Positions 1 to 64,000 of a stretch of DNA of 64,000 bases are shown here, in pieces. The DNA is taken from positions 1,385,989-1,449,988 of the forward strand of contig NZ_JH597773.1 in assembly GCF_000243335.1 (NCBI RefSeq), read 5' to 3'. How positions within the stretch are numbered: position 1 is the stretch's first letter; each line of letters opens with the position of its first letter. Under the pieces are notes generated by a model that was not told where the DNA came from, made no database searches, and saw only the letters and a program-made list of their open reading frames with translations. Origin of the DNA: Leptonema illini DSM 21528. Lineage in GTDB: Bacteria; Spirochaetota; Leptospiria; Leptospirales; Leptonemataceae. The position numbers and the translations under genes are program-made.

Positions 1-827
1 GCTATTTCATCGACGAGGCGGGCGCCATTCCCGCTCTGCGTTTCGCACACCGCCTGATCCAGCTGCCGACGGGTATCATCGGAGTGGCGCTTTCGACGAC
101 GATCCTTCCCGCGCTTGCCGGGTTAATCCGTTCCGGAGAAAATCATCGCAGCGCCTTTGAGGTCGTCGAGGCCGTCGGCTTCGCCCTCTTTCTCACTGTG
201 CCGGCCGCTTTTGGGTTTCTCTTTCTTGGCCCCTGGATTATACACCTGCTCTTTCACGGAGGCGAGTGGACGCTTTACTCCACCTATCTGACATGGTCGG
301 CTCTTCAGTTCTACGCCCTTGCCATCCCGATCTATAGCTTCAATAAGATCCTGACGTCTTCGTTTTACGCCTATCAGGACACAAAGACGCCGGTGAAGAT
401 CCTGTTCCTCACCGTTGCCGTTAACCTGGCGTGCAATCTTGTTCTGATCGGCCCGCTCAAGCAGGGCGGACTGGCCCTGAGCACGGCGATCAGCTCCACG
501 GTGAATTTCCTGCTTCTGAACAGAGCTTTAAAGAAGAAGATGGGAGCGCTTCCTTATGCCGATCTCGGTCGTTCGCTTCTGGGGCTGGCTCCGGCTATCC
601 TGTTGCTGCTTGGCCTGCTTCTTGGCCTCAGCTATTTCATGCCGTATCCGATGACCGACGTGCCCGATGCGTCGCTTCATGCCGATCTGCCGTACTCGAA
701 GGCGGTTCTTGTCGTCGGATTGGGTGCGGGCCTTGGAGCTGTGCTCTATCTGGTGACGGCCCATCTGACCGGCGCTGCGCAGATGCGCATTATCAGCGAT
801 ATGTTGCGTCGTCGATTTGGAAAGTGA
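1..827 (+). CDS. murJ: Lipid II flippase MurJ, C-terminal part (5' end outside window)
   Basis: The reading frame is already open at base 3 and ends in TGA at 825-827, so only about the last 274 codons are present. MurJ (MviN) is a multi-spanning inner-membrane protein of the MOP superfamily that flips lipid II to the periplasmic face for peptidoglycan synthesis. The visible part begins with the family stretch 'RFAHRLIQLPTGIIGVALS' followed by several hydrophobic segments and a short basic C-terminus (RRRFGK). An internal start would cut through the conserved region, so the gene must begin upstream of the window. It is on the same strand as the next gene, 109 bases away; no clear terminator separates them. 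Confidence 0.88.
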   Translation, partial: YFIDEAGAIPALRFAHRLIQLPTGIIGVALSTTILPALAGLIRSGENHRSAFEVVEAVGFALFLTVPAAFGFLFLGPWIIHLLFHGGEWTLYSTYLTWSALQFYALAIPIYSFNKILTSSFYAYQDTKTPVKILFLTVAVNLACNLVLIGPLKQGGLALSTAISSTVNFLLLNRALKKKMGALPYADLGRSLLGLAPAILLLLGLLLGLSYFMPYPMTDVPDASLHADLPYSKAVLVVGLGAGLGAVLYLVTAHLTGAAQMRIISDMLRRRFGK

Positions 828-936
828 ACGCCTGTTTGGTTATGAAAAAATGCTTGTTCGAAAATCGTTCTGCTTGCATCTTGTAATGGCTATGCTTACC
901 CTGACGTAAGCTTTTCAAATAGAGACGGGGGAGAAC

Positions 937-2463
937 ATGAACGCAGGTACCGTTGAGACCGCTGAGCGACATCGCGTCGCCGCAAACCTTGAAGAATTCA
1001 TCAATCGCAATCCGGCAACGGGGGAGGAGATCGGCCGCCATCCCGTACTTATGGCCGGCGAGGTCGAGGCCCTGCTTGAGCGCGCCGAGAAGGCGTCCGT
1101 AAGCTGGGGAGCGCTACCGGCGAAGGAGCGAGCGAAACATCTGCGTCGCTTTCGCAAGCAGATCGTTCGCGACATGGACGAGATCGTCGATACGATCTGC
1201 GCCGAAACGGGCAAGACGAAGATGGACGGCGTCTTCGAGATCTTCACCGTCGCCGAGCATGTGAAATACATGGAAAAATACGGTGCTGCTTATCTGAAAG
1301 ACGAGCCGCGCAGCACGGGCCTTTACAAAAATAAGAAGGCGTGGGTAACCTTTCAGCCTAAAGGCGTGATCGGCATCATTAGCCCCTGGAATTATCCGTT
1401 TATTCTGACGGCCGGTCCGATCGCTCAGGCGCTCATGGCGGGCAATACGGTCGTTGTGAAGCCTTCCGAGGTGACGCCGGCGACGACGCTGAAGATGCGC
1501 GAGATCGCCGATCGGGCGGGGCTTCCGGCCGACGTCTTTCTTGTGGCAACGGGTGACGGTCGCACCGGTCAGGCCATCGTTGAATCGCCGCGCACGAAGA
1601 TGATCTGCTTTACGGGCTCGACGGCGACGGGGCGCAAGATCGCAGAGATATGCGGTCGTATGCTCAAGCCCGTTCTGCTGGAGCTGGGCGGCAAAGATCC
1701 GATGATTGTGCTTGATGACGCTCCGCTTGAGCGTGCCACTCATGCCGCTCTGTGGGGAGGCATGTCGAACTCCGGTCAGACGTGTATCTCTGTGGAGCGC
1801 GTCCTTGTGCACGAGAAGGTGAAGGATCGTTTTATAGAGCTTCTTCAAAAGAACATCGTGAATCTGAAGCAGGGCGTCCAGTCCGAGCATCCGAGCGTCG
1901 GCTCGATGGCCTTTGATAAACAGTTAGGCATCGTGCTCGATCATATCGACGAGGCGAAAAGCAAAGGCGCCCGCATCGTCGCCGGCGGAAACCGCAATGT
2001 GCGTTATCCGCGGGGACTTTTTATCGAACCGACAATCGTCGTCGTTAACGATTCGAATCTTAAAGTCTGGAAGGACGAGACGTTCGGTCCGGTGATCGCA
2101 CTGCGCACGTTCTCGACCGACGCCGAGGCCATCGACATGGCGAACGACTCGGTGTATGGCCTGAACGGATCGGTCTGGTCGAAGAATAAAGGCCGCGCTC
2201 GCAAGATCGCCCGCCAGATTCGAAGCGGATGTCTCTGTATCAATGACGTGATGGCGAACTACATCCTCAGCGATCTTCCGTTCGGAGGGCAGAAAGAGAG
2301 CGGTATGGGCCGTGTCTACGGTCGTGAAGGGTTGCGTGCCTTTACCGATCTGCAATCCGTCATGGAAGACCGCTTCACGATGACCCGTGAGCTGTGGTGG
2401 TTCCCCTACAGCGAGAAGATCGAGAATCTGTTTCGCAAGGCGACCCGTCTGCTTTTCGGTTAA
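937..2463 (+). CDS. NAD(P)-dependent aldehyde dehydrogenase
   Basis: A 508-residue ALDH-superfamily enzyme that oxidises an aldehyde to the carboxylic acid using NAD(P)+. The cofactor-binding segment (SPWNYPF, then VVKPSEVTP) lies near residues 150-190 and FTGSTATGRKI near 230-240. The catalytic glutamate is E249 in LELGGKDP and the nucleophile is C283 in SGQTCISVERV. The C-terminal PFGGQKESGMGR segment is also typical. The last 30 residues are aromatic and basic (LWWFPYSEK...RLLFG) and might touch the membrane, as in fatty-aldehyde dehydrogenases; that is inference. The ATG start has a purine-rich GGGGGAG ribosome site a few bases upstream. Substrate cannot be told from sequence; medium-chain or fatty aldehyde and succinate semialdehyde are alternatives. 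Confidence 0.9.
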   Translation: MNAGTVETAERHRVAANLEEFINRNPATGEEIGRHPVLMAGEVEALLERAEKASVSWGALPAKERAKHLRRFRKQIVRDMDEIVDTICAETGKTKMDGVFEIFTVAEHVKYMEKYGAAYLKDEPRSTGLYKNKKAWVTFQPKGVIGIISPWNYPFILTAGPIAQALMAGNTVVVKPSEVTPATTLKMREIADRAGLPADVFLVATGDGRTGQAIVESPRTKMICFTGSTATGRKIAEICGRMLKPVLLELGGKDPMIVLDDAPLERATHAALWGGMSNSGQTCISVERVLVHEKVKDRFIELLQKNIVNLKQGVQSEHPSVGSMAFDKQLGIVLDHIDEAKSKGARIVAGGNRNVRYPRGLFIEPTIVVVNDSNLKVWKDETFGPVIALRTFSTDAEAIDMANDSVYGLNGSVWSKNKGRARKIARQIRSGCLCINDVMANYILSDLPFGGQKESGMGRVYGREGLRAFTDLQSVMEDRFTMTRELWWFPYSEKIENLFRKATRLLFG

Positions 2464-2472
2464 TGGACCGTT

Positions 2473-2508
2473 TTAACGCCTGCTCGCAGTCTTGCGAACA
2501 GGCGTTAA
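2473..2508 (+). terminator. Strong hairpin after aldehyde dehydrogenase gene
   Basis: TTAACGCCTGCTCGCA pairs with TGCGAACAGGCGTTAA around the loop GTCT, a 16-bp stem with one G-T wobble or mismatch. It begins nine bases after the dehydrogenase stop codon. There is no long T-run, so a factor-assisted or atypical terminator is possible. Confidence 0.65.
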
Positions 2509-2515
2509 GAATCGA

Positions 2516-2538
2516 AGCGCCGGTAGCATGCCGGCGCT
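2516..2538 (+). terminator. Second GC-rich hairpin upstream of uvrA
   Basis: AGCGCCGG and CCGGCGCT form a perfect 8-bp stem with loop TAGCATG, immediately after the first hairpin and 43 bases before the uvrA start. It could be a tandem terminator or lie in the uvrA leader. Confidence 0.45.
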
Positions 2539-2581
2539 AATTCGAGCTGCCACGAATCGGGCCTCGTGAAAACCTGGCCCT

Positions 2582-5389
2582 ATGGCAGAGAGTCGTAAAG
2601 GGCCGGATTCTATTCGCATCCAGGGTGCGCGAGAGCATAATCTCAAAAACATCAGCATCGACATCCCCCGCAACCGCTTCGTCGTGATCACCGGCGTTTC
2701 GGGCTCGGGTAAGTCATCGTTAGCCTTCGATACGATCTATGCCGAAGGGCAGCGCCGCTACGTCGAATCGCTTTCATCGTATGCCCGCCAGTTTCTGGGG
2801 CAGATGGAGAAGCCCGACGTCGATCTGATAGAAGGCCTGAGCCCTGCCATCTCCATCGAACAGAAGACGACGCACCGCAACCCGCGCTCCACCGTCGGAA
2901 CGGTGACCGAGATCTATGACTACTTTCGATTGCTTTTCGGCCGTGTCGGCAAGCCTCACTGCCATCAATGCGGACGTCCCGTTGAGGCGGCCGGCGTCGA
3001 TCAGATCCTCGATCGCATCCTTGATTTTCGCGAAGGAACGAAGATTCAGCTGCTCGCTCCGCTGATTCAGAATAAAAAAGGCGAGCATAAAGAGATCTTC
3101 CAGACGGCTCTGAAGAACGGCTTCCTGCGCATGCGCGTCGACGGCACGATTCAGGAGATCACCGGCGACGAAGAGCTTGCGAAAATGAAGAAGCATACGC
3201 TCGATCTTGTCGTCGACCGTCTTGTAATCCGCGACGGCATCCGTTCGCGCATGGCCGATTCTGTTGAGACGGCTCTTCGCGAAGGAGCGGGCAGCCTCAT
3301 CGTAATCGAACAGGCTCCCGACGCCGACGAGAAAGAGCATCTGTATTCTACAAGGCTTTATTGCGCACATTGTGAGATCTCGTTACCCGAAGTGAAGCCG
3401 GCAAGCTTCTCGTTCAACTCTCCACTTGGCGCATGCCCGACGTGCGACGGCCTCGGCCATCTGATGGAATTCGACGAAGCCCTTGTCGTGCCCGATCCAT
3501 CGTTATCGATCCTCGACGGTGCGCTGGCCCCCTGGAGCTCCGGAAAGAACTTCTGGTATCTCGAACTACTGCAAGATCTCTCGCTGAAGCTTGATTTTCA
3601 TCCTCATACGCCCTTTGGCAAGCTCTCAGCCCGCCATAAAAAGGCCATCCTCTACGGCTACGAAGAAGGAGGACATCGCGTCTTTGAAGGCGTGATCCCG
3701 AATCTGCAGCGGCGCTTTCGCGAGACGAAATCCGACGATATGCGGGAATGGATGCAGAAGTTCATGTCCGAAAGTCCGTGCCCCGATTGCAAGGGCAAGC
3801 GACTGCGTCCGGAATCGCTGGCGGTTAAATTCGGCGGGGAGAGTATCGATCGTCTTGTCGATCGCAACGTGCGCGAGCTGATCGGATTCTTCGAGAAAGT
3901 GAAGCTTACAAAGACTGAAGAAAAGATCGCCGACCGTGTATTAAAGGAGATTCGCGAAAGGCTGGGCTTTCTGAATAACGTCGGAGTCGGCTATCTGACG
4001 CTTTCGCGCGCCGCCGGTACGCTTTCCGGCGGCGAGGCGCAGCGCATCCGTCTGGCCACGCAGATCGGCTCCGCCCTTTCCGGCGTGCTTTATGTGCTTG
4101 ATGAGCCTTCGATCGGTCTTCATCAACGCGATAACGCAAAGCTGCTTGCTACGCTGAAAAGCCTTCGCGACAGAGGCAATACCGTCATCGTCGTCGAGCA
4201 CGACGAAGAGACGATGGAAGAGGCCGACTGGCTTATTGATCTCGGTCCGGGCGCCGGCGTTCACGGCGGACAGGTTGTGGCCGAGGGCATGCCGAAGGCC
4301 GTCGCCCAAAATACAAAGAGCGTCACAGGCCAGTATCTTTCGGGCAAAAAGAAGATCGAGATCCCGAAAGAGCGTCGCCCCGGGAACGGCAAATCCATCG
4401 TCGTTGAAGGGGCGATCGAGAATAACCTGAAAGGCATCGATGCCGAATTCCCTCTCGGCATGATGATCTGCGTCACCGGCGTTTCGGGGTCCGGAAAGTC
4501 GACTCTGGTTAACGACATTCTGTTAAAGTACGTGCAGCATAAACTGTATAAGTCGCGGGTGAAGATCGGTAAACATAAGGCGATTAAAGGCCTCTCGGGC
4601 ATCGAGCGCGTCATCGCCATCGATCAGGAGCCCATCGGACGCACTCCGCGATCGAATCCGGCTACCTATACGGGGCTTTTTACGCCGATCCGTGAGCTTT
4701 TCTCTGAACTGCCCGAGGCGAAGCTTCGCGGATACAAGCCCGGTCGCTTCAGCTTTAACGTCGCCGGCGGACGCTGCGAGAACTGTCAGGGAGCCGGCAT
4801 CCTGCGTATCGAGATGCACTTTTTGCCCGACGTCTACGTCACCTGCGACGTCTGTCAGGGAAAGCGGTTTAACCGAGAAACGCTCGAGGTTAAGTATAAA
4901 GGTAAATCCATCTTTGATGTGCTGGAAATGACCGTTGAAGATGCGATCGGCTTCTTCGAGAACATCCCTTCGGTCAGTGCGAAACTGAAAACACTCGAAC
5001 AGGTCGGCATGGACTATATTCGCCTGGGGCAGGCGGCCACGACATTATCGGGCGGCGAGGCGCAGCGCATTAAGCTGGCCACCGAGCTTTCGCGCAGATC
5101 AGACGGCAAGAGCCTGTACATCCTCGACGAGCCGACGACGGGCCTGCACTTTGAAGATATTCGCAAGCTGCTGCACGTTCTTCATGAACTGGTGGAGCGC
5201 GGCAATTCCATGATCATCATCGAGCATAACCTCGACGTCATCAAAACGGCGGACTGGATCATCGACCTTGGCCCCGAAGGCGGCGACGAAGGCGGCGAGA
5301 TCCTGGCCGCCGGAACTCCCGAAGAGCTGGCCGAGGTAAAGAAAAGCCATACGGGTATCTATTTAAAGAAGATCCTGAAGAAGCGGTAA
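2582..5389 (+). CDS. uvrA: UvrABC excision nuclease subunit A
   Basis: A 935-residue protein of normal UvrA length, the damage-sensing ABC-type ATPase of nucleotide excision repair; it loads UvrB on damaged DNA as a dimer. Two ABC cassettes are visible: Walker [10 protein letters not shown] at residues 38-46 and a second GVSGSGKST near 640. Signature LSGGEAQR occurs twice, and the Walker B regions read [11 protein letters not shown] and [11 protein letters not shown]. Zinc modules are present: CAHC...CPTC near 260-290 and CENC...CDVC near 730-765. The ATG at 2582 begins [10 protein letters not shown] directly before the conserved [14 protein letters not shown]. The ribosome site is weak. It stands alone between the dehydrogenase and the AT-rich island; a LexA box was not found. 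Confidence 0.97.
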
Positions 5390-5489
5390 ATACCGTGTTG
5401 CAATGCCGGAGGCGCGGAGAAGGACTTTCCCCATTGAAGCACAAGGTGTATTTTTTTTAGAGACAATCGTCATGACAAGGGGAAATAAG

Positions 5490-7022
5490 CTATGATTTTC
5501 GAGATCTTTTTCTAACACTCTTCTTCCTATATGATTTCTTTGTGCTATAGGCTCTACCTTGGATGAGATTAAGGTAACTTCTAAATACGAAAGGGATCCA
5601 ATATTCTTTGTTCGAACCTCTTCTTTCGAAAAATCCAATACGAGAAAGGTCATTCGCTATCGTTTCCGCCTCTGCTTTCGATTTGTTTAGAAGTCTTGCC
5701 AAAGTATCTTTGCTATGATCGCTTTTTTGGTTTCTGAACATTTCTATAGTGCCCCTAAAGCTGGGATATTCCGCAAAGTATGTTTGTTCGATTAGTGCTT
5801 TGGAAACAGGTTTCAAAGCTGCTCGAAATGCGGCTGGCCCAATCAATTGATTACCACTTGGGACATCACCTGTGCGCTCTATTATTTTGATCTGCTCGGA
5901 TCTGGCTTCATTTAGAAGGTGAATTATTTCTCGGGGTGAATAGTTTGGATGAGCACTTTTGGTTCGGGAGAGAATCCAATCAAATGTGCTAGGCTTATTT
6001 CGACCACTATCGATTTGCTTGGGGAATACTGTATTGAAGAGCGATCGTTGCCTTCTATAGGCGAGAGCATTGATCTGTTGGTATTCGTCGATAGAACATA
6101 GCCTCCGTACTAAATTTGAGCGGAATGTTCTGTTTAAAATGAGTAGTAAAAGATCATCCGTTGTCCATTCGATAGTCTGAGTATTTGTGACGTGGCTTGC
6201 CTCTGTGAAGCCTTCAGAAGTGATTTGCGCCCAGATATCGGATCGCAAAAAGAGCTTTATCTTGACGTTTTCATACTGCCGAAAGTTTAGATAGGTCCGG
6301 ATCAACCCTTTGATCGCATTACTCTCGAGTTCAGGTGAGTCCACAAAAGCAACATCAAGTCTGTCGAGTGCGATCCAAAAGACGATCCCCTTTTTCTTGG
6401 CTGTTGCAGAAAGCTGCCGCAGTAGATCATTGATTTCGTCGCTACGTACTGTCTTCCAGAAAGGTAATAAGCGTAGAGCGATCTTAAAATATTGTTCCCA
6501 GCCACCATCATTGCCTGCCGAAAGTCTGTTGCCTACTTCAAAAGAATCGGGGGGTCTTATTGATTTTACTAGAAGTTGTGCCCTGCGAAATATATCCAAG
6601 ACTGACATCTTGCTTGAGAATAAACCTAAATTTCTGAGGCGTCGAACTTCTTTCGAGTGGATTTTCCGCTGATTCAGTTCTTTGGCAATCAATCCGGCAA
6701 AATACAAGCTCCAAAGGTCTATGAAGTTAGAAATTGATGTGGGTGGCTCCCTTTTTAATTCACTAAAAACAGGCTCACCTTTGAAACTGTCGGCACTGAT
6801 TAAGCAAATTGATTTTCTTTCGAGCTGTTCTTTCCTTTTGTTGAGCAGAAGGTAAATTGCACTTTTTCCACTCCCTTTATAGCCATAAACAATATCAATT
6901 TTACCTGAAAACAGCTTTTGCCATATATCGGTTTCGATGAAGTAGTCGGCAAGGATATCAGTTTCTTCTTCTGCTACTCTCGATCCAAAATCCAGTGAAT
7001 TTATTATTTCCCTTTTTTCCAT
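5490..7022 (-). CDS. P-loop ATPase, probably Sll1717 family
   Basis: A 510-residue protein with Walker A GYKGSGKS at residues 47-54, preceded by the segment AEEETDILADYFIETDIW that I associate with the Sll1717-type P-loop ATPase family, and a Walker B candidate VFWIALDRLD at 214-223 followed by KLFLRSDIW around 257-264. The C-terminus is very basic (KKSVRKRSRKS), suggesting nucleic-acid contact. No nuclease or membrane domain was recognised. The family is common in variable genome regions and relatives are often suspected of phage defence, but function here is unknown. Base composition is clearly more AT-rich than every neighbouring gene, which points to recent acquisition. The ATG has no good ribosome site, and no in-frame start lies upstream before a stop. 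Confidence 0.7.
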   Translation of the reverse strand: MEKREIINSLDFGSRVAEEETDILADYFIETDIWQKLFSGKIDIVYGYKGSGKSAIYLLLNKRKEQLERKSICLISADSFKGEPVFSELKREPPTSISNFIDLWSLYFAGLIAKELNQRKIHSKEVRRLRNLGLFSSKMSVLDIFRRAQLLVKSIRPPDSFEVGNRLSAGNDGGWEQYFKIALRLLPFWKTVRSDEINDLLRQLSATAKKKGIVFWIALDRLDVAFVDSPELESNAIKGLIRTYLNFRQYENVKIKLFLRSDIWAQITSEGFTEASHVTNTQTIEWTTDDLLLLILNRTFRSNLVRRLCSIDEYQQINALAYRRQRSLFNTVFPKQIDSGRNKPSTFDWILSRTKSAHPNYSPREIIHLLNEARSEQIKIIERTGDVPSGNQLIGPAAFRAALKPVSKALIEQTYFAEYPSFRGTIEMFRNQKSDHSKDTLARLLNKSKAEAETIANDLSRIGFFERRGSNKEYWIPFVFRSYLNLIQGRAYSTKKSYRKKSVRKRSRKS

Positions 7023-7338
7023 GCGATCACTGCTGACGGTAGATTATTGGATGTACCTCCATTATAGGCTATATTTGTCAATAAAAACAATGTGGATGAT
7101 TCAGGATACTTCTGTAGATCGTAAATTCAATATCAGAAAACAATTTTGAGGACCTCCTATTGTCTGACCTGATAGTTTGAGTGAAATGAAAGTGCAATGG
7201 AATTATGTGGCGTGGTTGCTGTGTGCGTGTTTTGTCCCACCATTTCGGTATTGATTATTGGATCATTAAGGTCGGTGTCATTATCTTCATCTTACAGAAA
7301 CTATTGACATCCTGACATCATATCTTACCCTATCTGCC
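7023..7338. other. Divergent AT-rich intergenic region
   Basis: 316 bases between two divergent genes. It carries the minus-strand ATPase promoter and, on the plus strand, TTGACA at 7304-7309 with TACCCT at 7326-7331 (16-base spacer). Initiation from the latter would begin at about the ATG at 7339, giving a leaderless message; that gene indeed has no ribosome site. No ORF of interest, terminator or clear repeat was seen between 7090 and 7300. Confidence 0.4.
7061..7090 (-). promoter_or_regulatory. Promoter of the P-loop ATPase gene
   Basis: On the minus strand TTGTTT (7090-7085) and a perfect TATAAT (7066-7061) are separated by 18 bases, a sigma-70 type promoter about 40 bases upstream of the ATG at 7022. 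A TTGACA also lies just 9 bases before the TATAAT, too close to act as its -35 element. This is the best promoter match seen in the window. Confidence 0.6.
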
Positions 7339-8658
7339 ATGAAATGGGTCCCTCTCTATCTTCTTTTGCTTACGCCGTTTTCTCTGCCGGCACAGACGTT
7401 TCAGATCGTTCAGACGATCGACGCATGTCGAGCCCTTCAACCGTTGCAGGTCATACCCGATGTGGCTTCTTTTTCGGATGGCTACGCCGGCTTCTGTATG
7501 TTTGATACGCAAACCCGACGACTGCACCGGGTGAAGCTCTTTGAAATGGCAGGAATGGAAGCGCCGCCGAATGCGGTAGGCAAGGAGCGCTGGAAGTTAT
7601 ACAACGAGAATCGGCTGTGGGATCTAAAAGACTCGACACCCGTCTTCTTCGATCGTGATAAAGAGACGGTCACCGTTTTAATCCGAACGACCCGTTACCG
7701 GTTAAAGAACGAGGGATCTCCTCGTTGCCCCGGAAGCGACGAGATCGCTCTTTTTGCGAAAGAGCATGAGAGATGGTACTGCGGCAGCACGCGCAAATTC
7801 CTGAACACTGAAGATTACATTGTCCAGGTCAATCACGCAGCCCTTTATACGTTCGATCTCAAAGGCAGACGCTTGATTGAAACGGCGCCTCTTCCGGCGA
7901 CGAACGATGAATTGATCGGCATCACCGGCCGAAGAACGGTCTGGCAGGAGCCCGTCTACTTTTATAAAACGATCACGCCGGAGGGACGGACGCGAGGACA
8001 GTTTCGTATTACGATCGCCGGAGCAGGCGAAGATCTGCAGCAGTTTGAGATCGAGGCCAGCGTCCGCGATAAGAACATTCTCGGCTTCGACGGTTATTCG
8101 TTGCAGGCCGAGGTAACGCCCGATGGTAAGACGGTCCTTGCCTGGGAGTATGACGAATTGAACACACCGAAGGCGGGCTTTCTCGTCAATCCCCAGGCCG
8201 AAGGCTTTGTCATTTCTCTTGAAACAGGCAAGGCTCTTCGCGTGCCGATTCCGGTGACGGCCTACGGACGCTATGTGGACCGCATGTATAACAGGCTCGT
8301 CATCGGTAGCAATCAGACCGGTATGCTGTATGGCTATGATCTTGATACGGGTGCCCAATCGACTCCCGTATTCTCGGGCGTTTCCATATTCCTGATCACG
8401 ACCAATCCGACGAAGGATAAGCTGTTTGTCTTTTCGAAATCGGGTGTGGCCGTGCATGATAGAAAGACCTTGCAGAAGCTGAAGACGATTCCCTTGAAGA
8501 TGATCTTTCCCGGGGCGACGATGCTGCTTGCCGCCGAGGATTACTTTCTCTCAAGTGACGGGAAGGTTCTGATTACGGGAAAAATAAAAACGCAGAACGG
8601 CTACACGTCCTCTGATATTGAAAATGGCGGCTTTCATGTAATCGAGATAAAAGACTGA
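7339..8658 (+). CDS. Secreted protein of unknown function, propeller-like
   Basis: A 439-residue protein with a cleavable signal peptide (MKWVPLYLLLLTPFSLPAQ), so probably periplasmic or exported. I do not recognise a family. The mature part is rich in short beta-type segments, with phrases such as YDLDTGAQSTP, LFVFSKSGVAVHDRKTLQKLK and LIETAPLPATNDELIG that resemble blades of a YVTN or WD-like beta-propeller; this is inference from pattern only. Several cysteines are in the first half (C34, FCMFD, SPRCPG, RWYCGS). Composition returns to the GC-rich norm of the window. The start has no ribosome site; see the intergenic entry on possible leaderless transcription. Confidence 0.7.
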   Translation: MKWVPLYLLLLTPFSLPAQTFQIVQTIDACRALQPLQVIPDVASFSDGYAGFCMFDTQTRRLHRVKLFEMAGMEAPPNAVGKERWKLYNENRLWDLKDSTPVFFDRDKETVTVLIRTTRYRLKNEGSPRCPGSDEIALFAKEHERWYCGSTRKFLNTEDYIVQVNHAALYTFDLKGRRLIETAPLPATNDELIGITGRRTVWQEPVYFYKTITPEGRTRGQFRITIAGAGEDLQQFEIEASVRDKNILGFDGYSLQAEVTPDGKTVLAWEYDELNTPKAGFLVNPQAEGFVISLETGKALRVPIPVTAYGRYVDRMYNRLVIGSNQTGMLYGYDLDTGAQSTPVFSGVSIFLITTNPTKDKLFVFSKSGVAVHDRKTLQKLKTIPLKMIFPGATMLLAAEDYFLSSDGKVLITGKIKTQNGYTSSDIENGGFHVIEIKD

Positions 8659-8736
8659 TGTTGCGGCGGTTTAAAGATTAGATTTCTCCGTGAAAGGCGA
8701 TTGACAGCGGCGTCTCATGCTGCATCTTACCTCGCT

Positions 8737-10323
8737 ATGAAGCTGCCAGTAGAGAAAAGCTATGATGCGATCGTCATCGGTTCAGGTATCGGAGGTCTTG
8801 CCGTAGCGTCGCTACTTTCGCGCATCGGCAAGAAGCGCGTTCTTGTTCTTGAAAGACACTTCAAGGCCGGCGGCTTCACCCATATTTTCAAGCGCCATGA
8901 TTATCTGTGGGATGTGGGTATTCACTATATCGGCGGCATGCAGGAAGGCGGCATGCTGCGTCATCTTACCGATTTCATAACCGACGGCAAGGTGCAGTGG
9001 CAGCCGATGGCCAATCCGTTCGAACGCTTTGTCTATCCGGGCCTGACGTTTGACGTATATCATCCCGAGGAACGATTCCGGTCTGACCTGATCGCACGCT
9101 TTCCCGATGAGAAGGCGGCGATCGAGCAGTACTTCGATGACGTCAAGAAAATGGCCGGATGGTTCGGCATGCATGTGACGATGAAGAACATGCCGCCTCT
9201 ACTTGAAAAGATTGCCTCTCCGCTTCGCTCGGCGGGCATCAAGTCGGCTTTGATGACGACCGGCGAGTACATGGATACGCACTTTCGCGATCCGGCGCTC
9301 AAGGCCGTGCTCACGTCGCAGTGGGGCGATTATGGCCTGCCGCCTTCGCGCAGCGCCTTCGTCATTCATGCGCTCATCGTTACCCATTACTTCGACGGAG
9401 GCTTTTATCCCGTCGGAGGATCCGGAACCATCGCGGCAAGCATCATCCCGTCGATAAAAGAGCAGGGCGGCGAGGTGCTTCTCTGCCATGAGGTGCGCGA
9501 CATTCTCATGAAAGACGGCAGGGCCTGCGGGGTGCGGGCGATGGAAATCCAGGGCAACGAAGAAAAAGGCGAGCATGAGTTCTTCGCTCCTGTCATCATC
9601 TCTGATGCCGGCGCCCATACGACCTACACACGTCTTCTTCGCGATCATATTCCTGAAACGATGCGAGCGGAGGTCGATGTCGCCTATCGCGATACTGGCC
9701 TCAGTAACCTCACGCTTTATGTCGGGCTGAACGACAGCCCCGAAAAACTCGGCGTAAAGGGCGAGAACTACTGGATCTACACGGGCTTCGATCATGAAGA
9801 TAGCTTTGCCCGCCGAAACGAAATCCTCGAAGGACGGCCGGCCGGCGCCTACATCAGCTTTCCCTCTCTGAAAGACGCGAAGGCGCATAAACCGACGGCT
9901 GAAATCATCTGTTTCGTCGACTATGAGCCGTTCAAGAAATGGGCGACGCAGCCCTGGAAGAACCGAGACGAAGAATATCAGAAACTGAAATCACAGTTAA
10001 CCGATTCGATGCTGGACTTTGCCGAGAGGCATATCCCCGGATTCCGTTCGCTTGTCGCCTATACTGAGTTATCCACACCCGTAACAAACGAGCACTTCGC
10101 TAATCATGCCGCCGGTCAGATCTACGGCATCCCCTGCACGCCCGATCGTTTTCGTCGTGACTGGATGGGCGTGCGCACTCCTGTTGATGGCGTATATCTT
10201 ACCGGAGCCGACGCCTCCTCTCCGGGCTTTGCCGGCGCCCTGATGGGCGGTTACGGAGCGGCCGCCGTCGTACTTGGCCTGCGCGGGCTTCCAGGACTGT
10301 TACGTTCGGTCGTTAAGAGCTGA
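8737..10323 (+). CDS. FAD-dependent oxidoreductase, RetSat/phytoene desaturase-like
   Basis: A 528-residue flavoprotein. The N-terminal Rossmann motif is DAIVIGSGIGGLAVASLL (residues 10-27), followed by VLERHFKAGGFTHIF and DVGIHYIGG, and the C-terminal FAD motif is GVYLTGADASSPGFAGALMGG. This layout is typical of the CrtI / all-trans-retinol 13,14-reductase (RetSat) group, which saturate or desaturate polyene chains. The substrate is unknown; a carotenoid or fatty-acyl substrate is possible. A start at TTG 8701 would add 12 residues with AAAGG just upstream; I prefer ATG 8737 because MKLPVEKSYDA directly precedes the FAD motif. TTGACA at 8701 could instead be a promoter element. No crt genes are nearby. 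Confidence 0.85.
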   Translation: MKLPVEKSYDAIVIGSGIGGLAVASLLSRIGKKRVLVLERHFKAGGFTHIFKRHDYLWDVGIHYIGGMQEGGMLRHLTDFITDGKVQWQPMANPFERFVYPGLTFDVYHPEERFRSDLIARFPDEKAAIEQYFDDVKKMAGWFGMHVTMKNMPPLLEKIASPLRSAGIKSALMTTGEYMDTHFRDPALKAVLTSQWGDYGLPPSRSAFVIHALIVTHYFDGGFYPVGGSGTIAASIIPSIKEQGGEVLLCHEVRDILMKDGRACGVRAMEIQGNEEKGEHEFFAPVIISDAGAHTTYTRLLRDHIPETMRAEVDVAYRDTGLSNLTLYVGLNDSPEKLGVKGENYWIYTGFDHEDSFARRNEILEGRPAGAYISFPSLKDAKAHKPTAEIICFVDYEPFKKWATQPWKNRDEEYQKLKSQLTDSMLDFAERHIPGFRSLVAYTELSTPVTNEHFANHAAGQIYGIPCTPDRFRRDWMGVRTPVDGVYLTGADASSPGFAGALMGGYGAAAVVLGLRGLPGLLRSVVKS

Positions 10324-10386
10324 GACACGATGAGCGATGCACGGGCTGCCATACCTGATCCTGATATGATGAGAAGCCAGACCGGG

Positions 10387-10686
10387 CTAATCCTCGGCCG
10401 GCTCCCAGACATAGCTCTGCTCGGCAAAACCGCCGGCAAGCTGCACGGTCCACTGTCGTTTGCATTTCGAACATTCGCACTCGTATACGGTCAGATAGGT
10501 GCCCGGATCTTTACGAATCGAATGGATGATAATGTCGCTGCGCTTCGAGGGGATGCCTGATCCGCAACAGGGCATGTCGTCGTTCATAAGCAAGATGATT
10601 GCTTCGATCGCGACGATCCGATGACCGGAGTAAGTCAACTCGAAGTTTGAGGCAGCTCTTTCTGTGATACGGAAGATTTCCTGCAA
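10387..10686 (-). CDS. Small cysteine-rich hypothetical protein
   Basis: A 99-residue ORF with TTG start; family not recognised. It contains CCGSG near residues 41-45 and YECECSKCKRQWTV near 69-82, a spacing that could bind zinc (CxCxxC, with the CC pair upstream). The sequence looks like a real protein rather than a shadow: the opposite frame has no sensible features. It converges with the flavoprotein gene and is divergent from the TIP30-like gene. The start is uncertain because neither TTG 10686 nor the later ATG codons has a strong ribosome site. Confidence 0.5.
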   Translation of the reverse strand: MQEIFRITERAASNFELTYSGHRIVAIEAIILLMNDDMPCCGSGIPSKRSDIIIHSIRKDPGTYLTVYECECSKCKRQWTVQLAGGFAEQSYVWEPAED

Positions 10687-10742
10687 TCGTCTTTTATCGG
10701 TTCTATAGTGAAGTTAGAGCATGAAACTGAAAGGAGCGTTGT

Positions 10743-11390
10743 ATGAAAAAATGGAATGTCTTGATGGCCGGCGGAAGTGGCCTGGTCGGCACTGCAGCAA
10801 CGCAGCTACTGCTTGCCGATCCTCGACGCAGCGAGCTCTATTCCATACTGCGAAAGCCGGCTCCGTCTGGCGTGCAGCGCATCGCCCTTGATTCGCTCGA
10901 ACAGACTACCTTGCCGAACATAGATGTCGTCTGTATCGCCCTTGGAACGACCATAAAAAAAGCCGGATCACAGCAGGCCTTTCGGCAGGTGGACTATGAC
11001 CTTGTGTTAACCGTAGCACAGAAAGCCCGACAATCTGGGGCACGACGCTGTGTTGTCATTACGGCTCTCGGCTCTGATGCGAAGTCGTCGATCTTCTATA
11101 ACCGGGTAAAGGGCGAGGTGGAGCAGGCCTTGCAGGCGATGGGCTTCGAGCAGCTTGTCATACTGCGTCCTTCTCTGCTGCTTGGAGATCGACAGGAATC
11201 CAGAACGGGCGAAAGCCTGGGCCAGCTTGTAGCTCCGCTTCTCTCGCCTTTTCTGATCGGCGGACTGCGTCGCTATCGTCCGATTCAGTCCGATGTCGTA
11301 GCCCGGTGTATGGTAGAGTCGGCTCTTGATTCCGAATTTTCGCCGTCTGTAAAGATCCTTGAATCAGACGAGATCGCTGTAGGGCGGTAA
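10743..11390 (+). CDS. NAD(P)-binding atypical SDR, TIP30/HTATIP2-like
   Basis: A 215-residue single-domain Rossmann protein of the extended or atypical SDR type. The nucleotide motif is MAGGSGLVGTAATQLL at residues 8-23, CIALGTT is near 61-67, and the YNRVKGE segment near 120 supplies the usual Tyr and Lys pair. Length and motifs match TIP30/HTATIP2-like and YbjT-like oxidoreductases, whose substrates are mostly unknown. The ATG start is well supported by AAAGGAG ending seven bases upstream. Monocistronic; a repeat-rich non-coding stretch follows. Confidence 0.8.
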   Translation: MKKWNVLMAGGSGLVGTAATQLLLADPRRSELYSILRKPAPSGVQRIALDSLEQTTLPNIDVVCIALGTTIKKAGSQQAFRQVDYDLVLTVAQKARQSGARRCVVITALGSDAKSSIFYNRVKGEVEQALQAMGFEQLVILRPSLLLGDRQESRTGESLGQLVAPLLSPFLIGGLRRYRPIQSDVVARCMVESALDSEFSPSVKILESDEIAVGR

Positions 11391-11435
11391 AAATGGCCAT
11401 AGGGTTAACCACAGAAGCGACGAGAGGGTTTAGAG

Positions 11436-11470
11436 TTTACCACAGAGTGCTCTGAGGACGCAGAGAAATC
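11436..11470 (+). repeat. Degenerate CAGAG-type intergenic repeat, copy 1
   Basis: The stretch beginning TTTACCACAGAGTGCTCTGA and ending GACGCAGAGAAATC closely resembles sequences at 36341-36375 and 36598-36634, and the inverse of 36783-36812. The copies are about 80% alike by eye. Function is unknown; dispersed intergenic repeats of this kind are usually non-coding. Confidence 0.6.
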
Positions 11471-11567
11471 TTTAAGAGCAATAATCGTTGGTTTTGTTGG
11501 CGATCGTTATTGGCTCGAAAGATCATGTATACTACGGGAGTTTGCGGCTCCCTTAAAAGAATTTGTT

Positions 11568-11729
11568 GTCCACGAAAGGCACGAAAATCGCGAAATACGC
11601 GAACCTCGAGCACAGAAATTCACAGGTCATTTCTCAGAGGCTCCAGTGAATTCTCCGCAAAAGAGAAAAACCTTTTTGCAGCAAAATTCAGCATTGGTAT
11701 TTTTCGTGACCTTCGTGTTTTTCGTGGAC
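11568..11729. repeat. Fold-back element with 30-base inverted ends
   Basis: The left end GTCCACGAAAGGCACGAAAA (11568-11587 and on to 11597) is matched in inverse orientation by the right end, which reads CACGAAGGTCACGAAAAATA on the minus strand (11698-11729). Both ends contain iterated CACGAA units. Inner sequence pairs again in part (GAAATTCACAGG against CCAGTGAATTC), so the whole can fold into one long hairpin. No ORF inside. It resembles MITE-like or other palindromic intergenic elements. Confidence 0.6.
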
Positions 11730-11799
11730 TAAATCCTTTCCGGGCGGGGATAGAGAAACCCAGTCAGGCCAACTCGAATCCCGTCGAGATCTAAAAAAA

Positions 11800-11821
11800 G
11801 GACCCGGCCTGGGCCGGGTCC
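11800..11821 (-). terminator. Rho-independent terminator for FlaA-like transcript
   Basis: GGACCCGGCC and GGCCGGGTCC form a 9-10 bp stem. On the minus strand it is followed directly by a run of seven T, the classical intrinsic terminator layout. The nearest minus-strand gene is the FlaA-like gene ending at 12068. Confidence 0.85.
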
Positions 11822-12067
11822 GGAGGTGCGAAAACTCAAGGAGAAGCGGGGAACTCAAAAGAGCCCCTGAGACTTCTCAGTACCTTTCTTCCACCTCTGA
11901 TCGGCTTTGAATAAGCTCAAGCCAAAATCAAAACCGACCAGTTGGTTTCTTGGCGGGGCATTTAAACCCAGCATAGGAGAGAGCGAAAGGTGCTGTGAAC
12001 ATGCTTCACGAATAGATACGCATGACAGGCGTCTTTTTTTCAAAAAAATGATCCCACCCGAGAAAAA

Positions 12068-12772
12068 TCACCATTCGTCGACGACTTCTCCGCCTGGATA
12101 CCGGAGCCCCGAGAAGTCGCTGAGAATGAGCAGGCTATCAAACTGCAGAGATATGGCTCCAGGATCGGACTTGGGGTGCGAGTAGATCACAATGCCCTCA
12201 AAAGCGGCTCCGGTGCGGTGTGTGATGCGCCGGCCCATGCGGTGTAACTCCGCCGGCAGCGTCAGATCGAGGCGTCGCCAGCCCTTCCAGTAAAGACGGC
12301 CGGCATCGACCCTGATCAGGCGGCCGTCTGCATTGCGGAACAGAAACTCCAGGCGGTGCAGGTATTCCTGACTGCGCACCCAGACGGCCAGTCTGTAAGG
12401 CTGCCCTTCGATGCGGATGGGTTCGATAGGCTTAAATTGAAAGATCTGACGCCCCGGAACGGTGAACGAGGTCATCACAAGCAGGCTGCGACGGCTCTCG
12501 CGCTCCTGCCCGGTGAGCATGGATTCAAATCGAAAGGCCTCTTCGTCGCTCGAGTCATAGAGGTAGCGGATGTCGGCCAGCTCTGTCGATGGAGCATAGG
12601 GTCGGTAAGGCCTGTCTTCGAAGGGCTCGACGGTGAGGATGCGGTAGCGATCGTCCTTTGCAAGCTCCTGCCAGGCGCGCACGCTTGCAGGCGCATCATA
12701 GGCCGGCGGATACGAACGCGCCGACAGCGACGTCGCCGCTATGCCGAGCAGAAGTGCAAGTACAAGCCTCAC
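12068..12772 (-). CDS. Probable FlaA-type flagellar filament sheath protein
   Basis: A 234-residue exported protein with signal peptide MRLVLALLLGIAATSLSA (GTG start). The C-terminal two thirds fit spirochaete FlaA proteins: FQFKPIEPIRIEG, then LAVWVRSQEYLHRLEFLFRN, then DAGRLYWKGWRRLDLTLP, a 'FEGIVIYSHPKSDPG' segment and FDSLLILSDFSGLRYPG. FlaA forms the outer layer of the periplasmic flagellar filament. I judge FlaA2-like from memory of the pattern; another secreted jelly-roll protein is the alternative. It lies 18 bases after the pseudouridine synthase gene on the same strand and is followed by a good terminator, so the two are probably co-transcribed. No other flagellar gene is in the window. 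Confidence 0.65.
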   Translation of the reverse strand: MRLVLALLLGIAATSLSARSYPPAYDAPASVRAWQELAKDDRYRILTVEPFEDRPYRPYAPSTELADIRYLYDSSDEEAFRFESMLTGQERESRRSLLVMTSFTVPGRQIFQFKPIEPIRIEGQPYRLAVWVRSQEYLHRLEFLFRNADGRLIRVDAGRLYWKGWRRLDLTLPAELHRMGRRITHRTGAAFEGIVIYSHPKSDPGAISLQFDSLLILSDFSGLRYPGGEVVDEW

Positions 12773-12790
12773 ACTTACGTAACGGCAGAA

Positions 12791-13735
12791 TCAGTGATTT
12801 CTTGACCGTCTTTCCCGACGTCCGGGCCGGGACTTTCTGGCTCCGGTTGGGCGTTCCGTAGCGTCCTGGCGGCCCGTTGTCTTTCCCCTTACCGGGAAGC
12901 CGGTATGTCTTGCATCGGCCCTGCGAACAGACGGGTCCACGGCAACGGTCTCTTTGCCCGGCCATTTTATCTGGAAGACGTCGCCGAACGATGCAAGCGT
13001 CTGTGAAAACTGTGGCGTAAGATACTCCGCTCCGGATTCGGGCAGATGAAAGAAGCGATGCTCTTTATTGCCAAGACGAAAGGAAAGGGCGAGCGCATGC
13101 AGATACGTGCGATCCTCGGCTCGAGCGGCGTCGAAACGATCGTAGAAAGGATCGCCGAGAATGGGCGAGCCCAGGCTTTTCAGGATGACCCTGACCTGAT
13201 GAGTTTTTCCCGTTTCAGGCTTCACCAGAAAGAGACGCATCCCGGGACGGCGATCGGGAATCGAACGGCTTGTAAACCGTGTGCGCGAAGGAAACTCCAT
13301 CGTATGCGCAAGCTTGTAGGTGCCGCGCCGGCTTTTTACGATATCGCCTTCGATGAAGCCGTGACGCTTTTTAGGCGGATGCAGCGACAGCGCTACATAG
13401 ACTTTATGAATGCGGTTATGCCGGAACTCATTGCCGAGCAGATTGGCGTTGTTGCGCCCGCGAGCGAAAAGCAAAAGCCCGGACGTTATCCGATCGAGGC
13501 GATGAACGGGAAAGAGACGTTCTCCCTCGGGAATGCGCCCTTCTTCTTCCATGCGCCGTATGGCCTTGAGAAGATCGTGCTTCTTACCGTCTTCGTAGAA
13601 CGATAGATCTTCAGGCTTGTAGAATATAAGAAAATCGGGATCGGAATGAATGAGTCGCGGCTCTTTCTGCGCGGCCGGCAGAACGGGCTCTTCTTTCATT
13701 CGGCTCTCGGGTTTTTCGAAGTTTTCGCTGTTCAT
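12791..13735 (-). CDS. RluA-family pseudouridine synthase
   Basis: A 314-residue enzyme (with ATG at 13735) that isomerises uridine to pseudouridine in rRNA or tRNA. The catalytic motif HRLDRITSGLLLF is at residues 78-90 with D81 as the nucleophile; later KVYVAL, ETGKTHQVRVIL and LGDPFYD match the RluA fold. There is no S4 domain at the N-terminus. The C-terminal 40 residues are highly basic and low in complexity (GARKSRPGRRERRSRNH), a probable RNA-binding tail. The frame is open back to 14032 but that part lies antisense to the C69 gene; M at 13795 and M at 13735 are the realistic starts and neither has a clear ribosome site. The specific target site cannot be assigned. Confidence 0.85.
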   Translation of the reverse strand: MNSENFEKPESRMKEEPVLPAAQKEPRLIHSDPDFLIFYKPEDLSFYEDGKKHDLLKAIRRMEEEGRIPEGERLFPVHRLDRITSGLLLFARGRNNANLLGNEFRHNRIHKVYVALSLHPPKKRHGFIEGDIVKSRRGTYKLAHTMEFPSRTRFTSRSIPDRRPGMRLFLVKPETGKTHQVRVILKSLGSPILGDPFYDRFDAARAEDRTYLHALALSFRLGNKEHRFFHLPESGAEYLTPQFSQTLASFGDVFQIKWPGKETVAVDPSVRRADARHTGFPVRGKTTGRQDATERPTGARKSRPGRRERRSRNH

Positions 13736-13798
13736 ACGCAGTCTGGAAGTGCTCGGATTTCGCTTGCCCGCAGAAGGCCTGAAGGGCAGGATCATCCT

Positions 13799-15145
13799 AT
13801 GTGTGATACCTTTGTGGCCACGGGCTCCTTCACGTCCAGTGGGAATATGATCTTCGGTAAAAACTCCGACAGGGAGCCGAATGAATCGCAGTCTCTTGAG
13901 GTGCACGGTCCGCGCAGAGCGCAGGCAAAGCGCCGGCTGACCTTTATCGAGATTCCCGACGCCGACGCACATGCCGTCCTGCTCTGTCGTCCCTTTCATA
14001 TGTTTGGCGCCGAGATGGGACTGAACGAGCACGGCCTTGTTATCGGCAACGAGGCCGTATTCACGAAGCTGCCTCGCAAAAAGAAGAACGACGGTCTGAC
14101 GGGTATGGATTTAATCCGGCTGGCGCTGGAACGGGCGAAAACGACGGATCAGGCAGTCGAGGTCATCACATCGCTTCTTGAAGAATATGGTCAGGATGCG
14201 TGCGGCGGCTACGAAGACCGCAACATGTTCTATGATAATAGCTTTTTAATCGCCGACGGGAAGACGGCGCGGGTCCTTGAAACGGCAGGGCGCTACTGGG
14301 CCTCAAAACAATTCGATGGCTATTATGCCATCTCAAACGGCCTGACAATCGGCGAAGATTTTGATCTCAGCTCGAAGGAGCTGGCCGACCGAACGCTGAA
14401 AGATGGGTTACGTAGGAAATCGCAGCCCATGCATTTTGCCGGCGTTTTCTCTGATACCTTTTATACGACGATGGGCAAGTGCCGCGTGCGCCGTTCGCTC
14501 AGCGAGCAGAGAAGCTCCACACTGGCACGCAGCGGTTTCTCAGTGCAGGAGGCAATGGCCGTTCTGCGTTCGCATAACCCACAGCATCCGAATGATCCTT
14601 CACGAACGGGCATGGGTTCGCTATGCCTGCATGCGTCGGGGCTTCTTACGCCAAGCCAGACGACGGCCTCCCTTGTCGTCGAGGTCGGCAAACAGGGTTT
14701 ACAGACGATCTTCGCCACCGGCACGTCGTCCCCCTGCATCTCGCTTTTCAAACCTGTGGCGCCGCCCTCTGCGAAGCATCTGCTTGGTATCGAGGCCGAT
14801 GCTCCCGATCGTCCGACAGAGACGGGATGGGCCACTCCAGGCCGTGTGGAAGACCGCTCTCTCTGGTGGCAGCATGAAGGCCTGCACCGTCGCATCCTGG
14901 CATCGTACGCCGAGCTCGCTCCGCTTGTGTTGCCCGAGCGTGATGCAGCGGAACGACGCTTTACGGACGGCAGCGAATCCAATGTTGCATCGCTGAGCGA
15001 AATTGCTTTCAGCGAACACTTTCGACTGCTCTCGCTCTGGAAAGAAAGAGTACGGGATCGGCTGAAAAGCATCGCCCCGCCCATGCGTCCGCTCTATCGC
15101 CGTTACTGGAGTCGTAGAAACGCCGTGCTCAAAGAGGCGCTCTGA
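13799..15145 (+). CDS. C69-family (secernin-like) dipeptidase
   Basis: A 448-residue protein beginning MCDTFVATGSFTSSG, the N-terminal signature of C69 dipeptidases and secernins, in which the Met is removed and Cys2 becomes the N-terminal nucleophile. GKNSDREPNES follows at about residues 22-32, then GMNEHG-type GLNEHGLVIGNEAVF and the NSFLIAD segment. The ATG at 13799 is chosen because Cys must follow the initiator Met; GGCAGG lies eight bases upstream. No signal peptide, so cytoplasmic. It is divergent from the pseudouridine synthase gene with overlapping control regions. Acyl transfer rather than peptide hydrolysis is possible within the NTN-hydrolase fold. Confidence 0.85.
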   Translation: MCDTFVATGSFTSSGNMIFGKNSDREPNESQSLEVHGPRRAQAKRRLTFIEIPDADAHAVLLCRPFHMFGAEMGLNEHGLVIGNEAVFTKLPRKKKNDGLTGMDLIRLALERAKTTDQAVEVITSLLEEYGQDACGGYEDRNMFYDNSFLIADGKTARVLETAGRYWASKQFDGYYAISNGLTIGEDFDLSSKELADRTLKDGLRRKSQPMHFAGVFSDTFYTTMGKCRVRRSLSEQRSSTLARSGFSVQEAMAVLRSHNPQHPNDPSRTGMGSLCLHASGLLTPSQTTASLVVEVGKQGLQTIFATGTSSPCISLFKPVAPPSAKHLLGIEADAPDRPTETGWATPGRVEDRSLWWQHEGLHRRILASYAELAPLVLPERDAAERRFTDGSESNVASLSEIAFSEHFRLLSLWKERVRDRLKSIAPPMRPLYRRYWSRRNAVLKEAL

Positions 15146-15149
15146 ATAA

Positions 15150-15170
15150 GAACCTGATTCGGACAGGTTC
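15150..15170 (+). terminator. Terminator hairpin after dipeptidase gene
   Basis: GAACCTG and CAGGTTC form a 7-bp stem with loop ATTCGGA, followed by CCGGTTTT. It starts five bases after the stop codon. Confidence 0.6.
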
Positions 15171-15255
15171 CGGTTTTGCGTTCGGGCCTCAGATCTTGCA
15201 TCTCAGGGCCTGTGACTGAAGCCCGGCCCCCGCAGCAAGTTCTCACCGAGTGCCC

Positions 15256-16278
15256 TTACCTGCAGCTCGGGAAGAACTCGGGCGAGAGGGCGGCTCCTGG
15301 CGGCCAGGAGCCCGAGCCTTTCTGCACGCTCTCGACGCCAAGCAGCTCAAGCTGTGCCGAATGAAAGGCGAAGAGGTAACAGGTCAGCTTTTGGTGTTCT
15401 GCGGCGATTCCGTACTCCGCCATCTGCTCACTATCGGATGCACAAAGAAGCCGTCCGCGCGCATCGATATCGGTGCGCCTGATTTCGTCACGGTCAAGCT
15501 GCTTGAAGATGGCCGCATAGGGATTTCCAAGTCCATAGGTATTCCGTTCGGGAACAGTCCATTGCCTCAGAGGGCCAAGCAGCGGTAGAAGCTCTCTCTT
15601 ACAGGTATCAAAGCGGTCCGCAGAGGGCGCGCTGAAGCAGGCGGATTCTTTCTTGAGATGGCTGCGTGTTTCGTTCATGCCGAGCGGCAGGCTGATACTG
15701 CGATTTACCCGACCATCGGTGCCTGTGGCAACCTGCACCGTTGCTCCTCCTGTTTCGATGATGGCATGCGAGTTCGATCCTGTTTCGGAGTGAATGCTGC
15801 GCCAGGCAAGCAGGGCCTCTTCCTCTCCGCTGATGACGCGCACGGTGGCCGGCAGGCCAGTTTCAAAGATGGCCTCGGCAAGGCCCGTCATGGCAGTTTT
15901 CTGTGCAGAGGAACTGAGACGTCGAAAGCCTCCTGTGCCAAGAAGGCTGACATGGACGATGCGATTCTTCTGTGCTTCTGTAAGAGAGGCAAATCCACCT
16001 CGCAAGGCCTCTTTTGCCTTTTCAGGGGGTAAAGCGGCAAGTCCGTCATCGGCCACAACGGAGCGACATTCGCCCTGCTTGATCTTGCAGCTGTTTGATG
16101 ACGAGGACGTAAACTGCATGCGATACAGGCAGAAGCGCGTCCCCGAGGAGCCGGCATCGATGACCAGGTGCAGATCCCGGACGTCTGACTCGGGAAACGG
16201 GCCTTTGCCCGAGCAGTTCAGCGAGAAGCTGAAAAGAGAGAATAGAAGCAGAAAAGGGATGATGTTTTTTGATTGCAT
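15256..16278 (-). CDS. Apyrase-like (GDA1/CD39 or Ppx) lipoprotein
   Basis: With ATG at 16278 this is a 340-residue lipoprotein: MQSKNIIPFLLLFSLFSFSLN then C22. The mature part has the phosphate-binding motifs of the actin-fold nucleoside phosphatases: VIDAGSSGTRFCLYR (ACR1-like), LGTGGFRRLS (ACR2-like), GEEEALLAWRSI (ACR3-like) and IETGGATVQVATG (ACR4-like). These fit GDA1/CD39 apyrases somewhat better than cytoplasmic Ppx/GppA. It probably hydrolyses nucleoside tri- or diphosphates or polyphosphate outside the cytoplasm. The frame is open further back to 16395, but that would bury the signal peptide. It converges with the C69 gene. Confidence 0.75.
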   Translation of the reverse strand: MQSKNIIPFLLLFSLFSFSLNCSGKGPFPESDVRDLHLVIDAGSSGTRFCLYRMQFTSSSSNSCKIKQGECRSVVADDGLAALPPEKAKEALRGGFASLTEAQKNRIVHVSLLGTGGFRRLSSSAQKTAMTGLAEAIFETGLPATVRVISGEEEALLAWRSIHSETGSNSHAIIETGGATVQVATGTDGRVNRSISLPLGMNETRSHLKKESACFSAPSADRFDTCKRELLPLLGPLRQWTVPERNTYGLGNPYAAIFKQLDRDEIRRTDIDARGRLLCASDSEQMAEYGIAAEHQKLTCYLFAFHSAQLELLGVESVQKGSGSWPPGAALSPEFFPSCR

Positions 16279-16432
16279 GTTCGTCGAAAACAGAGGTCTC
16301 AGCCGGGCGCTGTCAACTGAAAGAACCGATGCTTCATTTTTTATTGTCTCTTTGCCGTTTGTGTTTACTTTTTTTTTGCCGGAAAACAGAGCCAAAAAAA
16401 ATTGCCTGGCAGGATCGGAGTGCTAAGTAAAG

Positions 16433-17257
16433 ATGAAAACGATGAGTGAACAGGGTGTAAAGCTGGGCTGGGGCTTCCTCACCGCAGAGATTGAGGAAGA
16501 TGCCCTTCTGCTGGATTGTCGCGGCGAAGAGGCCTTTGCCGTGTCGACGATTCGCGGAGCATACAGCGCGGCGAGCATTCGCAAGGCGCATGGTTCCGGT
16601 CCGAATTCGATGCTGAAGCTATCGGGCTTTGTGAAATCGATTCAGAAGCTGGCAGAGGATAAAAAGAGCGTCCTTATCTTTGATGAAGGTATGGGCATGT
16701 TTGCCGGCAAGATGGCCTGGGTTTTGAAAAGCGCCGGCATGAAAAACGTGATGATTCTCGGTCGGCGTTTCTCTGATCTGGATTCCTCTGATCTCGGCCC
16801 GGGAAAAGAGGTTTTGCTCGAACAGGAGCTGAAGTCGCCGATCAACTTTCGCGGCATCGTGCCCATCAGCCACGTGCAGACGAACCTGACCCGCGTGCAG
16901 CTCGTCGATGTGCGATCGCCAGAAGAATACGAAGGAACTCTTCCACGCCTTGTAACTCCGGAACCCGGTTCGCGTTGCGGTCGTATTCCAGGGTCGGTGA
17001 ACTATGACTGGCGATTGATCTATGACGAAGCCGGTAATATTCGCTCGCGTGTTGAAGTGGGTCGCGAGCTTCGAGCGGCGGGATTGATTCCCGAACGTCC
17101 GACCATCCTCTATGACTTCAACGGCGCTCGCGCCTCGATGATGGCCTTCCTCTTTCAGGAATGTAACTACAGGCATGTTGAGGTCTTCCTCGGTTCCTGG
17201 ATGGAATGGCGAAAGACCCGACTCCCGGCTCAGAACGCCCGCATCTGGAATCCCTGA
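16433..17257 (+). CDS. Double rhodanese-like protein lacking the active-site cysteine
   Basis: A 274-residue cytoplasmic protein with two rhodanese-type halves. The first has LLLDCRGEEAF near residues 25-35; the second has QLVDVRSPEEYEGTLP near 157-172, then HVEVFLGSWMEW. In thiosulfate or mercaptopyruvate sulfurtransferases the second active loop is CxxGxxA; here it reads YDFNGARAS near 226-234, with Asp in the place of Cys. The first-half loop (IFDEGMGMFAG) also lacks Cys. It is therefore probably not a classical sulfurtransferase. The stop codon overlaps the metG start (TGATG), so the two are translationally coupled. Confidence 0.8.
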   Translation: MKTMSEQGVKLGWGFLTAEIEEDALLLDCRGEEAFAVSTIRGAYSAASIRKAHGSGPNSMLKLSGFVKSIQKLAEDKKSVLIFDEGMGMFAGKMAWVLKSAGMKNVMILGRRFSDLDSSDLGPGKEVLLEQELKSPINFRGIVPISHVQTNLTRVQLVDVRSPEEYEGTLPRLVTPEPGSRCGRIPGSVNYDWRLIYDEAGNIRSRVEVGRELRAAGLIPERPTILYDFNGARASMMAFLFQECNYRHVEVFLGSWMEWRKTRLPAQNARIWNP

Positions 17258-19335
17258 TGGCCGATCAGACTTCGTCGAAAGCGGTGCTTGTTACATCCGC
17301 TCTGCCGTATGCGAACGGGCCGATTCATCTCGGCCATCTTGTGGAGTATATTCAGACTGATATCTGGGTGCGCTTTCAGCGCATGAACGGACGTGAGGCA
17401 TATTACTTTTGCGCCGACGACACACATGGTACGGCGGTGATGCTTGCGGCAAAGAAGCGCGGCATCACGCCCGAAGAGCTTGTCGGCGAAGTGCAGAAAG
17501 AACACTACCGCGATCTGACCGCCTTCGGCGTAAGATTTGATAACTATTATACGACGAATTCTCCCGAGAATAAAGAGCTTGCTTCGGCCATCTATCTCAG
17601 CGCGAAAGAGAAAGGGCATATTGCTCGTCGCGATGTGCGGCAGTTATACTGCGAGAACGATAAGATGTTTTTGCCCGACCGTTTCGTCAAAGGCATCTGC
17701 CCGAAATGCGGCACCGCCGATCAATACGGAGATTCCTGCGAGGTATGCGGCTCGGCTTACAGGCCGGAGGATCTGAAAGAACCGCGCTGCGCCGTATGCG
17801 GTACTGCGCCCGTTTCAAAAGAAGAGGCGCATCTTTTCTTCAAACTCGGTGACTTTCAGGAGTATCTGCAGAGCTGGATGCAGGGCCGCGTCGATGAAGG
17901 TGTGCGTCGCAAGATGCAGGAATGGATGGAGCAGGGGCTGCGCGACTGGGATATCAGCCGCGACGGGCCATACTTCGGTTTCGAGATTCCAGGCGAGAAG
18001 AATAAATACTTCTATGTATGGCTCGATGCTCCGGTGGGTTATATGGCGTCGGCTTTGAATTACTTCCGCTCGACGGGAAGGCCCGAGTTATTCGACCGAT
18101 TCTGGAAGAGCGAAGAGACCGAGGTCTATCACTTCATCGGCAAAGATATCGTTTACTTTCATACGCTGTTCTGGCCGGCAATGCTGAAGGCCGGCGGATT
18201 CCGTCCGCCGACGGCCGTATTCGTGCATGGCTTCCTCACGATAAACGGCGAAAAGATGTCGAAATCACGCGGAACGTTGATCCGCGCCGAGACGTATTTA
18301 AAACATCTGGATCCGCAAGCGCTGCGTTATTTCTACGCATCGCGGCTCGGGCCTAACCTTGACGATCTCGATCTTTCAGGAGTCGACTTTCTGGCGAAGT
18401 ATAACTCTGCCGTCGTCGGCAACTTCGCCAATCTCTTCTCACGGCTCTGCACGAAAATCGCCGACACGCTGGACCGTCGCCTCTCTGCCGCTCCCTCTGC
18501 GGAAGGCAGGGAGCTGTGCAAAAAGCTTCTTGAGCGCAAAGACGAGATCATTGCCGCCTACGCCGATCGTAATACGAATAAGGCATTGCGCATCATCGAA
18601 TCGCTCGGCGACGAGGTGAATCGTTTTGTCGCCGCAAGAGAGCCCTGGAAGCTTGTGAAAAGCGACGTCGAAGGAACGCGTCAGGTCATTACCGACGCCT
18701 TAAACGCCGGCTGGATTCTTTCTTATTATCTGCGTCCCGTGCTTCCGGTTTTTGCGGATGGCGTGGCCGAGCTGCTCGCTCTGCCTGCGGAGTGGACGGG
18801 ATTCTTTGAGGATCTGAATCATAACGATCCGCTTTATCTTCCGGCGAATCATGAGATCCGTCCGTACAGACATCTTGCTTCGCGCATCGCCGATACGGAG
18901 CTTCAGGCCATGCTTGATGCAGAAAAACAGGCTGCAGGAGAGGTCATGACAGAGAAAAAAGCCAGTGCCGAAAAGGCCGAGAAGGCGGCCGTTCAGGTCG
19001 AAGAATCGGGCCTGATCAGCATCGACGATCTCGGTAAGGTGGAGCTTCGCGCCGCCCGTATCGCCGAGGCCTCGCTTGTCGAAGGAGCCGACAAGCTGCT
19101 TCGCATCGGCCTTGACGTCGGCGAAGAAAGGCTACGCAACGTATTCGCCGGCATTCGTGTCGCCTACAAGCCCGAAGAGTTAGTCGGCCTCACCGTCGTC
19201 TGCGTGGCGAACCTTGCTCCGCGCAAGATGAAGTTCGGCGTTTCAGAGGCGATGCTGCTTGCAACCGGCGAGGGAGAATCGCTCACGCTGTTTGTGCCGC
19301 ATCGTCAGGCGAAGCCGGGCGACCGACTGCGTTGA
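17257..19335 (+). CDS. metG: Methionyl-tRNA synthetase
   Basis: A 692-residue class I synthetase charging tRNA-Met. The HIGH-type motif is PYANGPIHLGHL (residues 17-28), the zinc module is CPKCGTADQYGDSCEVCG near 148-165 plus a CAVCG knuckle, and the KMSKS loop is GEKMSKSRG near 332-340. A linker rich in Lys, Ala and Glu (about residues 565-590) joins the C-terminal EMAP-type tRNA-binding domain (LGKVELRAARI to the end). The start is ATG 17257, which overlaps the rhodanese stop codon; an upstream TTG would add 17 residues inside that gene. Its own stop overlaps the next ATG in the same TGATG fashion. Confidence 0.96.
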   Translation: MADQTSSKAVLVTSALPYANGPIHLGHLVEYIQTDIWVRFQRMNGREAYYFCADDTHGTAVMLAAKKRGITPEELVGEVQKEHYRDLTAFGVRFDNYYTTNSPENKELASAIYLSAKEKGHIARRDVRQLYCENDKMFLPDRFVKGICPKCGTADQYGDSCEVCGSAYRPEDLKEPRCAVCGTAPVSKEEAHLFFKLGDFQEYLQSWMQGRVDEGVRRKMQEWMEQGLRDWDISRDGPYFGFEIPGEKNKYFYVWLDAPVGYMASALNYFRSTGRPELFDRFWKSEETEVYHFIGKDIVYFHTLFWPAMLKAGGFRPPTAVFVHGFLTINGEKMSKSRGTLIRAETYLKHLDPQALRYFYASRLGPNLDDLDLSGVDFLAKYNSAVVGNFANLFSRLCTKIADTLDRRLSAAPSAEGRELCKKLLERKDEIIAAYADRNTNKALRIIESLGDEVNRFVAAREPWKLVKSDVEGTRQVITDALNAGWILSYYLRPVLPVFADGVAELLALPAEWTGFFEDLNHNDPLYLPANHEIRPYRHLASRIADTELQAMLDAEKQAAGEVMTEKKASAEKAEKAAVQVEESGLISIDDLGKVELRAARIAEASLVEGADKLLRIGLDVGEERLRNVFAGIRVAYKPEELVGLTVVCVANLAPRKMKFGVSEAMLLATGEGESLTLFVPHRQAKPGDRLR

Positions 19336-22300
19336 TGCGAACCGGCGTCATAAAAGGCGCCACACGAAGCGCTTTCCTGGCGCTTTTCTGTGTGGCGCCT
19401 TTTTTATGCTCGTCCTTCAGCGTCGATGCCGCTCCGCTGGTTCCGCTAAAGGAGCAGTACAGAACGCTTCGCACAGAGCATTTCAAGATTCACTTTCCGA
19501 TAGAGCAGGCGGCAATCGCCAGGCGCGTCGGTCGAATCGCCGAAGAAGTGCATGCCCGACTTGAGCCGCGATTTCAGAGCGGCGCTGCCGACACTCACAT
19601 CGTTCTTGTATTCAACAGCGATCTTATCAATGCCTTTGCGACGACATACGGCATGGATCGCATCATCCTGTACATGACAGGGCCGGAGCCCGACGATTTC
19701 GCCCGATACGAGGACTGGACACGTCAGCTGATCGAACATGAATACGTGCATATCCTGACGCTGCGGCCTTATCGCGGGCCTGTGAATATTTTCTTTCGCC
19801 TGATCGTCGGCCTGCCTCCTAACCTGCTCACGCCCGATGGGTTAAGCGAGGGCTATCCTGTATTTGAAGAGAGTCGGGTCCATGCAGATGGCAGAAGTCG
19901 CGGACGGCTCGATGACCCGCAGACGCTTGCGATTCGCGATACGCTTGTTCTTCATGACCGTATGCCGTCGCTTGAAGAGGCGATGACGGGAACGGAGCGC
20001 TGGCCTTATGGCGCCGTTCCATATCTATTCGGAGGCCGTTTTGTCGCCTATCTTCGCGAAACGTGCGGGCATGAGGCGATGGATCGCTTTTTCCTGTCAT
20101 ATATACCCGCATTCTTTCCGGACTGGCGCATGCGCTCTCTGGATTGCGGCGGTATGGAAGAGGCCTACGATCGTTTCGTCGCCAGTGAGCATCGTCAGGC
20201 TCTTGAGAGACTGTCCTCACTATCAGAGAAAGGAGTTAGCCCCAGGCAGAGATTGACGTTTGATGGAGGCACGAAGCGGTATCTGCGTCCCGGGCCCGAG
20301 TCTCCCGTTTACTTCGCAATCCCGGAATCGCGAAGTTCCGGCCTGTATTCACTGGACGGTCTCAGGTCAAGCCTTGTCTATCGCTCCAATGCCGTAAACG
20401 GCTTCTATCTTGACGGAACGACGCCCGTTACGTCAGAGCTGCGGTCCGACCTGCCGGGATCGATTTATAAGAACGAGCTTCACCGGCAGGGCAGGCGTTT
20501 ATTCGACGACGAGGCGCGACGCGAGGCCCCGACGGCGAACCGGTCCGGTATCATCGCCTATATTCGTCGCCTGGATCCGTTTGTCGAACTTGTTCAGCTC
20601 ATTCCAGATCGCAATCCCTCGTATTCGTTCTGGGGACGCACCTCTCCGGGAAAAGAAAAGGTCTTACTCAGGCTGCCGATGTCGTATGGAATGTATCAGC
20701 CGGCCGTATCAAAAGGAGGAGATATCGCCGTCGTTGTCCGTCGACCGGATTCGACGCGCCATTCGCTTGTTATCTGTCGGGCGGACGTTTGCGAAGAGGC
20801 GTTAAGCGCAGAGGCGGCGATCGCGACTCCAGCTTTTTTCGACGATGCGTCGGGCACGAGTATTCTCTTTGCCTCTGATATAGCCGGCGTTTTCGATATC
20901 TACAGCCTTTCCGGGAAAGAAGTTAAGCGCCTGACGCATAGCCTGACAGGGTTTCGATCACCCTTGATGACCGAAGGCGGCCTGTACGTGATAGGCCAGG
21001 CAGAGAACGGCGACGAGATCTTTCTTGTGAACGATCTCGTCCATGATGAAGTAGATGGATTCGATCGTGTGCGGCGTCCTTTTACGCCCGTTCCGATTGA
21101 TAACGATACGCTCTCTGACCGTGAATACGACCCGGCTTCAGGGCCTGAATTCGCGCCCGATTCAGAACCTTATAGCGCCGCCTTTTCTTTCAGGCCTTTC
21201 CTGAACGGAACGCTCGGAGGGCCGTTATCCTATATCAATGCCGGCCTTGCCGGCTATGACGCTCTTTCGCGTCATGAGATGACAGCGGGCGTCGGTCTTT
21301 ACGATGAGGATCGATCGTACGGTTATGCATCGTACGCTTACAGACGGCTTTTTCCCGATTTTACGTTATCTTTTGCGGGGATGCCTCTTGATCGCGATAG
21401 CCCTGAATACTGTGGGCACTATCGAAATCGTAACGCCATCAACTACTGTCTCGGTGATCGCCGCTTTTCGTTTCAAGAAAGCGAGCTCGCTATAGATATG
21501 CTTTTTGAGTTCCGGCTTCTTCGAAACCGACTGACCTTTTTTGCCGGGCGGACTCTGTTACGTAATAGCTCGCAGCTTTCAACGACTCGCTACGCCTATG
21601 ACAACATCGATCTTGGAACCGTGGCCGCCACCTATCAGGTCTATTATTTTGAGAGTTACAGTCGTTCGATCAGCCCTGAGAAGGGATTCTTCTTCGAAAT
21701 CGAAGGCTCGCATCATCCGGCCGGATGGACGCGAGGGTATCCGGCTGCCGACGGTAGCAAACCGGTGAGGCTAACGTATGAGAGATACGCGGGAAGATTC
21801 GAGCTGTTTCTGCCCTTCTTTTTTGACTATCACGTGCCCGTGCTGGCGGGAAGCATCAGTTATCTGAACGGCAAGGATTATACGATTCAGTCCGATCGCC
21901 TGAGTACGGAGCTGCCGGGCCTGAATCCTGATCTTTCACCCTATGGCCGGGCCGTTCAGGTCTGGAGATTCGAGTACCGATTCCCGATCTGGCAGAGGCG
22001 CAGTCGTCTGATTCCTCGCAACGACTGGTTTTCGTTGCCTTCTATCGGAGTGCGCTCTCTCTCGCTTGCGCCATTTATCGCCACCGGCCAGGCCTACGAA
22101 GACATCGTCTATCCTGATCTCTGGGTGAACACGGCCGGCGTTACCCTGGACATGCAACTCTACGCCTTCTACCAGCCCTTTTCTGCACAGCTCACCTATG
22201 CGCGGGGCGACGGAGAGGCCGGCGAGGGCAGATTCAGCCTGGGTTTTTCTGTCGGAGCTCGTCCTGCATCGTCGCATGCGCCGCTTTCACGGCCTTCACG

Positions 22301-22340
22301 ACATCCTGAATATCATCATCCGACATACTCGAATAGATAG
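19335..22340 (+). CDS. Secreted zinc protease-propeller-outer-membrane barrel fusion
   Basis: A 1001-residue exported protein with a signal peptide (to about residue 33). Residues 40-180 resemble a peptidase MA-like domain: HEYVH at 135-139 is an HExxH zinc motif and LSEGYPVFEES (E172) can supply the third ligand. The middle part (about 290-590) has repeating segments like TolB or PD40 propeller blades (DISVVVRRPDST-type, ILFASDIAGVFDIYSL). From about 620 the sequence alternates aromatic and polar residues and ends ...GRFSLGFSVGARP, typical of an outer-membrane beta-barrel of the BamA or surface-antigen kind. About 22 residues follow the barrel. The start is coupled to metG (TGATG), an odd partner for an envelope protein. 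Its last 107 bases overlap the aminotransferase gene on the other strand. Confidence 0.75.
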   Translation: MRTGVIKGATRSAFLALFCVAPFLCSSFSVDAAPLVPLKEQYRTLRTEHFKIHFPIEQAAIARRVGRIAEEVHARLEPRFQSGAADTHIVLVFNSDLINAFATTYGMDRIILYMTGPEPDDFARYEDWTRQLIEHEYVHILTLRPYRGPVNIFFRLIVGLPPNLLTPDGLSEGYPVFEESRVHADGRSRGRLDDPQTLAIRDTLVLHDRMPSLEEAMTGTERWPYGAVPYLFGGRFVAYLRETCGHEAMDRFFLSYIPAFFPDWRMRSLDCGGMEEAYDRFVASEHRQALERLSSLSEKGVSPRQRLTFDGGTKRYLRPGPESPVYFAIPESRSSGLYSLDGLRSSLVYRSNAVNGFYLDGTTPVTSELRSDLPGSIYKNELHRQGRRLFDDEARREAPTANRSGIIAYIRRLDPFVELVQLIPDRNPSYSFWGRTSPGKEKVLLRLPMSYGMYQPAVSKGGDIAVVVRRPDSTRHSLVICRADVCEEALSAEAAIATPAFFDDASGTSILFASDIAGVFDIYSLSGKEVKRLTHSLTGFRSPLMTEGGLYVIGQAENGDEIFLVNDLVHDEVDGFDRVRRPFTPVPIDNDTLSDREYDPASGPEFAPDSEPYSAAFSFRPFLNGTLGGPLSYINAGLAGYDALSRHEMTAGVGLYDEDRSYGYASYAYRRLFPDFTLSFAGMPLDRDSPEYCGHYRNRNAINYCLGDRRFSFQESELAIDMLFEFRLLRNRLTFFAGRTLLRNSSQLSTTRYAYDNIDLGTVAATYQVYYFESYSRSISPEKGFFFEIEGSHHPAGWTRGYPAADGSKPVRLTYERYAGRFELFLPFFFDYHVPVLAGSISYLNGKDYTIQSDRLSTELPGLNPDLSPYGRAVQVWRFEYRFPIWQRRSRLIPRNDWFSLPSIGVRSLSLAPFIATGQAYEDIVYPDLWVNTAGVTLDMQLYAFYQPFSAQLTYARGDGEAGEGRFSLGFSVGARPASSHAPLSRPSRHPEYHHPTYSNR

Positions 22341-23472
22341 GTAGCGAAAGGATGCGCTCGAAGATGCGCTCACTTCCAGGATAACGCTTCTTCCAGGAAT
22401 CTTCTTCAAGACCGGCCTCTTCGCGTCCGTAGCGAATTCGGTAATGGCTCATGCGATAGAGGGGAATAAAATGCAGTCCGGTTCTTACGTTATGCGACTC
22501 GATGGCGGCCGAAAAATCGTCGCGCCCGCTTAACGCCGGATCGATCTCGATCGTATAGAGGTGATGCGACGAGCCGCTGGAATCCGGGCAGGGGCGGACG
22601 CCTTCAAGCCCGGCAAAATGAGCGCTGTATGTTTCATGGATGCGACGGCGACGCATCATCATAGAGTCATGACGACGCATCTGTACTCGCCCGATGGCCG
22701 CTGAAATATCGGAGAGGTTGTATTTGAATCCTTCGTCGACGACGTCATAATAATAATTCTTACGGCGATGCGCCGGAGTTTCAATGCCGTGCAGACGCAA
22801 CCGCCGGCAGCGATGTGCGACCGTATCATGTGGCGTTGTCAGCATTCCGCCTTCTCCGGTCGTCATATTCTTTGTAGCATAGAAGCTGAAGGCGCAGAAA
22901 TCCCCGTGCTGACCGATCGGCGTTCCGCGGTACAGCGTGCCGAAGGCATGGGCGGCGTCTTCACCGAGGAACCATCCTTCGCGTCGGCAGAGCTCCTGGA
23001 GCGCCTCAAGGTCGCAGCTGCGTCCGCCGTAATGCATGCAGATGATGCCGCGAATCCGGGCACCGCTTGCCGTGTGTACGAGTCCGCGTTCGTCACGATG
23101 GCATTCGGCATCGAGAAAGCGTTCGATCGTCTCGACGGTGATGAGATAGCTCTGCGGATCGACATCGACAAGCAGAGGCAGCGCTCCGCAGCGATGCACG
23201 ACTTCGGCAGTGGCCGTAAAGGTGAGAGCAGGAACCAGGACGGCCTCACCGCCTTTGAGACCCATGCCGACGAGACCAAGATGTAGAGCGGCGGTCGCCG
23301 AGTTCACGGCTACGGCGTTGGCCGCGCCGGTGTAGCGGGCAAACTCCTCTTCAAGTAGATCGGTTTCTTTTCCCTGCGTTAACCAGCCGGAGTCGAGGAC
23401 GCGGAGCACGGCCTCCTTCTCTTCGTCGGTGATATCGGGACGGGCAAAGGGAAGTGCGGTGCTGCGAGTCAT
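22234..23472 (-). CDS. DegT/DnrJ/EryC1-family sugar aminotransferase
   Basis: A 412-residue PLP-dependent aminotransferase of the ArnB/PseC/WecE type that transfers amino groups to nucleotide-linked keto-sugars for surface polysaccharides. Visible motifs: SGWLTQGKETDLLEEEF (28-44), NSATAALHLGL (57-67), DAAHAFG (172-178) and the PLP lysine K201 in SFYATKNMTTGEGG. GIETPAHRRKNYYYDVV and KYNLSDISAAIGRVQM are also typical. The start is ATG with no strong ribosome site. The gene is convergent with the barrel protein and overlaps it tail to tail; it is 30 bases after mgtE on the same strand. The exact sugar cannot be told, and no other polysaccharide genes adjoin it. Confidence 0.9.
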   Translation of the reverse strand: MTRSTALPFARPDITDEEKEAVLRVLDSGWLTQGKETDLLEEEFARYTGAANAVAVNSATAALHLGLVGMGLKGGEAVLVPALTFTATAEVVHRCGALPLLVDVDPQSYLITVETIERFLDAECHRDERGLVHTASGARIRGIICMHYGGRSCDLEALQELCRREGWFLGEDAAHAFGTLYRGTPIGQHGDFCAFSFYATKNMTTGEGGMLTTPHDTVAHRCRRLRLHGIETPAHRRKNYYYDVVDEGFKYNLSDISAAIGRVQMRRHDSMMMRRRRIHETYSAHFAGLEGVRPCPDSSGSSHHLYTIEIDPALSGRDDFSAAIESHNVRTGLHFIPLYRMSHYRIRYGREEAGLEEDSWKKRYPGSERIFERILSLPIYSSMSDDDIQDVVKAVKAAHATMQDELRQKNPG

Positions 23473-23502
23473 ACTACAGAATCGGCTGTTTTGCCGGCAG
23501 GT

Positions 23503-24936
23503 TTACTGAATTCCTGAAAGAAGAAAGGGCAGGAGAAGCCGTGCCATACCAAGCAGAAAAAAGAATCCGCCCATATCGGTGCATGTCGTGACGAAGATGC
23601 TTGATCCGATGGCGGGGTCGATGTTCCATTTCTGAAGCAGTATCGGCACGGAGGAACCGATGGCGGCCGCTATGAGCATGTTCCCGAACAGAGCGAACGA
23701 GATGAGACCGGAGAGGATTACGTGGTGCGTGAGCATAAAGACAAGAAGGCCGGCAAAGATTCCTAGAGAGAGGCCGTTGATGAGCCCGATGCCCATCTCG
23801 CGAAAGACGACGCGGCGTGATCCCTGTTTGGAGATTTCGCCGAGCGCCAGATTGCGAATCGTAAAGGCCATCGTCTGCGAGGCCGCATTGCCGCCCATAC
23901 CGGCGACGATGGGCATAAGAGCGGCCAGGATAACGACCTTTTCGATCGTATCTTCAAAGAAGCGAACGATGGAGGCGGCGAGAAAGGCCGTGGCCAGGTT
24001 GATGGTCAACCAGAGTACGCGAACGGCAGCCGCCCGCCAGACCGGCGTCTTCAGCGTCTCTTCGGCCGAGACGCCGCCCATGCGCAGAAAGTCCTCTGAG
24101 GCTTCGTCCTGCATGACCTCGAGGATGTCGTCGGCGGTGATGCGTCCGATGAGAACGCCGCGCTCATCGACGACGGGCGCCGTAATAAAGTCGTATCGCG
24201 TGAAGGAGTTCGCCACCTCTTCGACGTCCATCGTCGCCGGTAGAGGAAGTAGCTCCTCTTCCATGATCTTTTTCACGCGCGTCGACGGACGGGTGAGGAT
24301 CAGCCGACGAAGGGAGATGTGGCCGCGGTAGCGCCCGGCCTTATCGACGACGAATACGTTATAGATGTCGTCGGTTTCGCGCGAGATACGCCGCACATTG
24401 GCGATAGCCTTCTTCACCGTATCGGTTTCGAGAACCGATACAAACTCCCGCGCCATGATCGAGCCGGCCGTACCTTCCGGGTAGCCGAGCAGCTCGCTTA
24501 CCTCGAATCGATCGTCGGGATCGAGGCGAGAAAGGATGCGTCCGCGTTGTTCGTCGTCGAGCTCGCCCAGGATGTCGGCGGCCGTGTCGGATTGCTGCTC
24601 ACCGACGATGGTGGCCAGTTCTTCATGGCTCAGATGATCGAGGAAGCGTTCTTTGATGTTGTCGTCGAGCTCAAGGAGAAGAAGGCCCTGTTCTTCAGGG
24701 TCGAGTAACTTAAAAAGTCGGTCGCTTTCTTCAAAGCTCAGCTTCTCAAAGAAGTGGGCGATATCAGATGTATAAAGATCAGAAACAAAGCTTTTCAGCT
24801 CGGAGTCGTCAGAGCGGGCAAGCAGAGCGCGAAGATGATCCTCCCATTCCGGATCATCTCGAGTAAAAGAGAGCCGCTCGGGATCAAGCAGCCGGGCAGG
24901 CTCTTCCGTTTCCTCTTTTTCCCGGAACTCTGCCAT
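23503..24936 (-). CDS. mgtE: Magnesium transporter MgtE
   Basis: A 477-residue inner-membrane Mg2+ channel. The MgtE N domain is visible (LDPEEQGLLLLELDD, LSHEELATIV, then SRLDPDDRFEVSELLGYPEGTAGSIM), followed by two CBS motifs (LPATMDVEEVANSF and APVVDERGVLIGRITADDILEV) that sense Mg2+, then about five membrane segments including the pore motif GMGGNAASQT. The ATG at 24936 is preferred over the TTG at 24969. It is followed 30 bases later by the aminotransferase on the same strand and is divergent from the lipoprotein hydrolase. A magnesium riboswitch was not recognised in the short divergent gap. Confidence 0.95.
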   Translation of the reverse strand: MAEFREKEETEEPARLLDPERLSFTRDDPEWEDHLRALLARSDDSELKSFVSDLYTSDIAHFFEKLSFEESDRLFKLLDPEEQGLLLLELDDNIKERFLDHLSHEELATIVGEQQSDTAADILGELDDEQRGRILSRLDPDDRFEVSELLGYPEGTAGSIMAREFVSVLETDTVKKAIANVRRISRETDDIYNVFVVDKAGRYRGHISLRRLILTRPSTRVKKIMEEELLPLPATMDVEEVANSFTRYDFITAPVVDERGVLIGRITADDILEVMQDEASEDFLRMGGVSAEETLKTPVWRAAAVRVLWLTINLATAFLAASIVRFFEDTIEKVVILAALMPIVAGMGGNAASQTMAFTIRNLALGEISKQGSRRVVFREMGIGLINGLSLGIFAGLLVFMLTHHVILSGLISFALFGNMLIAAAIGSSVPILLQKWNIDPAIGSSIFVTTCTDMGGFFFLLGMARLLLPFLLSGIQ

Positions 24937-25022
24937 GGCTCGTTTTCGACCTGGAAGGCTCTCTGTCAATCTCTTGCCGCTTTTTCGTTGACCCGAAGGG
25001 GTGCAGCTTTACGACAGGCTGG

Positions 25023-26108
25023 ATGAAACGCCTCTTCTTGATCGTCTGTGTTCTCCTGACCGCCCTTCTTTCGACGGCCTGCGCCCAGAAAACGGTCGGT
25101 CAGTTGATCAACGAACGCATCGTCGATCCCATGGCCTCGACCCGCACCATAGACGTTCATCTGCTCACAAACAGAGCCACAACATCGCGCATCGCCGCAT
25201 GCAGCGGAGATTACTTTCGCAATCTGCCCGCTGATCGACTGCATACGGCCGTCTGTAAGGTCAGCGTGCCGGCAAAGCATACGATCGGCGCTCTCGACGT
25301 TTCAGAGGATCGTAATCCCGATCGCGAGTCATATTTTCTGGTCGGCGGATACGAGCACAGAGCCGGCGATTCGATCTATGACGCCGCCTCTGCTGCGAAA
25401 GAGGTGATGTTATTCGTGCACGGCTTTAACGTTCCTTTTGAAGAGGCCGTTCTTCGCGCCGCGCAGATGAAGTATGACGTGAAATACCAGAAGCCCGTCT
25501 TCCTCTTCACCTGGCCGGCCGGTTCAGGCGAGGGATTGCTCGACGGCATATTGATGAACCGAACCTACCTGGAGAATCAGAAGCATGCACGAGAGTCGAT
25601 CGGGCATCTTGCCTCGGTCATCAAAGAGCTAAAACGAAGAGGCGTGAAGGTCAACCTTGTCGTTCACTCGATGGGGCATCAGATAGCGATCCCCGCCATA
25701 CTGAAGCTTACGCGCGAAGAGAAGATGTCGGAGTTCCTGAACGAGGTGATCTTTAATGCTCCCGATTACCCGTCGGGCGAATTCGCCGTTGAAGCGGCCG
25801 ATGTGATTCGATCGGCAAGACGCGTCACCGTCTACTGTTCGCCCGGTGATAACGCCCTTGTAGCCTCACAGAAAGTGAACGGGAATTACCGACTGGGCAT
25901 GTGTCTACGCATCGACGGCATCGATATGATCAACGTCAACGAGATCGACGCCCCCGTTCTTGGCATCGGCGGCCTCGGCCACGGATACTATTCGGGTCGG
26001 GCCATTCTCGTCGATCTGTATCAAACGCTTGATGGCGTGGACGCCGAGAAGCGGCTCTTTATCAGGCAGAGCACGTCGCGCATGGAAAACTACGTCCTCA
26101 GACAATAG
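25023..26108 (+). CDS. Lipoprotein alpha/beta hydrolase, DUF900-like
   Basis: A 361-residue lipoprotein: MKRLFLIVCVLLTALLSTA then C20. The mature part is an alpha/beta hydrolase of the DUF900 kind: MLFVHGFNVPFEEAVLRAAQM (oxyanion region), FLFTWPAGS, then the nucleophile elbow VVHSMGHQI with S216 and a late GHGYYSG that can supply the catalytic His. Substrate unknown. The ATG lies 53 bases after an mgtE start on the other strand. It is followed ten bases later by a Na+/solute symporter, so the two are probably co-transcribed. Confidence 0.85.
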   Translation: MKRLFLIVCVLLTALLSTACAQKTVGQLINERIVDPMASTRTIDVHLLTNRATTSRIAACSGDYFRNLPADRLHTAVCKVSVPAKHTIGALDVSEDRNPDRESYFLVGGYEHRAGDSIYDAASAAKEVMLFVHGFNVPFEEAVLRAAQMKYDVKYQKPVFLFTWPAGSGEGLLDGILMNRTYLENQKHARESIGHLASVIKELKRRGVKVNLVVHSMGHQIAIPAILKLTREEKMSEFLNEVIFNAPDYPSGEFAVEAADVIRSARRVTVYCSPGDNALVASQKVNGNYRLGMCLRIDGIDMINVNEIDAPVLGIGGLGHGYYSGRAILVDLYQTLDGVDAEKRLFIRQSTSRMENYVLRQ

Positions 26109-26117
26109 CCTCAGACA

Positions 26118-30040
<3,923 letters not shown>

Positions 30041-30242
30041 TGCGACTCTACTCTTTCTCTCTTTTTTCGGTCTGTATCGTCTCTATTCTTTTCGAGTGGT
30101 CTCGAGGGTATCGGATTCGGTCACTGCGCTAAAAAGCCGCGCGACAACGATATCCAGAAAAATTGTGCTCGCATTTTCACAATAAAAAACGCGATCATCC
30201 AGACAAGAAGTTTTCCGACTTCGCGCGGCAGGAGGGGCAAGA

Positions 30243-30629
30243 GTGAGCGCAGGTGGACCGTCTATGGACCCGTCAGAGAGAAGGCGGTTTCCGCGAGCAG
30301 ATCTGGTATTCCGGGTGCGGTACAGGTCCATCCGATCGGCGATTCCCGCTCCTGATGCGGGTCAGCTTTCGCGTGCCGAGGGCCGCGACATCTCACTGGG
30401 CGGCGTTTCGTTCCGGCGTACCGACGAGATACAGGCGGGCGAAGTCCTGCATATGTCCTTTTACTTTGATGAGCTACCTGGAGAAATCTCAGCCGTGGGT
30501 CGCATCGTTCGTATCTGGGATGAGCCTGGCGAACAGCTTGTGGCCGTCCGTTTCACCGTCATCGATCCAGATGATTGCAGCATCCTCGCCACCTACATAC
30601 GGCAGTTCGAGCTGCAATCAGAGCCCTGA
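30243..30629 (+). CDS. PilZ-domain protein
   Basis: A 128-residue single-domain protein. The c-di-GMP contact motifs are RRRFPR (residues 13-18) and DISLGGVSF (49-57), both complete, so it should bind c-di-GMP. The start is GTG with a strong AGGAGG seven bases upstream; the overlapping frame with an ATG is a shadow. No effector domain is attached, so it probably acts through a partner protein, for instance in motility or envelope control. It converges with thiL. Confidence 0.85.
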   Translation: MSAGGPSMDPSERRRFPRADLVFRVRYRSIRSAIPAPDAGQLSRAEGRDISLGGVSFRRTDEIQAGEVLHMSFYFDELPGEISAVGRIVRIWDEPGEQLVAVRFTVIDPDDCSILATYIRQFELQSEP

Positions 30630-30695
30630 TCGCGCTGCATCATCGGGATTTTCGTGAACTTTCGATGAAATCACTCCCGTTCATATGAAGGCGAT

Positions 30696-31607
30696 TCAGA
30701 AATGCTCAAACCCGCGGCTCTCTGGTATAACGATCTTGCCTTCTGAACTGTCTTCAAAGACCGTCAGGCCTGGAGGGCCTGTAATAACCCTTCCTATCTG
30801 TGTAATATCGAAGCCTGGCGCTTGCTGCAATCCCGCGGGGGCGCAGAAAACCAGCTCATACTCCTCCCCAGAGATAGCCCGCTCAAGAGCAGGCATAAGC
30901 GGCAGCAGTTCGTCGTCACAGGGAATACTGTGTAAGTGCAGATGAAATCTCTGGCCCGCAGCACGTGCAAAACGTTCCAGGTCCTGTAAGAGCCCATCCG
31001 AAAGATCCATCATACCATGCAGGTCGGGCATCTCGCGCAGCTTTCGCGCAAGGTCCAGGCGAGCCACGGGAGCAAGATGTCGTTCGAGCGCTCTTTTCTG
31101 TAGAGATCCGGTTAACTTCATTTCGCCGGTCAGATGTTTCATACCGGCCAGCGAAAGCCCTGCTGTGCCCGTCATGTAGATCGCATCGCCCGGGTGGGCT
31201 CGTCTCTGTAGTGGTCTTCTGACGCGACCGGCCATCGTCAGGCTGAAGATGTAGGTCGTATTGCGAAACGTATCGCCGCCGATCAGTTTGCATCGATTCT
31301 CTTTGCATTCTTCGCGGAAGGCAGCAGCAAATCGTTTCAGGAACTGTTCCTCTGCATTGCCTGGAAGACCCATCTGCAAAAGACACCACTGTGGATCGCC
31401 TCCGCCTGCGGCGACGTCGCTGAGGTTGCTCTGAAAGAGTTTTCGCGCAAGCAGCTCGGGCGGATGCCAGTCCAGACGAAAATGCGTATTCTCGACCATA
31501 CTGTCGCCGGTTATGATCTGCGACGTCTCGGGCAGATAGGCGCAGTCATCGACGGGTACCTCGCTTTTCTCGAAGAAAAGATCGATGATCTGTAATTCGT
31601 CAAGCAT
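30696..31607 (-). CDS. thiL: Thiamine-monophosphate kinase
   Basis: A 303-residue enzyme phosphorylating thiamine monophosphate to the active diphosphate. Conserved pieces: DDCAYLP near residue 20, ITGDSMVENTHFRLDW near 30-46, NLSDVAAGGGDPQW (61-74), IGGDT and MTGTAGLSLAGM, and the late DLSDGLLQDLERF. The start is fixed at ATG 31607 by GGGAGG four bases upstream; the long upstream open frame is a shadow of the preceding gene. It overlaps that gene by eight bases, so both form an operon. No other thiamine genes are near. Confidence 0.92.
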   Translation of the reverse strand: MLDELQIIDLFFEKSEVPVDDCAYLPETSQIITGDSMVENTHFRLDWHPPELLARKLFQSNLSDVAAGGGDPQWCLLQMGLPGNAEEQFLKRFAAAFREECKENRCKLIGGDTFRNTTYIFSLTMAGRVRRPLQRRAHPGDAIYMTGTAGLSLAGMKHLTGEMKLTGSLQKRALERHLAPVARLDLARKLREMPDLHGMMDLSDGLLQDLERFARAAGQRFHLHLHSIPCDDELLPLMPALERAISGEEYELVFCAPAGLQQAPGFDITQIGRVITGPPGLTVFEDSSEGKIVIPESRGFEHF

Positions 31608-32535
31608 CGCGCCTCCCTGGATCTGCAAGAAGCAGACCGCCCGTGCCGTTGCGCTTCTCATAGAGCCTGTATAACCAGTGAAAGGGAAGCGAAAGGCGCA
31701 GATGCTGCATGAGATCAGAAAGGGCATGGAACAGGCGATCCGGATTTCGGTCAAGCAATCGAAACGATCGACCTGTGAGTATATGCGCGGCGTCACGAAA
31801 GCCGTCGAAGCTCTGTAGCGGGCCGGCCGACGCCGAGAACCGTTCAAGCGAAGGATCGTAGAGGTATAACGCCTCGATCAGGGCCAGGGCTGCCTCATGC
31901 GGTTCGAAGATACGCATCGTAAACGGCGAGAGCGTGCGTTGAATCAAAACAGGATCAGGCCCCGGACGCGAAAAATCCCGCAGCGCCCACAATCTGAGCA
32001 TGCGTCCGGTTTTCTCTCGTTCTGCGGCAAGGGCGTGCATCGCAGGCAGAAAGTCGCCGCGGTCAAGATCGAGAACGACATGCAGTTCTTCTTCAGTCGG
32101 GCCGTCTTTTCGCAACTCGGGTAGCACCTGTGCAAACTCATCTGAGCTGCGAAGATCGGCTCTCACACGAATGCCGGCAAAGAGAAAAAGCTGGCGGAAG
32201 AGATTAAGTCGGGCTCGATTCTCTATAAAGAGCAGGGCATGGCCACCGACGGGTTTAACCTTGAGCAGAGGATCGATTGTGGTGTGGTCGGGAAAATGAA
32301 CGGCGGCGATTCCGCAACCGTACAGAGCGTCGAGCTGGCTTTCATCCACAGTCCATACCTGAAGCGGCAGGCCATACGAAAGCAGATCAGAAATCGTTGT
32401 AAGCGGAAGATCGGGAAAGCAGACGCTGCGTTCGAGTAGAGCCGGAGCTGGAAACTGCTCGAACTGGAATCCCGGCAGGCGTTCGCGAAGAGTGGAGCGA
32501 ACATCGGGCGAAAGAGATAGGCCGCAGATAATCAT
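31600..32535 (-). CDS. Hypothetical protein upstream of thiL
   Basis: A 311-residue cytoplasmic protein; family not recognised. The central part (ALLFIENRARLNLFRQLFLF, then HVVLDLDRGDFLPAMHAL) has the alternation of short hydrophobic strands and amphipathic helices expected of a receiver-like or Rossmann fold, but no phosphoacceptor motif can be trusted. The N-terminal part looks like a second alpha/beta unit. The C-terminal 80 residues are helical (FHALSDLMQHLRLSLPFHWLYRLYEK is predicted from pattern; only part is quoted here for shape). It overlaps thiL by eight bases and is divergent from the rhomboid gene. Confidence 0.7.
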   Translation of the reverse strand: MIICGLSLSPDVRSTLRERLPGFQFEQFPAPALLERSVCFPDLPLTTISDLLSYGLPLQVWTVDESQLDALYGCGIAAVHFPDHTTIDPLLKVKPVGGHALLFIENRARLNLFRQLFLFAGIRVRADLRSSDEFAQVLPELRKDGPTEEELHVVLDLDRGDFLPAMHALAAEREKTGRMLRLWALRDFSRPGPDPVLIQRTLSPFTMRIFEPHEAALALIEALYLYDPSLERFSASAGPLQSFDGFRDAAHILTGRSFRLLDRNPDRLFHALSDLMQHLRLSLPFHWLYRLYEKRNGTGGLLLADPGRRDA

Positions 32536-32648
32536 GTATTACACGCCTGAAATAGGGAGAAAGGCGCCGGGAAAATCGGGAAAGTAGTTTTCTCCTCATG
32601 CATGGCTGCTTTCCTTGAACCTGGAACTCTTCGTTCCGGAGAATTGTT

Positions 32649-33500
32649 ATGAATAGGGCCCCCGTCACCAGATTTCTTGTCATCGCGAATACGGGAATTC
32701 ATATTTTGCTGTTTTGGTGGGCCGTTTCCAATCCGGGCTTCTATATACAGGGGTTCTATGATCAATGGGGGCTCGTGCCTGCCGATTTCTGGCATGGAAG
32801 AGTTTATCAGCCCCTTACGTCGATGTTTCTGCACGGAGGCTGGCTGCATCTGCTTGTGAATATGATTGCTCTATGGTCCCTGGGAACTGCCATTGAGATG
32901 ACGGTGGGCGCTATGCGATTCGGCCTTCTGTATATTTTCTCAGGATTGACCGGTGCTCTCTTTGTCGTCGTTTTTCAGAGTGATCTGGGCGATCCGACCG
33001 TAGGAGCGTCGGGTGCGATCATGGGGCTTCTGGCAGCCATCGCCGTCTTTTATCCGCGATCAGAGATGCTCATCTTCTTTTTTCCGATGAAGGCGCGGAC
33101 GGCGGCTATCGTTATCGGCGTCGCCTCTGTGCTGTTATCCATCTACGACAGATCCTCGGGCATCTCGCATCTCGGCCATCTGGGCGGCCTTATCGGCGGC
33201 ATCATCTACACGAAGTTCGTTCTGCAACTCAATTTTCTCCGCAACGACCTACAGCAGAGCGGATCACGCTTTGTCTTTCGACGGCGCGTCGATCCGCATG
33301 CAAGCATGGAAGACGAAGTTCGCCGCATGATGGAACAGCTGCGTCAGGAGCGAGCAGGGCAGGCAGAGCGCCGTCCACCTCAATGGAAAGAAAAAGAGCC
33401 CGAGCCGTTTAATGAGGTGATTCGCGATGAACCTCAGGAGCCGACAGTGGAGCGACGGATCTACTTTGATCCCGTCACAGGGCGTTTTTACGTGAAATAA
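32649..33500 (+). CDS. Rhomboid-family intramembrane serine protease
   Basis: A 283-residue protein with six hydrophobic helices in the first 200 residues and a soluble, charged C-terminal tail of about 75 residues. The catalytic serine is S121 in VGASGAIMG and the histidine is probably H177 in HLGGLIGG. The loop-1 segment LHGGWLHLLVNMIALW is also conserved. It cleaves other membrane proteins within the lipid bilayer; targets are unknown. The ATG at 32649 has GGAGA upstream. The tail (REYPQ-poor, many Arg, Glu and Pro) has no known motif. Monocistronic. Confidence 0.9.
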   Translation: MNRAPVTRFLVIANTGIHILLFWWAVSNPGFYIQGFYDQWGLVPADFWHGRVYQPLTSMFLHGGWLHLLVNMIALWSLGTAIEMTVGAMRFGLLYIFSGLTGALFVVVFQSDLGDPTVGASGAIMGLLAAIAVFYPRSEMLIFFFPMKARTAAIVIGVASVLLSIYDRSSGISHLGHLGGLIGGIIYTKFVLQLNFLRNDLQQSGSRFVFRRRVDPHASMEDEVRRMMEQLRQERAGQAERRPPQWKEKEPEPFNEVIRDEPQEPTVERRIYFDPVTGRFYVK

Positions 33501-33565
33501 CGGCTGAAGTAGTAAGGACGGCCACCCTAACTTGAACGTAGAGTCAGGGAGTCGATGCCTTCCAA

Positions 33566-33907
33566 TCAGTCTTCAAAGCTATCGATGGCTTCGTCGATCG
33601 CTTTATAGATCTCGAAGATCATCGATAGCTGCGTAAGGTTCATCAGATTTTCAATGTCGCTATTGAGGCCAGAAAAGACGATGCGTCCTTTCAGATAGTC
33701 GATGTGTTTGTAGATGTTCAAGAAAAGACCGAGGGCCTGCGAATTGATGAACGGTACCTTCTTCATATCGACGATAAACTTCGGAGCCGTATCGGGCTTG
33801 ATGTACTGCTCCATGCGTTCAGCGAGTTGATATTCGTCGCCGGATTTAATGGCCCCTTCTATCTGTAGAATCGTGACCTCACCGCGGGTGGCTACCTTGA
33901 TCTTCAT
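33566..33907 (-). CDS. STAS-domain anti-sigma factor antagonist
   Basis: A 113-residue single STAS domain of the SpoIIAA/RsbV type. KIKVATRGEVTILQIEGAI opens the first strands and FINSQALGLFLNIY (about residues 54-67) contains the serine usually phosphorylated by an anti-sigma kinase. Such proteins free a sigma factor by binding its anti-sigma factor when unphosphorylated. No anti-sigma kinase or phosphatase gene is in the window. The neighbouring minus-strand genes upstream are a sigma-like protein and a small ORF, separated by two hairpins. Confidence 0.85.
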   Translation of the reverse strand: MKIKVATRGEVTILQIEGAIKSGDEYQLAERMEQYIKPDTAPKFIVDMKKVPFINSQALGLFLNIYKHIDYLKGRIVFSGLNSDIENLMNLTQLSMIFEIYKAIDEAIDSFED

Positions 33908-33967
33908 ATCTTTTTATATTTTACCAGTAAAGGGCATTCTTCGGATGGCGCCAGTCGAACTCATTAT

Positions 33968-33990
33968 CAGGCTGCTTTTTCAGCAGCCTG
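33968..33990. repeat. Palindromic repeat CAGGCTGCT-ttttc-AGCAGCCTG
   Basis: A perfect 9-bp inverted repeat with a 5-base loop. Nearly the same sequence, GGCTGCCTTTTCAGCAGCC followed by TGCTAAG, occurs at 63645-63663, against GGCTGCTTTTTCAGCAGCC followed by TGTTAGA here. Shared flanking bases mean the two are copies, not chance hairpins. Similar sequences are known at ends of insertion sequences; that link is inference. Confidence 0.6.
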
Positions 33991-33995
33991 TTAGA

Positions 33996-34029
33996 CTGTA
34001 AAAGCCTGTTCGGAAACAGGCTTTTACAG
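33996..34029 (-). terminator. Perfect 15-bp hairpin downstream of sigma-like operon
   Basis: CTGTAAAAGCCTGTT and AACAGGCTTTTACAG pair perfectly around the loop CGGA. It lies 30 bases after the end of the small ORF transcribed leftwards and 88 bases before the STAS gene, and so probably ends the upstream transcript. The A-rich left arm can act as a T-rich tail in either direction. Confidence 0.65.
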
Positions 34030-34059
34030 TTCTCGCACTTCGTTTTGCGTTCTTCGAGT

Positions 34060-34344
34060 TCAATCAAGCATGAACCGGAATATCTCGCCAGCCGGGCTTC
34101 TCACCTCATAGGCGCCCTCACCGAGGCCGGCGAGCGGCAACTCCAGCTCTCCATCAAGCATTAGCTTTTTATGCTCTCCTTCTCTCCTGTAAAGTAAAAT
34201 TGGAATGGGATGTGTTTTTTTTAGGATCTCCAGCCTCAGGTATAAAAATTGCGAGGCGTCCCTGTAAATCTCAAAGAGAATTGGCCCCGCCGGATGAACT
34301 CTCAGCCCGGAATGAACCGTAATCCCACGTGATGTAGTTCTCAT
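34060..34344 (-). CDS. Small hypothetical protein coupled to sigma-like gene
   Basis: A 94-residue protein starting at ATG 34344, chosen because GAGG lies five bases upstream; a TTG nine codons earlier is less likely. Family not recognised. The sequence is mostly beta-prone (GPILFEIYRDASQFLYLRLE, then IPILLYRREGEHKKLML) with a proline-glycine rich end, and there is no signal peptide or membrane helix. It begins seven bases after the stop of the sigma-like gene, so the two products may work together, for example as a regulator of that factor; this is inference from position alone. Confidence 0.6.
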   Translation of the reverse strand: MRTTSRGITVHSGLRVHPAGPILFEIYRDASQFLYLRLEILKKTHPIPILLYRREGEHKKLMLDGELELPLAGLGEGAYEVRSPAGEIFRFMLD

Positions 34345-34351
34345 ACCTGCC

Positions 34352-35152
34352 TCAGAATTCGTTCGCAGCAATGGGGTTTAAATAATTTCGAAGCTGCTTC
34401 GTGGCCCGGCGCAAGCGAAAGGCAGCGAGTTGACGACTCATGCCAAGCAACGTCGCGACTGCATAAATGGAATGAGCCCAGTGACGATTCAAGTAGGATT
34501 GAACGTCGGCATCCCGTCGGCCGCTCTGCAGGCGAAAGCTGGTCTGCATTGCTCTGTTGTAGAAGCGATTCATACGGTTCTCAGCTGCCAGCAGACGATC
34601 CTCGCGAAAACGGCGACGGTCTTCGATCTGCTCCATCATTTCAAGCGTTCGTTCGGCTCCGAATTCCCGAACCATGGCCTTTAGATTCTCGGAGTTCAAC
34701 GGTATGGAATGATAGATCTTGAATAGAAGGCTGTCCATGTCAGAGAGACTCTGCAATCCCTGATCCAGCCTCAGCCAGAACTCCTCTGGATTGAAGGAGG
34801 CCGACGTCCTTGCTGCCAGCGGGTCGGTCTGAAGCGGAAGCATATCAAGGTGTGTGCGCCTGTACCTTTTGATGAAGTTCTGAAAGCTGTTTCGAACACA
34901 GAGGATATAAAAGGCTGGAAACGAAGGATGGTTTCGTTGTTGAAATTTTCCGATGATTCGATCAAGCCTTCCTTCGAGAAGATGCAGCATAAAGTCGCCG
35001 ACGATATCGGGATCACGACTGAGCCGGCGCATACAGTACGCATGCGTTTCGCGGTACAGACCGGCCAGAAGCTGCTCTCTATTTCCCGTCTTTACAAAGT
35101 GTCTGTAGTGTTCTTCAAGCGTGCTATTCTTCTTTCCACTGTTATCTTCCAT
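34352..35152 (-). CDS. Divergent sigma-70-like factor
   Basis: A 266-residue protein resembling an ECF-like sigma factor with an enlarged middle. The segment DIVGDFMLHLLEGRLDRIIG (about residues 48-67) and PAFYILCVRNSFQNFIKRYRR (80-100) look like region 2; the end SIYAVATLLGMSRQLAAFRL looks like a region 4 helix-turn-helix. Between them lie about 100 unfamiliar residues, rich in Arg and Glu. I cannot name an ECF group. The ATG has AAGGA upstream. Divergent from dapF across 269 bases; followed by the small coupled ORF. Confidence 0.55.
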   Translation of the reverse strand: MEDNSGKKNSTLEEHYRHFVKTGNREQLLAGLYRETHAYCMRRLSRDPDIVGDFMLHLLEGRLDRIIGKFQQRNHPSFPAFYILCVRNSFQNFIKRYRRTHLDMLPLQTDPLAARTSASFNPEEFWLRLDQGLQSLSDMDSLLFKIYHSIPLNSENLKAMVREFGAERTLEMMEQIEDRRRFREDRLLAAENRMNRFYNRAMQTSFRLQSGRRDADVQSYLNRHWAHSIYAVATLLGMSRQLAAFRLRRATKQLRNYLNPIAANEF

Positions 35153-35421
35153 CTTTTTTTCCTTACATGCATTTTTACTATAAGAGTCAACTCTCTGCTC
35201 TAACAGTGTGAGGAATCATTCGAAACGCAAAAAAAATCCATCCCAATTCGAATAAAATATATTGAATTCTGGTGTATTATGTCGGAAAAGCACTGGCCAG
35301 AAATCGGCCCTGCAAATGGTGTGATAGTTTTTGCAGAATGTGAAAGCGCCTTACCGCAAAAATGTCTTTTTACTGTGATCTGAATGCAATATCCCTCAGC
35401 GGACCGAACGGACGGTTTTCT

Positions 35422-36297
35422 ATGATTGAGTTTTTCAAAATGGAAGGGGCGGGTAACGATTACGTTTACGTCGACCTGCGCGAGAACGCGAAGAAGATCC
35501 TTCAGCTGAATACAGAGCTGCTTCCGCGTCTCTGTGATCGACGCTACGGCATCGGTGGCGATGGCCTTGTTATTATCGGCCCGTCTGATCGTGCAGCCGG
35601 GCGCATGTGGATGTGGAATGCAGACGGATCTGCATCGGCCATGTGCGGAAACGCATTGCGCTGCGTTTCTCTGTATCTGAGCGCCGATGCACGCAAGAAG
35701 GACTTGATAGTGGAAAGCGGCGTCGGCCTGCACAGAGCTGAAATCATATCAAGAGATGAAAACGTTATGTCTGGAAGTGTACGTCTGGACATGGGACGAC
35801 CTCTCTTTGAGGCGCACATCATTCCCTTTTCCCGAGAGTCAAAAGACCTTCCTGGTCGACCTGTTCGTTATCAGCATGGATTGAAAGGATTAGACGAAGG
35901 GCATGTACTTTCCATGGGCAATCCGCACTGCGTCATCTTCGTCGATGATCCCGACACGGTCGATATTGAAAGCATCGGCCCGCGTATCGAGAACGATCCG
36001 GCATTTCCCGAGCGCACAAACGTGGAGTTTGTAAGCATTAAAGCTGACGGCTCGCTATATCAGCGTACGTGGGAGCGCGGCTCGGGTGAGACGCTTGCCT
36101 GCGGATCCGGCGCCTGTGCTGCTCTTGTCGCTGCAGCCAGCGCCGGCCTTAGCGGCCGCACGAATACCGTTCATCTTCGTGGAGGCGATCTGTTTATTGA
36201 ATGGAATGAGACCGTGCACATGACCGGACCGGCGCGATTGGTCTTTCGAGGCCAGATCGATGAGCGCGAATTCCCGCTTTTCTCGAAAGATGTCTAA
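35422..36297 (+). CDS. dapF: Diaminopimelate epimerase
   Basis: A 291-residue enzyme converting LL- to meso-diaminopimelate for lysine and peptidoglycan synthesis. The N-terminal IEFFKMEGAGNDYVYVD fits the family start, so ATG 35422 is used rather than ATG 35362 twenty codons upstream. The two active-site cysteines are C75 in GSASAMCGNALRC and C227 in GETLACGSGACA. Also visible: GGDGLV (46-51) and GNPHCVIFVDD. Alone on its strand, followed by repeat-rich DNA. Confidence 0.96.
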   Translation: MIEFFKMEGAGNDYVYVDLRENAKKILQLNTELLPRLCDRRYGIGGDGLVIIGPSDRAAGRMWMWNADGSASAMCGNALRCVSLYLSADARKKDLIVESGVGLHRAEIISRDENVMSGSVRLDMGRPLFEAHIIPFSRESKDLPGRPVRYQHGLKGLDEGHVLSMGNPHCVIFVDDPDTVDIESIGPRIENDPAFPERTNVEFVSIKADGSLYQRTWERGSGETLACGSGACAALVAAASAGLSGRTNTVHLRGGDLFIEWNETVHMTGPARLVFRGQIDEREFPLFSKDV

Positions 36298-36835
36298 CCC
36301 CTGAGCTCTCAATGTCCTCCCTGTGGTCTCCAGATCAATTAATACCGCAGAGGGCTCTGAGGGCGCGGAGGAAGACCAAAGAGGTTGGGCAAAGATAGGA
36401 GAGTTGCGTTGAATCCCTGATTTGAAGGGTTCGTCCATCGCGAAAAATGAAAGGCGCGTACACCTCAATATATAGAAGCCAGCTCAAAACCCGCTTTTAC
36501 TCGGAATCTGCACCGATGCCAATATTGATATAGCGTGCAGGCCCCATCGGGTCTTTCAAATTATTCTTCGGTATTCTCTGCGCTCTCTAAATCAATGTTT
36601 ACCGCAGAGGTCGCTGCGGGCACAGAGGAAAGACAGGGAGGGCGGAAGGGAAAGTGTGGGCGAGAGAGCTGCAATGCATCGATCATTTGAAGAGTTCAGC
36701 TGTAGCGATAAACTCTTCAAAAAGGTGAACATTGCCATCAATAAGAAGCTCTTGTAGAAAGAGCTTCAGCCGGTTCCCTGATTTCTCTGTGCTCTCCGTG
36801 CCCCCCTGAGGTTGAAAACTTTTTATCTTATTCCG
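36298..36835. repeat. Tandem degenerate intergenic repeats
   Basis: 538 bases with no credible gene. A unit beginning CTGTGGTCTCCAGATCAATT, followed by AATACCGCAGAGGGCTCTGA (36321-36360), recurs 257 bases later as CTGCGCTCTCTAAATCAATG with TTTACCGCAGAGG (36578-36610), and its first part again at 36787 as CTGTGCTCTCCGTG. Inside both units ATTTGAAG-GTTC stretches recur in matching places (near 36420 and 36687). The CAGAG part is shared with 11436-11470. The units thus form at least two tandem copies plus a partial third. Confidence 0.65.
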
Positions 36836-37768
36836 CTATTTCTTCTTCAGAGCTTCCATCATGGCCGGTGTGGTCTTCCAGCGGCGATGTACCCAGAAAT
36901 ACTGTCCGGGCGTTTTTCTGACGGCCCTTTCAAGGGCCTTCACCCAGCGTTCGGTGCCGACGCGTATGGCTTCTTCTTTATCTGAAAAGTCTTCTTTTTT
37001 CAGAGGGCCGAGGTCTTCGAAGTCAAGCACAACGGTGCCGTCTCCTCTGTGAATGAGCGTTATAAAGATGATTGGCGCTCCGGTCAGATAGGCGATGGTG
37101 GCCGGTCCTTTATAGGTCGATGCCGGCCGGTTCAGGAAGTCGATGAATATGCCGGCGCCGCCTGCATTCTGATCCGAGGCGAGGCCGATTACGCCGCCCT
37201 GCTTCAGATATTTAACCAGCGACGAGGTCTCTTCCATTGTGTATAACCCGGTTCCGAGTGAGCCGCGATGCCTCTTGAACCAGTTATCGAGAAACCGGTT
37301 GCGAATGGTCTTGTAGACGATGGCTCCGTTCATACGATAGCCGACGAACTGAGCGATATCTTCCCATGTGCCGAGGTGTCCGCTTACGAGAATGAAGCCG
37401 CGTTTCTGGCGGGCCTCTTCAAGAAGCCGGCGCTCGGTTTCTTCGGCTCCGGGCGCATAACGCACATATTTCTCGAACCAGCGCTGATTCATGCGAGACT
37501 TCCAGAACGTATCGGCGATCAAATAACCGAGATGGTTCAGATGCTCGTCGAGAATGCGCTCATGTTCAGCACCGCTCAACTCGGGAAATCCATGCGAGAT
37601 GTTATCGAGGGCGATGCGGCGATATTTCGGGAAAAGCGGGAACAGAGCGCGGACGACCAACGTGCCGAGCCTCAGAGCCTGCGGGTACGGTAACAGTCGA
37701 AAGGGCACCGAGAGCCACAGAAAGAAAAGATAGATGAAAAGATCGCGCAGCGTTATCAGAATTTTCAT
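36836..37768 (-). CDS. LpxL/HtrB-type lipid A acyltransferase
   Basis: A 310-residue inner-membrane acyltransferase with one N-terminal hydrophobic anchor (residues 8-32). The catalytic motif is SGHLGTWED (H and D/E) near 129-137, followed by YKTIRNRFLDNWFKRHRG and the GLASDQNAGG segment near 195-204, then FLNRPASTYKGPATIA, all typical of the LpxL/HtrB superfamily. It probably adds secondary fatty acids to lipid A or a related lipid. The ATG is 16 bases before the ROK kinase gene's 3' end, on the same strand, so both may be in one transcript. Confidence 0.9.
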   Translation of the reverse strand: MKILITLRDLFIYLFFLWLSVPFRLLPYPQALRLGTLVVRALFPLFPKYRRIALDNISHGFPELSGAEHERILDEHLNHLGYLIADTFWKSRMNQRWFEKYVRYAPGAEETERRLLEEARQKRGFILVSGHLGTWEDIAQFVGYRMNGAIVYKTIRNRFLDNWFKRHRGSLGTGLYTMEETSSLVKYLKQGGVIGLASDQNAGGAGIFIDFLNRPASTYKGPATIAYLTGAPIIFITLIHRGDGTVVLDFEDLGPLKKEDFSDKEEAIRVGTERWVKALERAVRKTPGQYFWVHRRWKTTPAMMEALKKK

Positions 37769-37783
37769 AGAAGATAGCCGAAT

Positions 37784-38686
37784 TTATGGAATATCAGGTT
37801 GCAGATACGCCGCGCCGAAGACGCCGGCAGAGTCGCCAAGCCTGTTTCGAACGACGGGCGTATCAAGATCGGGATGAAAGGCATGCCGTTTCATTCGTTG
37901 CACGCCCTCCGTATAGAGTTCGTCGACGTTGGATAACCCTCCGCCAAGCACGACGATGTCGGGATCGAGAACAGAAATTAATCCGCCGAGGGCGCGACCG
38001 AAGTCGCTCAGGAATTGATCGAAGGCTGCGGCAGCACCCGCTTCTCCTTTGCGGGCGGCCTCAATGATCTCAGGAGCCCTGAGTTTTTTGCCCGTGCGGA
38101 TGTTATACTGATTCTCGAGGCCTGTTCCTGAGATGAGCGTCTCGACGCATCCTCTATTACCGCACCAGCATTCCGGCCCGGCGGGATCAATCGATAGATG
38201 CCCCCATTCGCCGGCAATGCCATGGCGACCTCTGTATATCTCGCCGTTGAACACGATGCCGCCGCCGCATCCCGTTCCCATAATCACGCCAAAGGCATTC
38301 TGAGCCCCGGCGGCCGCTCCGAGGCGGGCCTCGGCCAGGATGAAGCAGTTTGCGTCGTTTTCGATGGTTACGGTATGATCAAGCATCCGCTCAAGATCTG
38401 CCTTGAACGGTTTTCCGATGAGAACGGTCGTATTGGCGTTTACGACTCTGCCTGTTCGAGGCTCCATGATTCCGGGGATTCCGATACCGATGGTATGGTC
38501 GCTACCGTCTGTGAAGGCGCGGCCTTCCTCGATTAGACGGCAGATGTTTTCACAGATGGCCTCGTAGCCTTCGAGCTTCGGAGTCGGGCTGCGTTTGCGC
38601 AGAAGCACCTCGTCAGTGGCAGAAAGAACGATGATCTCGGTTTTTGTGCCGCCAAGATCGATGCCGATGCGATACCGTTCAGGCAT
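37784..38686 (-). CDS. ROK-family sugar kinase (glucokinase-like)
   Basis: A 300-residue ATP-dependent sugar kinase. The phosphate-binding motif is GIDLGGTKTEI at residues 8-18; ENDANCFILAEA and MGTGCGGGIVFNGEIYRGRHG are conserved; the zinc site of the ROK family is complete (GPECWCGNRGCVETLISG). Glucose or an N-acetyl-hexosamine is the likely substrate. The start is uncertain: ATG 38686 begins just before the conserved part and is used here, while ATG 38737 would add 17 residues. It lies opposite the SRPBCC gene, with 5' ends close together. Confidence 0.88.
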   Translation of the reverse strand: MPERYRIGIDLGGTKTEIIVLSATDEVLLRKRSPTPKLEGYEAICENICRLIEEGRAFTDGSDHTIGIGIPGIMEPRTGRVVNANTTVLIGKPFKADLERMLDHTVTIENDANCFILAEARLGAAAGAQNAFGVIMGTGCGGGIVFNGEIYRGRHGIAGEWGHLSIDPAGPECWCGNRGCVETLISGTGLENQYNIRTGKKLRAPEIIEAARKGEAGAAAAFDQFLSDFGRALGGLISVLDPDIVVLGGGLSNVDELYTEGVQRMKRHAFHPDLDTPVVRNRLGDSAGVFGAAYLQPDIP

Positions 38687-38767
38687 GCAGGTCAGGCTGT
38701 GCAGCGAAGGGGGAGGGTCAACGGAAATTATGTTCATGAATATCGCTCATGCTCCGATCCTCAGAGT

Positions 38768-39214
38768 ATGAAGGCTCCTCTTATAACTCGCGACGGCCAG
38801 CCCGTAGCAACAGGTGTGATTGAAGAATCGGAATTTATTCGTGCGCCTGTTTCGGCCGTTTTCCGGGCGATTACGACAGCGGCCCTGCTGGATGAATGGG
38901 GAGCCGGTCCGGCACGCTTCCAGGCAAAGGCCGGTGGGCGTTTCTTCTTATGGGACGGAGACATGGAAGGAATGGTTGTGGAAATCCAGGCCCCGAATCG
39001 ACTGGTCTTCACGCTGCGCGAGCGTGAATGGAAAGAAGAATGGCGGGATTCACTGGTACTGTTTACGTTGACCGAGGAGCGAGGCGGGACGCGCATCACC
39101 CTGCGTCATTCCGGTTTTACCGACCGTCGCACACTCGAGCGACACAGAGAAGGCTGGGGCGAATACTATATCGGACCGCTGAAGGCCTTCTGCGAAGAAC
39201 GTCATCGGTCCTGA
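38768..39214 (+). CDS. SRPBCC/AHSA1-like protein
   Basis: A 148-residue cytoplasmic protein of the START-like fold (activator of Hsp90 ATPase homologue 1-like). EESEFIRAPVSAVFRAITTA opens the domain, AGGRFFLWDGDMEGMVVEIQ is in the middle, and the end reads FTLTEERGGTRITLRHSGF, GEYYIGPLKAFC, which match the family order. Such proteins bind hydrophobic ligands; the role here is unknown. The ATG at 38768 is preferred to an earlier in-frame codon. The stop TGA overlaps the possible CTG start of the next gene. Confidence 0.8.
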   Translation: MKAPLITRDGQPVATGVIEESEFIRAPVSAVFRAITTAALLDEWGAGPARFQAKAGGRFFLWDGDMEGMVVEIQAPNRLVFTLREREWKEEWRDSLVLFTLTEERGGTRITLRHSGFTDRRTLERHREGWGEYYIGPLKAFCEERHRS

Positions 39215-39603
39215 TTCGCATTCTTTTCCTGATTTTTCCTCCTGTCCTTGTTGGGTGTGCCAGCTTCACGCCCATCCGCTCGCCTGAAAAGGGTAGCCTC
39301 GAAAATCCGATCTGCACTGCAAGCGTGCATGAGCAGCGACAGTTCCTGCGAAGACTGCGCTTTTCAGACGGCGCAAAGCTGGCGTATGAACGCCAGGCGC
39401 CCGTGATCTCGCCTGAGCGTCAAATTCTTGATCCCTATCATGTCTGGCCCGATCGAGGCGAGCTTTTTGGCCCGCTTGCCGTCATCCCCGAATCTGATCC
39501 TGGGGTAGTGCCTGTGACCCGACTTCTGTATTTTATGCTGAGCGATACGGAGTGTACCGGAGCACAGACGCCGCCCGACTTCGCGCTTGCTGAAGTAGAT
39601 TAG
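39211..39603 (+). CDS. Short lipoprotein with non-standard start
   Basis: A reading frame of about 130 codons whose N-terminus is a lipoprotein signal: LIRILFLIFPPVLVG then Cys. Family not recognised; the mature part ends in a Cys and acidic tail (TECTGAQTPPDFALAEVD). No ATG, GTG or TTG lies at the right place: the signal peptide would have to begin at CTG 39211, overlapping the previous stop as CTGA, or at CTG 39190. The in-frame ATG 39028 is too far inside the SRPBCC gene for a working signal. A frameshift or a rare start codon are the alternatives. Confidence 0.5.
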   Translation: MIRILFLIFPPVLVGCASFTPIRSPEKGSLENPICTASVHEQRQFLRRLRFSDGAKLAYERQAPVISPERQILDPYHVWPDRGELFGPLAVIPESDPGVVPVTRLLYFMLSDTECTGAQTPPDFALAEVD

Positions 39604-39717
39604 GAGCATCTCAAAAGTGCCCTCGACCAGGGCAGAGAAGAAAAGATTAACGATTTTTTTCCCGTATTGCCTTGATTTTACGGGATACAGGGCCGAACCT
39701 GTACCGAGGTAGCAGAT

Positions 39718-40152
39718 ATGTATCGTTTTGCATTGGTTGTTCTTATATCGCTTGTTTTACTTCCCGAGCTTGCACTCGCCGGCCCGAAAGAGGGCATTTC
39801 TGCCGAATTTCGCGCCGTCGAAGAGGGCATTCGCAAAAGGAAGCATGACCCGGCCGTCTTGCAGAAAACGCTCGAAGATAACCTTGTTCGTGCAATGCGG
39901 TCGGCCATTCGAAGGCGCTTCTACGAAGATGAGAAAAAGCATCTTGAAGGATTGACCCCCGAGAATATCACCTGGGAGAAGACGTTCTCTGATAACGTCT
40001 ATTTCGTCAAATTCCGCTACTTTATCGTACGTTTTGACTTTGCCCGGGATCCGCGACTCTTTATCCAGGCCCCGCTTTATGAGAAGTTCCTGATCCTCGA
40101 CGAGTTCGAAGGCGACTCTCATAAGAACGAGACTCCGGCAAAGCCTCAGTAA
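39718..40152 (+). CDS. Small exported hypothetical protein
   Basis: A 144-residue protein with signal peptide MYRFALVVLISLVLLPELALA. Family not recognised. The mature part is charged: a helical stretch (SAEFRAVEEGIRKRKHDP and following to about residue 75), then aromatic-rich segments (ITWEKTFSDNVYFVKFRYFIVRFD) and an acidic tail. The ATG has CGAGGT upstream. It is followed 16 bases later by the CysQ-like gene, so both may be co-transcribed. A 6-bp hairpin (39618-39634) lies between it and the preceding lipoprotein gene. Confidence 0.7.
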   Translation: MYRFALVVLISLVLLPELALAGPKEGISAEFRAVEEGIRKRKHDPAVLQKTLEDNLVRAMRSAIRRRFYEDEKKHLEGLTPENITWEKTFSDNVYFVKFRYFIVRFDFARDPRLFIQAPLYEKFLILDEFEGDSHKNETPAKPQ

Positions 40153-40168
40153 TCTACTCGGTTTTACG

Positions 40169-41038
40169 ATGTTGCCTGTAGACAGAGAACGGAAAGAGCT
40201 CTGTGAGAGTCTGCTACCCGGATTGATCGACGCCATCCAGAAGGCCGCCGCCGAAGTGCAGCGGCTTTTTCTTTCGCGCAGCTTTGCCGTAAGCGAGAAG
40301 GGCCCGGGCGATCTTTTGACTTCGGCCGACCTTGCGTCGAACGATATATTACACGATGCCTTAACGAAGCTGCTACCCGATGCCGTCTGGATCTCTGAAG
40401 AATCGGCACAGTCAGAGGCACGTCAATCCCATCGCTTTGCCTGGATCGTCGATCCCATCGACGGAACAAAGGAATTCGCCGGCGGTATTCCCGAGTATTC
40501 CATTTCAGTCGGGCTTGTTGCCGATGGCCTTCCGATCCTTGGCGCCGTTGCGCTTCCGGCTGAAGGCCTGCTCTTTGCCGGTGGAATCGATGTGGGAGTC
40601 TTTGAGCTCGACGAAAAAGAGCGAAGACGTATTCAGAGCACCGTTACGCCCGCTCTTAACGAAGCGAGCATTCTTGTAAGCAGCACGGAATTCAAGAAAG
40701 GCGTCTTTGAGGATGCCGTATTTGCAGATCTGAGATTGCATCCGACGGGAAGCGTGGCGCGAAAGCTTGCCCTGATCGCCGGTGGTCGCGGCGATGCAAA
40801 CATCAGCCTGTACCCGAAAAATGAATGGGATATCTGCGGGGGAATTGCGCTCGTTCTTGGAGCGGGCGGCAAAGCCCTGCACCTGAACCTCGAAACACAG
40901 GAGTGGGAGGCACATCGCTTCAACGCTGCGTCGCTTTTAACCTATGGCCTCATTGCCGGATCGTCCGATCTGGTCGATGCTCTCTGTAAAAGGCAGCAGG
41001 AAGAGAGATGGCCGGTGCGACGTGAGTACGGTCGCTAA
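40169..41038 (+). CDS. CysQ-like inositol monophosphatase-family phosphatase
   Basis: A 289-residue Mg2+-dependent phosphatase. The metal-binding motifs are WISEES (residues 70-75), VDPIDGTKEFAGG (93-105) and NEWDICGGIALVLGAGG near 218-234. The order and the DPIDGTKEF variant fit 3'(2'),5'-bisphosphate nucleotidase CysQ better than inositol phosphatase, where DPLDGTxNF is usual. It would remove PAP from sulfate assimilation or lipid transfer. The ATG start at 40169 lacks a clear ribosome site. Confidence 0.85.
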   Translation: MLPVDRERKELCESLLPGLIDAIQKAAAEVQRLFLSRSFAVSEKGPGDLLTSADLASNDILHDALTKLLPDAVWISEESAQSEARQSHRFAWIVDPIDGTKEFAGGIPEYSISVGLVADGLPILGAVALPAEGLLFAGGIDVGVFELDEKERRRIQSTVTPALNEASILVSSTEFKKGVFEDAVFADLRLHPTGSVARKLALIAGGRGDANISLYPKNEWDICGGIALVLGAGGKALHLNLETQEWEAHRFNAASLLTYGLIAGSSDLVDALCKRQQEERWPVRREYGR

Positions 41039-41094
41039 CTCTGCCTGAAAAACCCTTGTTTCCCAGCCCTCATCAGGAAAGAAGGGCACAGGCT

Positions 41095-42471
41095 ATGCTT
41101 CCATCCCTTCAACTTCCCGGCAAACCTCATACGGAAAAGCTGGAACCGGGTCTGTCCTTCTTCGACCTCTTTCGCATCATCGAATCCGAGCAGAAGCATT
41201 GTTTCTTGCTCGAATCTCTGGACCCGAATAACCGGCATTCGCGTTACTCTGCGATCGGATTTGATCCGCTTGCGCTGCTTCGCGGCCGCCCCGGACGTCT
41301 GATCTGGCAGTCCGATCGGCATGACGTGAAGCAGAGTGAGCTTGCCTGCGAGAATCCGTATCTTGCTCTTCGTGACTGGTTCCCGAACGGCATACTTTCG
41401 CGCAACTATGCGGGCGGTCTCGTCGGTTATATCGGCTACGACGCATCGGTCTTTTTCGAGCCGTCTCTTGAATTGAAGATGCATGATCGTTTTGATCCCT
41501 TCGTTTTCGGGCTCTACCTGGACGGCATCGTCTGCGATACGATGACGGGCGAAATCTTCTATTATTCGTATGGCGAGAACCGAGCCGATCTCGTGCGTTC
41601 TTATATGAACCGACCGGCACTTCGATCCGGTCCTGCCTCGGTTGAATATCTCGGCGATTCGGCGACAGAAGAGCAGCACCGGCAGATGGTCGAGGCCACA
41701 AAAGAAGAGATCCGCGCCGGCAACACCTTCCAGTGCCAGATCGGACTGCAGAAAAACTATCGCATCACCGGCGATACGCTGACGATCTACGAACGCCTGC
41801 GCCGTATATCGCCGTCGCCGTTTATGTTTTATTTGAAGTTCGACGACGTGAAGCAGATCGGCGCAAGCCCTGAGCTTGTCTTTCGCCTGCAGCAGGGTGA
41901 GATGGAAACCTACCCTCTTGCCGGAACGACGGCGCGCGGAGCCAGCGAAGACGAAGACATTTCCCTTGCGCGAGCTCTTCTGAATGATCCGAAAGAGATC
42001 GCCGAACATAACATGCTTGTCGATCTTCACCGTAACGACCTCGGTCGCGTGGCAAGATTCGGTACCGTTAAAGTGCGGCATCTGATGGATATACGCAAGT
42101 TCAGCCATGTTCAGCATATATCCAGCGAGGTCGTCGGCATCCTTGCGCGTGATAAGACGATGTTCGACGGGCTGGCCAGCTGCTTTCCTGCCGGAACGTT
42201 ATCCGGTGCGCCGAAGATCGAGTCGATGAAGATTATCCAGCGCCTTGAAGGCGACGCCCGCGGTCCATACGGCGGAGCGGTCGGTCAATTCGGCCTTAAC
42301 GGAAACGCTACGTTTACGATTCCGATTCGCACGCTTTTTATTTCGGGAGAAGATGCCTTCGCGCGGGCGTCGTCGGGCATCGTTTATGATTCCGTTCCGA
42401 AAAACGAATACGAAGAGATTCAGCGCAAGCTTGCGGCCATGGATCTCTGTCTGAAGGAGTTCATGAACTAA
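41095..42471 (+). CDS. trpE: Anthranilate synthase component I
   Basis: A 458-residue chorismate-binding enzyme. Conserved parts: FQCQIGLQKNY, YPLAGTTARG, HNMLVDLHRNDLGRV, then FPAGTLSGAPKIESMKII and the end GIVYDSVPKNEYEEIQRK. The PAGTLSGAPK motif fits TrpE better than PabB (usually GGSITGAPK). With TrpG it makes anthranilate from chorismate and glutamine, the first step of tryptophan synthesis. The start is ATG 41095; the upstream TTG 41056 is less likely. It is coupled to trpG by a one-base overlap (TAATG). Confidence 0.88.
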   Translation: MLPSLQLPGKPHTEKLEPGLSFFDLFRIIESEQKHCFLLESLDPNNRHSRYSAIGFDPLALLRGRPGRLIWQSDRHDVKQSELACENPYLALRDWFPNGILSRNYAGGLVGYIGYDASVFFEPSLELKMHDRFDPFVFGLYLDGIVCDTMTGEIFYYSYGENRADLVRSYMNRPALRSGPASVEYLGDSATEEQHRQMVEATKEEIRAGNTFQCQIGLQKNYRITGDTLTIYERLRRISPSPFMFYLKFDDVKQIGASPELVFRLQQGEMETYPLAGTTARGASEDEDISLARALLNDPKEIAEHNMLVDLHRNDLGRVARFGTVKVRHLMDIRKFSHVQHISSEVVGILARDKTMFDGLASCFPAGTLSGAPKIESMKIIQRLEGDARGPYGGAVGQFGLNGNATFTIPIRTLFISGEDAFARASSGIVYDSVPKNEYEEIQRKLAAMDLCLKEFMN

Positions 42472-43073
42472 TGAAAGTCCTGATTATCGACAACTACGAT
42501 TCCTTCACGTTTAACCTGTACCAGTATGCGGGCGAGCTGCTCGACGAAAAGGGAGGCGCTTTTCGCCTGGACGTTGAGCGGAACGATGCGATCACTCTGA
42601 AAGAGATCGCATCGCGCCGATATGAACGCATCATCATCTCTCCGGGGCCTGGAGACCCGACGGACAGGGCCTACTTTGGCATCTGCTCAGACGTGCTGCT
42701 CGGGCCGGCGAAAGAACTTCCGGTGTTAGGCGTCTGTCTGGGCATGCAGGGCATGGCGGCCGTGTACGGAGGGAATGTACGCAGGGCGAAGTTACCCATG
42801 CACGGCAAAACGTCGCTTGTTAAGCATGACGGAAAGGGAGTCTTTCAAGGTCTACCCGACAATCTTCAGGTGATGCGCTATCATTCTCTGATCGTTGAAC
42901 GCAATTCTCTGCCCGACTGTTTCGAAGAGACGGCTGTCAGCCAGGACTCCGAAGAGCTTATGGGTATTCGTCATCGCGAATACCGTCATCTTGAAGGGAT
43001 TCAATTTCATCCGGAGTCCTTCGCCACCGAAGGCGGTATGGAGATGCTGCGCAATTTTCTCTTTCCGGGTTAA
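42471..43073 (+). CDS. trpG: Anthranilate synthase component II, glutamine amidotransferase
   Basis: A 200-residue class I amidotransferase that delivers ammonia to TrpE. IDNYDSFTFNLYQY opens the domain, SPGPGDP is near residue 61, the nucleophile is C89 in GVCLGMQG, and FHPESFATEGG near 176-186 gives the His and Glu of the triad. The protein may also serve aminodeoxychorismate synthesis (PabA), a double use seen in other bacteria. The ATG overlaps the trpE stop. Six bases after its stop the neuB-like gene begins. Confidence 0.9.
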   Translation: MKVLIIDNYDSFTFNLYQYAGELLDEKGGAFRLDVERNDAITLKEIASRRYERIIISPGPGDPTDRAYFGICSDVLLGPAKELPVLGVCLGMQGMAAVYGGNVRRAKLPMHGKTSLVKHDGKGVFQGLPDNLQVMRYHSLIVERNSLPDCFEETAVSQDSEELMGIRHREYRHLEGIQFHPESFATEGGMEMLRNFLFPG

Positions 43074-43079
43074 CGCCAC

Positions 43080-44123
43080 ATGAAAACGAAGCACCACGTT
43101 ATTGGCGAAGACGGGGCGGCCTACCTCATCGCCGAGATCGGACTCAATCATAACGGCGACGAGGCCCTGGCCGTCCGCATGATTGAAGAGGCGGCGCGAA
43201 GCGGGGCGCATTGCGTTAAATTCCAGCTTTTTCAATCGGATCTTTTCTTCGATCGCAACGCCAGGTTGGGCGTAGGACCGCCCGGATCGCTGGGCGATTT
43301 CTTTCGCCAGTTCGAGCTTTCGCGTGAGTCCTGGAAGAGACTGGCCCGGGCCTCCGACGAAAACGGTGTGGACTTTCTCTGTTCGGTCTTCGATTATGAA
43401 TCCCTCGTTTTTTATAAAGAATTGCTTGAGACGTCGGGTCATAAGACGCATTACCTGAAAATCGCTTCCACCGATCTTACGAATCGTATTCTGCTTGAAC
43501 AGGCGAAGTCGATGGGCTTTGAGATCCTGCTTTCGACAGGAGCATCGGTTGAAGATGAGGTTGCGCGAACGATCGACTGGATTGGAAGGCCCGCCGTGCT
43601 CTTTCTGTGTGTTTCGTCGTATCCGGCTTTGCCGGCCGATTACAACCTGAGTCTGCTACCGGCCTGGAAAAGGAAATACGGTTGTGCAATCGGCGTATCG
43701 GACCACTGCGAGTCGCTTGTCGTATCGATGGCCGCCGCTGCCATCGGAATCGTCGGCTCAGACGGGATTGCCATCGAGCGCCATTTCACGGTCGACCGCA
43801 AGCTTCCCGGCCCAGACCAGGCGCTATCATCGACGCCGGCGCAGATGCGTGAGTTGCGCGAAGGCGTCGATCTACTGCGGGCCGCTAAGGGCACAGGCAT
43901 CAAAGAAAGCATGTCATCTGAAGAAGGGGTGCGAAAGTACGGGCGCCGTTCTCTCTACTATCGCAAGGCCCTGCCGGCCGGACATATTCTTTCGATCGAC
44001 GATATCATCGCGCTGCGACCGGGCGGCGGCATTCCCGTCGAACAGTATACGGGTTTTGTCGGCCGCCCTCTGAAGAATGCCGTTCAGGAAGGTTCTCCTG
44101 TGAATGCAGGGGATTTCACTTGA
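43080..44123 (+). CDS. neuB: NeuB-type sialic/nonulosonic acid synthase
   Basis: A 347-residue enzyme that condenses phosphoenolpyruvate with an N-acetyl-amino sugar to give a nonulosonic acid. Residues 15-30 read YLIAEIGLNHNGDEAL, VKFQLFQSD is near 46-54, LLSTGASVEDEV near 155 and IGVSDHCES and IERHFTVDR later; the C-terminal 60 residues are a SAF (antifreeze-like) domain. In many NeuB the fourth motif reads GYSDHT; here it is GVSDHCE. Product could be N-acetylneuraminate, pseudaminate or legionaminate. It lies 6 bases after trpG, without other nonulosonate genes. Confidence 0.85.
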   Translation: MKTKHHVIGEDGAAYLIAEIGLNHNGDEALAVRMIEEAARSGAHCVKFQLFQSDLFFDRNARLGVGPPGSLGDFFRQFELSRESWKRLARASDENGVDFLCSVFDYESLVFYKELLETSGHKTHYLKIASTDLTNRILLEQAKSMGFEILLSTGASVEDEVARTIDWIGRPAVLFLCVSSYPALPADYNLSLLPAWKRKYGCAIGVSDHCESLVVSMAAAAIGIVGSDGIAIERHFTVDRKLPGPDQALSSTPAQMRELREGVDLLRAAKGTGIKESMSSEEGVRKYGRRSLYYRKALPAGHILSIDDIIALRPGGGIPVEQYTGFVGRPLKNAVQEGSPVNAGDFT

Positions 44124-44153
44124 TCCCATTCGCATGAAAGAAAGTCTAACCGT

Positions 44154-45434
44154 GTGAACCGTGCACGTAGCGAATCCTTATTTCAAGAAGCCTGTCATTA
44201 TCTTCCAGGCGGCGTAAACAGCCCTGTCAGAGCCTTCCGTTCGGTGGGCGGTACGCCCGTATTCATGCAAAAAGGCGAGGGATGCTATCTTACCGACGTC
44301 GATGGCAACCGTTATCTCGACTTCTGTTGCTCCTGGGGGCCGCTCATTACAGGCCACCGTCCGGCGCCGATTGTGAAGGCGCTGCGTGAGCAGATCGACG
44401 AATGCCTTACTCTCGGTACTCCGAATCCGAAAGAGGTCGAGCTGGCCCGTCTGCTTGTTGAAGGCGTTGCGCGAGACGTGAAATCGGTGCAGCGTGTGCG
44501 GTTTGTCAGCTCGGGAACCGAGGCGGTGATGAGCGCCCTGCGCCTTGCCCGCGGATTCACAGGCCGCAAGCGCATCGTCAAGTTTGACGGCTGCTATCAC
44601 GGCCATTCCGATGCACTGCTTGTAAAGGCGGGCTCGGGCCTGGTAACGTTCGGGCAGCCCGATTCGGCCGGCGTTCCCGAGGACTTCGTTCGCGATACGA
44701 TCGTTCTGCCCTTAGCCGACAGAGAGGCTGTCGAGCAGCTCTTCGCTCGTGAAGGCGATCAGATCGCCTGCATTATTATCGAACCCGTGCCGGCTAACAA
44801 CGGCCTCCTGATTCAAACGCCCGAATACCTGAAGTTCCTGCGTGAGATCACGGCAAGACATGGCGCCCTTCTGATCTTTGACGAGGTTATCAACGGATTC
44901 CGCCTGCAGTTCTCTGGAGCGGCCGGCTACTACGGAATAGAACCCGATCTGATCACCTACGGCAAGATCATCGGCGGCGGTATGCCTGTGGGCGCCTTTG
45001 CAGGCCGGGCTGAGATCCTCGAAAAGATCGCACCGCTCGGTCCCGTATATCAGGCCGGTACGCTCAGCGGCAACCCGATGGCGATGGCTGCCGGACTTGC
45101 TCAGCTCAGTATGCTCACGCCCGAGCTTTATGCCGGTCTGGAAGAAAAAGGCCGGTATCTTGAAGAGCAGTTTAACCGAATGGATAATCTTCCTTTCCGT
45201 ATGTGCCGCGTCGGTTCGATCTTCTGGCTCTATGACGCCGCACACGAACGGCCGGTGCGCGCCGATCAGATCGATCGTGAGTCGATGAAAACGTATGCGG
45301 CCTTCTTTCATCACTGTCTTGACCGCGGCGTGTATCTCGCTCCGTCGGGCTATGAAGTAGGCTTTCTCAGCACTCCGGTGCAGAGATCCGATCTTGATCT
45401 TTTTCTATCGATCGCTTCGGAATTCCGACGCTGA
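44154..45434 (+). CDS. hemL: Glutamate-1-semialdehyde 2,1-aminomutase
   Basis: A 426-residue PLP enzyme making 5-aminolevulinate for haem by the C5 route. PGGVNSPVRAFRSVGG begins at residue 18; RFVSSGTEAVMSALRLARG is near 117-136; FDEVINGFR near 242 and the PLP lysine K271 in ITYGKIIGGGMPVGAF identify it. The start is GTG 44154. The following genes encode a histidine kinase, response regulator and hemE, so the locus is devoted to haem synthesis and its control. HemL is cytoplasmic. Confidence 0.95.
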   Translation: MNRARSESLFQEACHYLPGGVNSPVRAFRSVGGTPVFMQKGEGCYLTDVDGNRYLDFCCSWGPLITGHRPAPIVKALREQIDECLTLGTPNPKEVELARLLVEGVARDVKSVQRVRFVSSGTEAVMSALRLARGFTGRKRIVKFDGCYHGHSDALLVKAGSGLVTFGQPDSAGVPEDFVRDTIVLPLADREAVEQLFAREGDQIACIIIEPVPANNGLLIQTPEYLKFLREITARHGALLIFDEVINGFRLQFSGAAGYYGIEPDLITYGKIIGGGMPVGAFAGRAEILEKIAPLGPVYQAGTLSGNPMAMAAGLAQLSMLTPELYAGLEEKGRYLEEQFNRMDNLPFRMCRVGSIFWLYDAAHERPVRADQIDRESMKTYAAFFHHCLDRGVYLAPSGYEVGFLSTPVQRSDLDLFLSIASEFRR

Positions 45435-45445
45435 CGACAGAGGGC

Positions 45446-46654
45446 ATGAAAAACGGCACTGACAGAGTTTTTGGCCATCCCGGGTTATACCTCGGACTGA
45501 TGTTCCTGGTCATCTCGGCGCAGCTTTTCTGGTGGCTTCTGTTTTTTGCCGAGATCCGCTTCGCCCTCGTTCATGTGCAGGACGAAAGAGATCGCATACT
45601 TGAGATGGCGCTGAACGGAGATCCGGGTCTTGTCGCGCCTCCGTATATTCGCCTTGAAAACGGGCGTTATACCGTAGACCGGGAAGTTGTCGAGGCCAGA
45701 AGGCATGAGCGTGATCGCAACGTCGTTATGATAATCGCCGAGGCTTCGTTCTTTCTGGCCGTTTTCGGAGCCGTCTCCATTATTCTTGTAAAGCTGTATC
45801 GTAGCGAACGACAGCTGGCAAAAGAGCAGGAACTCTTTCTAAACTCGTTTACGCACGAGCTGAAAACTCCCCTGGCCGCCATCAAGCTGAATCTGCAGAC
45901 GTTGAAGAAGCGTCCCGATCATGCAGCGACGCCGGAGTTAGTCGAAGGGTCTTTGCGAGAGGTAGAGATCCTGAATCGGCGTATCAGCGAGATTCTTCTC
46001 GGCGGCGAACTCTCATCAGAGCAGTCGAACGAGAAAAACGGCGCCGGCGAGGGCACGGCCTTTTTCCCGATTCTTGAGCGCACGATCGGCGAGCTGCATT
46101 CTCTCATAAAAGAGAGGAATGCCGTCATCACGGTCGGATGGCTTCCGCCGATTACGGGGCGGTTGCGATCCCTGCTGCCGTCAGGAAGTCAGATCCCTGA
46201 GGCGCTTGTGGAGAAGGTCGTCGTCGATCGATCGGGGATCGTTCAGGATAACCTGTTAACGCTGCAAACTCTCGAAGAAAACCCCCTGGCTCTTGAGCCG
46301 CGAGAACTGGGAAGCGTTATCGGCGAATTGATCACCAATGCTCTGATCTATTCAGGAGAGTTGGCACGGCTACGCATTCTACTCCGACAGAAAGGCCGGC
46401 GCATGCAGTTGTTTTTTGTGGATAACGGCCCGGGTATTCCCTATGTAGAGCGCAAGAATATATTCAGGCCGATGGTGCGCTTGCAGAGGCAGAGCGGATT
46501 TGTGCCCGGAACGGGCATGGGCCTTGCTAACGTCAGGGCCTTGCTACTGCGACGTGCAGGAAGCATTCGTCTTCTGCCTTCGCCAGAGGGAGCTCGCTTT
46601 CTCGTAGAAATCTCTATCAAGAAATCTACATCTGGAGCCGGCCATGAAGCCTAA
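45446..46654 (+). CDS. Sensor histidine kinase in hem locus (HemK-like)
   Basis: A 402-residue kinase with two membrane helices (about 14-36 and 94-116) that bound a short periplasmic loop, then a dimerisation helix with H137 in FLNSFTHELKTPLAAIKL and an ATPase domain (N box ELITNALIY, G1 DNGPGIPY, G2 GTGMGLAN). It lacks a recognisable HAMP or PAS. The gene overlaps its response regulator by 11 bases. From memory, Leptospira carries a haem-responsive system, HemKR, between hem genes; this pair is a likely counterpart but ligand binding cannot be read from sequence. Confidence 0.88.
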   Translation: MKNGTDRVFGHPGLYLGLMFLVISAQLFWWLLFFAEIRFALVHVQDERDRILEMALNGDPGLVAPPYIRLENGRYTVDREVVEARRHERDRNVVMIIAEASFFLAVFGAVSIILVKLYRSERQLAKEQELFLNSFTHELKTPLAAIKLNLQTLKKRPDHAATPELVEGSLREVEILNRRISEILLGGELSSEQSNEKNGAGEGTAFFPILERTIGELHSLIKERNAVITVGWLPPITGRLRSLLPSGSQIPEALVEKVVVDRSGIVQDNLLTLQTLEENPLALEPRELGSVIGELITNALIYSGELARLRILLRQKGRRMQLFFVDNGPGIPYVERKNIFRPMVRLQRQSGFVPGTGMGLANVRALLLRRAGSIRLLPSPEGARFLVEISIKKSTSGAGHEA

Positions 46655-47354
46655 GATCCTTCTTGTCGAGGATGAGCCCGTGTTGCGCTCGGGAATCCGC
46701 CTCAATCTCGAAGACGAAGGATACGAGGTCGAGGCCTTTGAGAGCGCCGATAGCTTTCTGGCCGAGCGAGAGTCTCTTCTTTCGGGAAACAGCCCGTATG
46801 ATCTTGCCATTCTCGATATGATGTTGCCGGGAAGATTGCAGGGCCTCGAGCTCTGTCGCCTGATTCGCTCTCGTTGGTCGATGCCGATCCTCTTTCTCAC
46901 GGCGCGTAACAAGCTCGAATACAAACTTGATGCCTTTGAATCGGGCGCCGACGATTATATCACGAAACCTTTCGAGCTGGAAGAGCTGCTTGCGAGAATC
47001 CGGGTGAGGTTGCGCAAACACAAAATCGTCGACGCCTTTCAGATCGGAAGTTATCGGCTTGATTTCAACCGTGATACGGCCGTTCACACTTTAACCGCCG
47101 AAGAGGTGCGTTTTACAGAGAAGGAGATCGGCATTCTGAAACTGCTGCTTGAATCGCGCGGGCGCCCCGTCACGCGCGACGAGATCCTTGATCGCGTCTG
47201 GGGAACGGCTGAATTCCCCACGAATCGCACCATCGACAACTTTATCGTTAAGTTCCGTCGCATCTTCGAGCAGGATCCGGCGCATCCGACGCTTTTCATT
47301 ACGCGCCATGGCCGCGGATATGAGCTTGCCCCTGAGGGCGAAGCCGAAAAATAA
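46644..47354 (+). CDS. OmpR-family response regulator in hem locus (HemR-like)
   Basis: A 236-residue two-domain regulator. The receiver has E9 and D10, the phosphoacceptor D58 (AILDMMLPG) and the lysine in DDYITKPFELEEL. A winged-helix DNA-binding domain follows (FTEKEIGILKLLLESRG, then RTIDNFIVKFRRIFEQD). It is encoded with its kinase and, four bases later, by hemE, so it likely controls haem genes in response to the kinase. A binding site was not identified. Confidence 0.9.
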   Translation: MKPKILLVEDEPVLRSGIRLNLEDEGYEVEAFESADSFLAERESLLSGNSPYDLAILDMMLPGRLQGLELCRLIRSRWSMPILFLTARNKLEYKLDAFESGADDYITKPFELEELLARIRVRLRKHKIVDAFQIGSYRLDFNRDTAVHTLTAEEVRFTEKEIGILKLLLESRGRPVTRDEILDRVWGTAEFPTNRTIDNFIVKFRRIFEQDPAHPTLFITRHGRGYELAPEGEAEK

Positions 47355-47358
47355 GACC

Positions 47359-48393
47359 GTGTCACCATCGATCCTGATCCAGGCCCTGAAGGGGCAGAAA
47401 TGCAATCGTATCCCATTCTGGTATATGCGGCAGGCAGGCCGCTACCTGCCCGAGTACAACGAGATTCGCAAAGGACGAACCTTTCTCGATATGTCGACCA
47501 ATGCCGACATCGCATACGAGATCACGATTCAGCCGCACCGGCGCTTTCAGAACGACGGACTGATCCTCTTTGCCGACATCCTTACCCCGCTTCATGCATG
47601 CGGCGTTCCGCTGTATTTCGAAGAGAAGCGCGGCCCGGTACTGGAGCGCACGATCTCAAAAGAAGAGGATCTTCATATACTCGAAAGTTTTTCGCCCGCC
47701 GAGCAGTGCCCCTATATCGGTGAAACGTTAACACGGCTTACCGCATACGCTTCCGGTCAAAGTGAAAGACCTGCCGTGCTGGGATTTGCAGGCGCTCCGT
47801 TTACGATGGCCTCGTATCTGATCGAAGGCGGGACTTCGAAAAAATTCGAAAAGATCCGCTCGATCATGTTCGGTCAGCCTGAACTGTTCAAAAAGTTATG
47901 CGACCGGCTTGTGGACATGACCGTCGACTATCTGCGATATCAGTTTAAAAGCGGCGCCGAGGCCGTGCAGCTCTTCGATAGCTGGGCGGGCATCCTGTCG
48001 GCCGAGCAGTACGACGAGTTTGCAGGACGTTATACAGAAGAGATCATCCGACGATTAAAAGCTGAATTCGATCATCCTATCATTCTCTTTGTCGGCGGAG
48101 GCCATCACCTTCTGCCCGAGATGGTGCGTCAGAATCCCGACGTCATCAGCCTCGACTGGCGTGTGCGCATCGAAGACGTTGAGAAGATACCGTCCCGCAT
48201 CGCCATACAGGGGAATCTTGATCCGCTTTATCTTTACGGCGGCAAGGATCGCGTGATTCGCGAAACGGAGGCCGTGCTGAATCGTTTTGCCTCGCGTCCC
48301 GGTTACGTCTTCAATCTCGGTCATGGCATTCATCCGGCGTCGCCGCTTGAGAATGTCGAGGCGATGATCCAGACGATTCGCAACTATCGATGA
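47359..48393 (+). CDS. hemE: Uroporphyrinogen decarboxylase
   Basis: A 344-residue enzyme converting uroporphyrinogen III to coproporphyrinogen III. RIPFWYMRQAGRYLPEY (about residues 18-34) is the signature, FADILTPLHACG follows, then GFAGAPFTMASYLIEGG and the late FNLGHGIHPASPLENVEAM. The start is GTG at 47359, four bases after the response regulator stop; the longer open frame to 47149 lies in that gene and is a shadow. Its stop overlaps the next start (ATGA). Confidence 0.95.
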   Translation: MSPSILIQALKGQKCNRIPFWYMRQAGRYLPEYNEIRKGRTFLDMSTNADIAYEITIQPHRRFQNDGLILFADILTPLHACGVPLYFEEKRGPVLERTISKEEDLHILESFSPAEQCPYIGETLTRLTAYASGQSERPAVLGFAGAPFTMASYLIEGGTSKKFEKIRSIMFGQPELFKKLCDRLVDMTVDYLRYQFKSGAEAVQLFDSWAGILSAEQYDEFAGRYTEEIIRRLKAEFDHPIILFVGGGHHLLPEMVRQNPDVISLDWRVRIEDVEKIPSRIAIQGNLDPLYLYGGKDRVIRETEAVLNRFASRPGYVFNLGHGIHPASPLENVEAMIQTIRNYR

Positions 48394-49253
48394 TACCGTC
48401 CTGCACGACCGGAATTTGTAAGCGCTTCATAGCGCTGGCGACGGCCTGTATGCTGTCCTCCTGCGCGGCGTTATTGCGTGACGGTAAGCCCGTCGAGTTC
48501 ACGGCGGCAACCTACAATGTACACTATATGGAGCGCGGGATACCCGGCCTGGTTCGCACAATCAAAGGGCTCGACGCCGACGTGGTGGCCATGCAGGAGG
48601 TGCTGAGCACGGGTGGTCAGCCCGCCTCTGCACAGATCGCCGGCAGTCTGGGCTATCAGCATGTGGCCAGCATGCCGTATGTGAACTACGGCAGCGCACA
48701 GTGGGTACTGGTCATTCTATCGAGACATCCGATCGTCGCTCGCGACGAGATACGGCTCGGGAATTCGCGACGGGCACTACGAGCCGTAGTAAACATAAAT
48801 GGCCGTCCCGTTGAGTTTATCACGATGCATCTCATGCCGCTCGCCGGACATATCGGCGGAATGCAGAGCGTGCGTCAGCGAGCGCAGTCACGAAGGACTG
48901 AAATCACCGATCTGTTAACCTGGCTGGGCGAGGCGAAACGTCCGCGCATTCTGCTCGGCGATTTCAACATGCTGCGCGGCACGATGGGATTCTACGACCT
49001 TGATGAATACGATCTCGTCTCAGACGTTTACAGCGACGCCGACGGAGGCTGGCTGCCGACGAACAGCGACACCTTTCCGTTGCCCGATGATACTCGCAAA
49101 AAGATCGGCGAACGCGTTCCAATCTGGCTTGTTCCGCGCAGCATCACGCTCGACTATATCTTCGTCAGCGATGGGGTGAGCGTTCTCGACACCGATGTGA
49201 TCAAAAGCGATGCGTCCGATCACTGGCCGCTTGTCGGTCGATTCAGGCTCTGA
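48390..49253 (+). CDS. Lipoprotein of the endonuclease/exonuclease/phosphatase (EEP) family
   Basis: A 287-residue lipoprotein with lipobox MLSSC (Cys25). The mature part has the full EEP motif set: TYNVHY near residue 41, DVVAMQEV near 65, GDFNMLRG near 191, LDYIFVSD near 255 and the final SDHWPLVG. Such proteins cleave phosphodiesters, as nucleases or sphingomyelinase-like enzymes; which is unknown. It overlaps hemE by four bases (ATGA) and may share its transcript, though a haem role is not obvious. Confidence 0.85.
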   Translation: MIPSCTTGICKRFIALATACMLSSCAALLRDGKPVEFTAATYNVHYMERGIPGLVRTIKGLDADVVAMQEVLSTGGQPASAQIAGSLGYQHVASMPYVNYGSAQWVLVILSRHPIVARDEIRLGNSRRALRAVVNINGRPVEFITMHLMPLAGHIGGMQSVRQRAQSRRTEITDLLTWLGEAKRPRILLGDFNMLRGTMGFYDLDEYDLVSDVYSDADGGWLPTNSDTFPLPDDTRKKIGERVPIWLVPRSITLDYIFVSDGVSVLDTDVIKSDASDHWPLVGRFRL

Positions 49254-49357
49254 GCAGCCTCTGTACTCACCGGTAAAACTGGCGTAACTGTCTGCCCGAT
49301 ATGCCTGAATTTTTCAGTCTTTGAGTCCTGAGAGCGGGCATCCCGGTCTATTTTTTG

Positions 49358-49375
49358 ATTGACAGATCAGTCAAT
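49358..49375. promoter_or_regulatory. TetR-type operator upstream of the monooxygenase
   Basis: ATTGACAGATCAGTCAAT is a near-perfect palindrome: outer six bases ATTGAC/GTCAAT and inner GATC pair, with one A/A mismatch on each side. TetR-family sites often read TTGAC-N6-GTCAA. It overlaps a TTGACA that could be a -35 element and ends 33 bases before the ATG at 49409. No TetR gene is in the window. Confidence 0.6.
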
Positions 49376-49408
49376 TTCGCTTCAGCTCAGGAAAAAGGAG
49401 CGGCAGGA

Positions 49409-50917
49409 ATGCATTCAAAGAGCGAAGAGCGGCGAAAGCCATCGGTTATTATCATCGGAGCGGGCATGACGGGCATTCTCATGACCATCAAGCTGAAGCA
49501 GATGGGCATCGACGAGATCACCATTCTTGAAAAGAAAGAGAAGGTGGGCGGCACATGGCGAGAGAACACCTATCCAGGCGTGGCCTGCGACATCCCCGCT
49601 CATATGTACACGTATTCTTTTGAGCCGAATCCGGAGTGGAGCCATCGCTTTGCACATGGCGATGAGATCCAGGCTTACTTTGAGCGCGTAAGCGCAAAAT
49701 ACGGTGTGACTCCGCTTGTGCGTTTCAACGAGGCCGTGACGTCGGCTCGCTACGCCGATGCACGCTGGACGGTGAAGACGAGCAAGGGCAATACGTTTAC
49801 GGCCGATTTCGTAGTCTGCGCCACCGGCATCCTTCATCATCCGGCAAGGCCTGACATCGCCGGGCTGGGTGATTTCAAAGGCGCCATGTTTCATACGGCC
49901 GAGTGGGATCACAGCGTCGATCTGAAGGGCAAGCGTGTCGGCATCATCGGAACAGGTTCGACGGCCGCTCAGGTCATTCCCGAGCTTGTGAAGCTGGCGG
50001 GTTCGGTTTCCGTATTCCAGAGGACTCCGCAGTGGATACTCAAGATTCCCGATCATCATTACAGCGAGTCGTCGAAGGCGAGCTGGCGCAAGAACCCGCG
50101 AAGGCTCTCGCTCTATCACTACCTCTATACAAAGGCCGTCGAACATACCTTTTCGAAGGCCGTTATCGGCAAGTGGCTGCAGCATCGACTGGCCGATTAT
50201 CTGTGTCGTCGCAATCTGCGGAAAAGCGTAAAAGATCCGGTACTGCGGGCGAAACTTACGCCGAATTATCGCGTCGGCTGCAAGCGTATCATCGTGAACG
50301 GCACGTTTTACGATGCCATTCAGAAGCCGAACGCTCATCTGATCACAGATCGTATCAAACAAATCGAGGCTAAAGGAGTCGTAACCGAAGACGGAAAACT
50401 GCACGAGCTTGACGTTCTTGTGCTCTCGACGGGCTTTCATCCGTTCAATTTTATGCGTCCGATGGATCTGCGAGGCGAACAATCCGACATCGAGCATACC
50501 TGGCAGAAGAAGGTGCAGGCCTATCGATCGATCTTTATTCCTGGTTACCCGAACTTCTTTTTGATGCTCGGGCCGAACACGCCGATCGGGAACTTCTCGG
50601 TCATCGCTATGAGCGAGGTGCAGACGCAGTATGTGCTCAAAGTGATCGAGAAGTGGCGAAACGAGGAGTTCGACGCCATCGACGCGCGGCCCGAGGCGCT
50701 CCGAGCGTATAACGAGTATCTAAAGGCGGGTATGAGCAAAACCGTCTGGGTGGGCGGCTGTCAGAGCTGGTATCTTGATGCGGACGGAGATCCGGCGATG
50801 TGGCCGTACTCCTGGCAGCAATGGGTGAAGGAGATGTCAGAGCCCGACATGCGTGACTTCACGACCCGCACCGTCGGGCAGACCGAACCCGTTCTTACAG
50901 GATCAGGCCGGAGCTGA
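49409..50917 (+). CDS. Flavin-containing Baeyer-Villiger-type monooxygenase
   Basis: A 502-residue flavoprotein using FAD and NADPH. SVIIIGAGMTGILMTIKL is at residues 12-29 (FAD Rossmann), GGTWRENTYPGVACDIPAH near 47-65, the fingerprint FKGAMFHTAEWDHS near 153-166 and the second Rossmann VGIIGTGSTAAQVIPEL near 173-189. This matches type I Baeyer-Villiger monooxygenases, which insert oxygen beside ketones or hydroxylate side chains. AAAGGAG sits 8 bases before ATG 49409, so the earlier open frame is ignored. Expression is probably controlled by a TetR protein through the palindrome upstream. Confidence 0.88.
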   Translation: MHSKSEERRKPSVIIIGAGMTGILMTIKLKQMGIDEITILEKKEKVGGTWRENTYPGVACDIPAHMYTYSFEPNPEWSHRFAHGDEIQAYFERVSAKYGVTPLVRFNEAVTSARYADARWTVKTSKGNTFTADFVVCATGILHHPARPDIAGLGDFKGAMFHTAEWDHSVDLKGKRVGIIGTGSTAAQVIPELVKLAGSVSVFQRTPQWILKIPDHHYSESSKASWRKNPRRLSLYHYLYTKAVEHTFSKAVIGKWLQHRLADYLCRRNLRKSVKDPVLRAKLTPNYRVGCKRIIVNGTFYDAIQKPNAHLITDRIKQIEAKGVVTEDGKLHELDVLVLSTGFHPFNFMRPMDLRGEQSDIEHTWQKKVQAYRSIFIPGYPNFFLMLGPNTPIGNFSVIAMSEVQTQYVLKVIEKWRNEEFDAIDARPEALRAYNEYLKAGMSKTVWVGGCQSWYLDADGDPAMWPYSWQQWVKEMSEPDMRDFTTRTVGQTEPVLTGSGRS

Positions 50918-50944
50918 TTAGAAAGATAGCACCGCCATGGGTCA

Positions 50945-50982
50945 GCCGGAATGATTCTGAAGCGAACGGCGATCATTCCGGC
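50945..50982. terminator. Hairpin between convergent genes
   Basis: GCCGGAATGAT and ATCATTCCGGC form a perfect 11-bp stem with a 16-base loop, between the monooxygenase stop and the end of carB on the opposite strand. It may end both transcripts. Confidence 0.55.
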
Positions 50983-51043
50983 CAGCGACCCTTCCCATAA
51001 CGTAAAGAGCAGTAAAGGCCAGCCAGCGGCAGAAACCGTCGTC

Positions 51044-54000
51044 TTAGCCGTGAATCTCCTGCAACGAATGCACTGAGAAGCTCATATCCTTCATCTTCTT
51101 GAGTCCGTTAACGAACGCCTGGCTTCCTTCAAGCGTCGTGATGCAGAGGATGCGGTTGCGAATCGCCTCCTGTCGGATCAGGAAGGCGTCGTCGCGCGTC
51201 TGTCGCGAATGCGGGATGTTGATGATCAGACGGATGTTGCCGTTTTTGATCTCATCAAGCGGATTCGGGCTCTTGCCATCTTTTAATTTGTAAAGCGATT
51301 CAATCGTAATGCCGTGCTGGCGCAGATAGTCATGTGTGCCCGATGTGCCGTAGAGCTTGTAGCCCATCTCAAGCAGGATCTTCGCTTCTTCGACCATATG
51401 CGGCTTGGCCGGATCGCTGACGCTGAAGAATACTCCTGCACCGGGACGCGGCAGCCGTTCGCCGGCGGCGATCACCGCCTTCAGATAGGCCTCTTCGAAG
51501 GACTGGGCGATGCCCATGACCTCGCCCGTGGACTTCATCTCGGGGCCGAGGATGATGTCGGCGCCCGTAAAACGAGAGAAGGGAAGCACGACTTCTTTCA
51601 CCGCAATGAAGCCCGACGGCTTCGGAGGATTCGGCAGCACGTCTTTCAGTTTTTCACCACACATGATGCGTGTCGCAAGCTTGGCCAGAGGAACGCCTGT
51701 GGCCTTGCTCACAAAAGGAACGGTACGCGACGCCCTCGGGTTAACCTCAATAATGTAAAGCGTGCTGTTCTGGATGGCGAACTGGATATTCATCAGACCC
51801 ACGACGTGAAGCTCACGTGCCAGCTTCGTCGCCGCCTGTTTGATCTCCTCGATCATCGAATCAGAGATTTCAACGGCGGGCAGGGCGCAGGCAGAGTCGC
51901 CGGAATGCACGCCGGCTTCTTCGATATGGCGCATGATGCCGGCGACATAAACGTCTTCGCCGTCAGAAAGCGTGTCCACGTCCATCTCGATGGCGTTTTC
52001 CAGAAATCGATCGATCAATACCGGATGTTCGGGGTTAATCGACTCGGCCTCTTTCATGAATTGAAGAAGCTGATCCTGATCGTGCACGATCGCCATGGCG
52101 CGGCCGCCGAGAACATAGCTCGGGCGCACAAGACACGGATAACCGATCGAGGCGGATTTCTCAAGCGCCTCGTCTACATCATGAGCGATGGCGTTCGGCG
52201 GCTGACGCAGGCCGAGCTTCTCGATCATCTGTGAGAAGAGATCACGATCTTCCGCCCGATCGATCGAATCGGGAGATGTACCGATAATCGGAACGCCGGC
52301 CTTTGCCAGATCCTGTGCAAGGCGGAGCGGCGTCTGGCCTCCGAACTGAACGATCACGCCCGTCGGCTTTTCGTTTTCGCAGATATGAAGAACATCTTCG
52401 ACGGTTAACGGCTCGAAATACAGCACGTCTGACGTGTCATAGTCCGTCGATACGGTTTCGGGATTCGAATTCACCATCACCGATCGAATGCCCATATCTT
52501 TCAGAGCGAAGGAGGCATGGCAGCAGCAGTAGTCGAACTCAATGCCCTGGCCGATGCGGTTAGGCCCGCCTCCAAGGATCATGATTTTTTTCGTATCGAC
52601 GACGGCCGACTCGTCCATCTCTTCGTATGCCGAATAGAGATAGGGGGTCTTCGCCTCGAATTCGCCGCCACATGTGTCGATGCGACGAAATACTGGCTTC
52701 ACTTTCCCGTCGGATCGTCGCTTGCGCAGATCGGCCTCTCCCTTTTTAAGAAGGGCGATGATTTCTTTTCTGCGTGCCGACACCGATTTGTTCTGATTCT
52801 GAATGATCTCTTCGATCGCGATGCGGTTCAGCAGGTAAGAAAGCTGGCGGTCGCTGTAGCCTTTTTCTTTCCAGGCGAGCAGCTCTTCTTCGCTGTTGAT
52901 GCCTGTGAAGGCCAGCTCTTCATCGATCCAGTCCTCGAACTGATACAGGAACCAGCGATCGATGCGACACAGATCATAGATCTTCTCGAACGGAAAATCG
53001 ATGCGGCCGCGTTTATGCATCTCCATGGCGATCTTCACGTCAAAGATGCGATCCGGATTGGGCATCTGCAGACTATCTTCGAGATAGGCGACAAGAGTAT
53101 TGCTGCGCAGATGCTCATGAATACGGAACAGCTCGTCCAGGTTGCCGTCTGCACCGAAACCGGAGCGACCCGTTTCAAGCGAGCGAAAGGCCTTCTGGAA
53201 CGACGCCTGAAACGTGCGTCCGACGGCCATCGTTTCGCCTACGGATTTCATCATCGAGCCGAGAACCTTGCGCGAGCCCGGGAATTTTTCAAATGTAAAG
53301 CGTGGAATCTTCGTCACGACATAATCGATAGTCGGCTCGAAAGAGGCCGGCGTTACCTTAGTGATGTCGTTTTGAATCTCATCCAGCGTATATCCGACTG
53401 CAAGCAGAGCGGCGATTTTAGCGATAGGAAAGCCCGTAGCCTTACTGGCAAGGGCCGAGGACCGGGAAACCCTGGGATTCATCTCGATCACGACCATCTC
53501 GCCGTTTTCGGGATTTACAGCGAACTGCACGTTTGAGCCGCCTGTGTCGACGCCGATCTCGCGGATGATGGCGATCGCGGCATCGCGCATGATCTGGTAC
53601 TGATCGTCGGTAAGGGTTTGTTGCGGAGCGACGGTAATCGAATCGCCCGTGTGAACGCCCATCGGATCGACGTTCTCAATAGAACAGATAATGACGACGT
53701 TATCAGCCGTATCGCGCATCACCTCAAGCTCGTATTCTTTCCATCCGAGGATGGACTGCTCGACAAGTACCTGATGTGTGGGCGAGGCATCGAGTCCGCC
53801 CTGGCAGATATCTTCGAACTCGGCCTCGGTAAAGGCGATACCGCCGCCGGTGCCGCCCAGGGTAAAAGACGGCCGTATAATCAGCGGCAATCCCATCTTC
53901 TGATAGAAGGCGCGGGCATCGCTCATGCTATCGCAGAGGACGGATTCAGGCACTTTCAGCCCGATATCGCGCATCGCATCTTTGAAGCGCGAACGTGATT

Positions 54001-54379
54001 CGGCCTTGTCGATGGCATCGGCGCTGGCACCGATCAGTTTGATGCCGCGTTTTTCGAGCTCTCCGGTCTTATGCAGATCCATGACCAGGTTAAGCGCCGT
54101 TTGACCGCCGACGGTGGGCAGGATGGCCGAAGGCTTTTCTTTATCGATAATACGGAGCAGGATCTCGGGCGTCATCGGCTCGATATACGTGGCATCGGCC
54201 AGCTCGGGATCGGTCATAATCGTCGCCGGATTTGAGTTAAAGAGGATGGTGCGATAGCCCTCTTTTTTGAGGGCTCGACAGGCCTGTGTTCCGGAATAGT
54301 CGAATTCACACGCCTGACCGATTACGATGGGGCCACTGCCCGGGATGAGGATGGAGTCAATATCCGTTCTGCGGGGCAT
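51044..54379 (-). CDS. carB: Carbamoyl-phosphate synthase large subunit
   Basis: A 1111-residue enzyme making carbamoyl phosphate for arginine and pyrimidines. Both halves are intact: [22 protein letters not shown] and [21 protein letters not shown] introduce the ATP-grasp repeats, and the [11 protein letters not shown] and [14 protein letters not shown] segments are the second pair. [20 protein letters not shown] and [20 protein letters not shown] follow in each half. The C-terminal MGS-like domain (about 970-1105) binds allosteric effectors. The gene is not beside carA or other pyrimidine genes. The ATG at 54379 lacks a clear ribosome site. Confidence 0.97.
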
Positions 54380-54549
54380 ACGCGGCCAGAATCACGAAAG
54401 CGGCGATGTGGTCGAGTCAGAAAGCCTTCGAAACACGTCCGAGCTCAAGAATTGCTATCCAGAACTTACAGGACATCCGATTCGGGACGGCCTGCCAGGC
54501 CCTGAGCTCTCACAGGGCGCACCGATTCAAGATAGGTGTCATCTAATCG

Positions 54550-56397
54550 TCAGGGAAGCTCCTTGTAGAAGACAGATCCACTGCCGCCCACGGACACACA
54601 GATGGATGGGGAACAGGTAAAGCCATAGCCGCGGCCGGCGAATCCAATTGTAACCCAGCTCCCGCCATTGTCGGAGGATTTCATCACGCCATTTTCGGTC
54701 GTCGCATATATGTCACTGCCAGTATCGTGAACCCGCTGAACAAAACTATACTCTGGTAAGGTATATTCGGAGAAACTGGTCCAGTCTGTTGTTCTATCAT
54801 ATGGTTCGGGAAAAGCTGTCAAATCATCCATAAGACGGCGGCCGGCTAATAGATAGTAAGAGTCGTTGCGCTTGAAGATACCGGTATAGCTTTTATATGT
54901 ATCTCTTTTATTGAGCACCCAGTTATCGCTTATTGTGCAGTTTGCATCACACTGAACGGTCCAGCCTTTCTCGCCGACGATTCTGATCCGGCCTATTTCA
55001 TCGATATAAGCATCTCGAGGCATGCCCTCGGGGTCAATATCTTTTGAAATAACCTGCCAGTTGTTGCCGTCGGATGATATGGCGAAACGAAAGCTTTTAG
55101 CCAAACCGTTTTTGTATAGTCCATAGGCCAGCCACAATTCATTATGGTGCTTGATACCGAAAAATTTCGTGATTGTGGAATCTACTGTTTTCTTGGTCCA
55201 CGTAGTGCCATTATACGAAAAGATGATCCCGGTTGATGTAACTATGTTCAAGTTTGTACCATCGCCGGCAATATCATTCAAATCATCAGAATAATAGCTA
55301 CAGCCACTAATCGTTACAGGCGTCCATGTCTTTCCATCTGAGGATGTAAGTAAGGTACAACGGTTTCCCGTTGCGTAAAACTTACCATTCAGATACCTGA
55401 CGGAATTGAGCCTCTGGCTTGTTCCGGTCGGAGCGTATGTCCAGTCGATCTTACTGCCACTGCCTGTACTGGAGGTGGAGGTTTTTGAATTCTGAGGATT
55501 ATAGTCATAAGGCAGTGTCAGCGTCATTGGCTGACCATTTACTGTTCCGGCGAAGGTATCATAGCCGCGAATGCGATTATCGTTCCAATCCAGCGAGAAC
55601 CGATAGATCGTTTTATACTCTTCTGTTCCATTGAGTTCGTAACTCTTTCCGTTTAAATTGAAGAAACCATCCGTTCGTATGGGTAAGGATGCTGATGACT
55701 CTCCGCTTATACTCCAATCGTCGATGTGATCCTTCAGGTGATATTCACCGTGCTCTATGATAATTGTGCCATTCATGAAGTCACGGTCCGTATCGTTATT
55801 GTAAGGCCATTCAGTACTGTTGATCCCGAGAGCCGCCCTGTCCTTGAACGAAACCGTACCGTCAACGCAATTAGAGAACTTTAACTGCAGATTCATATCC
55901 GTCACGTCTATCCAGACCGTCGAATAGTCCGAGCCGATTTCGTAGTGCGTTGTGCCGGTAAAAGAGCCTGTCATGAGGGGACAGTGGCTGGTGGGAGTGA
56001 CGGTAAACGTAAAATAAGCGCTTCCCTGTTCGGCCCGATTCACGATGTCTGAACGCAGTCGGTTCAGCTCTGCCGCCAATTCTTTCATCACTAAAGAGCG
56101 AATATCCGATCGCTTCTCAAGGGTCGTAGACGCTGAGGAAGCATAGTAGGCTGCGTTGTAGAGCTGAAAGCCGCCCGTGTCGGCCGCCGCACCGGTATGG
56201 GCAGACAGATAGAAAGCCACTTCGGCCTCTGAACGCATGGATTCAGGGTATTGAAGTTCAAGAGGCTTCAGAGGGGCTGTGTCAGGCAATCCTCCGAGTG
56301 CAAGAAGAGACATCATATCTGTTTCTTCTTCCTTGCAGGCAGCGGCAAGCAGACAGACTCCGGCCAGAAGGACATGCAGTGCTTTCATACATCTCAT
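54550..56397 (-). CDS. Large lipoprotein with BNR-like repeats, paralogue A
   Basis: A 615-residue lipoprotein: signal MRCMKALHVLLAGVCLLAAA then Cys. The first ~330 residues share many identical stretches with the paralogue at 58002-59843 (for example PLKPLEL, MRSEAEVAFYLS, EKRSDIRSLVM, RLRSDIVNRA, VNGQPMTLTLPYDYNP). The second half carries repeating units such as LTSSDGKTWTPV, YNGTTWTKK, ISSDGNNWQVI and SSDNGGSWVTIG, typical of BNR/sialidase-like or YCF48-like propeller blades. It is probably on the cell surface or in the periplasm. Function unknown. It is AT-richer than neighbours such as carB. ATG 56388 is an alternative start three codons in. Confidence 0.75.
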   Translation of the reverse strand: MRCMKALHVLLAGVCLLAAACKEEETDMMSLLALGGLPDTAPLKPLELQYPESMRSEAEVAFYLSAHTGAAADTGGFQLYNAAYYASSASTTLEKRSDIRSLVMKELAAELNRLRSDIVNRAEQGSAYFTFTVTPTSHCPLMTGSFTGTTHYEIGSDYSTVWIDVTDMNLQLKFSNCVDGTVSFKDRAALGINSTEWPYNNDTDRDFMNGTIIIEHGEYHLKDHIDDWSISGESSASLPIRTDGFFNLNGKSYELNGTEEYKTIYRFSLDWNDNRIRGYDTFAGTVNGQPMTLTLPYDYNPQNSKTSTSSTGSGSKIDWTYAPTGTSQRLNSVRYLNGKFYATGNRCTLLTSSDGKTWTPVTISGCSYYSDDLNDIAGDGTNLNIVTSTGIIFSYNGTTWTKKTVDSTITKFFGIKHHNELWLAYGLYKNGLAKSFRFAISSDGNNWQVISKDIDPEGMPRDAYIDEIGRIRIVGEKGWTVQCDANCTISDNWVLNKRDTYKSYTGIFKRNDSYYLLAGRRLMDDLTAFPEPYDRTTDWTSFSEYTLPEYSFVQRVHDTGSDIYATTENGVMKSSDNGGSWVTIGFAGRGYGFTCSPSICVSVGGSGSVFYKELP

Positions 56398-56598
56398 AAT
56401 GAAAGAGTTGGAATTTCAAGTACAGAGGAAAGCATATTTTCAGACATATTGACATTTTTACAAACATGACTGAGAAAGCAAATTTATTCCAGTAAACAGG
56501 TTTCAATGCTCTGAACAGCGTGGCTGACAGGTAACCGGAAGCAGGTCGATACTGTGAAATCGGCTTGCATACAAAGGCCATGGTGAACATCCCGCTCT

Positions 56599-57867
56599 AT
56601 GGGCATGCTCAACCTCATCTCTCTTGCCGGCCTTATCGTACTCACGGGCTCGGCTATCCTGCTTTCAGGTACGATCCGACGTCAGAACTGGCGACTCATC
56701 TTCCTTGGAATCGGATTGCAGCTTGTTCTCGGCTGGCTCATCTTCCAGTTTCCAGGGGGAATGGCGGTCTTTGGGGCGGTAAATACGGCGGTGAACTCGC
56801 TTGCCGATCTCGCAGCTACCGGCGCACGCTTCTTGTTCGGCCCGCTTGCTCTGCCTCCAGGCACTGAGGGATCGCTTGGCTTCTTCCTTGCCTTTCAGGC
56901 CCTGCCCACAATCGTATTCTTTTCAGCTTTGATCGGGCTGCTCTATCATTTTGGAATCATGCCCGTTCTTATAAACTTCTTCTCAAAGATCTTCACACGG
57001 CTTTTTCGTACGTCAGGCGCCGAATCCATGGTCGCCGCCTCTTCAATCTTTGTCGGAGTAGAGGCAATGCTCACAGTGCGACCGTATCTGCTGCGCATGA
57101 CGCGATCCGAGCTGCATACGGTGCTTGTGGCCGGGCTGGCCACTGTTTCGTCGAACGTTATGGCGCTTTATATCTTCACGCTGCGCGAAACCCTTCCTTC
57201 GATCGCAGGTCATCTTGTGACGGCTTCGATTCTCTCGGCGCCGGCCGCCCTTGTTTTCTCGAAGATCCTGCTGCCCGAGAAAGAGCAGCCCGAAACGCTC
57301 GGCACGCATGTAAAGGTTAGCTATGAGAAAGAGGGATCTTTTATCGAAACGATCGTGAAATCGTCGATGGACGGTATGAAGCTCATTACCGGTATCGTGG
57401 CCCTGCTGCTCTCTGTGCTTGGCCTGGTCGCCCTGATTGACGCCATGCTTGGCTGGTCGACCGGATTTCTGGGACAACCGTTAACCTTGAAGACCATCTT
57501 CTCTTATCTTTTTTATCCGCTTATCGCAGTCACCGGAGTTCCGTTTGAAGACATCTTTGCCGTTGCCGGTGTCGTCGGTGAGCGCCTCATCGTCACCGAA
57601 GTCGTTTCGTATCAGGATCTGGCGAAGCTCATGGCCGAGAATGCCATTCAGGAACGCAGCGCCGTCATCGCCACATATGCTCTCTGCGGTTTCACACACT
57701 TCGCCTCGCTTGCCATCTTTGCCGGCGGTATTACGGCCATCGTGCCTGAACGGACGAGAGATGTGGCCGCCGTATCAATGCGCGCCCTTGTCGCGGCGAC
57801 CTTTGCAAGCCTGATGACGGCCTGTATCGCCGGCTTCTACTACTCAGGACAGAGCCTGCTTTTTTAA
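56599..57867 (+). CDS. Concentrative nucleoside transporter family protein
   Basis: A 422-residue inner-membrane protein with about 8-10 hydrophobic helices. It has the CNT/NupC pattern: ALPTIVFFSALIGLLYHFGI near residues 100-119, SMVAASSIFVGVEAMLTVRPYL near 138-159, and GFTHFASLAIFAGGITAIVP near 370-390. It should import nucleosides with protons or sodium. Start ATG 56599; MGM allows a start two codons later. The gene is transcribed against both lipoprotein genes that flank it. Confidence 0.85.
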   Translation: MGMLNLISLAGLIVLTGSAILLSGTIRRQNWRLIFLGIGLQLVLGWLIFQFPGGMAVFGAVNTAVNSLADLAATGARFLFGPLALPPGTEGSLGFFLAFQALPTIVFFSALIGLLYHFGIMPVLINFFSKIFTRLFRTSGAESMVAASSIFVGVEAMLTVRPYLLRMTRSELHTVLVAGLATVSSNVMALYIFTLRETLPSIAGHLVTASILSAPAALVFSKILLPEKEQPETLGTHVKVSYEKEGSFIETIVKSSMDGMKLITGIVALLLSVLGLVALIDAMLGWSTGFLGQPLTLKTIFSYLFYPLIAVTGVPFEDIFAVAGVVGERLIVTEVVSYQDLAKLMAENAIQERSAVIATYALCGFTHFASLAIFAGGITAIVPERTRDVAAVSMRALVAATFASLMTACIAGFYYSGQSLLF

Positions 57868-57957
57868 GAGTTACCACAGCGTCGCATTGAAACCGTGAAT
57901 ACCGGTTCCGATGCGAATGGTTCTTCTGGTAGAGAATACAGGTCGGTCGTTACGGTC

Positions 57958-58003
57958 GATACCTTCTCCCGCGATCATGTGAGACTGACCGCGGGACGGT
58001 ATC
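57958..58003. terminator. Stem-loop between convergent genes
   Basis: GATACC...CCCGCG pairs with CGCGGG...GGTATC, two perfect 6-bp blocks broken by a small internal loop, with a 16-base loop. It lies between the transporter stop and the end of lipoprotein B and touches the last codon of the latter. Confidence 0.5.
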
Positions 58004-59843
58004 ACTGAAGTTCTTTATAGTAGACAGTGCCATTGCTACCAACCGCCGCACAGATCGCAGTCGAACAATCGAACCCGTACACAGAAGGACCAAAATCCTC
58101 GTAAAGGGCTGTCGTCCTCCAGTGCAAGCCGTCCTGACTGCTTCGAACCTTGTTGAATGAACTTGCATGCACTTCGTAGCCATCATCGTAGACCCTATTA
58201 GTAAACCCCGACTTTGATCCGGTTACCTCTTCGACACTACTCCAATCGGATGTCGAATCATAAGCAGAAGTTGTGTCGGCCATCAGATAGAAAATGCCGT
58301 TGCGCTTAAAAATGCCTGTGTAGGGTTTATTCTTGTCCTTCTTGGTGAAGGTCCAATTGGTACCAACTGTGCAGTTGGCGGCGCATCGACCCAGCCACCC
58401 ATTATCACCGACGATCGATATGCCGGTTCCATCGAAGTACGCGTCATTGAGAGTATCCGTGACGGACGCTCCAGGCACGTCTGTCGGCGTTACCAATAAC
58501 CATGTCGAGCCATCATCCGATACGGCGATAGTTGGATCGTCCATAACACCACCATAGGCAACCCATAGATCGTTGAGATATTTGATTCCAAAATAACGGG
58601 CATACAGGGAATTTAATTGCTGCTTGGTCCAGGTTATTCCATTGTCTGACTTGTATGCGTTTTTGTATTTGGTGACTATGATCAGCTTTGCGCCATCAGT
58701 TGCAATATCAGACAAATCTTCGTTACAACCGGCCCCCAGCGAAACGGGACTCCAGTTTTTTCCGTCCACGGAAGTAAGCAGCGTACAGTTGTCTCCAGTA
58801 GCCCAGAACTTACCCTTCAAGAATCGAACCGAGTTCAGCGTCGAGCTTGTTCCGCTCACTGCTTTTTTGAACGTGATCTTACTCGCTCTGCCTGTGCTAT
58901 ATGTTCTCTCGTTGAGAGGATTATAATCATAGGGCAAGGTCAGCGTCATTGGCTGACCGTTTACCGTTCCGGTGAAGGTATCATAGCCGCGAAGACGGTT
59001 CCCGTTCCAATCCAGTGCGTGCACGCTATAAAGGCTCCTGTACTCTTCTCTTCCGTTAAGACTGAACGCCTTTCCGTTCAGAAGGAACTCTGCGTCGGTG
59101 CGCATGGGCAGGGACGCTGACGATTCTCCGCTTATTGTGACTGCGGTAATATGATCTTCCAGGTGAAATTCACCATGCTCGATGATAATTGTGCCATCCG
59201 TGACATCGCGATCATAGTCGTTATTGTAAGGCCATACGTTACTGTTAATCCCGAGAGCCGCCCTGTCCTTGAACGAAACCGTGCCATCAACGCATTCAGT
59301 GAATTCCAACTGGAGATTCATATCATTAACGTCTATCCAGACAGTTGCATAGTCCGAACCGATTTCGTAGCGGGTTGTACCGGTCAGTGTGCCTGTCATA
59401 TGGGGACAGTTACCGTCCGGAGTAAGGTTGAAAGTAAAATAAGCGCTTCCCTGGTCGGCGCGATTCACAATGTCCGAACGCAGTCGGTTCAGCTCTTCCG
59501 TCAATTCTCTCATTACTAAAGAGCGAATATCCGACCGCTTCTCAACGGTAGCAGACGCTGAGCTGGAATAGTAGACGGCGTTGTAGAGCTTAAAACCAGC
59601 TCTGTCGGCTGACAGACCGGCACGGGAGGAGAGATAGAAAGCCACTTCTGCCTCAGAACGCATGGCTTCAGGATATTCAAGCTCCAGAGGCTTCAGAGGG
59701 GCTGTATCGCTCAAAAATCCAAGCAGTCCCCACGTGCTCAGCAGGTCACTCTCTTCATCTTTGCCGCCCGGACATCCCAAAAGAACCGGTAAGTGCAATC
59801 CGAGAATAAGAAGACGTAGTGTCGACTTTAGGTTCATAGACAT
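58002..59843 (-). CDS. Large lipoprotein with BNR-like repeats, paralogue B
   Basis: A 613-residue lipoprotein: signal MSMNLKSTLRLLILGLHLPVLLG then Cys. It is the close relative of paralogue A: the N-terminal ~330 residues are mostly alike and colinear, while the C-terminal half is clearly more different though still built of the same units (LTSVDGKNWSPV, SDNGITWTKQ, SDDGSTWLLV, SSQDGLHWRTT) and the same C-terminus (YYKEL). Cysteines are also conserved (NGNCPHM, DNCTLL, RCAANCTVG). Surface exposure and binding roles are possible; there is no evidence for a catalytic motif. The pair suggests gene duplication with the transporter gene between them. Confidence 0.75.
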   Translation of the reverse strand: MSMNLKSTLRLLILGLHLPVLLGCPGGKDEESDLLSTWGLLGFLSDTAPLKPLELEYPEAMRSEAEVAFYLSSRAGLSADRAGFKLYNAVYYSSSASATVEKRSDIRSLVMRELTEELNRLRSDIVNRADQGSAYFTFNLTPDGNCPHMTGTLTGTTRYEIGSDYATVWIDVNDMNLQLEFTECVDGTVSFKDRAALGINSNVWPYNNDYDRDVTDGTIIIEHGEFHLEDHITAVTISGESSASLPMRTDAEFLLNGKAFSLNGREEYRSLYSVHALDWNGNRLRGYDTFTGTVNGQPMTLTLPYDYNPLNERTYSTGRASKITFKKAVSGTSSTLNSVRFLKGKFWATGDNCTLLTSVDGKNWSPVSLGAGCNEDLSDIATDGAKLIIVTKYKNAYKSDNGITWTKQQLNSLYARYFGIKYLNDLWVAYGGVMDDPTIAVSDDGSTWLLVTPTDVPGASVTDTLNDAYFDGTGISIVGDNGWLGRCAANCTVGTNWTFTKKDKNKPYTGIFKRNGIFYLMADTTSAYDSTSDWSSVEEVTGSKSGFTNRVYDDGYEVHASSFNKVRSSQDGLHWRTTALYEDFGPSVYGFDCSTAICAAVGSNGTVYYKELQ

Positions 59844-59904
59844 GAAAAATCAAAATGCCGTTCAGAGGAAAGCAATTTTCCGACTCTGGAAATCTCAGAT
59901 TCTA

Positions 59905-60615
59905 TCAGAAATGCATGATGAATGCCACACCGGCGCCGTCCGAGGTGACACAGGGAGCGACAGAAACCGAGGTGACGCCGTAGCTCTGCTCGTATTCTTT
60001 CAGGCTATCTATAGAGCGGGTGGGCTGCGTAAAAAGCTGCAGCTCGCCGACAAGAAAGCTGGACCAGAAATTGATATTGGCCTGCTCGACGGCCGACCCG
60101 CCCGCGCGGTTGATGCGGTCCCCGTAAGAGTATCGGATGACCGCTGCCCCGCCCGCGGCGACGACAAAGTTGGCCGCATGCATGATCCAGCTTCTGCCTT
60201 CTCGCTCGACCTCCGCGCTTTTTCGCAGAAGTTCTTCGGCGCGACGCAGCCGTTCGGTCTGCTCAACGTCGCTCTCTCCTGGCATCGCATGAAGCGTGTC
60301 GTAGGCGTCCGTTGCCGGAAGAGGAGAGAGCGCCAGTCCGATCATTCCGATCAGGGCCTGCGTGCCCGAAACTCCGCCTACGATATGGTTTACGGTGTTT
60401 TTCGTAGTGCCGGCATCGTAGAACGAATAGGCGGCATTGACGCCGTAGATCGTCATCCAGCCATAATAATAGTATTTTGCGTGACTCTGTTCGGCGCGAA
60501 ACGACTGCTCGATAAAGTCATAGCGTTCTTTTTCCTGTTCGGCGAAAAGAGAGCAGGGCAAGAGAGACGCAAGCATCAGCCCTGCAAAAGGCAAAATAGA
60601 AAATCTGTTTTTCAC
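59905..60615 (-). CDS. Exported hypothetical protein of chemoreceptor operon
   Basis: A 236-residue protein with a signal peptide ([25 protein letters not shown] as shape, cleavage after FA). Family not recognised. The mature part has a helical region (residues 30-60, [17 protein letters not shown]), two hydrophobic glycine-rich stretches ([20 protein letters not shown] and [18 protein letters not shown]) and a charged middle helix ([19 protein letters not shown]). It ends [10 protein letters not shown], with an aromatic last residue as often seen in outer-membrane proteins. It starts with GTG overlapping the receptor's stop codon (GTGA), so the two are co-translated. Confidence 0.7.
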
Positions 60616-62216
60616 TGAGATTCACCTGTTAACGATCTGGATTCTTCTTCAAGAGAATGGATGGTACTTGAAAGCAGTCCGCCTTTCGAGAGAAGCGTAT
60701 TCATCGATTCTATGAGCTGGTCGAGCGATTGCTGGATTGCCGAAGCGCCGGTGCGCTGTTCCGTCGTCGCCGCCTCAATGCCCGTCGAAAGCGTGCGGAT
60801 CTCAGAAAGGCTTTCAAGAAAGCCGTCATTGAGGCGGATCTGTTCGGTTAACATCTTCTGTAACGACTCGAATGATTCCAGAAACGAAGAGAACTCTCGA
60901 TCCTGGAATTGCACGCGCTCCGAAGCGCCCCGGGCTGTATTCTGGCCCGAGGCTACATGACGCGAGGACTCTTCGACGATTTCAGAGATGCGCCCCGCGT
61001 TCTTGCCGCTTGAATCGGCGAGCTTCGAGACCTCCTGAGCGACGACGGCAAAGCCACGTCCCACCTCGCCGGCCCGTGCCGCCTCAATCGAGGCGTTCAG
61101 CGCAAGCAGGTTCGTTCGTTCTGCAACCTCGGCCATGATGTCGGTCACCTCATCGACGGAGCGAAAGGATTCGGTTACGGAATCCAGAGCCTTCTCGAGC
61201 TCGACGACGAAGCGCGCTACGCTTGTCGTTGATTCGCGCACCGATCCGATCCGACCGTTGATCTCGCCCGATCGCTTTGTGAGTCCGTCGATGAGTCCGC
61301 GCAGGCTCGAAATATCTGTTGCGACGCGTTCAATCCGCGTAAGCTGATGACGAACCGTCTCGCCTGAGTTATGTAGCTGAGAGACGAACTGCGTCATCGT
61401 CGAGCCGATCTCTTCAAAGGCCGATGCATGTTGTGTGACGACGTCGAAGAATTCGTCTGCAAAGGCCCTCAGATGCCTGGCCTTTTCGCTTAATGACGCC
61501 GCCGTCTGCAGCATGCGGCTGCGCCCTTCTTGCAGGGCCTGCTCGGACTGGCGGACTGCTTCAATTTTGCGCTCTTCGGCGCTACGCAGCGACTCGAATA
61601 TACGAATGACGCGACCGTTGACGAAGGCGATCATCAGCAGAAAGACCAGCTTCAGAACCTGCTCCGATATCGAGGCGTAGCCTGGCGAAAGAACAAGGAC
61701 CGGATCTTCCGTAAACTGAACTCCCTGAAAGGCGGCATTGCCTATAACAAGCGCCTGAAAGATCACGGTCAGGATTCCAATCAGATAAACGAAGCGGGGA
61801 TGAAGCAACAGTCCGGAATAGACGATAAAAACGACGGAGATAGCGTAGAGCACCTGCTGCCGGATGACTCCTGAAGACATATCACGATCAGTCGTGGCGG
61901 CGATCAGCATCACCACTCCAAGCGTTGAGGCGTCGATTACGACAGAGAGAAAGGGAGCAGATTTCGGAAGACGCCTTCGAAAGAGCAGGTTCAGCACCCC
62001 GACACCGCCCAGCGTCAGCACACCGATCAGATACGCCAGATTCTGTAAATCGGTGCTCTGTTCGTAGGAAAGCACGAGAGAGGCCAGCAGAAGAAAAAAG
62101 AATCCGATACGAATCCGGTTGATCATGGTTGGACCGGATGCCAGGATTTCCTCAATAGAAAAAGCCTCGGACCGGCCATCAGTTGAACCTGGGGCGCTTC
62201 TTTTCAGCATGTTCAT
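60612..62216 (-). CDS. Methyl-accepting chemotaxis-type transducer
   Basis: A 534-residue membrane receptor. The N-terminal ~190 residues hold about six hydrophobic helices with almost no periplasmic domain, so it probably senses within or at the membrane. There is no clear HAMP. The signalling hairpin is complete: [20 protein letters not shown], then [18 protein letters not shown] near residues 375-408, flanked by long coiled coils. Start ATG 62216 is supported by AAGGAG six bases upstream; an earlier TTG is unlikely. The exported protein gene follows with a four-base overlap. Confidence 0.88.
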
Positions 62217-62431
62217 TTCTCGCTCCTTCAAGCGCAGGCACAGTACGCTTTAGGGGTGTAATTTTATCAACAATTGTTTGCTAAAATCTAAAAAAATCGA
62301 AAAATTTTTGTCCATAACAGCAGACGGATTTTGGCGGGAATTGAACGTCACGGCACCCGTCAAACTCGCCAGACCGTCTCGGTTCAACCGTATCCTGGTT
62401 GACCGGAAAATCAGTGCAGCCAGAAACAGGT

Positions 62432-62881
62432 ATGACAGCGCTCAGCAAAGACCTTGTGGGCAGAAAACTCAAGTCTTATACCGTTCCTGTAGAACGGGGT
62501 AAGATCCGGGAATTCTGCATGGCGATCGGTGAAACGAATCCGATCTATCTTGATCCGGAGGCCGCACGCAAAGCGGGATTTCAGGATACTCCCATCCCAC
62601 CGACATTTCAGACGTCGTTTCAATTCTGGGGTTATCCTGAAATCTTCGATGATATGCGTGCTATGGGTATTGATACGAACCGTCTTCTTCACATGAAAGA
62701 AGAGTACACTTACCTGAAGCCGGTTTATCCGGGCACAAACATCCACGCCGAAGGCGAGGTCGTCGACGTGAAAACCGGTAAGATGGACATGGTGACGTTC
62801 AAAACGGTATTCCGTGACGACAGAGGCGAAGCGTGCATCGAGGCTCACATGGGCATCGTTCTGCGCCCCGAAGGAACCTGA
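62432..62881 (+). CDS. MaoC-type dehydratase, N-terminal (FAS1/HadA-like) subunit
   Basis: A 149-residue hot-dog fold protein. [21 protein letters not shown] is the typical start of FAS1-type N-terminal MaoC domains; [19 protein letters not shown] follows, then IPPTFQTSF and [17 protein letters not shown]. It lacks the hydratase-2 His/Asp motif and probably needs the partner encoded 50 bases downstream, as with mycobacterial HadA and HadB. Together they would hydrate or dehydrate 3-hydroxyacyl-ACP or -CoA. ATG 62432 is preferred over TTG 62399. Confidence 0.85.
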
Positions 62882-62931
62882 AACGAGGAACCTCAGTTTA
62901 AGGACCTTAATCGAAGGAACAGGAGTATAGC

Positions 62932-63351
62932 ATGCAACGTATTAAGTTTTCTGACGTCGAAGTGGGAGCAGAGCTTCCCGCACTTCGCACAAAGCCGATC
63001 GAGCACATGACGCTCGTTCGATACGCCGGCGCCTCGGGCGATTTCAACCCGATTCACACCGATCCGGCATTTGCCGAAAAAGTCGGCCTCGGTGGAACCA
63101 TCGCTCACGGAATGTTCACGATGGCCCAGGTCGGACGTATGGTCAGCGCCTGGGTTAACCCGATTCAGATCCGTGAATTCGGCGTGAAGTTCAAGGCCAT
63201 GTCGAAGCCCGGTCAGACGCTGATCTGTACCGGCACCGTGAAAAAGAAGAAAGAAGACGAAGGTAAAAAACTCATCACCGTTTCGGTTCAGGCCGCTGAC
63301 GAAAACGGTGAGGTAAAGGCTGCCGGCGATCTCGTCGTCGAAGCCGATTGA
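62932..63351 (+). CDS. MaoC-type (R)-hydratase/dehydratase, catalytic (HadB-like) subunit
   Basis: A 139-residue hot-dog protein with the complete hydratase-2 motif: YAGASGDFNPIHTDPAFAEK (residues 31-50), where D37 and H42 are the catalytic pair, then GLGGTIAHGMFTM. The ATG has AGGAG seven bases upstream. It is in tandem with the HadA-like gene and probably forms a heterodimer with it in a fatty-acid elongation or degradation step. A hairpin terminator follows. Confidence 0.9.
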   Translation: MQRIKFSDVEVGAELPALRTKPIEHMTLVRYAGASGDFNPIHTDPAFAEKVGLGGTIAHGMFTMAQVGRMVSAWVNPIQIREFGVKFKAMSKPGQTLICTGTVKKKKEDEGKKLITVSVQAADENGEVKAAGDLVVEAD

Positions 63352-63388
63352 TATGCAGAGCTCTCGGGCTCTCTGACTTTCCTTTGAA

Positions 63389-63419
63389 TGCGAGATCCGG
63401 CTGCCCGTCGGATCTCGCA
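63389..63419 (+). terminator. Hairpin after dehydratase genes
   Basis: TGCGAGATCCG and CGGATCTCGCA pair perfectly over 11 bp around the loop GCTGCCCGT, 38 bases after the stop codon. No strong T-run follows on the plus strand. Confidence 0.65.
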
Positions 63420-63420
63420 G

Positions 63421-64000
63421 GCGTATCTGATTAATTAGCTCGATACGGCCCACCTCATGAGCGAACTCCTTATAGGCCTGATCGGCGGCCTCTTCGATTC
63501 GTTCAGACGTAGATTTTACCTTCTTCAGCAGATAAGGCGCTGCGACTCTGGTGTTGCGAGCCAGGCTCTGCCAATCGTTACGGCCTATTTGACCGGGATC
63601 GCTGCTTCCTCTTTTTGAGCTAAGCCCAAAAATCCTTACTAAATGGCTGCCTTTTCAGCAGCCTGCTAAGGCGATCGTTTCGTTCAATAACGAGGTACCG
63701 TCCAGAGTCCGCCACCTGATGGATCAAACAAAACCGGCAGCTTTTGCTGTGCTCCTGCCAGCGAGAGGCGTAAGTGATGTCGCCGATCATTGTAACCAGA
63801 CGCTGCTCTGTAGATGGAACAGCTTCAAGGCCTCCGCATCGATAGGTCTTCGACTGAAAATCCAGTATTTTTCCCGCTCGGGAAAATATTAAAACAACGG
63901 AGTAAATTTGAGGAAAATAATCCCGTACGGGATTGGATTGAGGAATGGACCACAGGGCACTCGGATTTGCAGGAAGACCGGGCAGTTGCGATGGGGCGGA
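63421..64000 (-). pseudogene. hipA: Decayed, internally deleted HipA-like toxin gene (continues past window)
   Basis: Reading leftwards from the window edge, a frame between about 63826 and 63684 gives LRLSLAGAQQKLPVLFDP followed by GGGLWTVP, the start of the HipA kinase core, then stops at TGA 63684-63686. Upstream coding-like sequence (NPVRDYFP, RRPIDAEALKLF) lies in other frames, implying frameshifts. Left of the repeat at 63645-63663, another frame from about 63650 to 63421 reads IGRNDWQSLARNTRVAA, then YLLKKVKSTSERIEEAADQ, which resembles the C-terminal helices of HipA-like kinases, without a start codon. The middle of the kinase, about 200 residues with the catalytic motifs, is missing. 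The family assignment rests on pattern memory; no HipB was seen within the window. Confidence 0.55.
63645..63663. repeat. Copy of the GGCTGC...GCAGCC palindromic repeat
   Basis: GGCTGCCTTTTCAGCAGCC has 6-bp arms and a 7-base loop, followed by TGCTAAG. It matches the element at 33968-33990 (same arms, CTTTTCA against TTTTTCA) and lies between the two halves of the hipA remnant. Confidence 0.6.

Follow-up and report, generated by a model that had tools for sequence, protein, structure and literature searches.

A solitary AT-rich ATPase gene of the Sll1717 family in Leptonema illini, a putative one-gene anti-phage defence

A lone gene in Leptonema illini DSM 21528 encodes a 510-residue P-loop ATPase that spreads horizontally as a self-contained unit and most likely serves as a one-gene defence against phages, although we put this role forward as putative. 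The gene belongs to a named family, its protein is predicted to fold like immune switch ATPases, and relatives move as solitary genes and occur in prophages. The window referred to below is the whole stretch of 64,000 nucleotides that was analysed, and positions count from its first letter. The first features needed are:

5390..7338, no strand: AT-rich island, consisting of 100 bp of GC 0.460, the ATPase gene of GC 0.409 and 316 bp upstream of it of GC 0.383
5490..7022, minus strand: ATPase gene, 510 aa, NCBIfam NF047389 'P-loop ATPase, Sll1717 family' at 210.9 bits, AlphaFold2 pLDDT 83.5 and pTM 0.79
7061..7066, minus strand: TATAAT hexamer, cited earlier as a promoter, 38 nt before the ATG and not above chance

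The 510-codon open reading frame (ORF) is confirmed as a real gene. As the first-pass annotation described, it stands alone between uvrA (2582..5389) on one side and, beyond its 5' end, a 439-aa ORF (7339..8658) that has no Pfam match and begins with a stretch which, judged by eye, resembles a signal peptide. Its unusual base composition is equally clear. The sampled genome mean GC is 0.544, and among 242 ORFs of at least 250 aa taken from 484 kb sampled of the same genome, the ATPase gene has the lowest GC (z about -4.8) and the second lowest GC3 (0.392); none of 902 sampled 1,533-bp stretches of this genome has a GC as low. The earlier description of the DNA as AT-rich therefore stands, and it extends to the 316 bp upstream. 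No paralogue was found in the own genome. Among the five near neighbours scanned with Pfam, no defence gene was recognised and no transposase was found, and the gene is flanked by no convincing repeats and no tRNA.

Other AT-leaning ORFs exist. Two lie in the window itself, at 54550-56397 (615 aa, GC 0.479) and 58002-59843 (613 aa, GC 0.495), neither with a Pfam family over cut-off. A third, 3.3-5.9 kb upstream of the window start on the same contig (L053:14123-16727), is a toxin-like RES-domain ORF of 450 aa and GC 0.424 (54.1 bits against a cut-off of 23.2), whose HEPN/RES N-terminal part scores under its own cut-off and whose frame overlaps the end of a Mutator-family transposase gene by 23 bp.

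The TATAAT hexamer had been read as the gene's own promoter, which native genes were said to lack. The hexamer exists, but it occurs at chance frequency and has no good -35 box: the best candidate scores 3 of 6 at a spacing of 14-20 nt, and the sole TTGACA nearby lies just 9 nt away. TATAAT appears in 988 of 5,000 random sequences of the same make-up, is found 10 times in the window against 12.7 expected, and promoter-like sites between 5300 and 7500 number 6 against 4.1 +/- 1.8 expected, which is chance level. The promoter is thereby ruled out as evidence of a self-contained gene.

The identification as an Sll1717-like ATPase is secure. The protein matches NF047389 at 210.9 bits, well over the curated cut-off of 75, across residues 12-481 (profile positions 1-433 of 454). 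The gene is a new member of this named but uncharacterised family, whose model name states no function; a literature search limited to the spellings tried found no mention of the family name. No Pfam family scores over cut-off in the 510-aa protein, no effector domain is recognisable in it, and no convincing sequence relative of solved structure was found.

Members are sparse and widely scattered. Across 198 genomes (the own and 197 relatives) the family model matches 11 at E 1e-10, with nine over cut-off including the own genome, and matches none of 14 control genomes. Scanning genome contigs for the window protein by itself gave no relative, and the same scan with a two-member alignment (A1) found 24 loci, three of them partial, in Pseudomonadota, Spirochaetota, Gemmatimonadota, Acidobacteriota, Actinomycetota, Bacillota, Bacteroidota, Thermodesulfobacteriota and a Saganbacteria bin; a scan of IMG/VR with the close form added five contigs. 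The 25 members aligned with the window protein are 32-40% identical to it and are spread over eight or more phyla; this 26-member alignment (A2) and the GC comparison below leave out L069, missed by the ORF caller, and the partial L085-L087. One locus, L086:1356-1622, keeps only about the first 90 residues, and the match is lost well inside the contig; it is a decayed member. Among 369 genomes of the class of one Halomonas (G199), the close form is found at E 1e-100 in G199 and one other only, and DS-41 proper, an anti-phage system discussed below, at E 1e-60 in one. A phage collection of 50,697 records gave no match at E 0.01, which argues against wide spread in phages, while 26 of 72,556 plasmid records match, all at less than 60% identity and one over 80% of the query. 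The tree of members mixes phyla: the Pseudomonadota rows need six changes, a number as low being reached in 266 of 500 label shuffles, and well-supported branches force three of these changes. Of all end branches, that of the window protein is the longest (1.63), and no sister is placed beside it with good support.

The surroundings of the members indicate a gene that travels alone. When 394 proteins encoded within eight genes of the 29 loci were clustered, no neighbour family was common to loci except in one pair (L091 and L092), near-identical prophages that share their neighbours. The clearest case of insertion comes from Candidatus Electronema (L078), in which the ATPase gene lies between rpiB and glyA. 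In its nearest relative (L117), which lacks the ATPase, both flanks align (93% identity in rpiB, 96% in glyA) and 1,521 bp of the occupied locus correspond to 25 bp, which constitutes an empty site. Among 29 loci from relatives, rpiB and glyA are both present in 20, all of which lack the ATPase; in the other nine, rpiB is absent from the stretch fetched. One of the 20 has the gap filled by a Dam-like DNA methyltransferase gene (L119:430-1480), so the rpiB-glyA slot takes single foreign genes.

Low GC is a property of the family rather than of the window copy. In each of the 26 full-length members measured, the GC of the gene falls below that of its flanks, the difference ranging from 0.04 to 0.29 (mean 0.125), whereas 184 other ORFs at the same loci, called with a simple longest-first caller that can yield false ORFs in GC-rich genomes and that missed one portal gene (L092, found by tblastn), differ by +0.009 +/- 0.056 (Mann-Whitney p 1.4e-14). 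L069, outside this comparison, is likewise AT-richer (0.493 against 0.666 in its flanks). Defence genes are reported to have lower GC than their hosts (PMC13092281). Since AT-richness is common to all 26 members, that of the window does not date the arrival of the gene.

Nor does the neighbourhood of the gene supply a date. uvrA has a match at E 1e-150 in 18 of 22 genomes, the own included, and the 439-aa ORF has, besides the own genome, a weak match in one of 21 relatives (E 6.8e-4). In a tblastn comparison of 11 window proteins with 17 uvrA stretches from relatives and with the 20 kb upstream of the window, the window's downstream genes were near uvrA in none of 16 relatives' stretches, the 17th (L050) ending inside uvrA. 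Synteny downstream of uvrA has been lost in the stretches from the window's family, so an empty site is not demonstrable there. Together with the shared AT-richness and the long end branch, this removes the word 'recently' from the proposal of a recently acquired, self-contained accessory gene. The remainder of that proposal, a foreign and self-contained gene, is supported by the lack of a paralogue, the presence in nine of 198 genomes, the absence of shared neighbours and the empty site elsewhere; no relative was found to carry the gene at this position, and no housekeeping orthologue was found.

The protein carries the following motifs, with counts referring to the 26 aligned members:

6861..6884, minus strand: Walker A, residues 47-54, GYKGSGKS; G47, K49, G50, G52, K53 and S54 in 26/26
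6345..6383, minus strand: Walker B strand and D-R-L-D motif, residues 214-226, VFWIALDRLDVAF; W216, D220, R221, L222, D223, A225 and F226 in 26/26
6231..6263, minus strand: KIKLFLRSDIW motif, residues 254-264, a putative sensor-1 or arginine-type position; K256, F258, R260, D262 and W264 in 26/26
5913..5939, minus strand: SPREIIHLL motif, residues 362-370, a putative sensor-2-like position; P363, R364 and I367 in 26/26
5598..5711, minus strand: winged-helix core, residues 438-475, within the C-terminal domain (388-490), with helices and wing in the models
5493..5555, minus strand: basic C-terminal tail, residues 490-510, predicted to be disordered, pLDDT below 50 at 491-510

Both Walker motifs had been described as intact. 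This is true of Walker A; the Walker B strand of the window protein (FWIALDRLD) is present in another form, in which the invariant Asp is followed by Arg and not by the usual Glu. Because D-R-L-D is invariant in all 26 aligned members, this form is characteristic of the family and does not mark a defective protein. The basic tail noted earlier is present, but among the 25 aligned relatives it is shared by only one, another spirochaete (L065).

Structure prediction places the protein among STAND and ORC-like AAA+ ATPases. The AlphaFold2 model, built on the 26-member alignment, best matches the archaeal ATPases 2qen and 2fna (Z 14.9 and 14.7, about 325 residues aligned), followed by Cdc6/Orc1 (2qby_A, Z 13.7), CED-4 (13.4), RdrA of RADAR (12.6) and TnsC (7rzy, 12.3); Foldseek matches include ORC2, Apaf-1 and BrxC of BREX (BrxC at E 1.1e-5), and in a viral structure library the best named matches are general AAA ATPases. 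When the C-terminal 103 residues are modelled on their own (pLDDT 87.3), the best match is the winged-helix region of Apaf-1 (97 residues aligned, rmsd 3.2) at a borderline Z of 8.1, and by Foldseek the domain has no match at E 0.001. A Walker B of D-x-L-D type is a signature of STAND ATPases, and the P-loop core, a D-x-h-D Walker B and a winged helix follow one another in STAND order, with fold and order resting on prediction. The model thus suggests a STAND/ORC-like AAA+ fold with an Apaf-1-like winged helix. Judged from the models, this fold does not single out immunity, as ORC-type AAA+ proteins, TnsC and proteasomal ATPases score in a similar range.

Longer relatives show additional parts. 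In three Spirochaetota members of about 800 aa (L055, L057 and L058), N-terminal stretches resemble Nuc_deoxyrib_tr, all under the Pfam cut-off, and these proteins are possible sensor-effector fusions. TIR-like NADases act in bacterial immunity (PMC13174449), and the deoxyribosyltransferase-like N-terminal parts may be comparable to them by analogy. A further member, in a GC-rich genome (L062:9420-11525), has a C-terminal extension that looks by eye like a class III nucleotide cyclase and has no Pfam match.

A remote relationship connects the family to an experimentally supported defence system. Plaque tests found 42 transcription units that protect E. coli; DS-41 is among them, and its homologues reach Halobacteria (PMC13092281). 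The window protein scores 43.6 bits against the DS-41 model NF053860 (DS41_1_antiphage), below the equivalog cut-off of 370, and is not a DS-41; as far as sequence comparison can tell, the relation is remote. At E 0.001 or better the model nevertheless matches 25 of the 26 members. In a profile comparison, the 26-member alignment is collinear over 327 columns with a DS-41 member that passes the cut-off (L146), at E 1.2e-4 and probability 55, whereas one-to-one BLASTP sees no similarity (E 0.45). A PADLOC search of the window protein gave the candidate family PDC-M28C at E 9.6e-17 over residues 192-377.

Two members lie in P2-like prophages. Beyond the ATPase gene of L091 follow a P2-like portal, a terminase, a scaffold and a major head protein (PHROGs); in L092 the terminase was compared as well, and the P2-like portal was found by tblastn. 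In both the portal is about 70 bp from the ATPase gene, and the two portals are 94% identical. In the account by Vassallo et al., the portal gene is one border of the P2 prophage defence hotspot; both loci end on the endonuclease side, and only the portal side is seen. In another member (L089), the ATPase frame is found 154 bp past the end of an integrase frame, with a RecT-like gene further along. Three of ten neighbours in the PHROGs comparison have no match.

Defence genes are also found near members, at a frequency that is suggestive only. Two PADLOC scans of 172 neighbour proteins (23 loci, within 5 kb) matched 175 and 109 families, and a control of 118 proteins around uvrA (16 loci, within 6.5 kb) matched 72, all counted as families and not as loci and with the first 25 families of each scan named; the control comes from other genomes and itself holds restriction-modification genes and a reverse transcriptase. 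This is not clearly above control, and we claim no enrichment. Twenty of the 172 were picked by eye for naming, and of the ten in the second set five have no PADLOC match. Those named include a BsuBI/PstI-type restriction pair (L065), an HNH protein with a cytosine methylase (L074), a 1,242-aa SIR2-like protein (L075), DUF1156/DUF499 (L083), a Schlafen AlbA_2 protein (L084), an integrase arm domain (L082), type I restriction parts (L079) and a RecD-like helicase match (L070). At L072, a CARF-like protein (14028-15071) lies beside the family member, near a D12 methylase and a DpdB-like DGQHR protein.

Two other roles for a travelling ATPase have to be weighed against defence. The protein could be a DNA-repair or stress accessory, useful for reasons other than phages, as might be suggested by its position beside uvrA, by a predicted winged helix and basic tail that would suit DNA binding, and by the annotation 'DNA repair protein' on some distant plasmid relatives. 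The adjacency to uvrA is not typical of the family, as tblastn of the window uvrA on 41 loci (L054-L092, L149 and L150) gave a single match of 71 residues at 44% (L084), and the patchy occurrence over cut-off and the prophage positions beside portal and integrase also speak against a repair gene, which makes this reading unlikely. Slightly less probable still is a role in the maintenance, replication or transposition of a mobile element, as an ATPase of ORC/Cdc6-, TnsC- or ParA-like type that was left in, or is carried by, chromosomes. The fold matches to Cdc6/Orc1 and TnsC would suit it, as would the distant plasmid relatives, two of three examined being near relaxase genes. However, the close members at the 29 loci have no recurrent neighbour from a transposase, replicase, partition or relaxase family, none of the five window neighbours scanned is a transposase of the kind that accompanies TnsC or IstB, and the 1,521-bp insert in Electronema leaves room for little beyond the ATPase gene.

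That the gene is passive AT-rich cargo without present function in its host is the least probable of these readings. The long branch of the window protein would fit such a state, and the truncated L086 demonstrates that copies can decay; against this, the family-invariant motifs are intact and the 510-aa frame is open. A single-gene defence role, which the first-pass annotation had called possible, gains weight from the distant relationship with DS-41, the location beside the P2 portal gene in two prophages and the fold, and it remains a prediction.

If the gene is a defence, we infer a switch with a phage-derived ligand, an oligomeric active state and an effect on phage growth. At rest, the ATPase would be a monomer that binds ADP and is held shut by its winged-helix domain. 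A protein or DNA structure made by the phage would open it, and ATP-bound subunits would then assemble into a ring or filament, an assembly that would stop phage growth. Where relatives carry an N-terminal nucleoside-deoxyribosyltransferase-like or TIR-like part, we would expect it to act as the effector. For the 500-aa form, the assembly would itself block phage replication or recruit a host enzyme, perhaps by engaging DNA with the winged helix and the basic tail; a replication block on DNA is our first guess. To our knowledge, no phage assay of a close form exists.

A bolder and distinctly more tentative proposal, which we consider possible though doubtful, is that the 500-residue ATPase is a complete minimal NLR-like immune system, combining sensing, switching and phage arrest in one STAND/ORC-type module without an effector. 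The bare 1.5-kb gene would then be spreading across phyla and prophage hotspots, and the forms fronted by deoxyribosyltransferase-like or TIR-like parts would show the switch gaining a killing domain. In either case, a function-free family name gives way to a specific claim: a lone, self-moving ATPase gene at prophage defence positions that resembles immune switch modules. If the claim is true, the protein is a very small immune protein, useful for asking in what way a STAND-like ATPase arrests phage with no effector attached and how such switches came to gain one later.

Comparison with known systems places the gene between several of them. With Apaf-1, CED-4 and archaeal STAND ATPases it shares an NTPase core followed by a winged helix and a D-x-L-D Walker B, but the window protein has no CARD, WD40 or TPR part recognised by Pfam. 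RdrA of RADAR and BrxC of BREX are AAA+/STAND-like defence ATPases of related fold. RADAR and BREX are multi-gene systems, whereas no partner family accompanies the window-type ATPase at the 29 loci. DS-41, found with DefensePredictor, resembles the close form in length, in Walker A, in the hydrophobic-D-x-h-D strand and in the PR motif and is collinear with it in the profile comparison. The two differ in that the window protein scores 43.6 bits against the DS-41 model, whose cut-off is 370, and in the one-to-one BLASTP result. At the DS-41 locus L149, a 171-aa frame lies 110 bp downstream on the same strand and may be a partner of DS-41. Within NF047389, the window copy belongs to the close 500-aa form and adds a basic tail, while four other members are longer, at about 800 codons of open frame, and three of these carry additional domain-like stretches at the N-terminus.
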